Shown: positions 1-52,785 of the stretch, piece after piece
Position numbering within the stretch: position 1 is the first letter of the stretch
Layout: each line of letters opens with the position of its first letter
From: Acidobacteriota bacterium
Lineage (GTDB): Bacteria; Acidobacteriota; UBA6911
Assembly: GCA_003225335.1 (NCBI GenBank)
Contig: QHZE01000453.1
Location: forward strand, 1 to 52,785
Length of the DNA stretch: 52,785 nucleotides
Direction of reading: 5' to 3'
The notes under the pieces: model-generated
Told to the model about the DNA's origin: nothing
Seen by the model: only the letters and a program-made list of their open reading frames with translations
The model's database searches: none
Made by a program: the position numbers and the translations under genes

Positions 1-153
1 GATCTGAATCTTCCCTCCCGGGTAGAACTTGAATTCCTTCCGGACTCGCTCGGTGTACGGGGATTGGCTATCCTGTCCCGCGGCTTCGGACGCGTGCAGG
101 GTGAGGTGGAAGAGAAAAGACAACAGGACTAGTTTTTTGAACGGGCGGAACAT
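1..153 (-). CDS. Exported protein, N-terminal fragment cut by window edge
   Basis: Reading leftward from an ATG at 153, the frame stays open to base 1 (51 codons). The first 25 or so residues form a signal peptide: basic start MFRPFKK, then a hydrophobic stretch ending near HASEAAGQ. The mature part begins YTERVRKEFKFYPGGKIQI. A lysine-rich stretch followed by 'PGG.I.I' resembles the start of the DUF4097 beta-helix proteins, and one such protein lies upstream in the same orientation. That family assignment is inference from a very short stretch. An in-frame GTG five codons upstream is an alternative start. Confidence 0.6.
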   Translation of the reverse strand, partial: MFRPFKKLVLLSFLFHLTLHASEAAGQDSQSPYTERVRKEFKFYPGGKIQI

Positions 154-230
154 TCTTGCGCGTACCACGTCAGTTACCGGTGCTGCAAACAGGACGCGGA
201 TTACGCGTATGCACGCGGATCTTCTTGGAT

Positions 231-1190
231 TTAGGCGAATAGCCATGACAGGGGTCTCCAATCGTAGGCAGAAAACCGGACAACAGTGTGTTGGTCGATC
301 CCCCAAAAGACGGCGATACTTATACTGAGCACGACGATCCAGAAGGCGGCCTGCGCCGGAACCGACTTCCGTTGGCGCAGAATTGACGTCAGGAGGTGAT
401 ACAGGACCCAGCATTCCAGGGCGAAGGGAGGAAAGCCCAGAAAGCCCAAGAGTGGCATTTCAAAGACCCTCCACTCGGAAAAGAAGGGCACGGTATAGAT
501 CCATTTCGAAGCTGCCCAGAAATTCCAGAATTCCCACAGCAGCCCGCACGTCAGGCCTCCGAGGATCAGGCTCCAGACGCGACGCCGATCGCTCGAGGCT
601 ATCGAGAGCGACAGGCTTCGAACGCCAAACCTTTCCAGCAAAGGATCGAGAAGGAAAACAGGGCCGAGCCAGACGGTAGGGAAGAAATAGCGAGGCCACA
701 GCAGGGGAGCGACGGTGAGAACGAAGCCCAAAACGAAAATCATGACGGAGGGCCTGGAAAGGGGTTTTTCGCGAATGGGCTCAAACTCGGACGCGGCGCT
801 TCCAGTCCTGCGGCCGAAAAGCAGAACATCGGCTAGATCCGATGTTGTGAAGACGCCGGGTAAGACGGTCGCAAAGGCGGCGGAATATCCCAGCCAGCGC
901 AGCCAGATCTGGCGCGGCATTCCATCGTAGGCCCAGTTCCGGATGAAAAGGTTGTAGCCCTCAAACAAGAGCCAGATGAAGACGGACAGGGGGAGCATGG
1001 CCCACAACTCCCGTTTGCGCGTTGTGAGGAGGGAAGCTCCGCGCAGTGTGAAGAGCAGATTGTCCGCCAGCAGGATGTAAGACCACCACGCGAAGCAATA
1101 AAACCAGGAATAGAAGGGCTCGATCTTGAGAACGAGGCAAAGCTCCGACGCAAGAAGCATCAGCAATCCGGCCCAGCCGTAGGGTCTCAT
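231..1190 (-). CDS. Polytopic membrane protein of unknown function, about 9 TM segments
   Basis: A 319-residue, strongly hydrophobic protein with about nine membrane segments. I chose the ATG at 1190 (MRPYGWAG) because the longer frame upstream runs through a dispersed repeat at 1223-1251. Two stretches look like an internal duplication: LLFEGYNLFIRNWAYDG near residue 90 and LLWEFWNFWAASKWIY near residue 225. Both contain an acidic residue, N and W-x-Y close to a helix end. A further motif, GFPPFALE, lies near residue 265. I do not recognise the family. It follows the threonine-synthase-like gene with a 71-nt gap and may be cotranscribed with it. Confidence 0.75.
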   Translation of the reverse strand: MRPYGWAGLLMLLASELCLVLKIEPFYSWFYCFAWWSYILLADNLLFTLRGASLLTTRKRELWAMLPLSVFIWLLFEGYNLFIRNWAYDGMPRQIWLRWLGYSAAFATVLPGVFTTSDLADVLLFGRRTGSAASEFEPIREKPLSRPSVMIFVLGFVLTVAPLLWPRYFFPTVWLGPVFLLDPLLERFGVRSLSLSIASSDRRRVWSLILGGLTCGLLWEFWNFWAASKWIYTVPFFSEWRVFEMPLLGFLGFPPFALECWVLYHLLTSILRQRKSVPAQAAFWIVVLSISIAVFWGIDQHTVVRFSAYDWRPLSWLFA

Positions 1191-1222
1191 TTCGTCTCTC
1201 GCAGAGAGCAGTTCGCTCGTTC

Positions 1223-1251
1223 GGCAGGCTAAAGCCTGAACTCCTAACGGG
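1223..1251. repeat. Dispersed repeat half-copy (GAGTTCAGGC family)
   Basis: Contains the palindrome CAGGCTAAAGCCTG followed by AACTCC. The same words recur at 7425-7600, 10067-10120, 11706-11952 and 22125-22190. The tail CTAACGGGC also occurs at 7298-7308. It lies just upstream of the 1190 start codon. Confidence 0.6.
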
Positions 1252-1261
1252 CACGACGCCA

Positions 1262-2353
1262 CTACCCGGAGAATTTTAAACCGGAGCCGGTGAAGATAAC
1301 CACAACTTTACGGCCATCCAGGCTCTCTTCCTGCGCAAGATCCTCAAGGGCGGTGAGGCCAAGTGCTGAGGTGGGTTCTACGTAGAGTCCATAGCGCCAG
1401 CATGTTTCAGTTGCGGGAAGCAGCTTTTCTTCGGGGGCGGAGTAAACCCGGCCGCGGGATTCCGAAAGCGCACGCGCCATCTCGGCGACTCGTGGCGGCC
1501 TGGCGACGGCCGCTCCTTCCGCAAGAGTCGGCTTTGATGAGCGAAACTTTTTCCCCGCGACAAAACGTTCGAGGGGATTGCAGTTTCTCGCCTGGGAGGC
1601 CACGAGACGCGGGAGAGTTTCGATCAGGCCCTGACCGCGCATTTCGTGAAATCCCAGGTGGAGACCGAGAAGCATGGTGCCGCTCCCCGAGGGGACCAGA
1701 ACCCAATCGGGAGCGTTCCATCCCAACTGTTCGACGATTTCGTAGGCGCAGGTCTTGGTGCCGTGAACAAAATAGGGGTTCCAGACATGACTGGCGTAAC
1801 AGTCGCGCACCGAAGCGGATCGCGCACCTGCCGTGACGTCTTCCCGGGAGCCCTTTACCTTGATGACACGCGCGCCAAAGGCGGTGATCGCGCGTACCTT
1901 GGCGGGAGACGCCTGCGCCGGGACAAAGATTGTTGCGCTTATGCGGGCTCGCGCCGAGTAACAGGCGATTGCCGCGCCGGCGTTTCCTGATGAATCCTCC
2001 ACCACCCCGCGGACTCCCCGGGAGGCCAGAAAGGACATCAACAATGAAGCTCCTCGATCCTTGAAAGATCCCGAGGGCATCAGATAGTCGAGCTTTGCCA
2101 GAAAAGGAATCTTTTTGTGGATGACTCCCACCAGGGGCGTCAAGCCCTCTCCAAGGGAGACGCGTTCGTGCCAGTTATGAATGGGCAGGACCTCCCGGTA
2201 GCGCCACTGATCCGCGGCTCTTCCTGGCAGGCGTCTGGGCTGCAGGCGCGCTGGCTCGAAATTCATATGAAAAGGCCCGCCGCATGGGCACTTCCAGAGC
2301 GCCGGATCCTCGGGGTAGCATTTCCCGCAGGATCCACAGGTCCAAAGGTGCAT
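1262..2353 (-). CDS. Threonine synthase-like PLP-dependent enzyme
   Basis: A 363-residue fold-type II PLP enzyme. The N-terminus has a rubredoxin-like cysteine cluster, CGSCGKCY and then CPCGG (about residues 6-25), typical of the threonine synthase ThrC subgroup. The PLP lysine lies in SGSFKDRGASL, with SSGNAG next and a glycine-rich phosphate loop (PSGSGTM) later. Family members convert O-phosphohomoserine to threonine or carry out related beta/gamma replacements. No other threonine gene is nearby, so the true substrate is open. I chose ATG 2353 (MHLWTCGSC); the longer frame begins inside the repeat at 2366-2436. Confidence 0.85.
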   Translation of the reverse strand: MHLWTCGSCGKCYPEDPALWKCPCGGPFHMNFEPARLQPRRLPGRAADQWRYREVLPIHNWHERVSLGEGLTPLVGVIHKKIPFLAKLDYLMPSGSFKDRGASLLMSFLASRGVRGVVEDSSGNAGAAIACYSARARISATIFVPAQASPAKVRAITAFGARVIKVKGSREDVTAGARSASVRDCYASHVWNPYFVHGTKTCAYEIVEQLGWNAPDWVLVPSGSGTMLLGLHLGFHEMRGQGLIETLPRLVASQARNCNPLERFVAGKKFRSSKPTLAEGAAVARPPRVAEMARALSESRGRVYSAPEEKLLPATETCWRYGLYVEPTSALGLTALEDLAQEESLDGRKVVVIFTGSGLKFSG

Positions 2354-2365
2354 ATCGTTCCAATT

Positions 2366-2436
2366 TCGGATTGCCGATTTCGGATTGCGGATTTTAGCAG
2401 AAACTCCGCAATGGGCAATCCGAATCCGCAATCGGT
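2366..2436. repeat. Palindromic ATCCGCAATC-type intergenic repeat
   Basis: The left arm 2366-2394 repeats CGGATTGC units and the right arm 2405-2436 holds the reverse complement (GCAATCCGAATCCGCAATC). A smaller copy with perfect 10-bp arms is at 8204-8237. It separates the toast-rack lipoprotein from the threonine-synthase-like gene. Confidence 0.7.
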
Positions 2437-2440
2437 GGGC

Positions 2441-3304
2441 TCAGACCCAGTTTATCCTGAATCCTCCGACCCCGGTGGTGACACGCATGAATACGCGAAC
2501 CTTCGCCGTGTCGTAGTTTTCACTGTAGTAATGGGAGTTTCTCTTCACGAAGCCGTCGAGGTGAATGCCACTGAGGAAATTCTTTTCGGCATCGACTTCT
2601 ACACCCAGATCTCGCGGCATGCGAACCGAGACCCCTCCGACGCCGACCTGAATGCGGACCTGAGCATCCTGTTTCCACTGACCGGTGAAATCGAGATCGG
2701 CGCCTCCTACACCTCCCTCAAACTCGAGTTCTCGAAAATTCAGGTTTCCAAGCCCGACAGCCTCCATGCCTCCGACCCCGTTACGAATCCGAACGCGATC
2801 GCATTCGACCGGATTGGGATCGTATGAGGAAATCTTTGCGCCGCCGACGCCCGATTCCATATCCAGGCGTTTTAGCTTCAGCCGGGAAAGCGAGAGTCGT
2901 GCCTGGCCCACGCCTGCGTTGACATTGAGCTCGAGGGGCACCTTGTCGTTGAAACTGAGTCGCAGCCTGTTGGTCTGCGTCTTGGTTCTGAAACCCACGT
3001 GGCGCGCGCTCTCCAGCTTGACCGAGAGGCGGCCCCGATTTCCGGAGACCGCGTCGTAATGGACCTGCGGCTCGAAGTTCGCCTTGTCATACTCCAGATC
3101 CAGTGAATACAGAACTGAGGGCGAATCAGAGGAAATCTCCAGGTTTCCAATCCCGAAGCTGATGTCGGCATCCAGAGACGCCTCGTCGCCGATCGGCCGG
3201 CTCTGTGTTGTGGAAACCATTTCGGGTTCGGCCTGATGCTCGAAGTCGCAGCCCGAAAGCGTCAGGGCCAGCAGGAGGCCCGTTATGCGGATAGCCTTTC
3301 TCAT
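2441..3304 (-). CDS. Toast-rack type lipoprotein
   Basis: A 287-residue protein beginning MRKAIRITGLLLALTLSGC, a lipoprotein signal with lipobox LSGC, so the mature protein should be lipid-anchored at Cys20. The body is a series of beta repeats with recurrent glycine motifs (GIGNLEI, GVGQARL, GVGGAKI, GVGGMEA, GVGGADL, GVGGVSV, GVGGFRI), matching the 'toast rack' N-terminal domain linked to DUF2154/LiaF proteins. ATG 3304 is preferred over the 82-residue-longer frame, whose extra part covers a GC-rich hairpin. It is the distal gene of the ECF-sigma operon and probably has an envelope-sensing or scaffold role. Confidence 0.85.
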   Translation of the reverse strand: MRKAIRITGLLLALTLSGCDFEHQAEPEMVSTTQSRPIGDEASLDADISFGIGNLEISSDSPSVLYSLDLEYDKANFEPQVHYDAVSGNRGRLSVKLESARHVGFRTKTQTNRLRLSFNDKVPLELNVNAGVGQARLSLSRLKLKRLDMESGVGGAKISSYDPNPVECDRVRIRNGVGGMEAVGLGNLNFRELEFEGGVGGADLDFTGQWKQDAQVRIQVGVGGVSVRMPRDLGVEVDAEKNFLSGIHLDGFVKRNSHYYSENYDTAKVRVFMRVTTGVGGFRINWV

Positions 3305-3364
3305 GGGAACACACTCCGGGACAGATAAAATGAACAGATCGGCAACGACGACAAAACATAATGT

Positions 3365-3450
3365 GGCGCTCCGCAGGGGCGGAGCGGAGGAGCGGAGGGG
3401 ATTGGGGTTGGCCTTTGCTCCTCCGCTCCTCTGCCCCCCGGCACCTCCGC
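3365..3450. repeat. GC-rich inverted repeat between envelope genes
   Basis: The left arm (about 3371-3398, GGGGCGGAGCGGAGGAGC) pairs with the right arm (about 3413-3441, GCTCCTCCGCTCCTCTGCCC), with one indel and an AT-poor loop. It lies in the 151-bp gap between the DUF4097 gene and the lipoprotein. It could attenuate transcription between them, but it lacks a T-run on either side. Confidence 0.65.
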
Positions 3451-3455
3451 TTGCC

Positions 3456-5072
3456 TTAATTCCCGCTGTTCTTGGAAGCCTCGCTCCCTTGTTTCCGTAA
3501 CCGTATCTTGTTGTATTCCGTCTCCAGCACGATTCTTGGACCCCCTGCATTGACTTTCCCTTTCAGCATCCCGATGTCTCCAGCAGCTTCCACCGGAACA
3601 ATGCCTTCGAAGTCGGATTCAGCGCCGCCGCCGTTACGTGCCGCTGCGTCGACCAGAAAGGAGGCATCATCCGGCAAGAAAAGATCAATAGCCCCTCTGC
3701 GGTTTTTGACGCTCACATCACCCTTGAGGCGGTTGCGAGTCGAAAGCTTGACGTCGCCGTCTTCGTTCGTCACCTTGCAGCTGCCGCCAAAGTCGTTCAC
3801 GACGACGTCCTTGCCGGTGGTGACGATATCTATAGGACCGGCTACGGTATTCACACGCACACTGCTCCCTTCCCCTCGGATCTTTAAGAAACCTTGCAAG
3901 CCCTCCAGGGCGAGCTCGTCCGACTTGGAGTCAATTTCGACATTTCCCTTTATGTTTTTCAGAGAGGGCGAGCTATAGCTGCTGTTCAACACCACGGAGG
4001 AAGCCACATCGGAAACCTGCAGGCGGCGGCTGTGCCTTGCCGTGATTTTCAGACTTTCTTTCAGATTCCTCACGACAATCTGCCCGCCGCGCGCGTCGAT
4101 GACTACCGGTTTGGATATCGCTTCCAGGTCGATCTTGTTCTCCGTGTTTGAAACGCTGACTTTCCCCTCAACGGACTTGATTTCGACCGGCGAGTATTCG
4201 TTGCGGACCGCGACATCGCCTTTGATAGTCTCGAGGTAAACCGGTCCTCGCGCCTCGATATTGAGATTCCCGGTCAGGTTGATAATCCGCGAGTCTCCGT
4301 AGCGGTTCGATGCTTCGACGTCTCCGTTGCAGTCTCGGATGTCCAACTGCCTGTGGATGGTGCTGAGGTCAAACTTCCCTGTGACGTTTGTGATGCGGAT
4401 ATCGCCATAAGAGGTGCGCACCTGGATCAGCGATTTCCTGGGAATCGACACTTCCATATCGGTGCGGAAACGGTAGTCCTTGGAGGCCAGGACTTCCCGA
4501 TTGGTTTTCACGACAAATATTCCGGCATCGGTCCCGCCTTCCAGGCGAATCTCGTCTGCGATTTTCCTCGCCTGCGACTCCTCGTTTTGATAGACCTTTT
4601 TCGCAAGCCGAACTTTGATTTCCCGGTCGCCCCCTTGCGTGACCGCGACATTGCCGTAAGCGTTGTCGATGCGAAGAGGCACGGGCGAGGTCAGGTGGTA
4701 GGCAGCTTCCTGGGAAAACGTATAGGAGTTTCCGAGAAAGTCGCCGATGGGTACCTGTCGCTCCCCAATATCGATCGGAAAGTTGCGCAGCCAGATAGGG
4801 AAATGACTGCGAGAGATTAGAGTGAGGACCGAGCCGATGAGAAGCAAGAAAAATATGCCAAAGACTTCGCCAACCCGCAGCGAAACCCCTTCCTTCTGGC
4901 GTAAATAGTCGATCACCTTTCCCAGCCCCAGCAGGATCAGAAGGATGGGCCAATAGCGGCCAACCATTGTCCGGACACCTGGGCCGATCCTAAAGCTATT
5001 GAGCAGGAATACAACGCCCAGGCCCGTCCAAAGCAGACCTCCCATTAATGTTGGACGCCGCTTGTGCGACAT
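3456..5072 (-). CDS. LiaF-like membrane protein with DUF4097 beta-helix
   Basis: A 538-residue protein. Residues 1-85 hold two or three TM segments in the LiaI/LiaF-like arrangement, including the typical RYWPILLILLGLGKVIDY. From about residue 125 to 520 there is a long series of short beta strands of the form 'V.I....G.V.V....', characteristic of DUF4097/adhesin-like beta-solenoids (TSYGDIRITNVTG, ARGPVYLETIKGDVAV). The topology suggests a membrane anchor with an extracytoplasmic solenoid. The gene starts 5 nt after the stop of the small DUF5668-like gene, so the two are coupled. The role is inferred to be part of an envelope-stress response. Confidence 0.85.
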   Translation of the reverse strand: MSHKRRPTLMGGLLWTGLGVVFLLNSFRIGPGVRTMVGRYWPILLILLGLGKVIDYLRQKEGVSLRVGEVFGIFFLLLIGSVLTLISRSHFPIWLRNFPIDIGERQVPIGDFLGNSYTFSQEAAYHLTSPVPLRIDNAYGNVAVTQGGDREIKVRLAKKVYQNEESQARKIADEIRLEGGTDAGIFVVKTNREVLASKDYRFRTDMEVSIPRKSLIQVRTSYGDIRITNVTGKFDLSTIHRQLDIRDCNGDVEASNRYGDSRIINLTGNLNIEARGPVYLETIKGDVAVRNEYSPVEIKSVEGKVSVSNTENKIDLEAISKPVVIDARGGQIVVRNLKESLKITARHSRRLQVSDVASSVVLNSSYSSPSLKNIKGNVEIDSKSDELALEGLQGFLKIRGEGSSVRVNTVAGPIDIVTTGKDVVVNDFGGSCKVTNEDGDVKLSTRNRLKGDVSVKNRRGAIDLFLPDDASFLVDAAARNGGGAESDFEGIVPVEAAGDIGMLKGKVNAGGPRIVLETEYNKIRLRKQGSEASKNSGN

Positions 5073-5077
5073 TTTCT

Positions 5078-5302
5078 TTACTCCTTATTTTCCGTGTTTG
5101 GAAGGGGTGCCGGTACGTCACGCCAGGTGAAGTATGCGTGGAGCTTCTTCAGGCCGATGATAATCAGGAGTATCGGCCAGTACTTCGCGAAGAGACGCCA
5201 GAACGAAAAGACACCGTACCAGTTCTCGAGCAGGAGGATAATCCCGAGAGCAATCAGGACGAGTCCCACGGTTAACGCGCCGCTCATTTTTCTCGCTGTC
5301 AT
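5078..5302 (-). CDS. Small two-TM LiaI/LiaF-type membrane protein
   Basis: A 74-residue protein with two hydrophobic segments (about residues 8-26 and 36-52) and the diagnostic AKYWPILLIIIGLKKL. The same motif opens the next gene (RYWPILLILLGLGKV) and closes the upstream 211-residue protein (HHLWPLVFILLGGYLVW), so three tandem genes carry related hairpin modules. ATG 5302 has AGGAG-poor upstream sequence, but the spacing in the operon (18 nt from the preceding stop) supports it. Confidence 0.8.
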   Translation of the reverse strand: MTARKMSGALTVGLVLIALGIILLLENWYGVFSFWRLFAKYWPILLIIIGLKKLHAYFTWRDVPAPLPNTENKE

Positions 5303-5320
5303 GACGGAAAATCTCCGGAA

Positions 5321-5956
5321 CTAAAACTGCTTGTTTTCGCTCAGCACCTTGGAAGAGGAGGTCTGAGCTTCCTGGCGATCTTTCAAAGCACGCCAGACGA
5401 GGTACCCGCCCAGCAGGATGAAGACCAGGGGCCAAAGGTGGTGCAGGAAACGGTAGGGAATGATGTTCTGCAACAGGAACAAGACTCCCACAATTATCAG
5501 GAGTATTCCCCACGCTACCACAGCCGTGTCCTCTCCGGTCGATTCCGATGGATTAGGGAGCTCCAGCCTCGCTCTGGCGTTCATCTGCGCCGTCCGGTAT
5601 GAATCGAAAATTGTGAAGACGAGAAAAGCGAAAGCACCGAGGCCGAAAACTCCGTGCACATCGTCTGCCAGAATGACAAGGGCGGCGAACACGGAAAAGT
5701 AGGTGAGCGCCTTGAGGTACTGATTGTTATACACGGCTCCCATGCCGGGAATCAGCGAGCAAACAGCGGCACGCTTGGGCGAGTCGGTGGGTAGTCGCAG
5801 GTCCTTGACGGCGGCCGCCCACTCCGCCCCGCGAACCAGGCAGTCCTGGCAATAGACCTTGGCCTTGATCTGATGGGCACAGTCGGCGCACAGCGGCCTG
5901 CTGCATGCGCTGCAGAACTGGACCGAATCCGCGGTGGGATGATACGAGCATTTCAT
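5321..5956 (-). CDS. Zinc-ribbon/B-box membrane protein with LiaF-like tail
   Basis: A 211-residue protein. The N-terminal cytoplasmic zinc module has C3, H6, C15, C18, C23, C26, C36 and C39 (FCSACSRPLCADC, YCQDCL), like bacterial B-box domains. Membrane segments follow at about 64-125, beginning with a proline/glycine-rich PGMGAVYNNQY stretch typical of small integral 'TM2-like' proteins, then a pair at about 148-190 (LLIIVGVLFLLQ, LWPLVFILLGG). It lies between the anti-sigma factor and the LiaI-like gene. It may couple membrane state to the operon's output; that role is inference. Confidence 0.8.
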   Translation of the reverse strand: MKCSYHPTADSVQFCSACSRPLCADCAHQIKAKVYCQDCLVRGAEWAAAVKDLRLPTDSPKRAAVCSLIPGMGAVYNNQYLKALTYFSVFAALVILADDVHGVFGLGAFAFLVFTIFDSYRTAQMNARARLELPNPSESTGEDTAVVAWGILLIIVGVLFLLQNIIPYRFLHHLWPLVFILLGGYLVWRALKDRQEAQTSSSKVLSENKQF

Positions 5957-6041
5957 AAATATCTCCCTTTCTGTTTCAGGTTGCTAATCGCGTATCATTC
6001 GAAGCTCGAGCCGCCATCTCGCAATCCAATGGGCTCCCCCG

Positions 6042-6671
6042 CTAGGCAGGCGACAGCAGCACAGTGCTCTTATCGGTGGGAGCTTTTTCCTGCTGTTGCC
6101 TTGGTTTTCCCGAGTCCTGCTTTCCCTCGACCGGAACGTCCAGTTGCTCGATCATGAATCCGAGCTTGTTGAAGACGTTGTTCTTGAAGAACGTGAACTC
6201 CGCCTGCCATTCGTTCTTCTTGTCGTATAGTTTGAGCCCGCCGCTGTACAGATGCTGCACTCCTCGATCCGCCCACCGCAGCATCTCTCTGGGAGAGAGC
6301 GTGGACGCCAGGGTCGAGACCTTGGGCATCATAAGATTTGCTGCCAAAGCAAGAAACAGAAGCCCCACCACCGCTCCCATGGCGAATCGCGGGGTCAGTA
6401 TGGGGCGCAGAACGTGCTGCGACAGAATCTCACGGAGCGTTCGAGTGCGCGGCCGGCCGGAAGTGCGCAGCAAGATTCTTTCGACCAGATTGAGGTCGAG
6501 GTCCACGTTCGGAACCGTCTTGCACGTAACCAAGACCGACCGGACATCCTCCAGGAGACTGGCGCACTTGCTGCATTCGTGAAGATGTTCTGCAATAGTT
6601 GCCAGCTCTTCGGCTGGCAGGCTTCGGTCCACGTATTCGGTCAGGTGTTCTTCGACGTGTAGACATTCCAT
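6042..6671 (-). CDS. Zinc-finger anti-sigma factor (membrane anchored)
   Basis: A 209-residue protein with an N-terminal zf-HC2 anti-sigma module: C3, H29, C33, C36 in EHLHECSKC. A basic linker follows, then a single TM at about 96-115 (AMGAVVGLLFLALAANLMM), then a C-terminal domain of about 90 residues outside the membrane. This is the standard architecture of membrane anti-sigma factors that hold an ECF sigma factor until envelope stress. It begins 11 nt after the sigma-factor stop codon, so the pair is almost certainly cotranscribed. Confidence 0.9.
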   Translation of the reverse strand: MECLHVEEHLTEYVDRSLPAEELATIAEHLHECSKCASLLEDVRSVLVTCKTVPNVDLDLNLVERILLRTSGRPRTRTLREILSQHVLRPILTPRFAMGAVVGLLFLALAANLMMPKVSTLASTLSPREMLRWADRGVQHLYSGGLKLYDKKNEWQAEFTFFKNNVFNKLGFMIEQLDVPVEGKQDSGKPRQQQEKAPTDKSTVLLSPA

Positions 6672-6682
6672 AACACTACTCC

Positions 6683-7261
6683 CTACAGCTGCATCCCTGC
6701 CTGGCTACGCCGCTTTACAAGAAGCTTGGCCAGCTCGATCCTTCCGCGGTTGATTCTGCTCTTCACCGTGCCCTCAGGGACGTTCAGGAGCTGAGCAATC
6801 TCCTGATATGCCATGCCTTCAAGATCCCGGAGGATGACCGCCTCTTTGAGTTCCGGAGACAGAGCCTGCAGGCCGTCGCGCAGGAAACGGGAGGCCTCGG
6901 ATTGCTCCATCAGGCGATGCGCGTCCGGAAGCTTCTCGTCGCTGAGATTCATGGTTTCCATCTCCTCACTCCCGGCGGTGTGCTGGAAACGCCGGGTTTG
7001 CCGGTAATGGTCTATGATAAGGTTACGGGACACTTTCAGAATCCAGTTCAGGAGATTTCCGGCCTCGGGTCTAAAAGCCTTTAGGTTTTGATAAATCTTA
7101 ATGAAAATCTCCTGCGTAAGATCTTCGGCCTCATCCGTCCGCCCGGTGTAGCGATAGCCCAGGTTGTATATCCTCCGAGCATACGTCGTAACGATTGCCT
7201 CCCAGGCGGCGTCGTCTCCCTGAAGACAGCGCTCAACCAGTTTCCCGTCGCCTGTGAGCAC
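6683..7261 (-). CDS. ECF RNA polymerase sigma factor (RpoE-like)
   Basis: A 192-residue protein. Sigma region 2 spans about 24-91 (DEAEDLTQEIFIKIYQNL, then WILKVSRNLIIDHYRQ) and region 4 about 131-182 (LSPELKEAVILRDLEGMAY with the HTH TVKSRINRGR). It starts with GTG at 7261, preceded by AAGGAG six bases upstream. A GGAACCTT word on the minus strand (7347-7354) might be an ECF -35 element for autoregulation, but no clear -10 partner was seen. It heads a five- or six-gene envelope operon. Confidence 0.93.
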   Translation of the reverse strand: MLTGDGKLVERCLQGDDAAWEAIVTTYARRIYNLGYRYTGRTDEAEDLTQEIFIKIYQNLKAFRPEAGNLLNWILKVSRNLIIDHYRQTRRFQHTAGSEEMETMNLSDEKLPDAHRLMEQSEASRFLRDGLQALSPELKEAVILRDLEGMAYQEIAQLLNVPEGTVKSRINRGRIELAKLLVKRRSQAGMQL

Positions 7262-7424
7262 CCGTAACTCCTTGTCTTCAATCCCGTTTCCCGAGAGTCC
7301 TAACGGGCGGGATCTCTGTAAAGTTCAAAAAAACACTGCTACCTGGAAGGTTCCATTTTCCTCCTGATCTTCCTCCGGCGCAACCTTCGGAACGTTCAGG
7401 TACCTGGATGACTTAAACTTCAGA

Positions 7425-7600
7425 ACTCGGGCGCAGTGCAGCCCTGAAGGCCGAACTCCTTGAGATGAGTTCGTGGGTTTTTGTTTGGAGTTCAGGCTTC
7501 AGCCCTACTCGGGCGCAGTGCAGCCTCCGAAGGCTGAGCTCCAAACTTGGCCCGAATTGCGGTCGTGGGCTATTATTCGGAGCTCAGGCTTTAGTTTGCG
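7425..7600. repeat. Clustered GAGTTCAGGC-family palindromes with 19-bp direct repeat
   Basis: The 19-mer ACTCGGGCGCAGTGCAGCC occurs at 7425-7443 and again at 7507-7525. Each copy is followed by AAGGC and GAACTCC or GAGCTCC. Between them lies the opposite arm, TTGGAGTTCAGGCTTCAGCC. A third half (GGAGCTCAGGCTTTAG) is at about 7579-7594. The arrangement looks like two tandem insertions of one palindromic element. Confidence 0.7.
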
Positions 7601-7615
7601 CAAAGCAAAAAGGTA

Positions 7616-7644
7616 TTGACCTTTAAGGAGAATTCCTATTTATT
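7616..7644 (+). promoter_or_regulatory. Candidate sigma-70 promoter for nrdR
   Basis: TTGACC at 7616-7621, a 17-bp spacer, then TTTATT at 7639-7644, about 98 bp before nrdR. The -10 is weak and the surrounding sequence is AT-rich, so other registers are possible. No NrdR box was recognised. Confidence 0.3.
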
Positions 7645-7741
7645 TCTGTAAGATCTTAGGAATCGCGGACTTGGGCGATCCACGATTCGTGATCAAGATC
7701 TGCCCGGCCTTGCCCGCAAACTCGAGCCAGGGATCAAAACC

Positions 7742-8200
7742 ATGAAGTGTCCCTACTGTGGGCATCTCAAGGATCGAGTCGTCGATTCCCGAGAAAGTAG
7801 AGACGGCGACTCCATTCGCCGGCGCCGCCAGTGCTTGAAGTGTTCCCGGCGTTTCACCAGCTACGAGCGCATTGACGAGATTCCCTACATGGTGGTCAAG
7901 AAGGACGGAGGACGGGAGAAGTTCGATCGGAACAAGATCCTGAACGGGTTGCTCAAGGCCTGCGAGAAGAGACCGGTCAGCCTTACGCAGCTCGAGAAAA
8001 TCGTGGACCTGGTCGAGCAGAAGGTGCAGGAAAGTCCGGATAGGGAGCTGGAATCTGTGGTCATCGGGAAAATTTTACTTTCGGAACTGCGCCGGCTTGA
8101 CAAAGTCGCCTATCTGCGGTTTGCATCGGTCTATCTCGAGTTTGAGGACGTTACCGAGTTCATGACCGAGATCAATGAGTTGTTTGAGAAGAAGTCTTGA
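7742..8200 (+). CDS. nrdR: Transcriptional repressor NrdR
   Basis: A 152-residue protein of normal family length. It has an N-terminal zinc ribbon with C3-x2-C6 and C31-x2-C34 (MKCPYCG, CLKCSRRF), then an ATP-cone from about 49 to 139 beginning VVKKDGGREKFDRNKI. NrdR senses (d)ATP and represses ribonucleotide reductase genes. No nrd gene is in the window, so its targets lie elsewhere. The ATG follows GGGATC without a strong ribosome-binding site. Confidence 0.96.
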   Translation: MKCPYCGHLKDRVVDSRESRDGDSIRRRRQCLKCSRRFTSYERIDEIPYMVVKKDGGREKFDRNKILNGLLKACEKRPVSLTQLEKIVDLVEQKVQESPDRELESVVIGKILLSELRRLDKVAYLRFASVYLEFEDVTEFMTEINELFEKKS

Positions 8201-8203
8201 CTT

Positions 8204-8245
8204 ATTGCGGATTGCGAATTGAGAAAAAATCCGCAATCCGTATTC
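8204..8245. repeat. ATCCGCAATC-type palindrome at thiL start
   Basis: Perfect 10-bp arms: ATTGCGGATT at 8204-8213 and AATCCGCAAT at 8228-8237. Same family as 2366-2436. It begins three bases after the nrdR stop and would be translated as KSAIRIR if thiL started at the upstream ATG, which argues for the later thiL start. Confidence 0.7.
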
Positions 8246-8253
8246 GAAGATCC

Positions 8254-9264
8254 GTGAAACGCGAAAAGGACGCTCTTCTTGCCGAAAGCGAGATCGTCTC
8301 TGTCCTTCGCAAGCGATTTGGCGGAGAAAGTTTCTCCGTCGTTAAAGGTATCGGAGACGACGCTGCGGTCATTCGGATACCGGGCGCAACGCAATACTGG
8401 GTCCTGACGACCGATCAGCTGCACGAAAATGTTCACTTTCGCCGGGAGTGGACGGGCCCAAAGCAACTGGGGCACAAGGCATTGGCCGTAAACCTGAGCG
8501 ACGTCGCCGCCATGGGGGCCAGGCCGCGATTCTACGTTGTGGCGCTAGCGATTCCTCGATCGCTCCCAAGACCCTGGCTCATTGGTTTCTACGAAGGAAT
8601 GGTGAGGCTGGGCCGAAAGCATCAGGCCATACTGATTGGAGGAGATCTGTCCCATTCAAAGGACGGCCTGCACATATCTCTGGCCGTTCTCGGAGAGTCC
8701 GTGAGAAGGAACGCGCTCTTACGCTGTGGCGGAAAGCCTGGGGATTTCCTTTATGTCACCGGTACTCTCGGGAAATCCGCCGCGGGCCTTCGTCTCCTTC
8801 AAGCAGGAGCGCAAACCGGAAAGACCCCTTCGGAGCGGCAAGCGCTGAAGGCTCATAGGGAGCCGGAGCCGCGTTGCCAGGTCGGAATGTGGCTGGCTCG
8901 GCACGGCTTCTGCCGCGCGATGATGGATCTCAGTGACGGGCTATCGCTGGACCTGCTACGAATGTGCCAGGAAAGCGGCACTGGGGCAGTGGTCCATGGC
9001 GATCGTTCGCCGTTGTTTCCCAGGTCCCGAGCCTGGGGTTGTGATCCGATCGAGCTCGGTCTCCATGGAGGCGAGGATTACGAGCTTCTTTTCGCCGTTC
9101 CGCCGCGCCACGCGCTCTCGCTAGAGAGCGCCTATCCAGCGAAGTACCCGAAAATTACACGAATCGGGATGTTGACGCGGTCCCTGCACATGAAGTGGAT
9201 CCCTGAGTCCAATATGCGGCCGCGTCCCCTGGCTCCTTGCGGCTTCGATCATTTCCGCAGCTGA
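8254..9264 (+). CDS. thiL: Thiamine-monophosphate kinase
   Basis: A 336-residue ThiL/PurM-like kinase. It phosphorylates thiamine monophosphate to thiamine diphosphate with ATP. Family motifs: GIGDDAAV near residue 32, TTDQLHENVHF, the metal-binding GGDLSHSKDG, the acidic DLSDGLSLDL, and GGEDYELLF near the C-terminus. I chose GTG 8254 (VKREKDALLAESEIV) because the family usually begins a few residues before the 'E..ii..l' helix. ATG 8197 would overlap nrdR by 4 nt and adds 19 residues encoded by a repeat. No TPP riboswitch was seen. Confidence 0.9.
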   Translation: MKREKDALLAESEIVSVLRKRFGGESFSVVKGIGDDAAVIRIPGATQYWVLTTDQLHENVHFRREWTGPKQLGHKALAVNLSDVAAMGARPRFYVVALAIPRSLPRPWLIGFYEGMVRLGRKHQAILIGGDLSHSKDGLHISLAVLGESVRRNALLRCGGKPGDFLYVTGTLGKSAAGLRLLQAGAQTGKTPSERQALKAHREPEPRCQVGMWLARHGFCRAMMDLSDGLSLDLLRMCQESGTGAVVHGDRSPLFPRSRAWGCDPIELGLHGGEDYELLFAVPPRHALSLESAYPAKYPKITRIGMLTRSLHMKWIPESNMRPRPLAPCGFDHFRS

Positions 9265-9594
9265 TTCCGCAGAATGAAACCACCGTGAACACCAATGAAC
9301 ACGGATCTGTGTTCATTGGTGGTTCCACTCATGCTCTGGGTATCTTCGAAACTTTTTTGCTTGAAGTGCGTCTGTAACTTCGTGTGTTTCAGTGCACACT
9401 GCATTATTCTGTGATGTAGAGTGAGATCCCGTCCGATAAAATGCAGGAACTCCTGGGCGGTGTGGTATGGCCGTAACAGGTCAACATCAGTCGTAATCCC
9501 CCCCCTGTTTCGCTAAAAATTCGTCATCTCTTGGGTGCAAGTAGCGTGTGCACGTCCGCTGGCTTGAAGTGTGTTCCTATTTTTTTTGTGCGAC
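9265..9594. other. 330-bp intergenic region, one hairpin, otherwise no gene seen
   Basis: Apart from the hairpin at 9280-9330, I see nothing interpretable. There is a run of eight C at about 9498-9506 and a T-run at 9580-9588 just before the DUF2062 gene. Neither strand has a convincing small ORF with a ribosome-binding site. Confidence 0.5.
9280..9330. repeat. ACCACC...GAACAC palindrome after thiL
   Basis: Perfect 13-bp arms CACCAATGAACAC (9290-9302) and GTGTTCATTGGTG (9309-9321) around a 6-nt loop, with partial extension outward. It belongs to the same repeat family as the outer arms at 22091-22115 and 22473-22499. It could terminate thiL transcription, but lacks a T-tract. Confidence 0.75.
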
Positions 9595-10062
9595 ATGTTA
9601 CTGCGAACCTTTACGAATTTTCAGAAACGCCTCTTGGCCCTCGACGACCCGCCCGAACGGATCGCCATAGCCTTTGCCGTTGGCGTGTTCTTTTCTTTTT
9701 CGCCCTTATACGGACTGCACACCTTCCTTGGCCTGACAGTTGCGTTTCTCTTCGGCTTGAACCGCGTTGCACTCCTGCTCGGCCTGTTTGTGAATAATCC
9801 CTGGACCCTCGTGCCGATATATGCTGCTGCCATCTATATAGGCGGTCTGTTCCTCGGCTTTCCACCCGTGGCTCCCTTCCCTCAGTTCGCATGGAAAGAA
9901 GTATTTGAGGGCAGGTTTTGGGTGGAGCTCGCAAGACACTGGCGGCTGCTCATGCCTCTATTCCTGGGTTCCACAATACTCTCCTTTGTGTTTGCAGCAA
10001 TCTCGTATCCATTTGCCTTGCATCTGATGAGGCGCTACAAACACAAGTCCCACTCACATTGA
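9595..10062 (+). CDS. DUF2062 membrane protein
   Basis: A 155-residue protein with the DUF2062 pattern PPERIAIAFAVGVFFSFSPLYG-type segment, then LNRVALLLGLFVNNPWT, with about four membrane segments and a basic tail. The family is widespread but of unclear function; some members sit beside cell-envelope genes. I chose ATG 9595 (MLLRTFTN); the alternative GTG at 9571 adds eight hydrophobic residues. It stands alone, flanked by repeats. Confidence 0.8.
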   Translation: MLLRTFTNFQKRLLALDDPPERIAIAFAVGVFFSFSPLYGLHTFLGLTVAFLFGLNRVALLLGLFVNNPWTLVPIYAAAIYIGGLFLGFPPVAPFPQFAWKEVFEGRFWVELARHWRLLMPLFLGSTILSFVFAAISYPFALHLMRRYKHKSHSH

Positions 10063-10066
10063 CCGC

Positions 10067-10120
10067 TTGGAGTTCAGGCGCCAGCCTGCACTGCGCAGGC
10101 AGGCTAAAGCCGAACTCGAA
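10067..10120. repeat. GAGTTCAGGC-family palindrome
   Basis: GGAGTTCAGGCGCCAGCCTGC on the left and GCAGGCAGGCTAAAGCCGAACTC on the right, around ACT. This is the most complete short copy of the family in the window. It begins 5 nt after the DUF2062 stop codon. Confidence 0.75.
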
Positions 10121-10192
10121 ACAAGTAGGTCGGCGCGGCATCCGGATGCCTGGCGCCTTCCGTTTAGAGTCGCGCGGCGTTAAGATTCGAGC

Positions 10193-11704
10193 ATGAGGCG
10201 GTTTGTCCTGTTTCTCCCCTGGTTGAGCTTCACGCTGGCGCTCCCCGGATTTGCTCTCTCGAACCCACAGCTTGTCGAGGGACTGGTGAACATCAAGTTC
10301 CAGCTTGACAGCCGCGTATTCGCGGCCACGGCCGCCTTGAACGCGGCGGGTTTTGACCTGGATGCGGCAGAGCTAGCCGAAAACCCTCCGCGGAAGTTAG
10401 TGCGGGAATGGTTGTCGCGTATGCCTCCGGAATTGCTGGAACGCCTCCGGCAATTCTACGTCTCGCACGATATGGAGCGGGATCCCTTGAAGCAACAGAG
10501 CAAATACATTTCGTTGTCTCTGTCCCTGACGGGCGCGCCTGAATTCAGATTGAAGGTGAAGCCGCGCGACGCGCCATCGGACGTTCAGTCTCTCATTGGG
10601 TTTGAGGATTTGATCCGGGAGACCTGGGAAAAAGGCGACCTGGTCCGGCTGTGGGGCATGGTCCAGCCCTTCTACTTGAAAGAAATCGAGAGCCAACGGC
10701 CAGTGATTCGGCAAACGATACTGACGTGCTTGCGCTACATGCACACCGAGCCGAGAATTGCGCTGGACCGTCAGGTGATTTTTATACCGGATCTTCTGAA
10801 TGCCTATGGCGTGGTCAACGCCCGGAATCTCGGGGACACGTACATCGTTATCGTGGGTCCGTTCCGTACGGCAAAGTCCATGCACGGGATACGCCATGAG
10901 TACCTGCACTTCATGATCGATCCGCTTATTGCCAAGTACACGGCCTACCTACCCGAGGCCGAGCCCTTTTTGGAATCGGTGCGCCAGCGTCCAAGAGTCC
11001 TCGCACGGTACAAGGAGGACTTTTCCCTGGTTGTTACTGAATCTCTGATTGGAAGTATCGAACGGCGTCTGAACGCCGGGTCCGATGAAGAAAAAGCATT
11101 CCAGTTGGTCACCGGCTATGACGAGGGCTTGGTGCTTGCTCCCTATTTTGAAGAGGCTCTGAAGAAGTTTGAACGCGGGCGCCCCTCGCTGCAGGAGTTC
11201 ATTCCTGAGCTCCTGCAAGGAATTCGCTGGGACATCGAGAAAAAACGCCCTGAGCTCCTCGCCAGACTGAGAGACGAGCTTGCCAGCCGCCACTCTCACC
11301 AGCAGGCTCAAGCGCAAGCCGAAGGGAAGAGGGATCAAGAAGCGCGAGACCTCCTCACGGATGCAAACAAGTCCCTTCTTGCTGGAGAGTTCGATAAAGC
11401 CAAGGAACTGTTGTCGCAGGTCCTGAGGCGCGATCCTGACAACGCCAGTGCCTTGTACGGGATGGCCCAAATCTCCGGGCAGAATCAGGATCTTGAAGGG
11501 GCTCTTGAGCTTTACGAAAGGGCGGCTCGCAATGCGGGGGAGCAGAAGTGGATCGCGGCCTGGTGCCTCGTGCGCCGCGGGAACATCTTCTATTTTCAAC
11601 GAGACACTGCCCGGGCTCGAAGCGAGTGGTCCACCGTTTTGGACATGAAAGGGGACCTCCGCGGCGCCAGAGAGGAAGCCAGCAAAGCCCTCTCCGGCAA
11701 ATGA
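10193..11704 (+). CDS. Exported HExxH protein with C-terminal TPRs
   Basis: A 503-residue protein with a signal peptide at about 1-23 (FVLFLPWLSFTLALPGFALS). In mid-protein, HEYLH (235-239) in HGIRHEYLHFMIDP is a zincin-type HExxH motif. Tetratricopeptide-like helices follow from about 388 to 500 (LLAGEFDKAKELLSQVLRRDP; DLEGALELYERA). A long charged helical stretch precedes the TPRs. The architecture suggests a periplasmic metallopeptidase-like protein with a protein-interaction tail. The third zinc ligand was not identified, so catalytic activity is uncertain. It is not in an obvious operon. Confidence 0.75.
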   Translation: MRRFVLFLPWLSFTLALPGFALSNPQLVEGLVNIKFQLDSRVFAATAALNAAGFDLDAAELAENPPRKLVREWLSRMPPELLERLRQFYVSHDMERDPLKQQSKYISLSLSLTGAPEFRLKVKPRDAPSDVQSLIGFEDLIRETWEKGDLVRLWGMVQPFYLKEIESQRPVIRQTILTCLRYMHTEPRIALDRQVIFIPDLLNAYGVVNARNLGDTYIVIVGPFRTAKSMHGIRHEYLHFMIDPLIAKYTAYLPEAEPFLESVRQRPRVLARYKEDFSLVVTESLIGSIERRLNAGSDEEKAFQLVTGYDEGLVLAPYFEEALKKFERGRPSLQEFIPELLQGIRWDIEKKRPELLARLRDELASRHSHQQAQAQAEGKRDQEARDLLTDANKSLLAGEFDKAKELLSQVLRRDPDNASALYGMAQISGQNQDLEGALELYERAARNAGEQKWIAAWCLVRRGNIFYFQRDTARARSEWSTVLDMKGDLRGAREEASKALSGK

Positions 11705-11705
11705 G

Positions 11706-11952
11706 TATGGAGTTCAGGCTTTAGCCTGCACAGAAGCGGCCGAGTCTGGCAGGCAGCCTAAGGGGCCGTCACAGAATAACATTTACACTTTGGCGCGAGC
11801 GCCGAGGGGCCGGATGCTAGGCCCCCGACGCAGGCGATGGCGCTGTGCATCGTCGAGGAGCGCCAACAACGCAGACGGCTCCTCGCCGCCGCGCCCCTTC
11901 GGGCTAAAGTGCAAATCTTATTCTGTGACGGGCCCTAGGGCTGAACTCCATG
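11706..11952. repeat. GAGTTCAGGC palindrome interrupted by a composite element
   Basis: The left arm ATGGAGTTCAGGCTTTAGCC begins at 11706, with its partner GGCAGGCAGCCTAAG ending near 11761. The matching right end, CTAGGGCTGAACTCCAT, is at 11936-11952. The 175-bp element at 11762-11936 sits between them, so the outer palindrome was split by an insertion. CCTAAGG on the left and CCTAGGG on the right could be a target duplication with one change. Confidence 0.7.
11762..11936. mobile_element. Composite palindromic element, copy 1 (non-autonomous)
   Basis: Imperfect terminal inverted repeats of about 31 bp: GGGCCGTCACAGAATAA at the left end, TTATTCTGTGACGGGCC at the right, continuing inward as CATTTACACTTT / AAAGTGCAAAT. 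Inside are hairpins GGGGCC/GGCCCC (about 11805-11826), GGCGATG/CATCGTC (around 11833-11854) and GAGGAGC/GCTCCTC (about 11855-11888). The core words CGACGCAGGCGATG (11826-11839) and CATCGTCGAGGAGC (11848-11861) recur exactly in copy 2 at 38705-38738. No ORF is inside; it is MITE-like or a structured repeat. Confidence 0.75.
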
Positions 11953-12061
11953 AGGACCAAGCGGCGTCCTCGCTTTCCAAACCGAATACCAGCGAGTAGA
12001 ATACGCTTGTCTGGCAGAATGAGTCATCTTTGGGATGCCAGATTCATCTGAGGGGATTCGA

Positions 12062-12205
12062 ATGCAGCGAACCATCGCCGCAATCGTTGCGGTAGGGCTT
12101 CTACTGGAAGCTGCCAGCGGCGGCCTGTTGTCTCAATCGGCCCCGCCATTGGGCCGCTGGGAAGGCAAGGTCGAATCGCAGCGAGGGGAAGTTGCCGCTT
12201 TGTGA
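12062..12205 (+). CDS. Small exported peptide or truncated gene remnant upstream of rnc
   Basis: A 47-codon frame: MQRTIAAIVAVGLLLEAASG followed by a short tail containing PPLGRWEGKVES, ending TGA 11 nt before the rnc ATG. GAGGGG lies 6 nt before its ATG. The first 25 residues look like a signal peptide. The tail 'GRWEGKVE' resembles the beginning of secreted beta-rich domains found after signal peptides in larger proteins, so this may be the stump of a longer gene rather than a true small protein. It is close enough to rnc to be cotranscribed. Confidence 0.45.
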   Translation: MQRTIAAIVAVGLLLEAASGGLLSQSAPPLGRWEGKVESQRGEVAAL

Positions 12206-12216
12206 GGGAAGTAGGA

Positions 12217-12936
12217 ATGGAACAGCCCGAAGAGACGCTCCCAAAGGCTTCCATAGAAGAACTCGAGTCACTGCTGGGGTATCGGTTTAAAGATCAGGAG
12301 GTGCTCCTGCGTGCCCTGACCCATCGCTCTTTCGTGAATGAACATGAAGGGGAACGGTTTCAGGATAACGAGTCTCTGGAGTTCCTTGGCGATGCGGTTC
12401 TCGGGTTTGTGGTCAGTTCCAGGATCTTTCAGCGATTTCCCGATCTCACCGAAGGAGAGCTCAGCAAGATAAAAGCTTTCCTCGTGAGCGCGGCAAGCCT
12501 GGTTCGCTTGGCCGAGAGGGTCCGGCTTGGCGAATTCCTGCGCCTCAGCAGGGGCGAGGACAAGACCGGAGGCCGGCGGAAGAGAGCCATCCTGGTCGAT
12601 GCCTATGAAGCGATAATTGGGGCTGTCTATCTGGATGGAGGAGTGGAGGCCGCGTCCGCCTTTGTCGATCGCGAAGTCGGAGACTTTCTCGACAACATAA
12701 ATGTCCGGGAATTCATCTACGGCGATTTCAAATCCGCTCTCCAGGAGCAGTTGCACAATCTAGGCTATCCCGAACCGATGTATCGCGTAGTGGATGAGAT
12801 CGGTCCGGATCACAAAAAGCTATTCGTGGTGGAGGTGGTGGTCACCGATCGTCTGGCGGCTCAGGCCTCGGGACGAACGAAAAAAGAGGCTCAACAGGCT
12901 GCCGCCAGGCGCGCACTCCAGAGTCTCAAGGAATGA
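12217..12936 (+). CDS. rnc: Ribonuclease III
   Basis: A 239-residue double-strand-specific endoribonuclease for rRNA and mRNA processing. The catalytic signature NESLEFLGDAVLG is at 51-63, with the downstream acidic DAYEAIIGAVYLDGG motif around 128-142. A double-stranded RNA-binding domain spans about 162-235 and ends KKEAQQAAARRALQSL. I chose ATG 12217 over GTG 12202. Its stop TGA overlaps the ATG of a 55-codon membrane-protein frame, so translation is likely coupled. Confidence 0.97.
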   Translation: MEQPEETLPKASIEELESLLGYRFKDQEVLLRALTHRSFVNEHEGERFQDNESLEFLGDAVLGFVVSSRIFQRFPDLTEGELSKIKAFLVSAASLVRLAERVRLGEFLRLSRGEDKTGGRRKRAILVDAYEAIIGAVYLDGGVEAASAFVDREVGDFLDNINVREFIYGDFKSALQEQLHNLGYPEPMYRVVDEIGPDHKKLFVVEVVVTDRLAAQASGRTKKEAQQAAARRALQSLKE

Positions 12937-13100
12937 TAGGGTACTATACTGGACGGTTTCTCCAACTGGCCGGACTCATCATTGTGGCAGAAACACTGAT
13001 CATGTTCTTTGGCCGGATGATGCCACTGCTGAAAGGCTCCCTCGCAGGAGTCTTGGTCTTTTACCTCGGTTACTTTCTGGCTCGAAAGTTCAGTGCCTGA
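12933..13100 (+). CDS. Small two-TM membrane protein overlapping rnc
   Basis: A 55-residue frame starting MIGYYTGRFLQLAGLIIVAE. Two hydrophobic helices (about 11-25 and 37-49) are separated by a basic, methionine-rich turn (FFGRMMPLLKG), and it ends LARKFSA. The ATG overlaps the rnc stop codon as ATGA, the usual sign of translational coupling. Hydrophobic periodicity and a clean stop at 13100 support a real gene, but I do not recognise a family. It has no ribosome-binding site of its own beyond the AAGGA at the end of rnc. Confidence 0.65.
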   Translation: MIGYYTGRFLQLAGLIIVAETLIMFFGRMMPLLKGSLAGVLVFYLGYFLARKFSA

Positions 13101-13175
13101 AATAGGCGATGTTGGGACGCGATGAACAGGATTTTCCGGACAGAATAACCGGATTTGGTGGAGGAAAGCCGCTCG

Positions 13176-14618
13176 TTAGTTAGAAAGCGTCTGTAGCATT
13201 TTGTTTGCTTCGGGATTTTCGGGATCCCATCGCAGCACCTCCTGAAACTGCGTCTCAGCGCGTTTGGGGAGGTTGACTTTGATATACAGTTTTCCTAGCG
13301 CGATCCTGCTCTCCAACATCATAGGCTCGAGCGTGATAGCCCTGAGCAGATTGTCTTCGGCTTCCTTTCGCAGTTTTGGGATCTCCGACTGTGCGACGCC
13401 GAGATAGTGCCGGTAGTGGGCGAGGTCAGGCCGAGTCCAGACGCAAGTTTTGAGACAGGTCACAGCCTTTTCGAAGTCTCCCTTTCCAATGAAAGCCCGT
13501 CCGGAACGATAGAGCGACTCCGCCATTTTTTCCTGCTCCGCGTCAACTCCGGTGATAGCGCGCTGAACCGCTTCCACGCGACCACCCTCCTTGCGCCGCG
13601 TGTCATCATAGCTTGCGCGAGCAGCCGGCTCGCTGAGGGTCGTGTAGGCGCCTGTGATGTAAGTAAACAGCTTTTCCACTTGGCTTCTGAAAACCGGCGT
13701 GTACTCCTCCGTTTGGAACCGGTCCGGGTGAAATTCCTTGGCCAGTTCGTGATAGGCGTTCTTGATCTGCTCTTCGCCGGCATCCGTGGCAACCGAGAGG
13801 ATTTCGTAGTGATCGGCCACTTCGTATTGTTCAAGAAGTTCCTCAACACGCCTCGCCACAGGTTTGGCCGCAGTCGTTGGGTTAACTGCCCCACCTTCAG
13901 TTTTCAGGCTGGGGGATTCCAGCCGCAGGAGCCCGAGCAAAAAAAGCCGCAGAAGCAGATTGTCCGATGCTACCGAACCGGATGGTATGAGGTCGAGAAG
14001 CTTTTTGACCGCTATAGGTTCCCGAACCAAAGAGTATGTTTGCCCCTCGAGATTGTCCAAAGGAAGGTTCAGCCGCGCAGGATTGTTGGAGCCGTCCTGA
14101 GTAACATACCCATCGAGCTTTTTTAAAGCGTCCGGGAGCTGCTTCGTGTCAACAGCCCTTCGTGCTGCCAAGACGAGCATTTGAGGTATCGGAGTCTTGA
14201 GACCCACCTGACGGCGGCTGAGTCCGTCTCCTGGGTAGAACCGGGTCTCGCAGGAATCCCATGAGAACAGGGACGCCAGAATGAGGAGGGCCTGCTCGCG
14301 TACACCATCCTCAAGGCCCGCGGCATCCACTCTCTGGGTAGCTAAGACGGCCTCTTCGGTGTTCTTTCCGGCCTTCATCAGATCCGTAACTTGGGTCAGG
14401 TCGGCGCGAGGCAAGCGATTAAGCTTCACTAGAATCCGAGCCAGGTGTTCTTCAGGCAGGTTGCTCTCCGCGCAGGCGATGTCCCCGTTGCGAACAATCA
14501 CCTGCTTTTTTGCCGTTCCCTTTTCGAAGCGAAGGATCCCACTCTGACCCGTAGTGTGAATCTGAAGGAGGACATCTACGAAGTTTTGGGAAGGCCTTCC
14601 TGCATCTGGCATAGTCAT
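13176..14618 (-). CDS. DUF4388-like, J-domain and TPR multidomain protein
   Basis: A 480-residue protein. Residues about 10-235 resemble the PATAN/DUF4388 region of bacterial signalling proteins (LLQIHTTGQSGILRFEKGTAKKQVIVRNGDI pattern). A J-domain spans about 268-341 (DHYEILSV) with the HPD triad at 297-299, which recruits DnaK. A TPR array follows to the end (RSGRAFIGKGDFEKAVTCLK; LPKRAETQFQEVLRWDPENP). The combination suggests a DnaK co-chaperone that couples a regulatory sensor to protein complexes. ATG 14612 (second codon pair) is an alternative start. It stands alone and converges with the rnc cluster. Confidence 0.85.
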   Translation of the reverse strand: MTMPDAGRPSQNFVDVLLQIHTTGQSGILRFEKGTAKKQVIVRNGDIACAESNLPEEHLARILVKLNRLPRADLTQVTDLMKAGKNTEEAVLATQRVDAAGLEDGVREQALLILASLFSWDSCETRFYPGDGLSRRQVGLKTPIPQMLVLAARRAVDTKQLPDALKKLDGYVTQDGSNNPARLNLPLDNLEGQTYSLVREPIAVKKLLDLIPSGSVASDNLLLRLFLLGLLRLESPSLKTEGGAVNPTTAAKPVARRVEELLEQYEVADHYEILSVATDAGEEQIKNAYHELAKEFHPDRFQTEEYTPVFRSQVEKLFTYITGAYTTLSEPAARASYDDTRRKEGGRVEAVQRAITGVDAEQEKMAESLYRSGRAFIGKGDFEKAVTCLKTCVWTRPDLAHYRHYLGVAQSEIPKLRKEAEDNLLRAITLEPMMLESRIALGKLYIKVNLPKRAETQFQEVLRWDPENPEANKMLQTLSN

Positions 14619-14729
14619 TTATAGAGAATCGTATCTGCCTTTCACACCTAACATATCGGCCCCTGGCGTGGTTTAAATTGACTTTTGCAGACGGTGAACC
14701 CGGTGAGCCCCACAGGAAGGGCTAATTCA

Positions 14730-14776
14730 AGGGCTAGCGCAAGAATAATTTGGCATTTCCTGGCGGCTCCCATGTG
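14730..14776. repeat. Solo terminal arm of the composite element
   Basis: AGGGCTAGCGCAAGAATAAT followed by TTGGCATTTCC and GGCTCCCATG, a near match to the left end of copy 2 (38559-38606: AGGGCTCGCGCAAGAATAAT, TTTTGGCATTTTG, GGTTCCCATG). No partner right arm is nearby, so it is either a deletion remnant or an aborted copy. Confidence 0.7.
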
Positions 14777-14784
14777 CGTCGAAC

Positions 14785-15525
14785 TCAACCGGAGACCCGT
14801 CTTAGAAACCAATACGCCAGGAGGGCCAAGCTGTCATATGCGCCATGAGCTACCATGGGTGCTACTAAGCTTCCTCGTGCGAGATACACAGCCCCGAAAA
14901 GCAGGCCAAAGAGGCCGGCCGCCACAGCATTCTGCACACCTTGAAGGTAATGACCGGCGCCAAAAGCTACGCTCCAGATTACGAGCCCTAGCTTGGCTCC
15001 ACCGAGATAGTCGCGAAAGCGAACCAGTACAAAGGCCCGCTGGAGCTCTTCTTTTACTCCTCCGGCAAAGAGGGCCGCTACGATAAAAAGTGCAAGATCA
15101 CCTGGCGACTGAATGGACTCGATCAGGGGATTGCGATCCGTATAGTAATTTGGAAGGAGTACCTTGAAGCCCAAAGCCACCAGGAGGCTAACTAGGAATA
15201 GAATTGGAACAAGAGAAACCCCCAAAAGCAGGTCGGAGATCCAATGATCCCAGTTCCAGCCCAAATCGGCCAAGCTTTCCCTGTGCAGTCGCAGGATAAG
15301 CAGCATGAGAAGCAGTGTGACAGAGGCTTCCAGGAGAAGAAAGCACGCGATCAGACGCGCGTCCTTTAACAGAATCGCGTGATTTCCGGCATGAAGGGAG
15401 AAAGGGAGCGCCGCGACAAGGCCGGAAAGAATCCCTGCCAGCCCAAGCACTTCCAGAAAGGCAAACAACCGATCTGCCCACGACCTCTTTTCGAATCTAT
15501 AACTATAAATAGGTGAACCCTCCAT
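14785..15525 (-). CDS. CPBP-family intramembrane metalloprotease
   Basis: A 246-residue protein with about seven or eight membrane segments and the CPBP/CAAX-protease motifs: KEELQRAF (E159, E160, R163), GAGHYLQG (H192) and VAHGAYDS (H227). Relatives include prenyl-protein endopeptidases and bacteriocin self-immunity proteins, all with an active site inside the membrane. Motif 1 here reads E-E-x-x-R rather than the commonest E-E-x-x-x-R. Substrate and role are unknown, and neighbours give no hint. It diverges from the glycine-zipper protein 70 bp away. Confidence 0.85.
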   Translation of the reverse strand: MEGSPIYSYRFEKRSWADRLFAFLEVLGLAGILSGLVAALPFSLHAGNHAILLKDARLIACFLLLEASVTLLLMLLILRLHRESLADLGWNWDHWISDLLLGVSLVPILFLVSLLVALGFKVLLPNYYTDRNPLIESIQSPGDLALFIVAALFAGGVKEELQRAFVLVRFRDYLGGAKLGLVIWSVAFGAGHYLQGVQNAVAAGLFGLLFGAVYLARGSLVAPMVAHGAYDSLALLAYWFLRRVSG

Positions 15526-15595
15526 CGAGATAGACCATCTATTACTCGTTACGCTGGAATGCGCGCAGGAGTGCGGTTCCCAGTCAGGAGGTGTA

Positions 15596-16261
15596 ATGCT
15601 TGTATTCGGAAGAGCAGTCCGATGCGCATTGGTTATTCTGCCGCTGTTAGTCTCTCAAGTAATACTATTGGCTGGAGAGCACACGTTGGGCCACGGTACG
15701 CGCATCTCCCTCCAGTTGACCGACAGTCTTAGCACAAAACTCAATAATGAAGGGGATACCTTCACGGCTAGGGTGGTATCCCCTGTCACCCTCGGAGAAA
15801 CGGTTATAGTCCCCAAGGGGAGCATTGTCACCGGCAGCATCTCACGGGTTCTGAGACCTGGCCGTTTCAGGGGAAAGGCTGTAATGGATCTTGTTTTTCA
15901 CTCCGTCCGCATCCCCGGCAAGCCCGACCTGCCGATTGTTGCCTCCCTGTTGACGTTAGACGCACAAGGCAATGTGGAAGCAAGAACCGAAGGATCCATT
16001 CGAGGGGAAGGTTCCAAGGGGAAGGATGCCGTGAGTATCGCCAAGCCGGCAGCCGCGGCAGCCGGGGTCGGGGCACTGGTCGATGGGAGCAAAGGGGCTG
16101 CGATTGGCAGCGGAATCGGAGCTGCAGTTGGCCTGGCAACAGTCTTTGCGACACGTGGAAAAGATCTGGAACTTCCCCGGGGTTCTGCATTGGACATTGT
16201 GCTCGATCGCCCGCTGGCGGTTCCGGTGGACTCAGAGGAGAGTGGTCCTCGAAATCACTGA
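15596..16261 (+). CDS. Exported beta-barrel/glycine-zipper protein of unknown function
   Basis: A 221-residue protein with a signal sequence at about 1-28 (ALVILPLLVSQVILLAGE). A compact beta domain follows (TRISLQLTDSLSTKLNNEGD; TLGETVIVPKGSIVTGSI) resembling the TrbI/VirB10-like C-terminal fold. A glycine-zipper near 160-185 (GVGALVDGSKGAAIGSGIGA) could insert into a membrane. It ends with a short strand (LPRGSALDIVLDRPL). GGAGG lies 7 nt before the ATG. I infer an envelope-associated protein; no function is assigned. Confidence 0.75.
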   Translation: MLVFGRAVRCALVILPLLVSQVILLAGEHTLGHGTRISLQLTDSLSTKLNNEGDTFTARVVSPVTLGETVIVPKGSIVTGSISRVLRPGRFRGKAVMDLVFHSVRIPGKPDLPIVASLLTLDAQGNVEARTEGSIRGEGSKGKDAVSIAKPAAAAAGVGALVDGSKGAAIGSGIGAAVGLATVFATRGKDLELPRGSALDIVLDRPLAVPVDSEESGPRNH

Positions 16262-16267
16262 GAGCCA

Positions 16268-16350
16268 AGGGACAAAGGGTTCAAGGGGCAAACGGATCAA
16301 GCAAAGGAAACTTTACCAGGCACCCCTTGCCCATTGCCCGTTCTGGGCAG
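16268..16350. repeat. GGGGCAAA-type inverted repeat
   Basis: CAAGGGGCAAACGG on the left, and CACCCCTTGCCCATTGCCCG on the right in reverse orientation, around an AT-rich centre. The same word family occurs at 39271-39326. It lies between two convergent genes and may act as a bidirectional terminator. Confidence 0.55.
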
Positions 16351-17973
<1,623 letters not shown>

Positions 17974-18864
17974 ATGATTACTATCCGGCGAGCCGTATTC
18001 CCGGCTGCGGGTTTGGGGACAAGGTTCCTTCCAGCCACGAAAGCGCAGCCAAAGGAGATGCTGGCGCTGGTCGACAAGCCGATAATCCAGTATGCGGTGG
18101 AAGAGGCCGTAGCCTCGGGTCTCGAGAACCTGATCATCATCACTGGCCGCGGCAAGAATGCTATTGAAGATCATTTTGACGTCTCCTTCGAGCTCGAAAA
18201 AATACTGGAAGAGCGGGGAAAGCCGGACCTTTTGAAGCTGGTGCGCGCCGTGTCCGACATGGTTCACATCGCCTACGTCCGTCAGAAGGAAGCCCTCGGA
18301 TTGGGGCACGCGATTCTTGTCGCGCGGGATCTGGTCAATAACGAGCCTTTTGCTGTATTGCTCGGAGACGACATCATCGAGTCCGAAACACCCTGCATCC
18401 GCCAGATGATGGATGTGTATCAGCGTTACGGGACGAGCGTGGTGGCGATCATGGAGGTCCCCAAGGAGGAAGTCTCCAGATACGGGATTATCAAGGGAAC
18501 GCCCCTACCCGGCGAAGAGGGGAGGCTTTTCGATTTACAGGACATGGTAGAGAAACCATCGGCACACGAGGCGCCCTCCAACCTGGCAATCATTGGCCGT
18601 TACATTCTTACTCCGGCGATTTTCGAAACTCTTGGCGGCACAGAACGTGGAAGAGGCGGCGAGATCCAGTTGACCGACGGGCTGCGGAGGCTTCTGGCCA
18701 ACGAAAGGATCTTGGGTTACCGTTTCCATGGCAAACGTCACGACGCAGGCGACAAGCTCGGGTTTCTGAAGGCCACTGTAGAGTTTGCCTTGAAGAACGA
18801 GGATCTCGGCCCGGAGTTTAGGCGGTATCTTAGCTCGCTAAGGCTTGGTGAAAGCCAGAAGTGA
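17974..18864 (+). CDS. galU: UTP-glucose-1-phosphate uridylyltransferase
   Basis: A 296-residue enzyme making UDP-glucose from UTP and glucose-1-phosphate for envelope polysaccharides. The nucleotide-binding signature FPAAGLGTRFLPATKAQPKE is at about 9-28, followed by the DKPIIQYAVEEA motif. Further conserved blocks are LGHAILVARDL and VEKPSAHEAPSNLAIIGRYI. The ATG at 17974 sits seven bases after GGAGGGG. The frame extends upstream, but those codons cover the promoter. It is followed by a repeat and then purD. Confidence 0.95.
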   Translation: MITIRRAVFPAAGLGTRFLPATKAQPKEMLALVDKPIIQYAVEEAVASGLENLIIITGRGKNAIEDHFDVSFELEKILEERGKPDLLKLVRAVSDMVHIAYVRQKEALGLGHAILVARDLVNNEPFAVLLGDDIIESETPCIRQMMDVYQRYGTSVVAIMEVPKEEVSRYGIIKGTPLPGEEGRLFDLQDMVEKPSAHEAPSNLAIIGRYILTPAIFETLGGTERGRGGEIQLTDGLRRLLANERILGYRFHGKRHDAGDKLGFLKATVEFALKNEDLGPEFRRYLSSLRLGESQK

Positions 18865-18882
18865 GAATGTGTGATTTTCCCC

Positions 18883-18952
18883 AGGGGCGGTCCTATGTCG
18901 TCGCCCGCGCGGCCCATAATGGCGGGGACTCGCGGGGCCGCCCCTACGTCAC
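18883..18952. repeat. GC-rich 'GGGGCGG...CCGCCCC' palindrome
   Basis: The outer arms AGGGGCGG and CCGCCCCTACG enclose CCTATGTCGTCGCCCG and GCGGGGACTCGCGGGG. It is closely similar along its length to the copy at 36707-36784. A half copy (GGGCCCCTACGTCACG) is at 47569-47584. Confidence 0.75.
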
Positions 18953-18969
18953 GCCTTTAGAGTACCGGT

Positions 18970-20265
18970 ATGCGAGTGTTGGTGATTGGATCAGGTGGCA
19001 GGGAACACGCGCTCGTTTGGAAGCTGCGGCAGAGCGCTCGCGTCCGGAAAGTGATCTGTGTCCCTGGAAACGGCGGCATCGGTCGCGATGTGAGATGTTT
19101 TCCGATTTCGCCGCTCGACTTCGCATCCCTTTCGGAGCTGGTCCGGAAGGAACAAATCGATCTTGTGCTCGTTGGGCCCGAAGCGCCGCTGGCAGCGGGC
19201 CTTGCCGATCACTTCGCGGCTGAGGGGACTCGCGTACTGGGACCTTGCAAAGACGCGGCGCGCCTGGAGTCAAGTAAGGTTTTTGCCAAGGAGTTTATGG
19301 CGCGCCACGGCATTCCGACGGCTCATTTCTCAATTCACAGGGACCCCCGTGAAGCCCTGGCTGTCCTGGATTCCCGCGAAACACGTTACCCCGTCGTCGT
19401 CAAAGCGGATGGACTTGCGGGAGGCAAGGGGGTTGTCGTGGCGCGCACCGCTGAAGAAGCCCGGGATGCCGTACGACGGATAATGATTGAAAGAGAGTTT
19501 GGCAGAGCTGGTGAACAGATCGTGCTGGAGGAATTCCTGGAGGGAACCGAAGCTTCCTTTATTGTCTTCACGGATGGAAAGACCGTCCTTCCGGCCGTTC
19601 TCGCGCAGGACCACAAGGCGGCCTACGATGGCGACAGAGGCCCGAACACTGGTGGAATGGGCGCTTACTCTACGGATACTCTCCTTGCCCCGGACGTTCG
19701 TGAGCAAGTTTTGCATAGTGTCGTTTACCCTGTCATCGACGGTATGAATGCTGAAGGAACGGTATTCCGCGGCATCCTCTATGCGGGTCTGATGCTGACT
19801 TCAGCGGGCCCCAAGGTTCTCGAGTTCAACGTAAGGATGGGAGATCCGGAGGCTCAAGTGATCCTCCCGCGGCTGGCCAGCGATTTCGGGATGCTGTGCG
19901 AAGCGTTGTGCGAGGGTCGGCTGGTGAGCTATCAGGCTTCCTGGACGTTTGCCGCCACAGTCTGTGTTGTCCTTGCCTCGGGGGGCTATCCCGGCGCCTA
20001 CGAAAAGGGTCGGTCTATTTCCGGCCTCGAAATGGCAGGGGAAGACAAACGTATCGTCATCTTCCATTCCGGCACCCGTTGTGAAAATACTGGATATGTA
20101 ACCGATGGCGGCCGGGTCCTTGGTGTGACCGCTGTCGCGGAAGATCTGGCTTCCGCGGTGATGGCGGCGTACGAAGCCGTGAACAAAGTTCACTTCGAGG
20201 GGATGCACTGCAGGCGCGATATCGGTGCCAGGGCGCTCCACCTATTCCAGGGGGGATACGCGTAA
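18970..20265 (+). CDS. purD: Phosphoribosylamine-glycine ligase
   Basis: A 431-residue GAR synthetase. It joins phosphoribosylamine, glycine and ATP to make GAR in de novo purine synthesis. It begins MRVLVIGSGGREHALVWKL (family N-terminal signature). The ATP-grasp domain includes VKADGLAGGKGVVVA, the diagnostic RGPNTGGMGAYS and, later, LEFNVRMGDPEAQVILPRL. The stop codon is directly adjacent to the purE ATG, so purD-purE-mtaB form one unit. Confidence 0.97.
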   Translation: MRVLVIGSGGREHALVWKLRQSARVRKVICVPGNGGIGRDVRCFPISPLDFASLSELVRKEQIDLVLVGPEAPLAAGLADHFAAEGTRVLGPCKDAARLESSKVFAKEFMARHGIPTAHFSIHRDPREALAVLDSRETRYPVVVKADGLAGGKGVVVARTAEEARDAVRRIMIEREFGRAGEQIVLEEFLEGTEASFIVFTDGKTVLPAVLAQDHKAAYDGDRGPNTGGMGAYSTDTLLAPDVREQVLHSVVYPVIDGMNAEGTVFRGILYAGLMLTSAGPKVLEFNVRMGDPEAQVILPRLASDFGMLCEALCEGRLVSYQASWTFAATVCVVLASGGYPGAYEKGRSISGLEMAGEDKRIVIFHSGTRCENTGYVTDGGRVLGVTAVAEDLASAVMAAYEAVNKVHFEGMHCRRDIGARALHLFQGGYA

Positions 20266-20769
20266 ATGAATCCCAAGGTGGCCCTCGTCCTCGGCAGCGA
20301 TTCCGATTACCCGGTTGTTGAGGATGCCCTCAAGATTCTGGATGATTTTGGGATCCCTTGTGAGGTAACGGTCTCCAGCGCCCACAGGTCTCCGGATCGG
20401 ACGCAGCGCTACGCGGCCACGCTCGAGGAGCGGGGGATAGAAGTCGTCATTGCCTGTGCGGGCGGGGCGGCGCATCTGGCGGGTGTGCTGGCAGCTCACA
20501 CCATTCTTCCCGTGGTCGGAGTCCCGATCGATTCCTCGCCGCTGAAGGGACTGGATTCCCTCCTGTCCACGTCCATGATGCCTGCCGGAGTCCCGGTGGC
20601 TACCATGGCCATTGGCAAGGCAGGCGCCAGCAACGCCGCTCTCCTGGCCGCGCAGATCCTGGCTCGGAGCGATGCTTCTCTGGCTCAGCGTTTGCGCGAG
20701 TACAAAAAGAGACTCGCGGAGCGAGTCGAAGAAAGGGACCGCCAGATCAAAAAGGTCCGCAATGTCTAA
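20266..20769 (+). CDS. purE: N5-carboxyaminoimidazole ribonucleotide mutase
   Basis: A 167-residue class I PurE. It converts N5-CAIR to CAIR in purine synthesis. Signatures: LGSDSDYPVVEDA near residue 8, the active-site SAHRSPDRT near 38-46, and AGGAAHLAGVLAAHT. The usual partner purK is absent from this operon. The last eight nucleotides overlap the mtaB start. Confidence 0.96.
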   Translation: MNPKVALVLGSDSDYPVVEDALKILDDFGIPCEVTVSSAHRSPDRTQRYAATLEERGIEVVIACAGGAAHLAGVLAAHTILPVVGVPIDSSPLKGLDSLLSTSMMPAGVPVATMAIGKAGASNAALLAAQILARSDASLAQRLREYKKRLAERVEERDRQIKKVRNV

Positions 20770-22108
20770 GTTCTTTGTCTACACCTTTGGCTGTCGTTGC
20801 AATCAAGCGGATAGTGCGGCGATTCGTGAGGGTCTGTGCCGCAGCTCCATGCGGGAAGCGGAGAACTCTCTCGATGCGGAGCTGGTGGTAATAAATACCT
20901 GCACCGTAACTCAGCGTACGGACCGGCAGATCCGGCAGATGGTTCGCAGGGTCCACCGGGAAAACCCCCACGCTCGAATGGCAGTCACAGGCTGCTACGC
21001 GGAGAGGGATCCGCTGGCCCTGGCTGCAATCCCGGGTGTGAGCCTTGTGATCGGCAATGCGGATAAGGACAGGCTCGCCGCGCTCGTGTCGGAGGAAAGC
21101 CCGCAGACGCCGGGGAAGGTCATTCGGAGCCGATTCGATGCGGGTCGCGACTATCTCATTCCTCCGATGTTCAGGCTGGGAGGAAGGACGCGCCCCTTCC
21201 TCAAGATACAGGATGGGTGTGATGCGCGTTGTTCCTATTGCATTGTGCCCACGGTTCGCGGCCCCGGCAGAAGCGCGAAGCCCGAAGACATCCTTGCCGA
21301 AGTCGGACGCTTGATCCGGCTTGGATATCAGGAAATTGTCGTGACCGGGGTTCACTTGGGGACCTATGGCAACAAGCTGAGCCGCCGTACCGGCCTGGTG
21401 GAATTGCTGAAACGGATCCTGGAGACTCCCGGGCTTGGACGCCTCCGTTTGAGCAGCATTGAGCCTATGAGTTTTTCACAAGGTATTGTGGATCTCGCCT
21501 CGACTTACAGGAATTTTGCACCGCACTTTCACATTCCGATGCAGAGCGGGAGCGATCGGATTCTCAGAAAAATGCGGCGCCCCTACACCGCACTTCGATT
21601 CCTGGAGCTGCTCGAGCACATTCGCGCCAAATTGCCCGCGGCGGGCCTCGGAACCGATGTGATCGCAGGATTCCCAGGGGAAACAGACCGCGACTTTGAG
21701 AAGACATGCGAGCTCATCCGAGACTCCCCTTTGACCTATGTTCACGTTTTCCCGTTCTCCGCTCGAGAAGGGACGGACGCCTACGAGATGACGGATAGGG
21801 TAGCGGATCCTGTCATCTACGAGCGCGCCCGGATGTTGCGCGCGCTCTCTCATGAAAAGGACTTCGCCTTTCGCCGGAGTCTCTTGGGGCGTGTCCTGCC
21901 GGCGATTTCGCTATCGAAAGAGGAAGAGGCAGGAGAGTTTGTGGCCCTGACTGACAATTACATCCCCGTATGCATGCCACGTATGCCAGTGCCCCCAAAT
22001 CGGCTGATTGAGATACAAGTGCGGGAAGTTGAGAGGGACGCTACCTACGGTGCGTTCGCATCGGAAACAAACCTAATGGCGCAAAACGAAACCACCGATG
22101 AACACTGA
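20762..22108 (+). CDS. mtaB: tRNA methylthiotransferase, MtaB type
   Basis: A 448-residue radical-SAM methylthiotransferase. The N-terminal UPF0004 domain supplies three cluster cysteines: C11 (TFGCRCNQ), C47 (NTCTVT), C78 (TGCYAE). The radical-SAM motif is C153-x3-C157-x2-C160 (GCDARCSYCIVP), followed by a C-terminal TRAM-like part. The absence of the MiaB-type insert and the GPGRS motif point to MtaB, which methylthiolates t6A37 of tRNA. Residue 13 is also Cys, where relatives usually have Val. The final residues (NETTDEH) and stop codon come from a dispersed repeat at 22091-22115. ATG 20762 overlaps purE by 8 nt. Confidence 0.88.
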   Translation: MSKFFVYTFGCRCNQADSAAIREGLCRSSMREAENSLDAELVVINTCTVTQRTDRQIRQMVRRVHRENPHARMAVTGCYAERDPLALAAIPGVSLVIGNADKDRLAALVSEESPQTPGKVIRSRFDAGRDYLIPPMFRLGGRTRPFLKIQDGCDARCSYCIVPTVRGPGRSAKPEDILAEVGRLIRLGYQEIVVTGVHLGTYGNKLSRRTGLVELLKRILETPGLGRLRLSSIEPMSFSQGIVDLASTYRNFAPHFHIPMQSGSDRILRKMRRPYTALRFLELLEHIRAKLPAAGLGTDVIAGFPGETDRDFEKTCELIRDSPLTYVHVFPFSAREGTDAYEMTDRVADPVIYERARMLRALSHEKDFAFRRSLLGRVLPAISLSKEEEAGEFVALTDNYIPVCMPRMPVPPNRLIEIQVREVERDATYGAFASETNLMAQNETTDEH

Positions 22109-22499
22109 TGCACACAGTTGTGTTTGGAGTTCAGGTTTTAGCCCGCTCAGAGAGCGAACTTTTTCGGCAGCCCAAAGGCTGAGCTCCAATGATCGATGAC
22201 AAGTGACCAATGAAGGATGTGGGATTTGCAGATTCGTTCCATGCCTGCGATTTGTCATTTTTTCATTTGCCATTTGTCATTTGAAAAATATTGGTCTGCG
22301 TTCTCTGCGGAAGTGAGAAAAAAATCGTGACGTCCCGTGCCGCGGGACATCGGGGCCTGGGTGGCTCCTTTTGCGTCAACAGGACCGTTTGCCCCGCCAG
22401 TGCGGGACGCTACATTTTTTCTCACGTCCTGCGACTCTGCGGTGAACGTGTTTGGTTGCGGCTGGCTGCGCCGTGTTTATCGGTGTTCCTCGGTGGTTT
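22091..22499. repeat. Nested set of palindromic repeats between mtaB and acpS
   Basis: Outer arms: ACCACCGATGAACACTGATG (22091) and GTTTATCGGTGTTCCTCGGT (22475), the family of 9280-9330. Inside the left part is a GAGTTCAGG...GAGCTCC palindrome (22125-22190), then AT-rich ATTTGTCATTT words (22250-22285). A further inverted pair follows: CTGCGTTCTCTGCGG, GTGAGAAAAA, GACGTCCCG (22296-22337) against CGGGACGC, TTTTTTCTCACGTC, CTCTGCGG (22403-22447). The stretch has no gene. Confidence 0.7.
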
Positions 22500-22513
22500 C
22501 ATTCATGCTGCAC

Positions 22514-22897
22514 TCAGCCGGGAGTCTCCAGGATCACAACGGCGATAGCCCAGTGCTCGGAGTGCGAGAGAGTCACGTGCGTTCTCACGGCGCCAAATGC
22601 TTGCGCGCGCCTTTCCGCTTCTCCCCGAAGGCAGAGCACGGGAGCGTCCGGCTCCGTTCTGTGAACTTCAACATCCTTCCAGGTGACCCCTTTGGCCCAT
22701 CCGGTCCCAAGAGCTTTGAAGACGGCTTCCTTAGCGGCGAAGCGGACGGCAAAGTGCGGAGCGGGGTCTTTGCGCGCGCGACAAAATTCCTGCTCGGCCT
22801 GAGTGTAAATCCTTCGAACGAAACGGTCCCCCTGTCTCTCCAAGGCTGCCCGTACCCTGGAGATCTCTACGACGTCCACTCCGATTCCCACGATCAT
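22514..22897 (-). CDS. acpS: Holo-[acyl-carrier-protein] synthase
   Basis: A 127-residue phosphopantetheinyl transferase that moves 4'-phosphopantetheine from CoA to apo-ACP. Signatures: GIGVDVVEISRV with metal ligand D8, and RFAAKEAVFKALGTG with E57. Its length matches the family. The real start is ATG 22897 (MIVGIGVDVV); the longer frame reaches into pgeF on the other strand. It diverges from pgeF across 44 bp. Confidence 0.96.
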   Translation of the reverse strand: MIVGIGVDVVEISRVRAALERQGDRFVRRIYTQAEQEFCRARKDPAPHFAVRFAAKEAVFKALGTGWAKGVTWKDVEVHRTEPDAPVLCLRGEAERRAQAFGAVRTHVTLSHSEHWAIAVVILETPG

Positions 22898-22941
22898 TCT
22901 GGTCTCAGTAACTCGACTGAAGAATCTCCCGGAGCCTTCCG

Positions 22942-23742
22942 ATGTTCTGTGAATCTTTTGTAAGGCGCGAGATAGACGACCTCCCCTTCTATCGCTGCAC
23001 TGCGCTGGAAGAGTTGACCTTCCTACGGCACGGTTTCTCGACACGTCATGGAGGGGTAAGTCCTTTACCGTCCCGGTCCTTGAACCTCAGCTTTGTATCC
23101 TGGGATGACCCGCAACGAGTGGGGGAGAATCGAAAGAGGTTCACGCACGCGCTGGAGCTCCCTGACGCTCTGGTAACTCTGTCTCAGATCCACTCGGACC
23201 GAGTGCATATCATAGAGGAAAAACCAGATCAACGGAATCCAAGCCCACAGGGGGACGCGCTGGTGACCCGCTCCTTGGGCCTGGTACTGGCGGTTCAAGG
23301 AGCCGACTGCTTTCCTATTCTGATTGTGGACCCGGAGACAAAAGCCATAGCCGCCGTTCATGCCGGCTGGCGCGGAACTCTGGCACGCATTGCGGCGAAG
23401 ACCATCGCAAAGATGCGGGAAAGTCTCGGCTGTGATCCCGCCCGCCTTCTGATAGCCGTGGGGCCAGGCATCCGGTCCTGCTGTTTTGAAGTTGGTCCCG
23501 AGGTGCTGCGGGCGTTCCAGACGGAGTTCGCCGGCGTCCAATTAGGACAAACCAGCGCCTCCGGAAGGTTACGTCTGGATCTTCGGCGGGCCTTGGAGAT
23601 TCAGTTTGAGGAAGCCGGTGCGTCTTCCGAGCGAGTCTACGATCTTGGGAAATGTACCCGATGTTGTGCGGACGAGTTCTTCTCCTTTCGCCGTGAGGGG
23701 CCTCGCTCCGGCCGACTGATGGGAGTCATCGGCTTGGTCTAA
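22942..23742 (+). CDS. pgeF: Multicopper-oxidase-like YfiH/PgeF protein
   Basis: A 266-residue member of the YfiH (DUF152) family, described as peptidoglycan editing factor and also reported as purine-nucleoside active or laccase-like. Conserved metal ligands: H84 (SQIHSD), C123 (GADCFPILI) and H140 (VHAGWRGT). Further motifs are GPGIRSCCFEVG and DLGKCTRCCADEFFSFRREG near the end. Normal length. The ATG at 22942 is 44 bp from the divergent acpS start, so promoters must overlap here. Confidence 0.92.
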   Translation: MFCESFVRREIDDLPFYRCTALEELTFLRHGFSTRHGGVSPLPSRSLNLSFVSWDDPQRVGENRKRFTHALELPDALVTLSQIHSDRVHIIEEKPDQRNPSPQGDALVTRSLGLVLAVQGADCFPILIVDPETKAIAAVHAGWRGTLARIAAKTIAKMRESLGCDPARLLIAVGPGIRSCCFEVGPEVLRAFQTEFAGVQLGQTSASGRLRLDLRRALEIQFEEAGASSERVYDLGKCTRCCADEFFSFRREGPRSGRLMGVIGLV

Positions 23743-24083
23743 CTAGGCAGGGGGCTTCGCCCCTTGATATCCCGCTAAAAAGCAGCGGGATATGAAATCC
23801 AGAATTCAGGAGCCAGAATGGCAAGCTCAAGCCGGTGAGTTGATTCTGTCCTCTCTCTTCTGAATTCTGGCTTCTGGATTCTTGAAACGAGAACAAAATT
23901 CTCGTTTGAGCGTGCATAACGGCCTAACTCGACTTGGCGGTGCAAAGTTCACAGCGCGGCCGAGCCGCAACCCAAAACTTGGCGGTTCTTTGTGTCTTCG
24001 TGTCTTGGTGGTAAAGGCTGCGCACGATCCAGCACGAAGACTCCAAGAATCAAGAAGCGTTTTCCGTGACGGCTGCGCTTTCG
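23743..24083. other. 341-bp intergenic region dominated by inverted repeats
   Basis: After pgeF come the hairpin GGGGGCTTCGCCCC (23750-23763), a perfect 10-bp stem ATATCCCGCT/AGCGGGATAT (23767-23793), and an inverted pair AATCCAGAATTCAGGAGCC (from about 23797) / GAATTCTGGCTTCTGGATT (about 23863). Words of the 'TGTGTCTTCGTGTCTTGGTGG' family lie at 23990-24013. No gene was seen. Confidence 0.6.
23750..23885. repeat. Three adjacent inverted repeats after pgeF
   Basis: The first two stems are compact and perfect (loops of 4 and 7 nt) and could terminate pgeF. The third pairs CCAGAATTCAGGAGCCAG with a right arm in which about 7 bases are missing, around an AG-rich centre. This 'CCAGAATTC' word family is distinct from the others in the window. 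Confidence 0.65.
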
Positions 24084-25253
24084 TTACAGACCGAGGCGGG
24101 CCAGGGCCGATTCTTCGACCGGCTTGGGGGGTGGATGGAGGAGATCGCCTTGAGCTTGGTCCCTTCCCGCAAGCATGCCACACGCGGCGGACACGTCCTG
24201 GCCCCGGGGACGGCGTATGTAGACTGTAATGCTATGGTCGGTGAGTATCTTTTGAAAAGCGAGGATGCGATCCTCGCTGGGAGTCCTCAGGGGGACCCAG
24301 GGGTCAGCGTTGAGCGGAATGAGATTGATTTTCTTCCTTAGCCCCTCGAGCAACGCAACCAGCCTGCGGGCATCTTCCGGGGTGTCGTTCACCTCTTCGA
24401 TGAGGACATACTCAAAGGTGATGCGCTGCCGGCGTTCCAGCGGGAAGCGGCGGCAGGCATCGAGCAGCGTCGCGATATCCCATTTTCTGTTGATGGGAAT
24501 CAAGACGTCGCGCACCGCGTCCGTCGTCGCATTGAGGGCAATCGCCAGGTTTGGAATCACCGGTTCCGCAGCCAGGCGCTTTATCTGAGGCACTACGCCG
24601 GACGTTGACAATGTAATCCGGCGCGGCGAGATCGCCATCCCTTCCTTGTCCGTCATCAACCGTACTGCCTTCATGACGTTCTCATAATTATGGAGCGGTT
24701 CCCCCATACCCATGATCACGATGTTTAACCTCTTTGGTGCACAACCACGGCACTGCTCAAGGCTGAGGACCTGCGCCACAATCTCTCCCGCCGAGAGGTT
24801 CCTGCGCATCGGCAGTTTGCCGGTGACGCAAAACAGGCACTCCACGGCGCAGCCCACCTGTGAAGAAATGCAGAACGTCTCCCTCTGTTCTTCGGGGATG
24901 AAAACAGATTCGATCTTCTGGCCGGGTGAAACTTCGAAAAGGTAGCGGCGAGTTCCGTCCCTTGATTCGAAGGTCTTTGCGACAGGAGGGTACTCGATGA
25001 CGTAGGCGTCCTCCAACCTCTTCCGCAGTCCCTTACTCAAGTCGGTGAATTGTTCCCACGAGCGCAGGCGGCGGCAGTAAATCCCTGCGTATATCTGGCG
25101 GGCGCGATAGGAGGGTTCGCTGAGATCCTGAACGACGGAGGTCAGCTCTTCGAGGCTAGCTCCCACCAGGTTCGTCTTGTCAGTCCCCACGACTTGCTTC
25201 CCATGTCTCACTTTGAAACAATTCACGATAGCACGTTCGAGTTTCGGCGTCAT
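24084..25253 (-). CDS. rlmN: Dual-specificity 23S rRNA/tRNA A-C2 methyltransferase
   Basis: A 389-residue radical-SAM enzyme that methylates C2 of A2503 in 23S rRNA and A37 in some tRNAs. The cluster motif is C135-x3-C139-x2-C142 (GCAVECLFC). Other family features: NIVIMGMGEPLHNYENV, the covalent-intermediate region ending RRPRGQDVSAACGML, and IPLNADPWVP. A C-terminal tail of about 28 residues extends past the usual end. Start choice: ATG 25253 after GGAGGAGG, or GTG 25190 nearer the conserved TNLVGASLEEL; the TTG at 25280 is unlikely because it abuts a repeat. Confidence 0.94.
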   Translation of the reverse strand: MTPKLERAIVNCFKVRHGKQVVGTDKTNLVGASLEELTSVVQDLSEPSYRARQIYAGIYCRRLRSWEQFTDLSKGLRKRLEDAYVIEYPPVAKTFESRDGTRRYLFEVSPGQKIESVFIPEEQRETFCISSQVGCAVECLFCVTGKLPMRRNLSAGEIVAQVLSLEQCRGCAPKRLNIVIMGMGEPLHNYENVMKAVRLMTDKEGMAISPRRITLSTSGVVPQIKRLAAEPVIPNLAIALNATTDAVRDVLIPINRKWDIATLLDACRRFPLERRQRITFEYVLIEEVNDTPEDARRLVALLEGLRKKINLIPLNADPWVPLRTPSEDRILAFQKILTDHSITVYIRRPRGQDVSAACGMLAGRDQAQGDLLHPPPKPVEESALARLGL

Positions 25254-25280
25254 CCTCCTCCACCATAGGGTCAAATCCAA

Positions 25281-25425
25281 CCTTCAGCCACAGAGCCGCG
25301 GAGACACGGAGGTGGAGGCTAGAAGATAGAGGGTAGAAGATGGAGAATGGAAAAACTGTTTCGCCATCCTCTAGCCTTGATCTTCCATCCTCAATTTTTC
25401 TCCGTGTCTCGGTGGCTAAATCGGG
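25281..25425. repeat. CACAGAGACAC palindrome with an inner AAGATGGAG palindrome
   Basis: The outer left arm AGCCACAGAGCCGCGGAGAC (25286) pairs with CTCCGTGTCTCGGTGGCT (25400-25417). Inside is a second imperfect palindrome of AGAAGATGGAGAATGG type against CCATCCTC and ATCTTCCATCCTC. The central 17-mer ACTGTTTCGCCATCCTC (25355-25371) occurs identically at 33915-33931. Confidence 0.75.
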
Positions 25426-25566
25426 GTTGCCACAGTCGGCGAGTGCAGTGAACAGCTGCCGGTCATCTCCGCCTGGTGTTGAACGGGCGAGGGCACTGTG
25501 ATACTAAATACGTTAAAAGAGAGACCTGGGTTTCACGTGGACGACTGGAACCGTACCTGCAATTGA

Positions 25567-26829
25567 ATGGATGTTCGAAAGAAGGAGATGAAAAACGGCC
25601 TCGTGGTTGCCACAGAGGTCATGCCTCATCTTCGATCCGTCTCGATCGGCGTCTGGGTCAAATGCGGCTCGCGGTTCGAGCGAGATGGCGCGACGGGCGT
25701 CTCTCACTTCATTGAGCACCTTCTCTTCAAAGGCACGAAATCCCGTTCGGCCTCGGATATTGCGGAGGCGATCGATTCCGTAGGGGGACAGCTCAACGCA
25801 TTTACAGATAAGGAGTACGTAGGGTTCTATGCAAGGGTTCTGGACGAGCATCTGCCGTTTGCCTTCGAGCTTCTTTCGGATATCGTTCTCAATCCAACGT
25901 TCCCCGCGGTCGAAATGAAGCGCGAGCGCAATGTGATTTTCGAAGAGATCAACATGGTGGAGGACTCGCCGCAGGATCTCGTTCATGAGATCTTCCTCGA
26001 GAGGTTTTGGCAAGGGCATCCGCTTGGGCGTCCTATCTCTGGAACCAAGGAATCTGTTGCCCGCATCACACGGAAGGACGTGGTGCAATTTTTCAAGAGC
26101 AACTACACCGCGCGCAATACCTTGATTTCGGTGGCGGGTAACATAAAACATCCAACGGTTCAGGATCTGGCCGCGCGATACTTTTCGCAGCTCCAAACTG
26201 GAGACCCCACCGATCCCGGGGCGCCTCCCGTGGTTCACCCCGCCAGAGATATCCGGCGCAAGTCCAAGCTGGAACAGATCCATATTTGTGTTGGCACGGT
26301 GTGCCCGTCCTTGATATCCGAAGACCGATTCACTATCCACCTTCTGAGTAACGTACTGGGCGGCGGAGTGAGCTCGCGGCTCTTCCAGAAAATCCGCGAG
26401 AAACGTGGTCTCGTCTACTCCATTTACAGCAACCTGGATCTATATCGCGATGCGGGGGCGCTCGTAGTCTACGCCGGAACAGCCCCCGGTTCAGCGGCCG
26501 CGGTGGTGGAGCTGGTCCTCAAGGAATTCAGAAACCTGCGCGAGAAGCTGGTGCCATCGGAGGAGCTGAATCGTTCCAAGGAAAACATCAAGGGTTCGGT
26601 GATGCTCAGTCTGGAAAGCACCAGCAGCCGGATGACCCACCTCGCGCAGCAATTGATTTATTATGGCCGGTTCTACAAGCTCGAGGAGGTTCTCGAAAGC
26701 ATCGACCGGGTCAAAGCCAGTGAGGTTCGCAGGCTGGCCAGGCAGATCTTTGACCCTTCGTACCTGACTTTGACAGCCATCGCCGGCGATGACTGCGGGC
26801 AATTGGAATCGATCGCATTGAAGGTATGA
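25567..26829 (+). CDS. M16 family zinc peptidase (processing-peptidase type)
   Basis: A 420-residue single-domain-pair M16B peptidase of the PqqL/YmxG/MPP-beta type. The inverted zinc motif HFIEH (H47, E50, H51) lies in GVSHFIEHLLFKGT, and the distal glutamate in NVIFEEINMVEDSP. The second half has the inactive domain with GGGVSSRLFQKIREKRGLVYSI, typical of the family. Start ATG 25567 (MDVRKKEMKNGLVV) gives the usual short lead before the 'NGL' strand. It starts a run of same-strand genes with the WalJ-like hydrolase only 4 bp away. Confidence 0.92.
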   Translation: MDVRKKEMKNGLVVATEVMPHLRSVSIGVWVKCGSRFERDGATGVSHFIEHLLFKGTKSRSASDIAEAIDSVGGQLNAFTDKEYVGFYARVLDEHLPFAFELLSDIVLNPTFPAVEMKRERNVIFEEINMVEDSPQDLVHEIFLERFWQGHPLGRPISGTKESVARITRKDVVQFFKSNYTARNTLISVAGNIKHPTVQDLAARYFSQLQTGDPTDPGAPPVVHPARDIRRKSKLEQIHICVGTVCPSLISEDRFTIHLLSNVLGGGVSSRLFQKIREKRGLVYSIYSNLDLYRDAGALVVYAGTAPGSAAAVVELVLKEFRNLREKLVPSEELNRSKENIKGSVMLSLESTSSRMTHLAQQLIYYGRFYKLEEVLESIDRVKASEVRRLARQIFDPSYLTLTAIAGDDCGQLESIALKV

Positions 26830-26833
26830 TCGC

Positions 26834-27619
26834 ATGGGTCTCAGTTTCACTTTGCTTGGCAGCGGGAGCTCTGGAAACTCCACCCTGGTAAGCAGCGGAG
26901 ACGCTCACATCCTCGTGGATGTGGGTCTGAGCGGTCGCGAAACGGCGCGCCGTTTACGAGAATACGGGTTGAGCCCGGAGAGGATAAGTGCGATCGTCGT
27001 ATCCCATGAGCACGGCGACCATTGCCGGGGTGTGGCTCCCTTGGCAAAACACCTGGGTGTGCCAGTGTTCATTACGGATGGGGCTCTTCAGGCATCAGAA
27101 ATGCGGCTCGATCCGCGCAAACGGCAGCGCATCGAATCCGGGGTTCCATTCGATGTGAGCGGCTTGCTGTTTACTCCCTTTGCCGTGCCCCACGACTCGG
27201 TAGACCCGATTGCATTCCGCATTGAGAAGGACGGCGTAAAAATAGCTGTGGTCCTGGATCTGGGGTACATCACCAATCTTGTGGTCGAGCGCCTCAAGGG
27301 CTGCGATGCGATCGTTCTGGAGTCCAACCATGATATCAACATGCTGAGAGTGGGTCCTTATCCCTGGGCCCTAAAGCAAAGGGTTATGAGCCGCAGAGGG
27401 CATCTTTCAAACGACGTGGTCGCGGAGTACCTCGGGACACGGTTCGATGGCAAAGCCCGGCATGTAATACTCGCCCATTTGAGCGAGAAGAACAACCTGC
27501 CGGAGCTGGCTCTCTTGTCAGCGAGGAAGGCGCTGGAACAAAGGTCGCGGCTTCTCGCCAATCAGACCAAATTGGCGCTGGCCAGCGCCAACCAAATCAG
27601 CACGGCGTATTGTTATTAG
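26834..27619 (+). CDS. walJ: MBL-fold hydrolase, WalJ/YycJ type
   Basis: A 261-residue metallo-beta-lactamase fold protein. Metal motif SHEHGDHCRG (H58, H60, D62, H63), then later HDSVDP, DLGYIT, LESNHD and LAHLSEKNN. The N-terminus FTLLGSGSSGNSTLV is typical of YycJ/WalJ, a putative exonuclease linked in other bacteria to cell-division or DNA-repair coordination. Four bp after the M16 gene. Its TAG stop shares its G with the first base of the RAYT-like repeat, whose left arm begins there. Confidence 0.85.
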   Translation: MGLSFTLLGSGSSGNSTLVSSGDAHILVDVGLSGRETARRLREYGLSPERISAIVVSHEHGDHCRGVAPLAKHLGVPVFITDGALQASEMRLDPRKRQRIESGVPFDVSGLLFTPFAVPHDSVDPIAFRIEKDGVKIAVVLDLGYITNLVVERLKGCDAIVLESNHDINMLRVGPYPWALKQRVMSRRGHLSNDVVAEYLGTRFDGKARHVILAHLSEKNNLPELALLSARKALEQRSRLLANQTKLALASANQISTAYCY

Positions 27620-27712
27620 GGTCAGGTCTTGAAAATTGAAGTTTTCGTTTCTAACGCGTCTCAAGGGTTGCGAGTACTGCGACCGAAAAATTCAATTTTC
27701 AAGACCTGACCC
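27619..27712. mobile_element. RAYT/REP-like palindrome with perfect 22-bp arms
   Basis: The left arm is GGGTCAGGTCTTGAAAATTG plus AA (27619-27640) and the right arm is its exact reverse complement (27691-27712). The stem extends inward as TTTTCG/CGAAAA around a core of about 35 nt. The word GGTCAGGTCTTGAAA is familiar from the flanks of REP-associated (IS200-like) transposases. No transposase is in the window, so this looks like a non-autonomous copy. It fills the gap between walJ and purB. Confidence 0.8.
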
Positions 27713-27723
27713 CAGGAAAGCGA

Positions 27724-29022
27724 ATGATCGATCGCTACCTGCCCGCGGATATGGCGGAAATCTGGTCCGAGGAGAACAAGTTTCGCACCTGGCTCCGCGT
27801 GGAGATCGAGGTGTGCGAGGTTCTTTTGGAGAAAGGCTGGATTCCGGAAGAAGCGATGGAAAACATTCGCAAGAAGGCCGGGTTTTCCGTACAACGAATT
27901 CGCGAAATTGAGGCCGTGACGCAACACGACCTGATCGCTTTTACAACAAGCGTGGCGGAATCTGTCGGACTGGATTCCCGCTACATCCATTGGGGACTCA
28001 CGTCGACCGACGTGATTGATACGGCTCAGGCCTTGCAGCTGCGCGATGCGAACCAGAAGATTCGGAACGCCCTCGATGAGCTCATGGACGAGACAGCGCG
28101 TCGCGCGCAGGAGCACCGCAAAACTATCATGATGGGCCGCACGCACGGTGTGCATGCCGAGGTGACCACCTTCGGCCTCAAGTTGGCCGTCTGGTATGAA
28201 GAGCTGCGCCGGAACCGTGAGAGGATGCGACGCGCCGCCGAGGTGATGCGGGTTGGAAAGATCTCAGGAGCGGTTGGGACTTACGCGCATCTGGACCCGG
28301 ATGTGGAGGCCCGGGTGTGCCAGAGGTTGGGGCTCGAGGCGGCTCGCGCCTCCACTCAGACACTCCAGCGGGACCGCCACGCCGAGTACTTGTCGGTGTT
28401 GGCTATAATTGGGTCTTCGCTCGAGAAATTCGCCACGGAGATTCGCCACCTGCAACGCACGGAAGTTCGGGAAGTTGAGGAACCCTTCTCCGCGGGACAG
28501 AAAGGCTCGTCTGCGATGCCCCACAAACGCAATCCGGTCAAGTGCGAGCAAATCTGCGGTTTGGCGCGCCTGCTGCGGGGTTATGCCGCAACCGCGCTTG
28601 AGAACAACGCGCTCTGGCACGAGCGCGACATATCCCACTCCTCGGCTGAACGCGTAATTCTTCCGGATGCCACTTCCGTGCTCTGTTATATGCTGCGCTC
28701 CATGACGAGAATCGTTCGGGGGCTCGTAGTCTACCCGGAACGTATGTTGAAGAACCTGGAGCTGACTCGGGGGCTGGCCTATTCCGGCCAGTTGCTTCTC
28801 GACCTGACGCGGAAAGGCGTCTTAAGGGAAGAAGCTTACAGCTGGGTTCAACGATGTGCGATGAGGGTCTGGGATGAAGATAAAGAGTTCCTCCGGGTGC
28901 TTCGGGAAGATCCCGACATCGCAAGGGTTCTGACCGAGGAGGAGATCCGATCTGTGGTGAATCCGGAGTTGCAACTTCGCAATGTCGATGCAGTTTTCCG
29001 CAAGGTCTTCAATCAGGTTTGA
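27724..29022 (+). CDS. purB: Adenylosuccinate lyase
   Basis: A 432-residue fumarase-superfamily lyase catalysing two purine steps (SAICAR to AICAR; adenylosuccinate to AMP). The superfamily signature SSAMPHKRNP is at 262-271 and the general-acid region TSTDVIDTA near 93-101. The catalytic His region is GRTHGVHAE at about 138-145. AGGA lies just before the ATG, right after the repeat arm. It is separated from purD/purE by several unrelated genes. Confidence 0.97.
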   Translation: MIDRYLPADMAEIWSEENKFRTWLRVEIEVCEVLLEKGWIPEEAMENIRKKAGFSVQRIREIEAVTQHDLIAFTTSVAESVGLDSRYIHWGLTSTDVIDTAQALQLRDANQKIRNALDELMDETARRAQEHRKTIMMGRTHGVHAEVTTFGLKLAVWYEELRRNRERMRRAAEVMRVGKISGAVGTYAHLDPDVEARVCQRLGLEAARASTQTLQRDRHAEYLSVLAIIGSSLEKFATEIRHLQRTEVREVEEPFSAGQKGSSAMPHKRNPVKCEQICGLARLLRGYAATALENNALWHERDISHSSAERVILPDATSVLCYMLRSMTRIVRGLVVYPERMLKNLELTRGLAYSGQLLLDLTRKGVLREEAYSWVQRCAMRVWDEDKEFLRVLREDPDIARVLTEEEIRSVVNPELQLRNVDAVFRKVFNQV

Positions 29023-29028
29023 GACTTT

Positions 29029-29092
29029 AGCCACAGAGACACTGGAGACACAGAGATAACGCTTTCTCGGTGTCGCCGTGTCTCTGTGTCCC
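29029..29092. repeat. CACAGAGACAC palindrome after purB
   Basis: The left arm CCACAGAGACACTGGAGACA (about 29031) pairs imperfectly with CTCGGTGTCGCCGTGTCTCT (about 29066). It shares its outer words with 25281-25425 and 33854-33977 but lacks their inner AAGATGGAG palindrome. Confidence 0.7.
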
Positions 29093-29138
29093 AATCGGGG
29101 CGAACGGCGTTCGCGGCGAGGCGAGGGGAATGTTATCC

Positions 29139-29167
29139 TTGCATTTGCCCGGGCCTCTTCATATCAT
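29139..29167 (+). promoter_or_regulatory. Candidate promoter for the rpmH operon
   Basis: TTGCAT (29139-29144), a 17-bp spacer, then TATCAT (29162-29167). Transcription would start about 29 nt before the rpmH ATG. The -35 is weak; TTGCCC four bases on is an alternative. Confidence 0.35.
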
Positions 29168-29202
29168 TTCTGTTTTCTGGCAACCGGAGCGAGGTGGCTA
29201 CC

Positions 29203-29343
29203 ATGAAGAGGACATTCCAGCCCAACAACAGCCGGCGAAAAAAGACCCACGGATTTCGCGCGCGCATGTCGACCAAAGGGGGCCGGCTGGTTCTGAAACG
29301 TCGTCGGGCGAAAGGGCGAAAGAGGCTGACCGTGAGTGGCTAG
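29203..29343 (+). CDS. rpmH: Large ribosomal subunit protein bL34
   Basis: A 46-residue, strongly basic protein beginning [20 protein letters not shown] and ending LTVSG, a clear L34. GAGCGAGG upstream serves as ribosome-binding site. The frame extends upstream without the conserved start, so ATG 29203 is firm. Its end overlaps rnpA by 8 nt. dnaA, its usual upstream neighbour near the origin, is not here; purB is. Confidence 0.98.
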
Positions 29344-29689
29344 AAAAGCCCACGAAGGATTTCCTAAAGGATATCGAGTATCTCGATCTTCGGACTACCA
29401 GAGAATTTACGATAGCGGCCGGAAGGTGCATTCGGGAAGTTTCGTCCTCTTCGGGTTGGCGAATAGTATGGAGCATCACCGGCTTGGGGTTACGGTTTCG
29501 CGCCGGATCGGAAATGCAGTGGTCCGAAATCGTGTCAAGCGCCGTTTCAGGGAAATCTTTAGAAGGTCCTGCGATAACATCCCACATCATTTCGATTTCG
29601 TGGTAAACGCCAAGCGTCACTGCGCCACGGTCTCCTTCCACGCGCTGAGCGCGGAGTTCCAAGCCGCCATGCACAGGATGGGCGAGTGA
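29336..29689 (+). CDS. rnpA: Ribonuclease P protein component
   Basis: A 117-residue basic protein that binds the RNase P RNA for tRNA 5' maturation. The family signature [14 protein letters not shown] is centred near residue 70, preceded by [15 protein letters not shown]. It starts with GTG 29336, overlapping the rpmH stop by 8 nt, which is the common arrangement. It ends 10 nt before yidD. Confidence 0.95.
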
Positions 29690-29699
29690 GAGGGAGACG

Positions 29700-29909
29700 A
29701 TGAAGAGGGCCATTCTCTTTGTCCTTCGCGTGTACAAGCGTTTTATTTCTCCTTGGTTGCCGCAGGCTTGCCGGTTTGAGCCCACGTGTTCCGAATACAT
29801 GTGCCAGGCCGTAGAAAAGAAGGGAGTCATCGGGGGGATCTCCCTTGGGGCAAGGCGCCTTCTAAGGTGCCACCCGTTTTCCGCCGGCGGGTTTGACCCG
29901 GTCCCCTGA
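29700..29909 (+). CDS. yidD: Membrane protein insertion efficiency factor
   Basis: A 69-residue YidD (haemolytic DUF37 family). Signatures: VYKRFISPWLPQACRFEPTC with the cysteine pattern CRFEPTCSEY, then LRCHPFSAGGFDPVP at the end. The protein associates with YidC/Sec at the membrane to help inner-membrane insertion. It overlaps the extended yidC frame but ends 22 nt before the true yidC ATG. Confidence 0.96.
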   Translation: MKRAILFVLRVYKRFISPWLPQACRFEPTCSEYMCQAVEKKGVIGGISLGARRLLRCHPFSAGGFDPVP

Positions 29910-29931
29910 ACACTTCCTTTTGAGTCGAGGA

Positions 29932-31629
29932 ATGGAAAAAAGAGCGTTAGTGGCTGTTGCACTTTCGATCCTGGTGCTCCTGGCGTTCAGGTATTTCGAG
30001 GAGCGGAGATTGGCTCAAGCCGGGCGAAACCGGCCCGCGCCTCAAAAAACCACTTCTACGCTGCCAAATCCCATTGTGCCGCCGAAAGTGGCGGCGGAAC
30101 CAGAACCGGAAAAGCCCGTCGCACGGATCCCTTCCAACCCTTCCGACACAAAAACCGGCGCCCGGGTCACAGTGGTTGATGGCGATCTGTACCGGGCGGT
30201 CCTGGACAATCGAGGAGGGGTAGTTACCAGCTGGGTGCTCAAGAGGTACAAATCAGGCAAAGGCGAGGCCTTTGAGATGGTGGCGGCGGGACACGGAGTG
30301 GATACGCGACCCTATCCCGGTTCCCTCATTTTGGATGATCCTGCGCTAAACTGGCGGGCCGATGGGGAGTATTACGAAGTCGAGGTGCAGGGACACGGCG
30401 GCGAGGATGGAGCTTACGTCCCTCCCCTGACTGTGGTGCTGCGTTTGCAACACGGCGAGCTTGCGATCGAGAAGCGCTACCAGTTCGAAAACGACAATTA
30501 TCTCGTGAATTTCTCCACGACCATTCAAATTGCTGGAAAGCCGGCGGTCGCCAGAATTCTTCTGGGAGAGGACATCGGTCCGGAGCACGAACATCTTCTC
30601 AATCCCTCCGCGCAGTTGGGCTCGGTATCCATGAGGGGGGATAAAGTCCACAGGGAAGGTCCGCCCAAAAAGGAAAATGAAGTCGCGAGGATTGACGGGC
30701 CAATAAACTGGGTTGGGCTGGACATGCACTATTTTGCGGTAATCGCGATTCCGTCAAGGCCATTCACAGCCTTTGAGCTTCAGAAAAAGCCGGTTAAGAC
30801 CGTTGGACTTGACGGCAAGGAAGTCTCCCGGGATCTGATGCCTCTCACGATACCGATAATGGGGTCCTCGGAATTCCGCCTCTTTCTGGGACCGAAGGAT
30901 CAGGAGGTCCTGGAGGCTGTGAAGGGAGTCGATCTTACGAAGGTAATTGACTTCGGCATGTTTTCGATCCTGGTTCGGCCGTTGTTGTTCTCGCTGAAAT
31001 GGATCAATCGGTACGTGCACAACTATGGCGTCTCGATAATTCTGCTCACACTGTTGTTGACCTTGCTGCTTTTCCCATTCCGCCTCAAGCAGATGCTGTC
31101 GATGAAAAAAATGGCAGTGGTGCAGCCCAGGATCAAGGAGATTCAGGAGAAGTACAAACGCTACAAGAAAACCGATCCTCGCAAGGCGGAGATGAACCAG
31201 GAGATCATGGCAGTCTACAAGGAGCACAACGTGAACCCCCTGGGTGGCTGTCTCCCTTTGGTCTTACAGATGCCGCTCCTGTTTGCTTTTTATCAATTAC
31301 TCGCCTCCTCCATCGAGTTGAGACAGGCTCCCTTCATTGGATGGATTTGGGATCTCTCAACCAAGGATCCTTACTACGTGCTTCCTATCGTCATGGGGAT
31401 CACCATGCTGGTTTCACAGAAGATAACCCCAATGGCGCCGGGTGCCGATCCCGCGCAAGCAAAGATGATGATGATGATGCCCGCGGTCTTCACTTTGATG
31501 TTCTTGAACGTGTCCAGCGGCTTGAACCTCTATTTTCTGTGCAGTAATATCTTTCAAATCGGGTTCCAGAAACTGACGGAAAGGTGGATGCGTGACGACG
31601 GAAAGCGGGCCGGCAAATCCAAGCAATGA
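29932..31629 (+). CDS. yidC: Membrane protein insertase YidC
   Basis: A 565-residue long-form (Gram-negative type) YidC: TM1 at about 5-22, a large periplasmic beta-sandwich domain at about 75-345, then the five-TM core. The cavity arginine lies in FPFRLKQM, followed by the cytoplasmic coiled hairpin (RIKEIQEKYKRYKKTDP). Core helices include GCLPLVLQMPLLFAFYQLL and MPAVFTLMFLNVSSGLNLYF. The periplasmic domain implies a diderm host. ATG 29932 follows GAGG. Confidence 0.97.
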   Translation: MEKRALVAVALSILVLLAFRYFEERRLAQAGRNRPAPQKTTSTLPNPIVPPKVAAEPEPEKPVARIPSNPSDTKTGARVTVVDGDLYRAVLDNRGGVVTSWVLKRYKSGKGEAFEMVAAGHGVDTRPYPGSLILDDPALNWRADGEYYEVEVQGHGGEDGAYVPPLTVVLRLQHGELAIEKRYQFENDNYLVNFSTTIQIAGKPAVARILLGEDIGPEHEHLLNPSAQLGSVSMRGDKVHREGPPKKENEVARIDGPINWVGLDMHYFAVIAIPSRPFTAFELQKKPVKTVGLDGKEVSRDLMPLTIPIMGSSEFRLFLGPKDQEVLEAVKGVDLTKVIDFGMFSILVRPLLFSLKWINRYVHNYGVSIILLTLLLTLLLFPFRLKQMLSMKKMAVVQPRIKEIQEKYKRYKKTDPRKAEMNQEIMAVYKEHNVNPLGGCLPLVLQMPLLFAFYQLLASSIELRQAPFIGWIWDLSTKDPYYVLPIVMGITMLVSQKITPMAPGADPAQAKMMMMMPAVFTLMFLNVSSGLNLYFLCSNIFQIGFQKLTERWMRDDGKRAGKSKQ

Positions 31630-31639
31630 GAGAGCAGAA

Positions 31640-32092
31640 ATGCCGGCAGATCGGCTCCAGGCGATTGTGCAGTTGTGCAGGGATATCGTGCGCTGTTTGA
31701 AGCTCGATCTGGCCATCGATAGCCAGGCAGTAAGCGGAACAACTTGCATCAACCTCTCAGGTCCCGATCGGCCTCTCCTCCTCGCCGGTTCAGGAGCCGT
31801 CCTTAACAGCATGGAATATCTGGTTAACAAGGTATTCAGAATTGGGAGGGAAGAGTATCCCGCAATCGTTCTCGATTCGGATAATTATAGACAGCACAGA
31901 GAAGCGGAGCTTGTTCTTCTGGCTCAGATGGCGTCCGAGAAGGTGCTGGCGCAGCAGAAACCTTTGAGTCTACAGCCCATGACCCCCAAAGAGCGTAGAA
32001 TCGTTCACCTTGCGTTGGCGGCGATCGAGGGGGTTCGCTCGCAGAGCCAGGGCGACGGCGAGTGCCGGAGTATTACCATATACCCTTCCTGA
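31640..32092 (+). CDS. jag: KH/R3H RNA-binding protein (Jag/KhpB-like), short form
   Basis: A 150-residue protein with a degenerate KH-like part (LNLSGPDRPLLLAGSG-type loop followed by LNSMEYLVNKVF) and a C-terminal R3H domain (MTPKERRIVHLALAAI, with the R-x3-H pair). The N-terminal Jag_N domain of Firmicute Jag is missing. The usual position after yidC supports the call. ATG 31640 gives a 10-nt gap after yidC; GTG 31592 would overlap yidC by 38 nt and adds a low-complexity leader. Confidence 0.85.
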   Translation: MPADRLQAIVQLCRDIVRCLKLDLAIDSQAVSGTTCINLSGPDRPLLLAGSGAVLNSMEYLVNKVFRIGREEYPAIVLDSDNYRQHREAELVLLAQMASEKVLAQQKPLSLQPMTPKERRIVHLALAAIEGVRSQSQGDGECRSITIYPS

Positions 32093-32444
32093 CCCTTGGT
32101 TCACTTGTTCTCAAGTACAGCGACATATTTCTCGCTGGCGACTATGATGAAATCCTAGTGCGTAGGACACGGATGAACACGGAACTGATGGAGCTTCACG
32201 GATAGATCGGTTCCGTGTTCATCAGTCGGATCCGTGAGATTCCGTGTCCCATAGCTCGTTCTTCGAAAAAAATGCGTTTCTGTATTTGAATAGGACTACT
32301 TAGTTTCCTCCCTAAGCGGCGTCATGTAGCGTTGTCTTTGAATCATCCTTTTCGACGATTGACAGAAGGCAAAGGCCAGCCGTCGGGCGTGCAGGACAGC
32401 CCCGCCCCACCCTCGCCTCGACCAGCGGCAATCTTCAGACTCAT
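32093..32444. other. 352-bp intergenic region with one long palindrome
   Basis: Only the palindrome at 32164-32250 is interpretable. The rest, including 32260-32430, shows no gene. TTGACA at about 32358 lacks a -10 at a suitable distance. Confidence 0.5.
32164..32250. repeat. GGACACGGAT...ATCCGTGTCC palindrome
   Basis: GGACACGGATGAACACGGAAC on the left against GTTCCGTGTTCATCAGTCGG and ATTCCGTGTCCC on the right. The left arm is shorter than the right. The same family is at 35975-36056 and 45038-45104. Confidence 0.75.
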
Positions 32445-33824
32445 ATGGGCGATCCGAACGACACCATTTGTGCCCTTTCTTCCGCGCCGGGGCGCGCTGG
32501 GATCGCGCTGATACGCGTCAGCGGACCAGAGAGCTTATCGCTTATACGCGAGGTGTTTGTCACCAGAGGATCCAAGCCGGCTCCACGACGCGCTGTTTTG
32601 GGAACGATCCGTGATCCGGAGGGAGGAGGCAAGGATCTCGATCAGGTTCTCGTGACGTGTTTCCCAGCTCCGAGGTCCTATACGGGCGAGGACGTGGTGG
32701 AGATTTCCATGCACGGCAGTCCGGTTCTGGTTTCGGCTGTTCTCGATTGCCTGTGCGCGAAGGGCGCCCGGCTCGCGGAACCAGGCGAGTTTACCTTGCG
32801 GGCTTTTTTGAGAGGGCGCATGGATTTGTCACAAGCCGAAGCCGTGCAGGATATTATCGAAGCAAAGACTCTGTATCAGGCCCAGGTAGCCGCCAGGCAG
32901 CGTTCGGGGGAGCTGGCGCGTCAGCTGGAGCCGGTGAAAACGCTTCTCATTGACATTATCGTGCAGCTGGAGTGCGCCCTGGAATTCGTGGAAGAGAATC
33001 TGCCCCTGGAATCGCGCGAAGCTCTGGGCGCAAAACTCGAAGGCCTTCAAGGACAACTGGGAGCCTGGATCGAGTCCTACCGCCGCGGCCGGCTCATCCG
33101 CGACGGATTCACCATGGCGATCGTAGGCCGCAGCAATGTTGGAAAGAGCAGCCTTTTCAACGCCCTTCTCCGGCAGGAACGCTCTATTGTCAGCGAAATT
33201 CCCGGCACCACAAGGGATTTGGTCTCTGAAGAAATGAGCCTCGATGGCGTTCCCGTGCGGCTTTTGGATACAGCGGGAGTGCGCGTGTCGGGCGACCGTG
33301 TGGAGCAGCTCGGTGTGGACCGGAGCTTGCGCGCCATGGCGGAAGCGGATGCGCTTCTTCTCGTGCTGGACAGGAGCGAGCCGCGTGCCGAGGAAGACGA
33401 TTGCCTGAAAGGACGCATGGCGGGTCTGCCATGCGTCGTGGTCTTCAACAAGTGCGATCTGGAAGCGGCCTGGCCGGATCACGAACAGACCTCCTATGCC
33501 GGATGCTGGCCGAGCGTTGAAGTCTCCGCCAAGACAGGGTGGCAAGTTGAGCACCTTCGCGAGATGATCCTGTCGCAACTCTTCGGAGGCCGGCCAGCAG
33601 AGCGGGACGGCTTCCTGTTGACCAGTTTGCGGCACTGCCAATGCATGGAAAACGCCGAGCGCGGTCTCACTCGGGCGAGCGAAGCATTGCGGGGCGGGTT
33701 GTCCGAGGAGTTTGTCCTCGTCGGGCTTCACGACGCGCTCCGGCGGCTCGGTGAGATCACGGGTGAAACCAGCGTAGAAGACCTTCTGACAGAGATCTTC
33801 TCGCGTTTTTGCGTCGGAAAATAG
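32445..33824 (+). CDS. mnmE: tRNA modification GTPase MnmE
   Basis: A 459-residue MnmE that with MnmG adds the carboxymethylaminomethyl group to U34 of several tRNAs. The N-terminal folate-binding domain spans about 1-118. The G domain inserts at about 220-380: GRSNVGKSSLFNALL (P-loop near 226-240), LLDTAGVR (near 270) and NKCD (near 335). The C-terminal SRFCVGK carries the conserved cysteine. All key motifs are present. mnmG follows after a repeat-filled gap. Confidence 0.97.
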   Translation: MGDPNDTICALSSAPGRAGIALIRVSGPESLSLIREVFVTRGSKPAPRRAVLGTIRDPEGGGKDLDQVLVTCFPAPRSYTGEDVVEISMHGSPVLVSAVLDCLCAKGARLAEPGEFTLRAFLRGRMDLSQAEAVQDIIEAKTLYQAQVAARQRSGELARQLEPVKTLLIDIIVQLECALEFVEENLPLESREALGAKLEGLQGQLGAWIESYRRGRLIRDGFTMAIVGRSNVGKSSLFNALLRQERSIVSEIPGTTRDLVSEEMSLDGVPVRLLDTAGVRVSGDRVEQLGVDRSLRAMAEADALLLVLDRSEPRAEEDDCLKGRMAGLPCVVVFNKCDLEAAWPDHEQTSYAGCWPSVEVSAKTGWQVEHLREMILSQLFGGRPAERDGFLLTSLRHCQCMENAERGLTRASEALRGGLSEEFVLVGLHDALRRLGEITGETSVEDLLTEIFSRFCVGK

Positions 33825-33853
33825 GAATAGGAAATAGGAAATTGCATATCATT

Positions 33854-33977
33854 GGCCACGGAGACACAGAGAGCGAAAATGGAGAATCGAAGATCGAAGA
33901 TGGAGGATAGGAAGACTGTTTCGCCATCCTCCATCCGCTATTCTCGATTTTCTCTGTGTCTCCGCGCCTCTGTGGCT
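33854..33977. repeat. CACAGAGACAC palindrome with inner AAGATGGAG palindrome (second copy)
   Basis: Outer arms GGCCACGGAGACACAGAGA (33854-33872) and TCTCTGTGTCTCCGCGCCTC (33951) TGTGGCT (to 33977). Inside, GAGAATCGAAGATCGAAGAT pairs loosely with CCATCCGCTATTCTCGATTT. The 17-mer ACTGTTTCGCCATCCTC at 33915-33931 matches 25355-25371 exactly, and the order of parts is the same. Confidence 0.75.
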
Positions 33978-34041
33978 AAATCCGCGACCAGGCCGCACCG
34001 GTCTGGTACAATCAGATTTCAGGGCCTCACGGGGTCAGGGG

Positions 34042-35934
34042 ATGAGCGAATTTCAGGAAGCTTTCGACGTGGTAGTCATAGGAGGCGGGCACGCGGGTTG
34101 CGAAGCCGCGATGGCCGCTGCACGCATGGGGGCAAAGACCGCTCTCGTCACGGTGAATCTTGATCTCATTGCCCAGATGTCGTGCAACCCCGCGGTTGGG
34201 GGGATCGCAAAAGGTCATCTGGTGCGTGAAATAGACGCCCTCGGCGGCGTCATGGGCGAGGTGGCCGATCGAACCGGCATCCAGTTTCGTCTGCTCAACA
34301 GCAGCCGCGGCCCGGCGGTTCAATCCCCCCGCTGTCAGTCGGATAAGTCTAAATACCGCATAGAGATGCGAAGAGTTCTGGAGCGGCAAGCCGGTCTGTT
34401 CCTGCGACAATCGGAAGTTGTCAGTCTCATTCTGAGCCGTGGGCAGGTGTGCGGGATCGAGGTCGTGGATGGGAGACGGATTCGAGCGGGGTCCGTCGTG
34501 ATCACCACCGGAACGTTTCTGAACGGGCTGATTCATATTGGTGAGCGGCGCTATCCGGCGGGCAGGACCGGAGAGTCACCGTCGGTCTTGCTGGCACAGT
34601 ATCTTAAACAGATTGGATTCGGCATCGGCCGTCTGAAGACCGGCACGCCTCCCCGGCTCGACGGGCAAACCATCGATTATTCCGGATTCGAGGAACAGCG
34701 TGGAGATTCCGAACCCACTTTTTTCTCTTTTCGGACGACCGCTTGTGCACTGGCGCAGGTCTCCTGCCACATCGGTTATACGAACGAGCGGCTTCACGCG
34801 CTGCTGAGGACCAATCTTGAAAAATCGGCGCTTTATGGAGGGAGAATTGTCGGTGTCGGGCCTCGTTATTGTCCGAGCATCGAAGACAAGATCGTCAAGT
34901 TCGCCGACAAGGAACGCCATCAGATCTTCCTGGCGCCTGAGGGACTGGAAACCCGCGAAGTGTATCTCAACGGCCTCTCCACCAGCATGCCTGCAGAGAT
35001 CCAGCTGGAGATGGTGCGTTCGATCCCGGGTCTGGAGAAGGCTCTCATGATCAGGCCTGGATATGCCATCGAATATGATTTCATCGCGCCGACCGAACTG
35101 TACCCGACGCTGGAGACCAAGCGGGTTCAAGGCCTTTTTCATGCGGGCCAAATAAACGGGACCACTGGCTATGAAGAAGCTGCGGCGCAAGGGATAGTGG
35201 CAGGAATCAACGCCGCCCTGAAGGCTTCAGGCCGGGAGGGCATGATCTTTCCTCGCGGCGAAAGCTACATCGGAATTCTGGTGGATGACCTGGTGACGCG
35301 TGGAGTGGATGAGCCCTATCGCATGTTCACGTCCAGGTCCGAGTTTCGATTGCTGTTGCGAATTGATAATGCCGACTGGCGGCTCACACCCCTGGGATAT
35401 CGCCTCGGGCTTGTGGCCGGCGAGGATTTCGGGCGTTTGCAGCGAAAGTATGAGCAGGTCCGCTCTCTCCGAGCACTTCTGCAAGAGCACCGTTGGAATC
35501 CAGCTGAGGCCCCGGGTTCGACTATTGCCGCCAGGATGGACGTCATGGCTGTGAAGGGGCAGAGCCTGGAGCAGCTCCTGCGTCGTCCGGACGTCTCGAT
35601 CGACGACTTCGAAGCGATTCTGCGCCTAAAGGGTCTCTGGTTTCCCCCCGCGGTCCGCCAAGCGGCGGAGATAGAGGTCCGCTACGAGGGTTACATAGAG
35701 CAGCAAATGAAGGACGCGGAGAGGCTAAAGAGGATGAGCTCGCGCCAGATCCCGCCGGACATCGATTACAACAAAATTGATGGCTTGAGTCGCGAGATCC
35801 GCGAGAAGCTGTCTCGCATACGCCCAAAGGATCTCGCAATGGCGGGAAGGATCCCCGGCGTGACACCTGCCGCGGTCTCGATTCTGGGCATCCAGCTCGA
35901 GCTAAGACAATCCAGGCGTCACGCCAATCCCTAA
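34042..35934 (+). CDS. mnmG: tRNA U34 5-carboxymethylaminomethyl synthase, FAD subunit
   Basis: A 630-residue partner of MnmE. The FAD-binding dinucleotide fold begins [20 protein letters not shown], and the family signature [13 protein letters not shown] is near residue 92. Other conserved blocks: [40 protein letters not shown]. The C-terminal helical domain ends LSILGI-like and a basic tail. Length is normal. GTCAGGGG precedes the ATG. Confidence 0.97.
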
Positions 35935-35974
35935 GCGGCCCTTTTCGTCAGCGCGGCAACGCATTCTTGCACGA

Positions 35975-36056
35975 CGGCTGGGGACACGGATTTTCACGGG
36001 TTCGACGGATTGCCACGGGGTCTATCGGTGAAGATCCGTGAGATCCGTGTCCGTAA
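35975..36056. repeat. GGACACGGAT...ATCCGTGTCC palindrome before rsmG
   Basis: GGGGACACGGATTTTCACGG from 35978 against GATCCGTGAGATCCGTGTCC ending at 36053, with a loop containing GACGGATTGCCACGGGG. Same family as 32164-32250 and 45038-45104. Confidence 0.75.
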
Positions 36057-36082
36057 GATGCCGGCAAGAATGCTAAGCGGCT

Positions 36083-36748
36083 ATGACCGAAGGGGAGCTC
36101 AAGGAATTCCTGGAAGGTTTTGGACTCCCCGCGCAAAGCCCGCAACAGGACTTTTTGATCCGTTACTACCGCCTGCTTCTACAATGGGGGTCCAGGATCA
36201 ATCTGACCGGCTCCACAGAGTGGTCCCGGCTGAAGCCGTTGTTTGAAGAAGCCCTCTGGGCCGGAGCCCTTTACCCTGCATCCGCACAACGACACCTGGA
36301 CATAGGAAGCGGCGCCGGGTTTCCCGCCCTGATCATCCGGATTTTGCGATCGGGCGCGCATCTGGATCTGGTGGAAGCGCGTGGCAAGCGGGCCGCGTTC
36401 CTGGAGACGGTTCTGGCGGAGTTGCAGCTCTCCGGGGTCGTCGTGCACAACCTGAGGCTTGAAGAATTTCTTCGGAAGTCATCAGCAGAAGGCCGCTGGT
36501 CTATTGTTTCCTGGAAGGGGGTTCGCCTAAATGGCCGGGAGCTTTCGCTGATCCGCGCGCGTGCACTTCCAGCGACCCAACTCTGGCTCTTCCATGGCAG
36601 GAGGCTTCCGGTGGAAAGTCCAGCAACTTTCCTGCGCTTCGTGCGCCTCATAGAGCGTTTCAGGTGTCCGTACCGCGAGAGCTCCTACGTTTCTGTTTTC
36701 GAGTTCGTAGGGGCGGCCCTATGTGGTCGCCCGTGCGGACAAGAATAG
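36083..36748 (+). CDS. rsmG: 16S rRNA (guanine527-N7)-methyltransferase
   Basis: A 221-residue RsmG (GidB). The SAM-binding motif is HLDIGSGAGFPALIIRI near 68-84, with DLVEARGKRAAFLETV following, and the helical N-terminal part (LLQWGSRINLTGSTE) is typical. The catalytic core runs to about residue 205. The last 13 residues (VGAALCGRPCGQE) and the stop are encoded by the GC-rich repeat at 36707-36784, so the natural C-terminus seems to have been replaced by the insertion. It lies between mnmG and parA as in origin regions. Confidence 0.93.
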   Translation: MTEGELKEFLEGFGLPAQSPQQDFLIRYYRLLLQWGSRINLTGSTEWSRLKPLFEEALWAGALYPASAQRHLDIGSGAGFPALIIRILRSGAHLDLVEARGKRAAFLETVLAELQLSGVVVHNLRLEEFLRKSSAEGRWSIVSWKGVRLNGRELSLIRARALPATQLWLFHGRRLPVESPATFLRFVRLIERFRCPYRESSYVSVFEFVGAALCGRPCGQE

Positions 36749-36784
36749 CGGGGACCTTGCGGGCGCCAGGGCCTCCCCTACGGG
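36707..36784. repeat. GC-rich 'GGGGCGG' palindrome forming the rsmG 3' end
   Basis: GTAGGGGCGGCCCTATGTGG and onwards to CCAGGGCCTCCCCTACGGG. Closely similar to 18883-18952 (CCTATGT-GTCGCCCG and GCGGGGAC in the same order). The rsmG frame reads into it and stops at TAG 36746-36748. Confidence 0.75.
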
Positions 36785-36814
36785 TATGTCGATTTTTTAC
36801 GACCGTTGCCCGTC

Positions 36815-36830
36815 CGTTTCACGTGAAACA
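36815..36830. promoter_or_regulatory. parS: parS site 1
   Basis: CGTTTCACGTGAAACA matches the 16-bp ParB-binding consensus TGTTTCACGTGAAACA except for its first base. It lies 127 bp before parA. Confidence 0.85.
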
Positions 36831-36849
36831 TGCCTTCGGGAAGCAGTTC

Positions 36850-36865
36850 TGTTTCACGTGAAACA
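36850..36865. promoter_or_regulatory. parS: parS site 2 (perfect)
   Basis: TGTTTCACGTGAAACA, an exact parS consensus palindrome, 35 bp from site 1 (about 3.3 helical turns). Together they should nucleate ParB next to its own operon and mark the origin domain. Confidence 0.95.
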
Positions 36866-36956
36866 ATGCGGGTGGCGAACGAAGCACTTTTTCATTTTGG
36901 TGTGTATGCCCTTGTGCTATCCTCCGCGTAAAAATCGGCCGGCACCGGGAGACGGG

Positions 36957-37733
36957 ATGGGGAAGACGATTGCCATCGCGAATCAAAAGGGAGGAGTTGG
37001 AAAAACGACGACCGCGATTAATCTAGGAGCCGCGTTGGCCGCCGCGGACATGAAGGTGCTCGTTGTGGATATGGATGCGCAGGCCAACTGCACAAGCGGT
37101 CTCGGCACTTCCAAGGATTGCGTGCAAAAAAGCATATACCATTCCCTTGTCCTTGACGAACCCTTGAAGGGCATCATTCTCGACACGGACCTGGAGAACC
37201 TTAAGCTCATTCCCGCAGACAAGAATCTCACGGGTGCCGTCGTTGAGCTCATCGAGGTGCCCGAGAGAGAGTTCATTTTGAAACGCCTCTTGTGTCACGT
37301 CGCCGGGCAATTTGATTTTGTTATTGTGGACACTCCCCCCTCCCTCAATGTTCTGACTCTGAACGCTCTTGTTGCTGCCGATTCGGTCTTGATACCCATT
37401 CAGTGCGAGTACTTCGCTTTGGAAGGCGTCACCGATTTGTTGGAAACATTGAATCGAGTCCGAAGTAACTACAATCCGGACCTTTCCATACTCGGCGTTG
37501 TCCTTACCATGTTTGATGAGCGAACGAATCTCGCCAACCAGGTGCGCGCCGATTTGAAAAATTTCTTCTCCGGGAAAATGCTGAATACGGTAATTCCGAG
37601 AAATGTCCGATTGGCTGAGGCTCCAAGCTTTGGTAAGCCAATTATTATCTATGATATACGATCCAAAGGGGCCGAGAGCTATGTTAATCTTGCGAGGGAA
37701 ATACTAAATCATGAAAAGGAAAGCGTTGGGTAA
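36957..37733 (+). CDS. parA: Chromosome partitioning ATPase ParA (Soj)
   Basis: A 258-residue ParA/MinD-type ATPase. The deviant Walker A KGGVGKTTT is at about 11-19, the Walker A' region VVDMDAQANCT near 36-46, and the Walker B-like FVIVDTPPSLN near 117-127. GGGAGA precedes ATG 36957; the frame continues upstream through the parS sites, which is not coding. It overlaps parB by 23 nt. Confidence 0.97.
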   Translation: MGKTIAIANQKGGVGKTTTAINLGAALAAADMKVLVVDMDAQANCTSGLGTSKDCVQKSIYHSLVLDEPLKGIILDTDLENLKLIPADKNLTGAVVELIEVPEREFILKRLLCHVAGQFDFVIVDTPPSLNVLTLNALVAADSVLIPIQCEYFALEGVTDLLETLNRVRSNYNPDLSILGVVLTMFDERTNLANQVRADLKNFFSGKMLNTVIPRNVRLAEAPSFGKPIIIYDIRSKGAESYVNLAREILNHEKESVG

Positions 37734-38577
37734 AGGTCTCAGTGCGCTGATTCCCGAAATCGATGCGCCCGCTGTAGTCCCGAACGAAATAGATATCGAC
37801 CGGATAGAACCCAATCCCGACCAGCCTCGCTTCAAGCTCGAGGAGTCGCGGACGGAGGAACTGGCTGCCTCCATTCGGGAAAACGGAGTCTTGCAGCCCG
37901 TTCTCGTACGACCGCTTGGAAATCGTTACCAGCTCGTAGCAGGCGAGAGACGCCTGGCCGCCGCTCAGAGGGCGGGGCTGCTCAAGATACCGGCCGTCGT
38001 TAGAAACGTTCCCGACGACAAGCTTTTGGAGCTCGCCCTGGTTGAGAACATCCAGCGGGAACAGCTCAACCCTGTGGAAGAGGCACAGGCATATCAGAAT
38101 CTGCTCGAAACGCTGGGTCTGACACAAGACCAACTGGCAACCAAACTGGGCAAGGAACGGAGCACCATTGCGAACGCTCTCAGGCTGCTCAGGCTCCCCC
38201 CCGGTGTGAAGGTTCTGGTCGCGGAAGGGAAGCTTTCCGCGGGACATGCGCGAGCGCTTCTGGCGTCCAATGCCGGTTCCGCGGAAATGACCCGGATCGC
38301 GCACGCAATTGTGGAGAAATCATGGTCGGTTCGGGAGGCAGAGCAATGGGCACAGAGACAGGCCAAAAAAACGCCTGCTGGCAACGCTCCGGACCCGAAC
38401 GTTTCTGCCGCAGCGGACAAACTGAGACTGATTTTTGGCACTAAAGTGGAAATCGTCAACACCAGGGGAAATCCGGGTAGTGGTAAAATCCAGATCTTTT
38501 TCTACAGCCCGGAAGACCTCGAGCGAATTTACGGCGTTCTCACAGCCAAGAACTCTTTAGGGCTCGCGCAAGAATAA
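37711..38577 (+). CDS. parB: Chromosome partitioning protein ParB (Spo0J)
   Basis: A 288-residue ParB-CTPase. It begins MKRKALGKGLSALIPE, with the ParB N-domain including NPDQPR, then the CTP-binding GERRLAAA region (GERR at 78-81), then the ENIQREQLNPVEEA motif, a KorB-like HTH (LTQDQLATKLGKERSTIANALR), and a C-terminal dimer domain. The final residues (LGLAQE) and stop TAA are encoded by the left terminal arm of the composite element at 38557-38806. Confidence 0.96.
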   Translation: MKRKALGKGLSALIPEIDAPAVVPNEIDIDRIEPNPDQPRFKLEESRTEELAASIRENGVLQPVLVRPLGNRYQLVAGERRLAAAQRAGLLKIPAVVRNVPDDKLLELALVENIQREQLNPVEEAQAYQNLLETLGLTQDQLATKLGKERSTIANALRLLRLPPGVKVLVAEGKLSAGHARALLASNAGSAEMTRIAHAIVEKSWSVREAEQWAQRQAKKTPAGNAPDPNVSAAADKLRLIFGTKVEIVNTRGNPGSGKIQIFFYSPEDLERIYGVLTAKNSLGLAQE

Positions 38578-38806
38578 TTTTGGCATTTTGCTGCGGGTTC
38601 CCATGCCCAATTGAATCATAACCAGCAAACCTCAATAGTTTGCCAGGCATGGGAGCCGCAGCCCTACGAGGCGCGAGCGCCGGGCGGGCAGGTGCAAGGC
38701 GCCGCGACGCAGGCGATGTGGTGACATCGTCGAGGAGCAGCAACGCCGCAGATGCCCGCCCAGCGCTCGCGCCAAAATGCCAACTTAGTCTTGTGCGAGC
38801 CCTTAG
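38557..38806. mobile_element. Composite palindromic element, copy 2 (non-autonomous)
   Basis: About 33-bp imperfect terminal inverted repeats: TTAGGGCTCGCGCAAGAATA at 38557 and, in reverse orientation, GTCTTGTGCGAGCCCTTA ending at 38806; inner parts TTTTGGCATTTTG / CAAAATGCCAA. Inside are hairpin TGCGGGTTCCCATGCC / GGCATGGGAGCCGCA (about 38591-38661) and a 20-bp-arm hairpin GCGCGAGCGCCGGGCGGGCA / TGCCCGCCCAGCGCTCGCGC (about 38669-38772). At its apex sits the core CGACGCAGGCGATG (38705-38718) and CATCGTCGAGGAGC (38725-38738), shared exactly with copy 1. The element has no ORF. Confidence 0.8.
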
Positions 38807-38826
38807 GGGAAGACAGGAGGCATGCC

Positions 38827-39270
38827 ATGAAATTCAGCAGGGAGGGTTCGAACGAAGCCCTCAGTGTTCTCGGTGCGGGTGCGGAACTCGTAGGGGAATT
38901 GAATTTCACCCACGATCTGCGAGTAGATGGGACATTCAAAGGAAAGGTGCGTTCCGATGACGCAACCTTTGCCATCGGCCCGAAGGGAAGGGTAGAAGCC
39001 GACGTTTCGGTCAAGAGAGCCTCGATTAGCGGCGAGCTTCGCGGTACTGTCCGGGCGTTGGAACGAGTGGAGATTCGTAAAGAAGGAAGGGTCTATGGCG
39101 ATCTGTACACCCCATGTCTTATCATTGAAGCCGGTGCCATTTTTGAAGGAAAGTGCAATATGACGGATCGCAAAGGAATGGTGAAGGTTGATGAGGGCGC
39201 GATGCTAAAGATTGTAGAGGCAAATCCGGAAACGTCAAAGGCCGCCATCATACGCGACCGGGAGCATTAA
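38827..39270 (+). CDS. Bactofilin
   Basis: A 147-residue bactofilin (DUF583), a polymerising beta-helix cytoskeletal protein. The core is a right-handed beta-helix of six or seven short turns (LRVDGTFKGKVRSDDATFAI, ISGELRGTVRALERVEI, VYGDLYTPCLIIEAGAIFEG), with flexible charged tails. AGGAGG sits 7 nt before ATG 38827; the longer frame lies inside the repeat. In other bacteria bactofilins can tether ParAB/chromosome or envelope machinery, and the position right after parB fits that, though the link here is inference. Confidence 0.93.
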   Translation: MKFSREGSNEALSVLGAGAELVGELNFTHDLRVDGTFKGKVRSDDATFAIGPKGRVEADVSVKRASISGELRGTVRALERVEIRKEGRVYGDLYTPCLIIEAGAIFEGKCNMTDRKGMVKVDEGAMLKIVEANPETSKAAIIRDREH

Positions 39271-39326
39271 GGGCAAAGGGGCAAAGGGTAGGCTTTATTA
39301 ACCTCGACCCCTCTGCCCCTTGACCA
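39271..39326. repeat. GGGGCAAA-type inverted repeat between bactofilin and selD
   Basis: GGGCAAAGGGGCAAAGGGTA on the left against CGACCCCTCTGCCCCTTG on the right. Same word family as 16268-16350. It starts directly after the bactofilin stop codon. Confidence 0.6.
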
Positions 39327-39349
39327 CTTGTGAAAAGGACTACTAAGGT

Positions 39350-40390
39350 ATGAAAACGACGATTAGGCTGACAGAGATGGTCTCGTGCGCCGGCTGAGCG
39401 AGCAAGCTGTCCGCGGGCAGCTTGGCTCAGGTCCTGAGCCAGATCCCCAGATACAAACACCCGGAAGTTCTTGTGGGCTATGATACGGCCGACGATGCCG
39501 GGGTATACAAGATCGACGAGGAAAGGGCGCTGGTCCAGACAGTGGATTTCTTCACGCCCATTGTAGATGACCCTCACCTCTACGGTTGCATCGCAGCCGC
39601 TAACTCCCTTAGCGATGTGTACGCAATGGGCGGTACCCCGATCACCGCCATGGCCATAACCTGCTTTCCAGAAAAAGGCGTGGATCTTCAAGTATTGGCC
39701 GACATCATGAAGGGGGGTGCGGAGAAACTCCACGAGGCAGGTGTCGCACTTTTGGGCGGACACAGCGTGGCAGACCCTGAGATCAAGTTTGGTTACTCGG
39801 TGACAGGTCTCATCCACCCCGGCCGAATCTTTACCAACGCCGGAGCCCGGCCGGGCGATGTTCTCGTTTTGACCAAACCCTTGGGCATAGGCATTCTCAC
39901 AAGCGGCATAAAATTCAACAAGACCTCGCAAGAGGCCGCCCAGAAAGCGATTGAAGTGATGAGTTCCCTGAACCGTTCGGCGGCCGAGATCATGATGCGA
40001 TACAACTGCCACGCGGTAACAGACGTTACAGGAAACGGGCTGTTGGGTCACGCTTTCGAAATGGCTAACGCGAGCAACGCCACTCTCCATATAGATGCCG
40101 GGAAAGTTCCCTACATTGCAGAGGCTTATGACCTTGCGAAAGCTGGACTTCTGCCGAGAACAGTCGCTTCAACTTGGAAAATGATCCAGCCCTTCACGGA
40201 GGTAAGCCCCGACGTGCCGGAACCACTCAAGAACATTCTCCTGGATCCACAAACCTCTGGAGGACTTCTTATATCATTGGATTCAAAAGACTTACATGGA
40301 ATACTGGAGGAAATGTCGCGATCTGGTGTCCAGGCCGCACAGATTGGACACGTGAAACCTCCCAAGGGCCCGAGAATTCTGGTGCAGTAG
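39350..40390 (+). CDS. selD: Selenophosphate synthetase, selenocysteine-containing
   Basis: Reading from ATG 39350, the frame runs MKTTIRLTEMVSCAG, then TGA (39395-39397), then ASKLSAGSLAQVLSQI and on to 40390: 346 residues with Sec16. Sec16 is three residues before K19, matching catalytic Cys17 and Lys20 of E. coli SelD. Downstream ATP/metal motifs: DTADDAGVYKI, QTVDFFTPIVDD, ANSLSDVYAMGG, GHSVADPEIKFGYSVTG. A start after the TGA would remove the whole catalytic loop. SelD makes selenophosphate from selenide and ATP. No selA, selB or tRNA-Sec gene is in the window. Confidence 0.92.
39400..39428 (+). promoter_or_regulatory. Candidate bacterial SECIS hairpin in selD
   Basis: Two bases after the UGA, GAGCAAGCTGTC (39400-39411) pairs with GGCAGCTTGGCTC (39416-39428) as 12 base pairs with one bulged G and a CGCG loop. 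The apical loop is 15-18 nt after the UGA, close to the usual position for SelB recognition. The loop sequence differs from the E. coli fdhF type. Confidence 0.75.
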
Positions 40391-40399
40391 TTGCTGCTC

Positions 40400-40684
40400 T
40401 TACTCTGAATCTATTGCTATCTTGAGGGATTTTAAAAACTTAGCGTCTTCTGAGGTGATCCGCAGGCGGACCGGGTCATCGACCTTGGCGGGGGCTGCAA
40501 CCGTCTCGCGCTCGCCCTTGCCCTTACGGTTGAAACCAATGGTCGCTTCGATTATCAAAAATACTTCGTAGCCGGCGTCCCGGATATTCTGGATGGCCTC
40601 GTTGATCTTGGGGGAGTCGCTTAGGGTCTCATTAATGGTCTCCCCAAGCGACTTCATCAGTCTTCTGATTTCAGCTTCCGCCAT
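40400..40684 (-). CDS. Small conserved-looking protein of unknown function
   Basis: A 94-residue, charged and mostly helical protein: an N-terminal helical half (EIRRLMKSLGETINETLSDS) and a mixed alpha/beta half (AGYEVFLIIEATIGF), then a lysine/glutamate linker and a short end. No signal peptide, TM segment or cysteine. AGGAG lies 9 nt before the ATG. It converges with selD, with 9 bp between the stops. I do not recognise the family. Confidence 0.7.
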   Translation of the reverse strand: MAEAEIRRLMKSLGETINETLSDSPKINEAIQNIRDAGYEVFLIIEATIGFNRKGKGERETVAAPAKVDDPVRLRITSEDAKFLKSLKIAIDSE

Positions 40685-40913
40685 CCGGGTCTCCTGTTAG
40701 CCTCTGCTGAAGGCTAGCTGAGAGGAAATCAACGAATCAAATTTTCACAGCGCCAATTCAGCTAGAACTGCATCTTAAAGGAATCTTCGTTTTGCTGTCA
40801 AGGTTGAACTTCACAAACATCGTTCGTCTGTCTCGTGTCAGGGCGCTTGTAATTCAGGATTGGCGGGGGTTTGAGGAGATCTGGATACTGGCGCTCAACT
40901 CTAGGAGTTTGCA

Positions 40914-42461
40914 ATGGAGCAAAAGGCTGTTTATCGTTCCCGGGTACCGGGGAGCTCCCGGCTTTCCGAAAAGCCAGGCGAATACCCATTCACGCGCGGG
41001 ATACATAGAAACATGTACCGCGGGCGCCTCTGGACGATGAGGCAGTATGCCGGCTTTGGTACCGCGGGCGAATCCAATCGGCGATATCTTAACCTTCTGG
41101 GCCAAGGGCAGACCGGAATCAGCATCGCATTCGACCTGCCCACTCAGATGGGGTTGGACGCGGATAACCCTCTGGCAGCGGGTGAGATAGGCAAGGTCGG
41201 TGTCTCGATCTGCACGCTCCGGGACATGGAAATCCTGCTGAAAGATATTCCTCTGGATCGTGTCTCGATCTCCATGACGATTAACAGCACCGCGCCAATC
41301 CTGCTGTGCATGCTTCTCGGCATCGCGCGGCGCAGGAATATCGACTGGAACTCGCTGCGAGGCACTGTTCAAAACGATATCCTCAAGGAATACATCGCGC
41401 GTGGCACATATATCTACCCTCCAGGACCTTCTCTCCGCATTATTGCCGACACCCTGGCGTTTTGCCGGGCAGAGGTCCGCAACTGGAATCCGATTTCTAT
41501 CAGTGGCTACCACATCAGGGAGGCCGGATCCACCGCGGTTCAAGAGGTGGCTTTCACGTTGGCCAACGGGATCGAATACGTCCGTTGCGCTCTGCGGGCG
41601 GGCCTTGGGATTGACGAGTTTGCAAGCACGCTGACCTTCTTCTTCAATGCCCACAACAACTTTCTGGAAGAGATCGCCAAGTTTCGCGCGGCTCGCCGCC
41701 TCTGGGCCCGGATCGTGAGAGAGCGGTTCGAGGCCACGCAACCGCGTTCCTGGACATTGCGCTTTCATACGCAAACTGCGGGAAGTACGCTTACTGCCCA
41801 ACAGCCCGAAAACAATATCGTGCGGGTGACACTCCAGGCTCTTGCCGCCGTGCTGGGTGGCACCCAATCTCTTCACACGAATTCACTGGATGAAGCGCTC
41901 GGACTGCCAAGTGAAAGGGCCGCCCACACGGCCCTGCGTACGCAGCAAATCCTCGCCTGCGAAAGCGGAGTAATCAACACGGCTGATCCGACTGGCGGTT
42001 CCTATGCGATCGAAGCCTTGACGGACGAAATTGAGTCCGAAGCCGCCACCTACATTCAAAAGATAGACCAGATGGGTGGAATGCTGCGGGCAATCGAGGC
42101 GGGTTACGTTCAACGTGAGATTCAGGAGTCGGCATACGAGTACCAAAGGAGCGTGGAGTCTAGCGAGCGCCTCGTTGTCGGAGTCAACAAATTTGCAAGG
42201 GATGAGCCGGCTCCTGTCGATGTTTTCACGATCGATGATTCGGTTGCGGAATCCCAGCGGAGGGCGCTCGCGGAATTAAGGAACACAAGAGACAGTAGCG
42301 CAGTACGTCGCGCGCTGGAGAGTCTGCAACAGGCGGCAACGGGGCAAGACAACCTTGTTCCTCGCATCCTGGAGGCAGTTGAAGCGCTTGCCACCGTGCA
42401 GGAGATTTCGGACTGCCTTCGGGGCGTGTTTGGAGAGTATCAGCAATCCGACCCATTCTGA
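40914..42461 (+). CDS. Methylmalonyl-CoA mutase family, catalytic chain only
   Basis: A 515-residue acyl-CoA mutase large chain with the substrate-binding barrel: [59 protein letters not shown], and later [17 protein letters not shown]. The C-terminal cobalamin-binding domain (with DxHxxG) is missing, so a separate small B12 subunit, not in this window, is expected. Related subfamilies include methylmalonyl-, ethylmalonyl- and isobutyryl-CoA mutases; the exact substrate is not decided here. It is not linked to epi or meaB genes. Confidence 0.88.
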
Positions 42462-42477
42462 TCCAGGACCGCATTCA

Positions 42478-42545
42478 CCGCCAAGACGCAAAGACGCGAA
42501 GAAATCACAACGGAGATTTTGCGATTATTTGCGCCTTCGTGTGTC
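42478..42545. repeat. CCAAGACGCAAAGACGCGAAG inverted repeat
   Basis: CACCGCCAAGACGCAAAGAC near 42478 against TTTGCGCCTTCGTGTGTCC near 42527, around an AT-rich core. The mutase stop codon is about 15 bp before it. Confidence 0.55.
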
Positions 42546-42675
42546 CTATGAAAATACGTTTTCGGCAGTCGCCTTCTCACCTTATTCCCACCTTTTGCCG
42601 CTCCTTGACCGCCGAAAGCGCACTTTCATTCGCAGTGGCGAGCCGCAGGATTATGAAAACTTTGTTGTGAAATTT

Positions 42676-43596
42676 TTAAGGCCTCGGCAAAAGATAGGAG
42701 ACGGCGATTCCGGCATATGCGACTATTGACATCAAATAGATAAGCTTCCAAGATACGTGGTTTTCACTCGCGCTCAGTTCGTCCGGGTTCTTCAAGATCC
42801 GGTAATCGATGTATGCCCCTATTAGCGGAAGGGAGAACGACAAGGTATAGATTCCTGCCGGATGTCCGGTCAGCTTCCCCAGTCTCACAAGTATGGCCCA
42901 CAACAGAAAGGGAAAAACAAAGAAAGGGGAGATAAGGAGCGCCGCTTTACGTACGCCGTAGAGCACAGGAAGAGTCTTGCAGCCGCCCGCGCGGTCTCCC
43001 TCCATGTCGGAAAAGTCTTTCGTGGTGCCCGCCCCTAAGATGAATAGACCCAGGACTGAACTGAGGAGCCACGGTTCCACCACCCAGATTGTCTTGACCG
43101 TCGACCAGCCGGCAACGGGAAGCAGAAACCCGCGGGGTACCGCCATCGTGATGTTGGCAAGAATTCCCCAGCGTTTGGTCCGGAATGGAGGCACGGAATA
43201 AGAGACAGTGAAAATTCCAGCAAGAACCGCAAGAAGCAAGCACTGGTAATTGATGACCCAGGCGAGCAGGAGTCCAACCACGAAAGCGCCCAAAGTGAAA
43301 CCGGCGGCCTCTCGGCTTCTCAGTCTTCCGGAAGGCAGGGGTCGCTGAGGTTTGTTAATGCGGTCGATCGGAAGGTCGAACATCTGGTTCAGCCCGTTGG
43401 ATCCTGCATTCAGCACAACAGCCATCACGGCCCCCAGCACGACATTCCACGCCACCCTCCAGGGTGAATGCGTCCATGACGACACGAACCTCGGCTGCGC
43501 TCCCCAGGCCGCGAGCCCCCCACATATCATTCCGACCCCGGGCATCAGCAGTGTGAAAGGCCGCGAAAACTCGCAGTAAATCCGCCAATCCTTCAT
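42676..43596 (-). CDS. UbiA-family prenyltransferase
   Basis: A 306-residue membrane prenyltransferase with about eight or nine helices. The first aspartate-rich motif is NQMFDLPID (N70, D74, D78) and the second is DFSDMEGDRAGG (D194, D197, D201), which bind the Mg-diphosphate of the prenyl donor. The overall pattern is nearest to chlorophyll/homogentisate/geranylgeranylglycerol-phosphate prenyltransferases rather than to MenA or UbiA proper; that is judged by eye. The gene starts 8 nt after the end of the fused kinase gene, so they are almost surely one operon. Confidence 0.9.
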   Translation of the reverse strand: MKDWRIYCEFSRPFTLLMPGVGMICGGLAAWGAQPRFVSSWTHSPWRVAWNVVLGAVMAVVLNAGSNGLNQMFDLPIDRINKPQRPLPSGRLRSREAAGFTLGAFVVGLLLAWVINYQCLLLAVLAGIFTVSYSVPPFRTKRWGILANITMAVPRGFLLPVAGWSTVKTIWVVEPWLLSSVLGLFILGAGTTKDFSDMEGDRAGGCKTLPVLYGVRKAALLISPFFVFPFLLWAILVRLGKLTGHPAGIYTLSFSLPLIGAYIDYRILKNPDELSASENHVSWKLIYLMSIVAYAGIAVSYLLPRP

Positions 43597-43604
43597 CTTG
43601 GCGT

Positions 43605-44945
43605 CTATAGGTAGACCTTGGCGAACAACATAGCCAAAAGCATGGACACCGTCGTATGAAAGGCATTCAATAGTTGACCGCTTCTACCGTTGTCCGACTG
43701 GCCGTGAGCCGCCAGGTAACTCTCCAGGTGTACGGAAAACGAAGCGGAAAGAAGAATGCAGACCATTCCTATGGGTGAAATCAACTTGAACAAAACGGCT
43801 TCAAAGCCGATCATTGCGGCTGCCAAGAGCCCCACGGTACTTCCGGCGAGAGACACTGCTCCCGGGGTCCCTCGCGGCACATGTTCCAACGATGTGAGTA
43901 GTATCGTGTGCCTCCCCAGAAGCTGGCCGAGCTCCGTGGATATTGTGTCATATATCGCGGTAGCCACAGCAGCGGTGAATCCCACGTTCGTGATTTGTTT
44001 ACTGTCGAAGAAAATAGAGGCCAGTCCGGCAACAAGCGGTGCAAACCCTTTTCCCAAGACATGGCGGGCCGATCTCCTGCCAAAATCGGGCTGAGCTGTC
44101 CCCTCGAGCTGTTTTCGTCGATATCCGATTTTTGAGAAAAGGCTGCCCAGCACGAAAAACGTTGCGAGTAGTAGAAATCCTTGCGCTCCGAAAGAAGAAT
44201 AGACCACGCTTCCCATCACGACTCCGCAAACAAGGCCAGACAGGGTAAGAGTCTTCAAAGACAATGCGGCCAATCCGGTGCCTGCGGAGACCAACAAACC
44301 CGTAATCCACTCGTCCCAGGCCCAGTTTGAAGGCCACCTGGCCAAGGACAACCCACGCAGGAAAGTTCCTCCCGCCAGGCAAATAGTGAGATTGTCGTCC
44401 AATGGAATCTGCAGAGTTTCGACGACGGAGCATACTATTGCTGTAGTTGTAGAATAAAGAAGGCCGCGTCGCGCATTCCAATTCCCTGAATGGGGTGGGA
44501 ATTCCGTCCAGAGGAGGAGAACAAAACCAGCCAGGGAAGAGAAAAATACGCTGCTGCACGTGCCAAGCCAGGTCTTGTTTGAGTTCCACGGCAGTCTGGC
44601 GCGACCGAATCTCCGTCCAATGAGGTTTGAGGCGGCGTCCCCTACAGAAAGGTTTGCCCACGCAACGGCGGCCAGATGCTTGTCCTCCCGGAAGAAGAGG
44701 ACAAGAGTGAAGACCGAAAACGCGTACGCGAGTTTGCCTGCTGAGTATCCCTTGATTTGTTCTTCCGGGCGTTGGGTGACGCGGAACAGCCTCGGTGAGA
44801 CGAAAGCCGCGTAAAGAACCGCAACGAATGCGAATATCAGAGCCTGCTCCCATGTAAGAAATCTCAGCAAGAAGGCAAACGCAATTGGAGCCAGGTGCTC
44901 CAACTGGCGAAGGTTCTCGTTGTGCTCAGATGCCGCGATTCGCAT
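43605..44945 (-). CDS. Fused isoprenol kinase (SEC59/VTE5-like) and DUF92 (VTE6-like) protein
   Basis: A 446-residue polytopic membrane protein with two family halves. Residues about 15-205 carry the CTP-dependent dolichol/phytol-kinase motifs: WANLSVGDAASNLIGRRFG (about 96-114), LPWNSNKTWLGTCSS (118-132) and VETLQIPLDDNLTI (175-188). Residues about 215-446 match DUF92/TMEM19: RSARHVLGKG (291-300), ATAIYDTISTELGQLLG (329-344), VPRGTPGAVSLAGSTVGLL (356-373) and the closing LLNAFHTT. In plants VTE5 phosphorylates phytol and VTE6 phosphorylates phytyl-phosphate. A single fused chain could make the prenyl diphosphate used by the UbiA enzyme next door. That function is inference. Confidence 0.88.
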   Translation of the reverse strand: MRIAASEHNENLRQLEHLAPIAFAFLLRFLTWEQALIFAFVAVLYAAFVSPRLFRVTQRPEEQIKGYSAGKLAYAFSVFTLVLFFREDKHLAAVAWANLSVGDAASNLIGRRFGRARLPWNSNKTWLGTCSSVFFSSLAGFVLLLWTEFPPHSGNWNARRGLLYSTTTAIVCSVVETLQIPLDDNLTICLAGGTFLRGLSLARWPSNWAWDEWITGLLVSAGTGLAALSLKTLTLSGLVCGVVMGSVVYSSFGAQGFLLLATFFVLGSLFSKIGYRRKQLEGTAQPDFGRRSARHVLGKGFAPLVAGLASIFFDSKQITNVGFTAAVATAIYDTISTELGQLLGRHTILLTSLEHVPRGTPGAVSLAGSTVGLLAAAMIGFEAVLFKLISPIGMVCILLSASFSVHLESYLAAHGQSDNGRSGQLLNAFHTTVSMLLAMLFAKVYL

Positions 44946-45320
44946 GAGCGACTATTGGAAACGGAAGATGCCGGACAAACTGCGCAGTTCTTTTCACAGA
45001 ATACAGCGACGTTTTTTTTGGCCAGATACGTGGCTATGGGACACGGATTGTCACGGGTTTGACGGATTAACACACAGTCGATCCATCCGTGACATCCGTG
45101 TCCCAAAAGACACCAAGGATTTCATGATCGCCGCCACGTTACTGTAGCATGGGCAGTTACATTTCGCCGTGGGGTCATATAAAATGGGTAATCCTGTATT
45201 GGCGCTGAGAGTCTCAGACGCGGGCTGTAACATGCTGTAAGTTATGCCAATCTTAGTACTTGTTCTGAAACTTTTACGGTTGCGCACTCGTACTATCGAA
45301 CGTTCCTTCGGAGGCACCAA
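44946..45320. other. 375-bp divergent intergenic region
   Basis: Promoters for the kinase/UbiA operon (leftward) and the efflux operon (rightward) must lie here. A run of eight T at about 45012-45019 and the palindrome 45038-45104 are visible. No gene was seen. Confidence 0.5.
45038..45104. repeat. GGGACACGGAT...ATCCGTGTCCC palindrome
   Basis: GGGACACGGATTGTCACGGG against ATCCGTGACATCCGTGTCCC, with a loop holding ACACACAGTCGATC. A near-twin of 35975-36056; both include TTTGACGGATT or TTCGACGGATT in the left half. Confidence 0.8.
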
Positions 45321-46805
45321 ATGAGCAAAAGGAAAAAAATCTGGATCGGGTGCGGAGCCGCCGTCGCATTGGGACTGAGTATCTTCATCGGTATCCGAGT
45401 GACCCGTAAGGAGGAGGTTCCCGTCCAAACAGCGAAGGTGGAACGAAAGGAAGTCCTGAAAGCCAAGGTATCGGCCAGCGGCGAGATTCGCGCAAAAGAA
45501 TTCGTAGACCTTCAGTCTGAAATCGCGGGCCTGATTACCGAGCTTCCAGTGCATGAAGGTGACAAGGTGCAGAAGGGAGACGTGCTGCTGCGCATTGATC
45601 CGATCCAGACGGAAGCGGAGACGCAATCATCGAGAGCTCAGCATGAAGGAGCAGTGGCGGACGCGCGCGGGCAGGAGTTTCAGATCATGAATGCCGAGGC
45701 GGACCTCGCCAAGCAGGAAGCGTCGCTGCGCTCGGCGCGCGCCGAGCTCGACCAGGCGGAAAACAACTACAGCCGGATGCAAAGCAGCTTCAAGCGCAAG
45801 CAACAGCTGCACGAGGAAGGGTTGCTTTCCAGGGAAGACTACGAGATGGCCCAGAACGACGTGAAGTCCGCGAAAGCACAGCTCGAGGTCGCCCGCGCAA
45901 AAGTAGCTCAGATGGAGACCCAGATCCAAGTTTCAAAGAACAACATACAGCAAATGAAGAGTTCCTATGCGGCGGCCGCGAGCCGTGTAAGATCCATGGC
46001 GGCTAACTTGACGCGGGCCAGCGACCAGCTTAAGAAGACCACCCTCTACTCCCCCTTGACCGGCGTCATTACGCAGCTCCTCGTCGAGAAGGGGGAAAGA
46101 GCGGTTCCGGGCATCATGAGCAATCCTCAGGCTACTTTGATGACGATTGCCGACCTGAGTGTGATCCAGGCCGAGTTGAAAGTGGACGAAACCGATGTTG
46201 TCAATCTCGCCCTTGGGAATAAGGCTCAGATCAAGGTAGATGCCTTACCCGACATGGTTTTTGAAGGGGAAGTCACCGAGATTGGGAATAGTCCGATCAA
46301 GACTGCGGCAACGGGTCAACAGCAGCAGGAAGCCAAGGATTTCAAGGTGATCGTCACCCTGACGAGCCCGTCTCGCAAGCTTCGTCCAGGCATGTCTTGT
46401 ACGGGTGACATGATCACCGAAACGAAGCAAAACGTCTTGGTCGTTCCTATCCAAGCCCTGACGATCAGAGAAGTACCGGTGGACAAGGACGGTCGTTATC
46501 ACGAGCCTGATCTGAAGAAGAATGATAAGTCCGGCTCGGTAGCCAGAGCGGATTCTTCCCCAAAAGAGAAGAAGGCTGCCAAGAAGGAACTTCAGGGTGT
46601 GTTCGTCATTAACAAAGAACGACTGGCCCGGTTCCGGACTGTGAAAACCGGCATTACAGGCGACTCCGAAATTGAAGTCCTCGAAAACCTGGCGGAAGGC
46701 GAGGAGGTCGTATCGGGCAGCTTTCAGACCCTCAGGACAATAAAGGATGGCGCGCTGGTCAAGATTGACAACTCGGGCAAAAACCAAGCTGACAAGAAGA
46801 AGTGA
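45321..46805 (+). CDS. HlyD/MacA-type periplasmic membrane-fusion adaptor
   Basis: A 494-residue adaptor. TM anchor at about 10-25 (CGAAVALGLSIFIGI), the first lipoyl half (ASGEIRAKEFVDLQ), a long alpha-helical hairpin at about 110-235 (coiled-coil-like Q/E/A-rich sequence), the second lipoyl half with SPLTGVITQLLVEKGERAVPG, then the beta-barrel and membrane-proximal domains with a K/E-rich insertion near 390-430. The long hairpin suggests interaction with a TolC-like tunnel. It is followed by an ABC ATPase, as in MacAB systems. GGAGG lies 6 nt before the ATG. Confidence 0.92.
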   Translation: MSKRKKIWIGCGAAVALGLSIFIGIRVTRKEEVPVQTAKVERKEVLKAKVSASGEIRAKEFVDLQSEIAGLITELPVHEGDKVQKGDVLLRIDPIQTEAETQSSRAQHEGAVADARGQEFQIMNAEADLAKQEASLRSARAELDQAENNYSRMQSSFKRKQQLHEEGLLSREDYEMAQNDVKSAKAQLEVARAKVAQMETQIQVSKNNIQQMKSSYAAAASRVRSMAANLTRASDQLKKTTLYSPLTGVITQLLVEKGERAVPGIMSNPQATLMTIADLSVIQAELKVDETDVVNLALGNKAQIKVDALPDMVFEGEVTEIGNSPIKTAATGQQQQEAKDFKVIVTLTSPSRKLRPGMSCTGDMITETKQNVLVVPIQALTIREVPVDKDGRYHEPDLKKNDKSGSVARADSSPKEKKAAKKELQGVFVINKERLARFRTVKTGITGDSEIEVLENLAEGEEVVSGSFQTLRTIKDGALVKIDNSGKNQADKKK

Positions 46806-46835
46806 GTGAAGTCTTGCGCATTCCAAGGGAAGCTC

Positions 46836-47561
46836 ATGGGAATAGGGGGTAACGTCAACGAAGTACTCATCCGGACCGAGAACCTGTGGAAGACGTATCG
46901 AATGGGGGCAGAAGAGATTCATGCTCTCCGGGGCGTGTCCTTTGAGATCCTGAGAGGAGAATACGTGGCCATTATGGGCCCCTCCGGGTCGGGCAAATCG
47001 ACGATGATGAACCTGATCGGTTGCCTGGACACACCTACAGACGGGAAATACTATCTTAATAGCCGGCTCGTTTCAGAGATGAATGACGACGAATTAGCCC
47101 GGATCCGAAACAAGGAGATTGGGTTCGTATTCCAGACATTTAATCTTCTGCCGCGGGCGACTGCTCTGCACAACGTCGAACTCCCCCTGATTTACAATGG
47201 AACTCCGGCCGCCGAACGAAAGGAGCGCGCGATCAAGGCCCTCCAGGCGGTGGAACTAGGGGATCGAATGTACCACAAACCAAACGAGCTCTCCGGGGGC
47301 CAGCGACAGCGAGTGGCGATCGCACGGGCCCTGGTCAATAATCCTTCTATCATCCTCGCAGACGAACCTACCGGGAATCTTGATTCTGCCACGAGCGCCG
47401 AGATCATGAATCTTTTCGATACGCTCCACAAGCGCGGTAACACAATCGTCCTAGTGACTCATGAGGCTGACATCGCCGGGCATGCGCATCGAGTTATCAG
47501 ACTCTTGGACGGGAAAGTGGAGAGAGACGAAAAGCTGCGTCCTTCTGACAGAAAGACCTGA
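46836..47561 (+). CDS. MacB/LolD-type ABC transporter ATPase
   Basis: A 241-residue ATPase: Walker [11 protein letters not shown]-loop [12 protein letters not shown], signature [19 protein letters not shown], Walker [13 protein letters not shown], and switch His in VTHEAD. The family energises lipoprotein sorting or macrolide/toxin efflux with an FtsX-type permease. No permease gene follows; after 47561 comes a repeat fragment and then convergent genes. A GTG start at 46806 would add ten residues. Confidence 0.93.
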
Positions 47562-47563
47562 GC

Positions 47564-47590
47564 CACGCAGGGCCCCTACGTCACGTCAAT
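47564..47590. repeat. Half-copy of the GGGGCGG family at the end of the ABC operon
   Basis: GGGCCCCTACGTCACGTC is the right-hand end of the 18883-18952 palindrome (GCCCCTACGTCACG) with no left arm. It lies where a permease gene would be expected to begin, three bases after the ATPase stop codon. Confidence 0.6.
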
Positions 47591-47617
47591 TTTTTTACAG
47601 CTTCTCAGACGTCCTTT

Positions 47618-48595
47618 CTACGATCCACCGCTGTCTGATGTGTACAAAAAACAAGCAACCTTGGTGTCTTGTCCCCAGGACACGAGATCCGGGTAAGTTT
47701 TCCTGCACTCTGACATTACCCTAGGGCAGCGGGGGTGGAAGTGGCAACCGGCAGGAGGCGCTGCAGGGGTAGGAATTTCGCCTCCTATCGAAGGAGGTTT
47801 TTCCCTTCGTGCAGCCGGATCAAGCACGGGCATGCTTTGGAGCAGCAACTGACTGTAAGGATGCCTGGGGTAAGTAAAAAACTGCCCCGTGGGTCCCTCC
47901 TCCACTATTCTTCCCAGATACATCACCGCCACAGTCGTGGACAGGTAGTGGATTACCGTCAATGAATGAGAAATCAATATCAGCGTCAGGCCGAAGCGGT
48001 TCTGCAACTTCAAGAGAAGGTTCAGAATCTGCGCTTGGACAGACGCGTCAAGCGCTGAAACAGGTTCATCGGCGATCAACAGTCGCGGCTTCAAGGCAAG
48101 GGCGCGCGCAATTGCCACACGTTGTTGTTGACCGCCGCTGAGTGAACCTGGAAGACGGTCGAGGAGCGCGGGGTCAAGGGAAACAGCTTCCAGAAGCTCT
48201 CGGACCCGGCTTTCCCTCTCCGGCAGGGTTGCCACTCCCTGGACTTCAAAAGGTTCGAGCAGAGTCTCGCGCAGAGTCATGCGCGGATCGAGAGAGGCGG
48301 CAGCGTCCTGAAAAATGATCTGAAATTCCCGTCTCTTTCGGCGCAGGGCCGACGGGTTCAGCGAAAGGAGATCAACACCGTTGAAGAGGATCGAACCCGC
48401 TGTGGGCTCGAGCAGCCGCAGTGCACAGCGCGCGAGTGTGGTCTTGCCCGAGCCGGACTCCCCAACCAATCCCAATGTGTCTCCTGGAAAGACTTCAAGA
48501 TCGACTCCGTCTACGGCCTTGACCGAAACATCCCTTCCGGCACGGCGGATCCGGAATTCCTTGCGGAGGCCTCGTATCTGGAGCAAGGGCGCCAT
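47618..48595 (-). CDS. Oligopeptide/dipeptide ABC transporter ATPase (OppF/DppF type)
   Basis: A 325-residue ATPase: Walker A GESGSGKTT near 40-48, Q-loop IFQDAAASLDPRMT, signature [19 protein letters not shown], Walker B LLIADEPVSALD, switch His ISHSLTV. The C-terminal oligo-HPY extension has GCHFHPRCP and a later Cys, usual for this family and sometimes binding an Fe-S cluster. It starts immediately after the stop of the OppD-like gene. No binding protein or permease is in the window. Confidence 0.92.
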   Translation of the reverse strand: MAPLLQIRGLRKEFRIRRAGRDVSVKAVDGVDLEVFPGDTLGLVGESGSGKTTLARCALRLLEPTAGSILFNGVDLLSLNPSALRRKRREFQIIFQDAAASLDPRMTLRETLLEPFEVQGVATLPERESRVRELLEAVSLDPALLDRLPGSLSGGQQQRVAIARALALKPRLLIADEPVSALDASVQAQILNLLLKLQNRFGLTLILISHSLTVIHYLSTTVAVMYLGRIVEEGPTGQFFTYPRHPYSQLLLQSMPVLDPAARREKPPSIGGEIPTPAAPPAGCHFHPRCPRVMSECRKTYPDLVSWGQDTKVACFLYTSDSGGS

Positions 48596-49567
48596 TCATC
48601 CAGCCTTTATGCAGGAAGCCCAGTGTGAGTCCGAGAGCGCCACCTGTGGAGGAATCGCCGACGTGCACTGGATCTCTGCGATGGGACATCGTGGAGCAAA
48701 GGCGCAGCCCGGGAGATCCTGACCAGGAGCGGGGGGTGAGCCCAAGACAGGCGTGAGCGGCTCCTTACGCCCGGAAGAATCCAGCCTTGGCAGGGAGTGA
48801 ATCAACGCGCGAGTATAAGGGTGAGCAGGCCGTACAAAGACTTCATCTGACCTGCCGGCCTCGACCAAGCGCCCGTGGTACATCACCGCTACGCGATCGG
48901 CGCACTCGGCCACCAGGGCCAGATCGTGGCTTATGAGCAGCAATGCGAGATTGTGATGACGTTTCATTTTCCGGAGCAGATCCAGGATCTGCGCCTGAAG
49001 TGTCGGATCCAGAGCGCTTGTAGGTTCATCCGCAATGAGAAGCTCAGGGCTGCCGCAGAGACCCAAGGCAATTCCGATTCGCTGGCACATCCCCCCTGAA
49101 AACTCAAAGGCGTAGCGGCTGATGGACGACGGAGGATCGGGGATCCCAACTTCTTGCAGCAGCGCCAATGCGCGTTCTCTGGCTTCGCGGCGACTAAGAT
49201 TCTGATGGCTCCGTATGGATTCGATGAGCTGCTCTCCAATGGTCAGCACCGGATTCAGGGACGAACCGGCGTCCTGGAAAACCATCCCGATTCTTGACCC
49301 GCGCATCCGGCGCCAGTATCTCTCTCCTTCGTACAAGAGATTCTTACCGCCAAAAAGGATCTCTCCCGACGTCACCTGTTGGTCGAGGTCCACGAGGCCG
49401 AGCGTAGCGAGAGCTACCGTGGACTTCCCGCAGCCTGTCTCGCCGACCAGGGCCAGCGTTTCCCCTGACAATACTTCCAGCGAGAAGTCTCGCAGCGCAG
49501 GGACAGGTCCTCGCGGACCAGGATAGGACACGCTCAGATGACGAATTTCCAGGAGCGCGGAAGCCAC
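48596..49567 (-). CDS. Oligopeptide/dipeptide ABC transporter ATPase (OppD/DppD type)
   Basis: A 323-residue ATPase: Walker A GETGCGKST, Q-loop VFQDAGSSLNPVLT, signature FSGGMCQRIGIALGLCGSP (with Cys at the position normally Arg), Walker B LLIADEPTSALDP and switch His ISHDLAL. The C-terminal oligo-HPY region includes CAFAPRCP. It is the partner of the downstream OppF-like gene; TGA and ATG are directly adjacent. The upstream 158 bp show no permease. Confidence 0.92.
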   Translation of the reverse strand: MASALLEIRHLSVSYPGPRGPVPALRDFSLEVLSGETLALVGETGCGKSTVALATLGLVDLDQQVTSGEILFGGKNLLYEGERYWRRMRGSRIGMVFQDAGSSLNPVLTIGEQLIESIRSHQNLSRREARERALALLQEVGIPDPPSSISRYAFEFSGGMCQRIGIALGLCGSPELLIADEPTSALDPTLQAQILDLLRKMKRHHNLALLLISHDLALVAECADRVAVMYHGRLVEAGRSDEVFVRPAHPYTRALIHSLPRLDSSGRKEPLTPVLGSPPAPGQDLPGCAFAPRCPIAEIQCTSAIPPQVALSDSHWASCIKAG

Positions 49568-49725
49568 GTCGATCCCTGCACGCGGCGCGAAGACACCACA
49601 CTTCGTCGCATGGCGGTCTCGGCCAGGACTCAGGTTGAAGTTAGATCGTCACTTCGCACGAGCACGCCTGTGCCACGGCCCAAACGCACCTGACGCAAAT
49701 TGGTGGCGGTGCCAGGAGGCGTCGC

Positions 49726-51012
<1,287 letters not shown>

Positions 51013-51044
51013 TTATCGACGCGTTCCTTATCGGCGCGCTTGAT

Positions 51045-51072
51045 GTATAACACACGGCTTCGCAGCGATCAA
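51045..51072 (-). promoter_or_regulatory. Candidate eno promoter
   Basis: On the minus strand, TTGATC (51072-51067), a 16-bp spacer, and TTATAC (51050-51045), about 45 bp before the eno ATG. Confidence 0.45.
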
Positions 51073-51184
51073 GAAAACCTCCCCGTCAGCGATCAGCCCA
51101 ATCCTTAGCCGCTGTGGCCAAATTGGGGTTGGTCTGGTCTGGCCCCTGGTCTTCTCCTTGGGGGAAATGGGGGAATGACCGAAA

Positions 51185-51213
51185 TTGACAGGGAGGGGAG
51201 GCTATGCTAGCTT
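51185..51213 (+). promoter_or_regulatory. Sigma-70 type promoter of the STAS gene
   Basis: TTGACA (51185-51190), a 17-bp spacer, TAGCTT (51208-51213), then a short leader with CGGAGGAG six bases before the ATG at 51242. Confidence 0.5.
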
Positions 51214-51241
51214 CTCATTTCCTTACAAACCGGAGGAGTTC

Positions 51242-51583
51242 ATGAAGTTTTCGTCTCGCAAGGCAGATAACGTGGCGATCATTGATGTTGAAGGGAAGAT
51301 CCTCCTCGGCGAAGGAGACGTAGAGATTAAACAGGCGATAGACGAGCTCCTCGGCCAGGGCGAAAAGAACATCATTCTGAATCTCGCCAAGGTTCCTTAT
51401 ATCGACAGCGCCGGTTTGGGCGAGATAATTCGGTGCTTCACCGCGATTCGGAAGGGCGGTGGAAATTTGAAATTTGTGGCGCCAAACCAGAGGTTGATCG
51501 ATCTTCTGACCATCACGAAGCTGGTGAACGTTTTTGACTGGTACAACGACGAGTCGTCAGCAGTCCGGAGTTTCTCTTCCTGA
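51242..51583 (+). CDS. STAS-domain anti-sigma factor antagonist
   Basis: A 113-residue SpoIIAA/RsbV-like protein. A single STAS domain has the phosphorylation loop VPYIDSAGLGEIIR, with likely acceptor S56 after D55. Such proteins are switched by anti-sigma kinases and phosphatases. No partner kinase (RsbW-like) or sigma factor is adjacent. GGAGGAG sits 5-6 nt before ATG 51242; the longer frame reads back into the promoter. Confidence 0.93.
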   Translation: MKFSSRKADNVAIIDVEGKILLGEGDVEIKQAIDELLGQGEKNIILNLAKVPYIDSAGLGEIIRCFTAIRKGGGNLKFVAPNQRLIDLLTITKLVNVFDWYNDESSAVRSFSS

Positions 51584-51608
51584 TCCAGCCGCGCGCATGG
51601 CATCCTGA

Positions 51609-52785
51609 ATGTCCCGCTCAGTAGCCGGCAAGGTCGCAACTGCGTTCAACCTGCTGCTCTTTCCTACGATTTTCTCTCCTGTTTCTTCAGCTCAATACGT
51701 AGAAGCGCGGGTCCGTTCGGAACATGTGCGGATGAAGATCTCCACGGAACGCGAGTGGCTGGGGCGAGAAACCATTGTGGATCTCGAACAGTGCTGGAAG
51801 TACGTCAATGGCGTCACGGGAAAAAAACTTCCCCGCATTGTGATTGTAGAAGTCAATTGGGAAGCCGCAGACTCCAGGGCCGATCCTAATGAATCCAGCA
51901 TCTCGATCGGGATGAACCAACGTGCAGCGTCGGCAAACACAAAAGATTTCTTGCTGCGCCAGGCTGCCCGCGAAATGGCAATTCTGGGGCTTGCCGAGCT
52001 TTCCCGTGGAGCCACGCTACGAGATGAAAACGCTTTTCTGGCAGAAAGCATGGCCGAAATTCTCGCCCGTGAATTTGATCTCTCCACGAAGGCGCTCACC
52101 GCTGCCTGGGTGCTCGCTCATTTTCTCGATCGGGTCAAACCAACGTGCAGCGTCGGCAAACACAAAAGATTTCTTGCTGCGCCAGGCTGCCCGCGAAATG
52201 GCAATTCTGGGGCTTGCCGAGCTTTCCCGTGGAGCCACGCTACGAGATGAAAACGCTTTTCTGGCAGAAAGCATGGCCGAAATTCTCGCCCGTGAATTTG
52301 ATCTCTCCACGAAGGCGCTCACCGCTGCCTGGGTGCTCGCTCATTTTCTCGATCGGGTCAAGCCTTTGAGTCTCGAGGCAATGTCTTCGCGGTCCAGCTT
52401 CGCAGGCGCGCCCCGAAACCTGACCGGTGCCGCGCCGGGCATCTCCTTCCTGGTGAACTGCCGCGAGCGGTATGGCCGCGACAGCACTTTGAAGCTCTTT
52501 GAGACACTGAAAAAATCAAGTCTCAAAGATGCGCTCTCGTCGACCTTCAAGGAGTCGGCGGCGGTTTTGGAAGAAGCCTGGCTTAAGAAGATTCGGAATT
52601 TCCCCATTCCTGAAGACCTCACGATAACGTCTGAGGAAGACGCTCCCCAGTTGCGCGAGACGGTCTTGGCGCCTTCGACCGTCCGGCGCGGCGCCAGTCT
52701 GCAGCTTAGAATGTTCATCCAGAACGGCAGGAACAACCTTACTCCGAGCTCTGTGTTCGTCCTCGAGAAAACCACTGGCCTTGTC
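51609..52785 (+). pseudogene. Peptidase-MA-like exported protein, frameshifted by a 223-bp tandem duplication; runs off the window
   Basis: ATG 51609 opens a frame with a signal peptide (VATAFNLLLFPTIFSPVSSAQ). The body includes QAAREMAILGLAEL and FLAESMAEILAREF. Their spacing resembles the HExxH...EGxAE region of peptidase-MA/gluzincins, but the first motif has lost both histidines. A 223-bp segment is repeated (51901-52123 and 52124-52346), shifting the frame by +1 so the first frame ends at 52250. After the second copy the original frame resumes: VKPLSLEAMSSRSSFAG, then LEEAWLKKIRNF and so on to the window end. Without the duplication it is one open gene. Either a pseudogene or an assembly artefact. 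Confidence 0.7.
51901..52346 (+). repeat. 223-bp perfect tandem duplication
   Basis: Copy 1 is 51901-52123 and copy 2 52124-52346, with TCTCGATCGGG opening each unit. From 51915 / 52138 onward they are identical; only three bases near the start of the unit (ATG versus TCA) differ. The unit length is not a multiple of three. The boundary microhomology TCTCGATCGGG also occurs just after copy 2. Confidence 0.9.

Follow-up and report, generated by a model that had tools for sequence, protein, structure and literature searches.

The window, a 52,785-nucleotide stretch of contig C354 from a 7.54-Mb, 795-contig draft genome (G000), contains a 497-bp intergenic gap between the end of an open reading frame (ORF1) at 11704 and the RNase III gene (rnc) at 12202. 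In this gap, GGAGTTCAGGC...CCTAA is followed by 174 bp and then by TAGGGCTGAACTCC, so that a GGAGTTCAGGC palindrome (11709–11949), hereafter the outer palindrome, is interrupted by an inverted-repeat element, hereafter the inner element (Table 1). An Rfam search of 9000–13500 gave no match. The content of a preliminary description, which saw here a palindrome split by another element, was retained, and its positions were moved by a few bases: the left arm GGAGTTCAGGCTTTAGCCTGC begins at 11709 instead of 11706, the inner element is 174 bp long, not 175 bp, and the unsplit palindrome used for comparison spans 10069–10117, not 10067–10120. The second inner-family element in the window is located directly upstream of AGGAGGCATGCCATG, which resembles a ribosome-binding site followed by a start codon.

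Table 1. Outer palindromes and inner-family elements in the window
Feature	Position	Strand	Remarks
Outer palindrome, left part (arm GGAGTTCAGGCTTTAGCCTGC, loop and start of the right arm; ends with TAA, the left flanking triplet)	11709–11761	+	26.5 bits alone, outer-family HMM
Inner MITE, 174 bp (ends GGGGCCGTCACAGAATAA / TTATTCTGTGACGGGCCC)	11762–11935		Internal deletion relative to family members of ~272 bp
Right flanking triplet TAG	11936–11938		A perfect duplication would give TAA
Outer palindrome, right remainder TAGGGCTGAACTCC	11936–11949	+	3.5 bits alone, outer-family HMM
Unsplit outer palindrome (comparison copy)	10069–10117	-	HMM 19.1 bits on -, 13.4 bits on +
Second inner-family element, 243 bp	38560–38802		TTA on both sides; outside any outer palindrome
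Unsplit outer palindrome	7487–7542	+	HMM 36.7 bits
Unsplit outer palindrome	22126–22187	+	HMM 34.4 bits

The inner element has the features of a MITE: it is short, carries terminal inverted repeats (TIRs) and has no transposase gene, and its arms (11754–11798 and 11899–11943) are 84% complementary. G000 has at least dozens of copies of it. A search with the locus, in which 40 candidates were scored, returned 53 match rows in this genome, the closest of which (C383) is 95% identical over 148 bp, while most others are about 80% identical. TIR matches with at most one mismatch numbered 155 against none in the control, as expected of a MITE with many dispersed copies, and were present in 11 of the 40 genomes searched, G000 included. 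The 46 copies for which both ends were paired are 142–281 bp in length; full-length copies measure about 270–273 bp, and the window copy is short of about 100 bp in its right half. The ends fall into the subfamilies GGGCCCGTCAGRAAATAA, GGGCTCGCGCAGAAATAA, GGGCTCGCGCAAGAATAA and GGGCCCGTCACAGAATAA, the last being the window type. In two copies (L165 and L202) the two ends come from different TIR subfamilies, and in L165 the flanking triplets differ too (TTA and TAA), which suggests recombination between copies. Other inner elements (L162, L166, L193 and L201) adjoin further palindromic repeats of the GGCCATG... and CCCCTGGCTAAG types, which indicates that several repeat families cluster in the non-coding DNA of G000.

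The outer palindrome likewise belongs to a large family. There are 334 occurrences of GGAGTTCAGGC in G000, 145 of them forward and 189 reverse, against 3 in the control, and the two-arm pattern identified 165 palindromes (control, 0). The 46 pattern matches in 40 fetched regions consist of GTTYGGAGTTCAGGCTTTAGCCTGC-loop-GCAGCCTGAAGGCTGAACTCCAAAC or close variants; the window copy is a variant with GCAGCCTAAAGGCTGAAC, its nearest copies being L266 and L278. Tandem arrays were found in C29 (three copies 65 bp apart) and C167 (copies 88 bp apart). The high copy number (165 palindromes, 459 arm cores), inverted pairing and tandem arrays are characteristic of REP/REPIN sequences; the consensus head is GGAG, not the end tag GTAG or CGTC.

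The earlier claim that the outer and inner sequences come from two different repeat families is supported. The further claim that joining the flanks restores a typical outer palindrome was also confirmed: with an HMM of 39 outer copies, the joined window flanks scored 40.3 bits, compared with 26.5 (left) and 3.5 (right) separately. Scored against 39 outer copies, the joined sequence gave 42.0 when TAG was dropped and 40.0 when TAA was dropped, and none of 300 shuffles of the latter exceeded 10.5. Three further insertions into outer repeats were found. In L146, a complete outer palindrome is split, with both arms preserved, TTA on each side and a joined score of 49.2 bits. In L135 (G000:C6:10301-11095), a single outer left arm contains a tandem pair of inner-family elements, flanked by GGAGTTCAGGCTTTA and TTAGCCTGC. 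Each of its junctions reads TTA, and the right arm is beyond the contig; the joined sequence of L135 used for HMM scoring carried one surplus T. In L190, the insertion is in the outer left arm and the triplets are CTA/TTA. One arm is rejoined across the insertion in both L135 and L190. The pattern in L135 looks as if the second element had reused the duplicated target of the first. Given the joined-arm evidence and these independent cases, the insertion order proposed for the window locus, inner into pre-existing outer, holds.

The same order was sought at orthologous sites. The locus was searched against 40 relatives, none of which is of the same genus, and a search of a wider collection of genome contigs with ORF1 gave no match. 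When ORF1 and RNase III were compared by tblastn with 16 loci (L010–L025), the gene order was kept in only two, in G001 (L013) and G004 (L019), where ORF1 is 51% and 50% identical and RNase III 67% and 68% identical to the window genes, respectively. Their gaps are about 200 bp and 90 bp, respectively, versus 497 bp in the window. Neither gap yielded an HMM match to the outer element at E values up to 10, and the best matches to the inner TIR had 5 and 6 mismatches out of 18. The comparison of orthologous regions recommended in the preliminary description was carried out in this way, and the outer-alone state is not visible in these two gaps. Since both gaps lack either element, both insertions are extra in the G000 lineage, and the order of insertion rests on the joined-arm evidence.

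We then consider what the inner element targets. Among the 46 paired copies, the flanking triplets were TAA/TAA in 20, TTA/TTA in 19 and other combinations in 7, i.e., identical in 39. These copies derive from 70 G000 regions taken from among the TIR matches listed (155 in total); because the listed G000 matches have no mismatch to a pattern starting with TWA, the selection favoured TWA at the matched end but had no bearing on whether the two triplets agree. In a set chosen by similarity and not selected for TWA, 21 of 25 paired copies had identical TTA or TAA triplets (29 matches examined, with L031, L035, L040 and L054 dropped), although this set shares many elements with the 46 copies. In addition, C precedes and G follows the triplet (CTWAG) in 28 of the 46 copies and in 14 of the 25, compared with 5.9% (32/541) of TWA sites in the window (binomial P ~4e-23 for the 46 copies). 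The triplet identity and the CTWAG enrichment together define the target as TWA, with CTWAG preferred. A 3-bp target duplication of fixed length was found across the family, and that of the window copy is imperfect (TAA/TAG).

The preliminary description had taken the palindrome itself as a likely target-site rule, and the outer palindrome, as a hairpin or through its arms, might indeed be a preferred target, as REPs are for some insertion sequences (ISs). Insertions into outer repeats at the window locus, L146, L135 and L190 would fit this possibility, as would L153, in which a one-ended match (E 0.14) ends in the outer arm GGGGTTCAGGCTTTA with its other side beyond the contig, and the insertion of ISs into REPs has precedent in PMC1525189. 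However, when 69 inner elements, 46 of them paired and 23 one-ended, were scored across their junctions, an outer-family match was obtained for 3, plus 1 possible case (L153). The mismatch limit excluded region L204 and the divergent first element of L135 from this set. Summed by hand, outer repeats account for about 0.6% of the window. Non-coding DNA makes up ~15% of the window (a greedy ORF count gave a coding fraction of 0.854), and the repeats occupy about 4% of it, so chance would place about 2.8 of 69 elements in them if non-coding DNA is hit at random; this figure is a rough hand estimate and approximate, the window being a non-random sample. The insertion positions also vary among the left arm, loop and right arm. 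A preference for the palindrome is therefore unlikely, palindromes being hit at about the same rate as the rest of the non-coding DNA, and the rule is the 3-bp TWA, usually within CTWAG. Inner copies without outer arms, which the preliminary description had named as evidence against its reading, make up the majority; they rule out a palindrome-specific target and leave the nesting intact. The inner element can land in the outer palindrome, but the palindrome is not its target rule.

A candidate transposase came from the relative G023, which contains a 2005-bp IS (C664:222-2226) with two ORFs, the second encoding a PF07592 (ISAzo13) transposase (E 5.8e-111). Its ends are identical to those of subfamily-B MITEs at 25–27 of 30 positions; the resemblance to the window-copy ends is weaker (22–24 of 32 aligned columns). 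The triplets flanking the IS itself are TAA and TTA. Another PF07592 transposase, in G028:C267 (E 2.1e-113), has one similar end adjoining the gene. PF07592 was found in 10 of the 40 genomes, with no match in the G000 assembly, a 795-contig draft, or in six same-family relatives that have TIR matches (G003, G006, G007, G011, G012 and G013). A MITE need not strictly have an autonomous partner in the same genome. Thus, of the features looked for in an ISAzo13 derivative, ends in common with a PF07592-bearing element and a 3-bp duplication were found, and an autonomous partner in the G000 assembly was not; as a contig bearing one is possibly missing, the claim of ISAzo13 origin rests on the shared ends. 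As PF07592 was found neither in G000 nor in the TIR-rich members of its family, an ISAzo13-type enzyme is only the inferred driver in the G000 lineage, where it may have become extinct or may reside on unbinned contigs. In G003, TIR matches lie about 117–138 bp from the ends of contigs C72, C74, C80, C82 and C113, a placement that would fit a longer repeated element breaking the assembly, possibly an unbinned IS.

The absence of a PF07592 gene from the G000 assembly and the several positions at which the window-subfamily ends differ from the G023 IS would also be compatible with a MITE mobilised by some other transposase family that acts on ends similar to ISAzo13-type ones. High-copy ISs are often missing from draft MAG assemblies, however, and the match of subfamily-B ends to the G023 IS, together with the second PF07592 case in G028 and its matching end, leaves this alternative little probability. 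The 3-bp duplication also agrees with what passages of PMC10045372 state for ISAzo13 elements, which produce 3-bp TSDs. The idea that no insertion occurred and that outer and inner sequence form one big composite repeat, always mobile as a unit, draws on the foldability of the whole 241 bp as a single long hairpin (-137.4 kcal/mol as RNA) and is almost certainly wrong, being already contradicted by the 165 outer palindromes of G000 that fit the two-arm pattern without an insert of such size, by the lack of outer arms around most inner copies (2 of 47 rows are bracketed, one being the window copy) and by the known repeat restored on joining the flanks.

Taken together, the shared IS ends, the 3-bp TWA flanks and the restored outer repeat lead us to conclude, with a probability of about 90%, that the inner 174 bp is an ISAzo13-type MITE that moved in trans into a REP/REPIN-like outer palindrome already present. 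The two families, the ends held in common with a transposase-bearing IS, the family-wide 3-bp TWA duplications and the restoration of the outer repeat on joining are direct observations; counting against this conclusion, no relative has the outer palindrome alone at this locus, PF07592 was found neither in the G000 assembly nor in the six same-family relatives, the window copy has unequal triplets and ends less like those of the IS, and the triplets of the G023 IS are unequal too. The MITE would be a non-coding derivative that retains the ends on which an ISAzo13-family transposase acts. Such an enzyme, encoded elsewhere, would move it in trans into a TAA (in a CTAA context) of the outer right arm, and staggered cutting and repair would generate the 3-bp duplication. 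Later point change would have altered one triplet (TAA/TAG) and one terminal base (GGGGCC for GGGCCC).

The outer repeat is the odder part of this nesting. Despite its 459 arm cores in G000 it is very rare among the 39 relatives sampled, and yet Planctomycetes MAGs contain exact copies of its 21-bp arm. The two-arm pattern was matched 0 to 3 times in each of the 39 relatives, at or near the respective control count. The exact 21-mer GGAGTTCAGGCTTTAGCCTGC was found in at least 23 contig stretches (L241–L263); among the matches listed, 21 are planctomycete-named records (one Schlesneria) and 2 are in one Acidobacteria-named MAG, so the arm is exactly common to two phyla, with tens of copies in some MAGs. 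Arm cores numbered 124 in G040, 72 in G042, 51 in G045, 32 in G043, 11 each in G041 and G044, 10 in G046 and 1 in G047, and the reversed controls gave 0 except for 1 in G043. Some Planctomycetes copies (L256, L248 and L262) retain the asymmetric right arm GCAGCCTGAAGGCTGAACTCC. We take G000 itself to be a member of Acidobacteriota, as its 16S gene contains an exact Acd31F motif and has 4 mismatches to the PLA46F motif. Common descent by transfer is the likely origin of the cross-phylum arm; binning errors and convergence are also possible.

A RAYT as the driver of the outer repeat was rejected for the 32 Y1_Tnp loci examined (2 in G000 and 30 of the 33 matches in G040, G042, G043, G045 and G046), where no outer palindrome adjoins the gene; two lone arm cores were present, neither of them a palindrome. 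The arm string did not occur in the full-text literature searched, which is weak evidence because sequences are seldom printed in text. We tentatively raise the possibility that the outer palindrome, on this reading a REPIN-like doublet, has passed between Acidobacteriota and Planctomycetota, with an exact 21-bp arm, a TTTA/TGAA arm asymmetry in some copies and tens to hundreds of copies without an adjoining RAYT. A driver hitherto unconnected with repeats of this kind might then have moved it, and MITEs would land in it without its taking any active part. Since RAYTs are the usual explanation for REP-type repeats, a cross-phylum palindrome without an adjoining RAYT would carry greater weight if confirmed.

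The nesting of a MITE in a REP-like palindrome is real and well supported, and it is of a type already familiar in bacterial genomes. The locus provides a clean, replicated example of a MITE within a palindromic repeat, and it introduces a previously uncharacterised MITE family tied to ISAzo13 transposases with a 3-bp TWA target. By the TWA rule, the prior site of each copy can be reconstructed by removing the element and one TWA.

With respect to known systems, the inner element resembles the ISAzo13 family (PF07592, DDE_Tnp_ISAZ013) in its ends, closely similar to those of the 2005-bp PF07592 element, and in its 3-bp target duplication, and differs in its lack of transposase coding capacity at 142–281 bp and in the absence of PF07592 from the host assembly. 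The literature searched, in the form of listings and some passages, contained no MITE of ISAzo13 origin. In being short and non-coding, with inverted ends, direct flanking repeats and many copies, the inner element is like the bacterial MITEs NEMIS, ERIC and Nezha as covered by passages of PMC3733652, but it is of a different sequence family. The outer repeat is like REP/REPIN/BIME sequences, as it comprises hundreds of imperfect palindromes, some of them in tandem, in which the two arms are inverted and each includes a small palindrome; unlike them, it has the head GGAG, no Y1/RAYT adjoining in 32 loci and an arm present in two phyla. Finally, PMC1525189 reports ISPsy8, ISPa11, ISPpu9, ISPpu10, ISRm19 and ISRm22 to insert specifically into REPs, and the locus described here is likewise a mobile element within a repeated extragenic palindrome, whereas most inner copies are located elsewhere and the insertion site is TWA/CTWAG.

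Follow-up and report, generated by a model that had tools for sequence, protein, structure and literature searches.

A SEC59/DUF92 fusion protein of Acidobacteriota and its co-occurrence with a subfamily of UbiA prenyltransferases

In plants, phytol and phytyl phosphate are phosphorylated by VTE5 and VTE6, respectively, with CTP as the preferred phosphate donor, and VTE6 represents COG1836 (review, PMC9782597). An earlier study by Gerdes and co-workers had already tied COG1836 to phytol-phosphate metabolism (PMC3223725). For Euglena longa, which has no chlorophyll to recycle, VTE5 and VTE6 were proposed to serve a de novo supply (PMC7580956). Archaeal DUF92 proteins were predicted by Makarova et al. 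(2015) to be kinases of the isoprenoid pathway, and the same work described a fusion of a SEC59-like domain with arCOG02245/DUF92 in Methanosarcina barkeri, Mbar_A3310 (PMC5898192).

The DNA analyzed here, referred to as the window, is a stretch of 52,785 nucleotides from an Acidobacteriota bacterium (contig QHZE01000453.1). To our knowledge, proof of kinases for prenol salvage is limited to photosynthetic organisms and, as regards the first step, to malaria parasites, and we know of no enzyme activity established for any of the fused proteins. The window encodes a fusion that fits the Mbar_A3310 type as described (PMC5898192), with an N-terminal SEC59-like domain and a C-terminal DUF92 domain in one chain and a conserved aspartate in both. 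Since this architecture is known from archaea, it is not in itself new. In the part of the literature covered, no description of the Acidobacteriota fusion, of an operon of short-chain dehydrogenase, fusion and UbiA genes, or of the UbiA subfamily was found. The same coverage yielded nothing that joins polyprenol kinase with UbiA and an operon, phytol kinase with Chloracidobacterium, or Acidobacteria with UbiA and phytol.

Gene, domains and conserved residues of the fused protein

The fused protein of 446 amino acids is encoded by a single open reading frame on the minus strand (43605..44945), which starts with ATG and is single-copy in the window genome. All motifs quoted in a preliminary description of this DNA were found in this one polypeptide. 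Homologues fused over their full length, with 25–49% identity, are present across the phylum, and an alignment of 15 fused proteins contains 25 invariant residues. Consequently, the fusion gene is real. Scanning of genome contigs with the single fusion protein yielded one weak archaeal match, which covered the N half only and was followed by an open reading frame that is not DUF92. Among plasmids, DUF92 was matched only once and weakly, in Thermomicrobium roseum.

The C-terminal half (43605..44321, minus strand) belongs to DUF92/COG1836 and is predicted to be a prenyl-phosphate kinase of the VTE6 type. Residues 219–422 matched PF01940 (DUF92, Pfam) with 134.1 bits against a cut-off of 27.5 bits (E = 7.2e-39). 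The cut-off of the NCBIfam model TIGR00297 was missed by the window fusion (124.8 versus 205.85 bits) and likewise by the fused relatives scanned. The N-terminal half (residues 1–208; 44322..44945, minus strand) is predicted to be a CTP-dependent lipid-alcohol kinase domain of the SEC59/PF01148 type. This half gave no Pfam match when the full-length protein was scanned. Scanned alone, it matched PF01148 (CTP_transf_1) with 22.6 bits, just below the cut-off of 24 bits (E = 1.1e-4). The N halves of 7 of the 15 relatives also matched PF01148 (E up to 1), the best of them with E = 3.5e-7.

The N half was modelled with AlphaFold (pLDDT 91.8), and the model was compared with the PDB using Foldseek. 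The top four matches were CdsA of T. maritima, with probabilities of 0.91–0.99 and E-values of only 0.08–0.31. CdsA was recovered by the N-half model alone and not by the full-length model (pLDDT 87, pTM 0.81), for which no significant match was obtained (best match MurJ, TM about 0.15). A phmmer search of the PDB with the single fusion sequence gave no match, nor did searches with the N-half and C-half profiles. When the two halves were aligned with each other by hhalign, the N half matched the C half with a probability of 79 (E = 1.6e-5), and GDAASNLIGRRFG was placed opposite YDTISTELGQLLGR. This profile match and the fold and family matches indicate two distantly homologous domains of the CTP-transferase superfamily in one chain rather than unrelated ones, and the halves share a fold family. 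Of the checks suggested in the preliminary description, family searches led to DUF92 for the C half and structure prediction to a CdsA-type fold for the N half. Its claim of two kinase-type halves was supported by these matches and by intact conserved residues. The shared superfamily is the one expected for CTP-dependent lipid kinases and cytidylyltransferases, not a single unrelated family.

For the N half, 15 fused proteins were compared with 6 stand-alone proteins that resemble this half. D103, G110, K124, G128, E176, D184 and N185 are invariant in all 21 sequences, and all are present in the window protein. They lie in the motifs G102-D103...G110 with the invariant aspartate (VGDAASNLIG, 44616..44642), K124-G128 (KTWLG, 44562..44576) and E176...D184-N185 (ETLQIPLDDN, 44391..44420), all on the minus strand. 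For the C half, 15 fused and 10 stand-alone DUF92 proteins of the same phylum were compared. All 25 sequences share K278, R291, D333, T334, E338, G340, G359, G362 and G368, and the window protein again has each of them. D333-T334...E338-x-G340 forms the motif DTISTELG (43926..43949, minus strand), and G359, G362 and G368 lie in VPRGTPGAVSLAG (43842..43880, minus strand). As judged from these alignments, both halves have kept every residue that is conserved in their stand-alone relatives, and no conserved residue is absent from either half. The two refutations foreseen in the preliminary description, a single unrelated family and missing catalytic residues, thus did not overturn it.

The motifs of the N half presumably resemble those of VTE5 and SEC59. 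PF01148 also spans CTP-dependent diacylglycerol kinases and CDP-diacylglycerol synthases, so that the substrate is not fixed by sequence alone. The earlier designation of the N half as VTE5-like went too far: this half was not separable in the present analysis from dolichol, polyprenol or diacylglycerol kinases.

Two homologous halves which both keep the conserved aspartate might also represent a built-in dimer for one single reaction, for example the phosphorylation of polyprenol or diacylglycerol, while the donor for UbiA would come from elsewhere. Enzymes of the CdsA type are indeed dimers. Nevertheless, we regard such a single-step enzyme as unlikely. The halves represent two separate families, whose invariant motifs differ (GD..K..E..DDN versus K..R..DT..E.G..G..G) and are each retained by the stand-alone proteins of that family, and the co-occurrence with UbiA described below better matches a prenyl diphosphate product. 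Moreover, the plant counterparts of both families catalyze successive steps (PMC9782597).

The adjacent UbiA protein and the gene neighbourhood

Downstream of the fusion lies a gene for a UbiA-superfamily prenyltransferase of 306 amino acids (42676..43596, minus strand; PF01040, E = 1.5e-41, 142.8 bits versus a cut-off of 34.2 bits). The two genes form an operon. The stop codon of the fusion and the start codon of UbiA are separated by 8 nt (TAG ACGCCAAG ATG; 43597..43604, minus strand), exactly the distance given in the preliminary description. No promoter-like or terminator-like site was seen in this gap. Both Asp-rich motifs of UbiA are intact. In the first motif, N67-x2-NQ-x2-D74-x3-D78-x2-NK (43327..43410, minus strand), the residues N67, N70, Q71, D74, D78, N81 and K82 are conserved in 39 of 39 UbiA neighbours. 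The second motif, K193-D194-F-x-D197-x2-G-D201-x4-C-x-TLP (42967..43020, minus strand), has K193, D194, D197 and D201 in 39 of 39 and C206 in 38 of 39. This nearly invariant cysteine after KDFSDMEGD, together with ENHxSW, is the signature of the subfamily. Only two other UbiA proteins are encoded in the window genome.

In a profile search of the PDB the nearest solved structures were archaeal DGGGP synthase (6m31, 1.4e-25) and chlorophyll a synthase (9sau, 5.7e-23), both of which use C20 prenyl diphosphates. Phosphoribosyltransferases were absent from the PDB matches of this profile. The best-scoring NCBIfam models were ChlG, DGGGPS and homogentisate phytyltransferase, and all equivalog cut-offs were missed widely.

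The closest solved structure would fit an archaeal-type isoprenoid ether lipid, for which UbiA would add the second geranylgeranyl ether and the kinase would supply geranylgeranyl diphosphate. This explanation is highly unlikely: PcrB/GGGP synthase was not found in the window genome, which is 97% complete, and the DGGGPS models of NCBIfam scored 102–107 bits with cut-offs of 296–353 bits. The relationship of UbiA to homogentisate phytyltransferase and ChlG might likewise suggest a product akin to tocopherol or chlorophyll, such as plants and cyanobacteria make. A flavoprotein of the geranylgeranyl reductase family, encoded in the window genome and just under its cut-off (155.9 versus 158.8 bits), points in the same direction; its gene lies behind that of a cyclopropane fatty acid synthase, with an overlap of about 20 nt (C739, L105, 227–2673). 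We consider this type of product scarcely credible. BchB was not found in the window genome, in agreement with the non-photosynthetic host presumed earlier. Tocopherol cyclase (PF14249) also gave no match there, in a search of unproven sensitivity that found none over the cut-off in 14 controls. The cut-offs for ChlG (109.5 versus 313 bits), BchG (95.1 versus 212.3 bits) and homogentisate phytyltransferase (94 versus 226 bits) were far from reached. With BchB, GGGP synthase and tocopherol cyclase missing from the window genome, the product is unlikely to be chlorophyll, an archaeal-type lipid or tocopherol.

The gene neighbourhood was surveyed in the window and in 80 further loci that contain the fusion, whole or in large part, giving 81 loci from 41 GTDB families. 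Adjacency was counted from HMM envelopes, since long open frames in GC-rich loci distort distances based on open reading frames. UbiA is located directly downstream of the fusion on the same strand in 40 of the 81 loci (20 of the 41 families). An extended short-chain dehydrogenase (SDR) gene lies directly upstream in 54 loci from 29 families, and the complete order SDR, fusion, UbiA was found in 27. The SDR is absent beside the fusion in the window and in its nearest relative from the same family (L022); as an obligatory partner of the fusion it was therefore rejected. The top NCBIfam model for five upstream SDRs scanned was HpnA, a putative sugar epimerase, always below the cut-off. At other sites of the window genome, the closest homologue of the SDR proved to be a genuine HpnA (471 bits against a cut-off of 368). 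The two-gene pathway of the preliminary description leaves out the SDR, which directly precedes the fusion in most loci though not in the lineage of the window, and the cell-envelope genes LptD and RmlD, which lie further upstream in many loci.

LptD (PF04453) was found further upstream of the fusion in 29 of the 81 loci, and genes for RmlD-like and other nucleotide-sugar SDRs recur upstream in many families (loci L042–L101). Several gene pairs at the fusion loci overlap by 4 nt. These genes and overlaps hint at an envelope-related role. They are compatible with an envelope-glycan carrier, for which the kinase would make polyprenyl phosphate, UbiA would add phosphoribose or another sugar phosphate and the frequent HpnA-like SDR would act as a sugar epimerase. 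The mycobacterial decaprenyl-phosphate phosphoribosyltransferase is a precedent for a UbiA-type enzyme that attaches phosphoribose. The LptD and sugar-SDR context keeps this explanation alive; even so, we hold it to be improbable. A second kinase would be superfluous for a carrier monophosphate, the UbiA matches in the PDB are the prenyltransferases named above and not phosphoribosyltransferases, the best NCBIfam scores likewise belong to the models named above, and the window and its nearest relative have no SDR beside the fusion.

Two further genes of the window were noted on the plus strand. The selenide, water dikinase SelD (39350–40390) is probably a selenoprotein, as judged from its reading frame. 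The called open reading frame starts with TTG at 39422, and reading of the in-frame TGA at 39395–39397 as selenocysteine would give the N-terminus MKTTIRLTEMVSCAGUASKLSAG, with selenocysteine at the usual catalytic position. No Rfam element was matched in the SelD region. The other gene (40914–42461) encodes a methylmalonyl-CoA mutase catalytic-domain protein of 515 amino acids, and its open reading frame includes no B12-binding domain.

Distribution of the fusion and the UbiA subfamily in the phylum

The distribution of both proteins was analyzed in an even sample of 297 genomes of the phylum Acidobacteriota. The fusion was called at E ≤ 1e-60 or as fragments at contig ends, the UbiA subfamily at E ≤ 1e-60. 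The fusion is present in 95 genomes and the UbiA subfamily in 82. All 82 genomes with the UbiA subfamily carry the fusion, and none of the 202 fusion-less genomes carries the UbiA subfamily (Fisher P = 7e-60, which ignores shared ancestry and thus overstates the significance). Both this distribution of the fusion among Acidobacteriota and the restriction of a UbiA subfamily to fusion-bearing genomes of the survey are new. The link between fusion and UbiA that had been proposed from a single locus is thereby extended well beyond it.

In 23 of the 82 genomes fusion and UbiA are located on different contigs; thus, their link is not solely physical. Gain and loss of the two are coupled within families too. 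In one family (f1) the genera g1 and g2 have both proteins and the genera g3 and g4 have neither. In family f18, as well as in two f39 genomes (8.3–8.4 Mb), DUF92 is encoded as a stand-alone protein and the UbiA subfamily is missing (loci L120–L129).

The fusion without the UbiA subfamily was observed in 13 genomes, where the kinase must be used otherwise. Three of them belong to one genus (g80), which we take to be Chloracidobacterium. Chloracidobacterium is phototrophic, and its own chlorophyll synthase could naturally consume a prenyl diphosphate in place of this UbiA.

Proposed function and comparison with known systems

We consider it likely that the fusion is a bifunctional membrane kinase which converts a prenol to the prenyl diphosphate and feeds a dedicated UbiA enzyme. 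The SEC59-type N half would use CTP to phosphorylate an isoprenoid alcohol, giving the prenyl monophosphate, and the DUF92 half would add the second phosphate to yield the prenyl diphosphate. The adjacent UbiA would then move the prenyl group to a membrane acceptor. In many relatives the HpnA-like extended SDR encoded upstream would be part of the unit, where it may act on the acceptor or convert the isoprenoid alcohol to the aldehyde and back. The two kinase reactions, CTP as the donor, the isoprenoid substrate and UbiA as the consumer are thus predicted roles. That the fusion makes the donor for UbiA is supported most strongly by the phyletic pattern, which ties this UbiA subfamily to the fusion. 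The fact that the subfamily never occurs without the fusion in the sampled genomes points to a shared prenylated lipid. Salvage, the term used in the preliminary description, is one possible reading of the route, and recycling and de novo synthesis are the others.

Some observations count against a pathway of kinase and UbiA. The upstream LptD and sugar-SDR genes suggest an envelope-glycan context which it leaves unaccounted for, the N half of the window protein is just below the Pfam cut-off, and the 13 genomes mentioned above have the fusion without the UbiA subfamily.

More tentatively, and with somewhat less than even confidence, we propose that many Acidobacteriota make an undescribed prenylated membrane compound via a dedicated module of SDR, fused kinase and UbiA, with a donor derived from an isoprenoid alcohol and not directly from a prenyl diphosphate synthase. 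If the proposed function is true, a fusion locked to one UbiA subfamily in some three dozen GTDB families, made up mostly of non-model bacteria, would offer a tractable bacterial two-step kinase system, and an uncharacterised prenyl lipid would be implied in a phylum with membranes that matter to geochemistry. The fusion would also allow a direct test of what DUF92, an uncharacterised family of many archaea, does.

Compared by description, Mbar_A3310 resembles the window fusion in its domain order, in the assignment of both domains to the cytidylyltransferase superfamily, in the retained catalytic aspartates and in its predicted role as a kinase of the isoprenoid pathway, but it is archaeal and its reported conserved context is uppS and not UbiA and SDR (PMC5898192). 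CdsA CDP-diacylglycerol synthase (4q2e, 4q2g) shares the fold family of the N half, although the E-values noted above are weak, TM is only about 0.4 and the motifs differ. DGGGP synthase and chlorophyll a synthase belong to the same superfamily as the window UbiA and have both Asp-rich motifs. In contrast to them, the window UbiA misses the equivalog cut-offs, carries its own signature (C206, ENHxSW) and was found in the survey only in fusion-bearing genomes. Plant VTE5 and VTE6 correspond to the proposed function of the fusion as two CTP-preferring kinases that act in turn on a prenol and feed prenyltransferases (PMC9782597), but they are separate plastid proteins, whereas the fusion is one bacterial chain in a non-phototroph.
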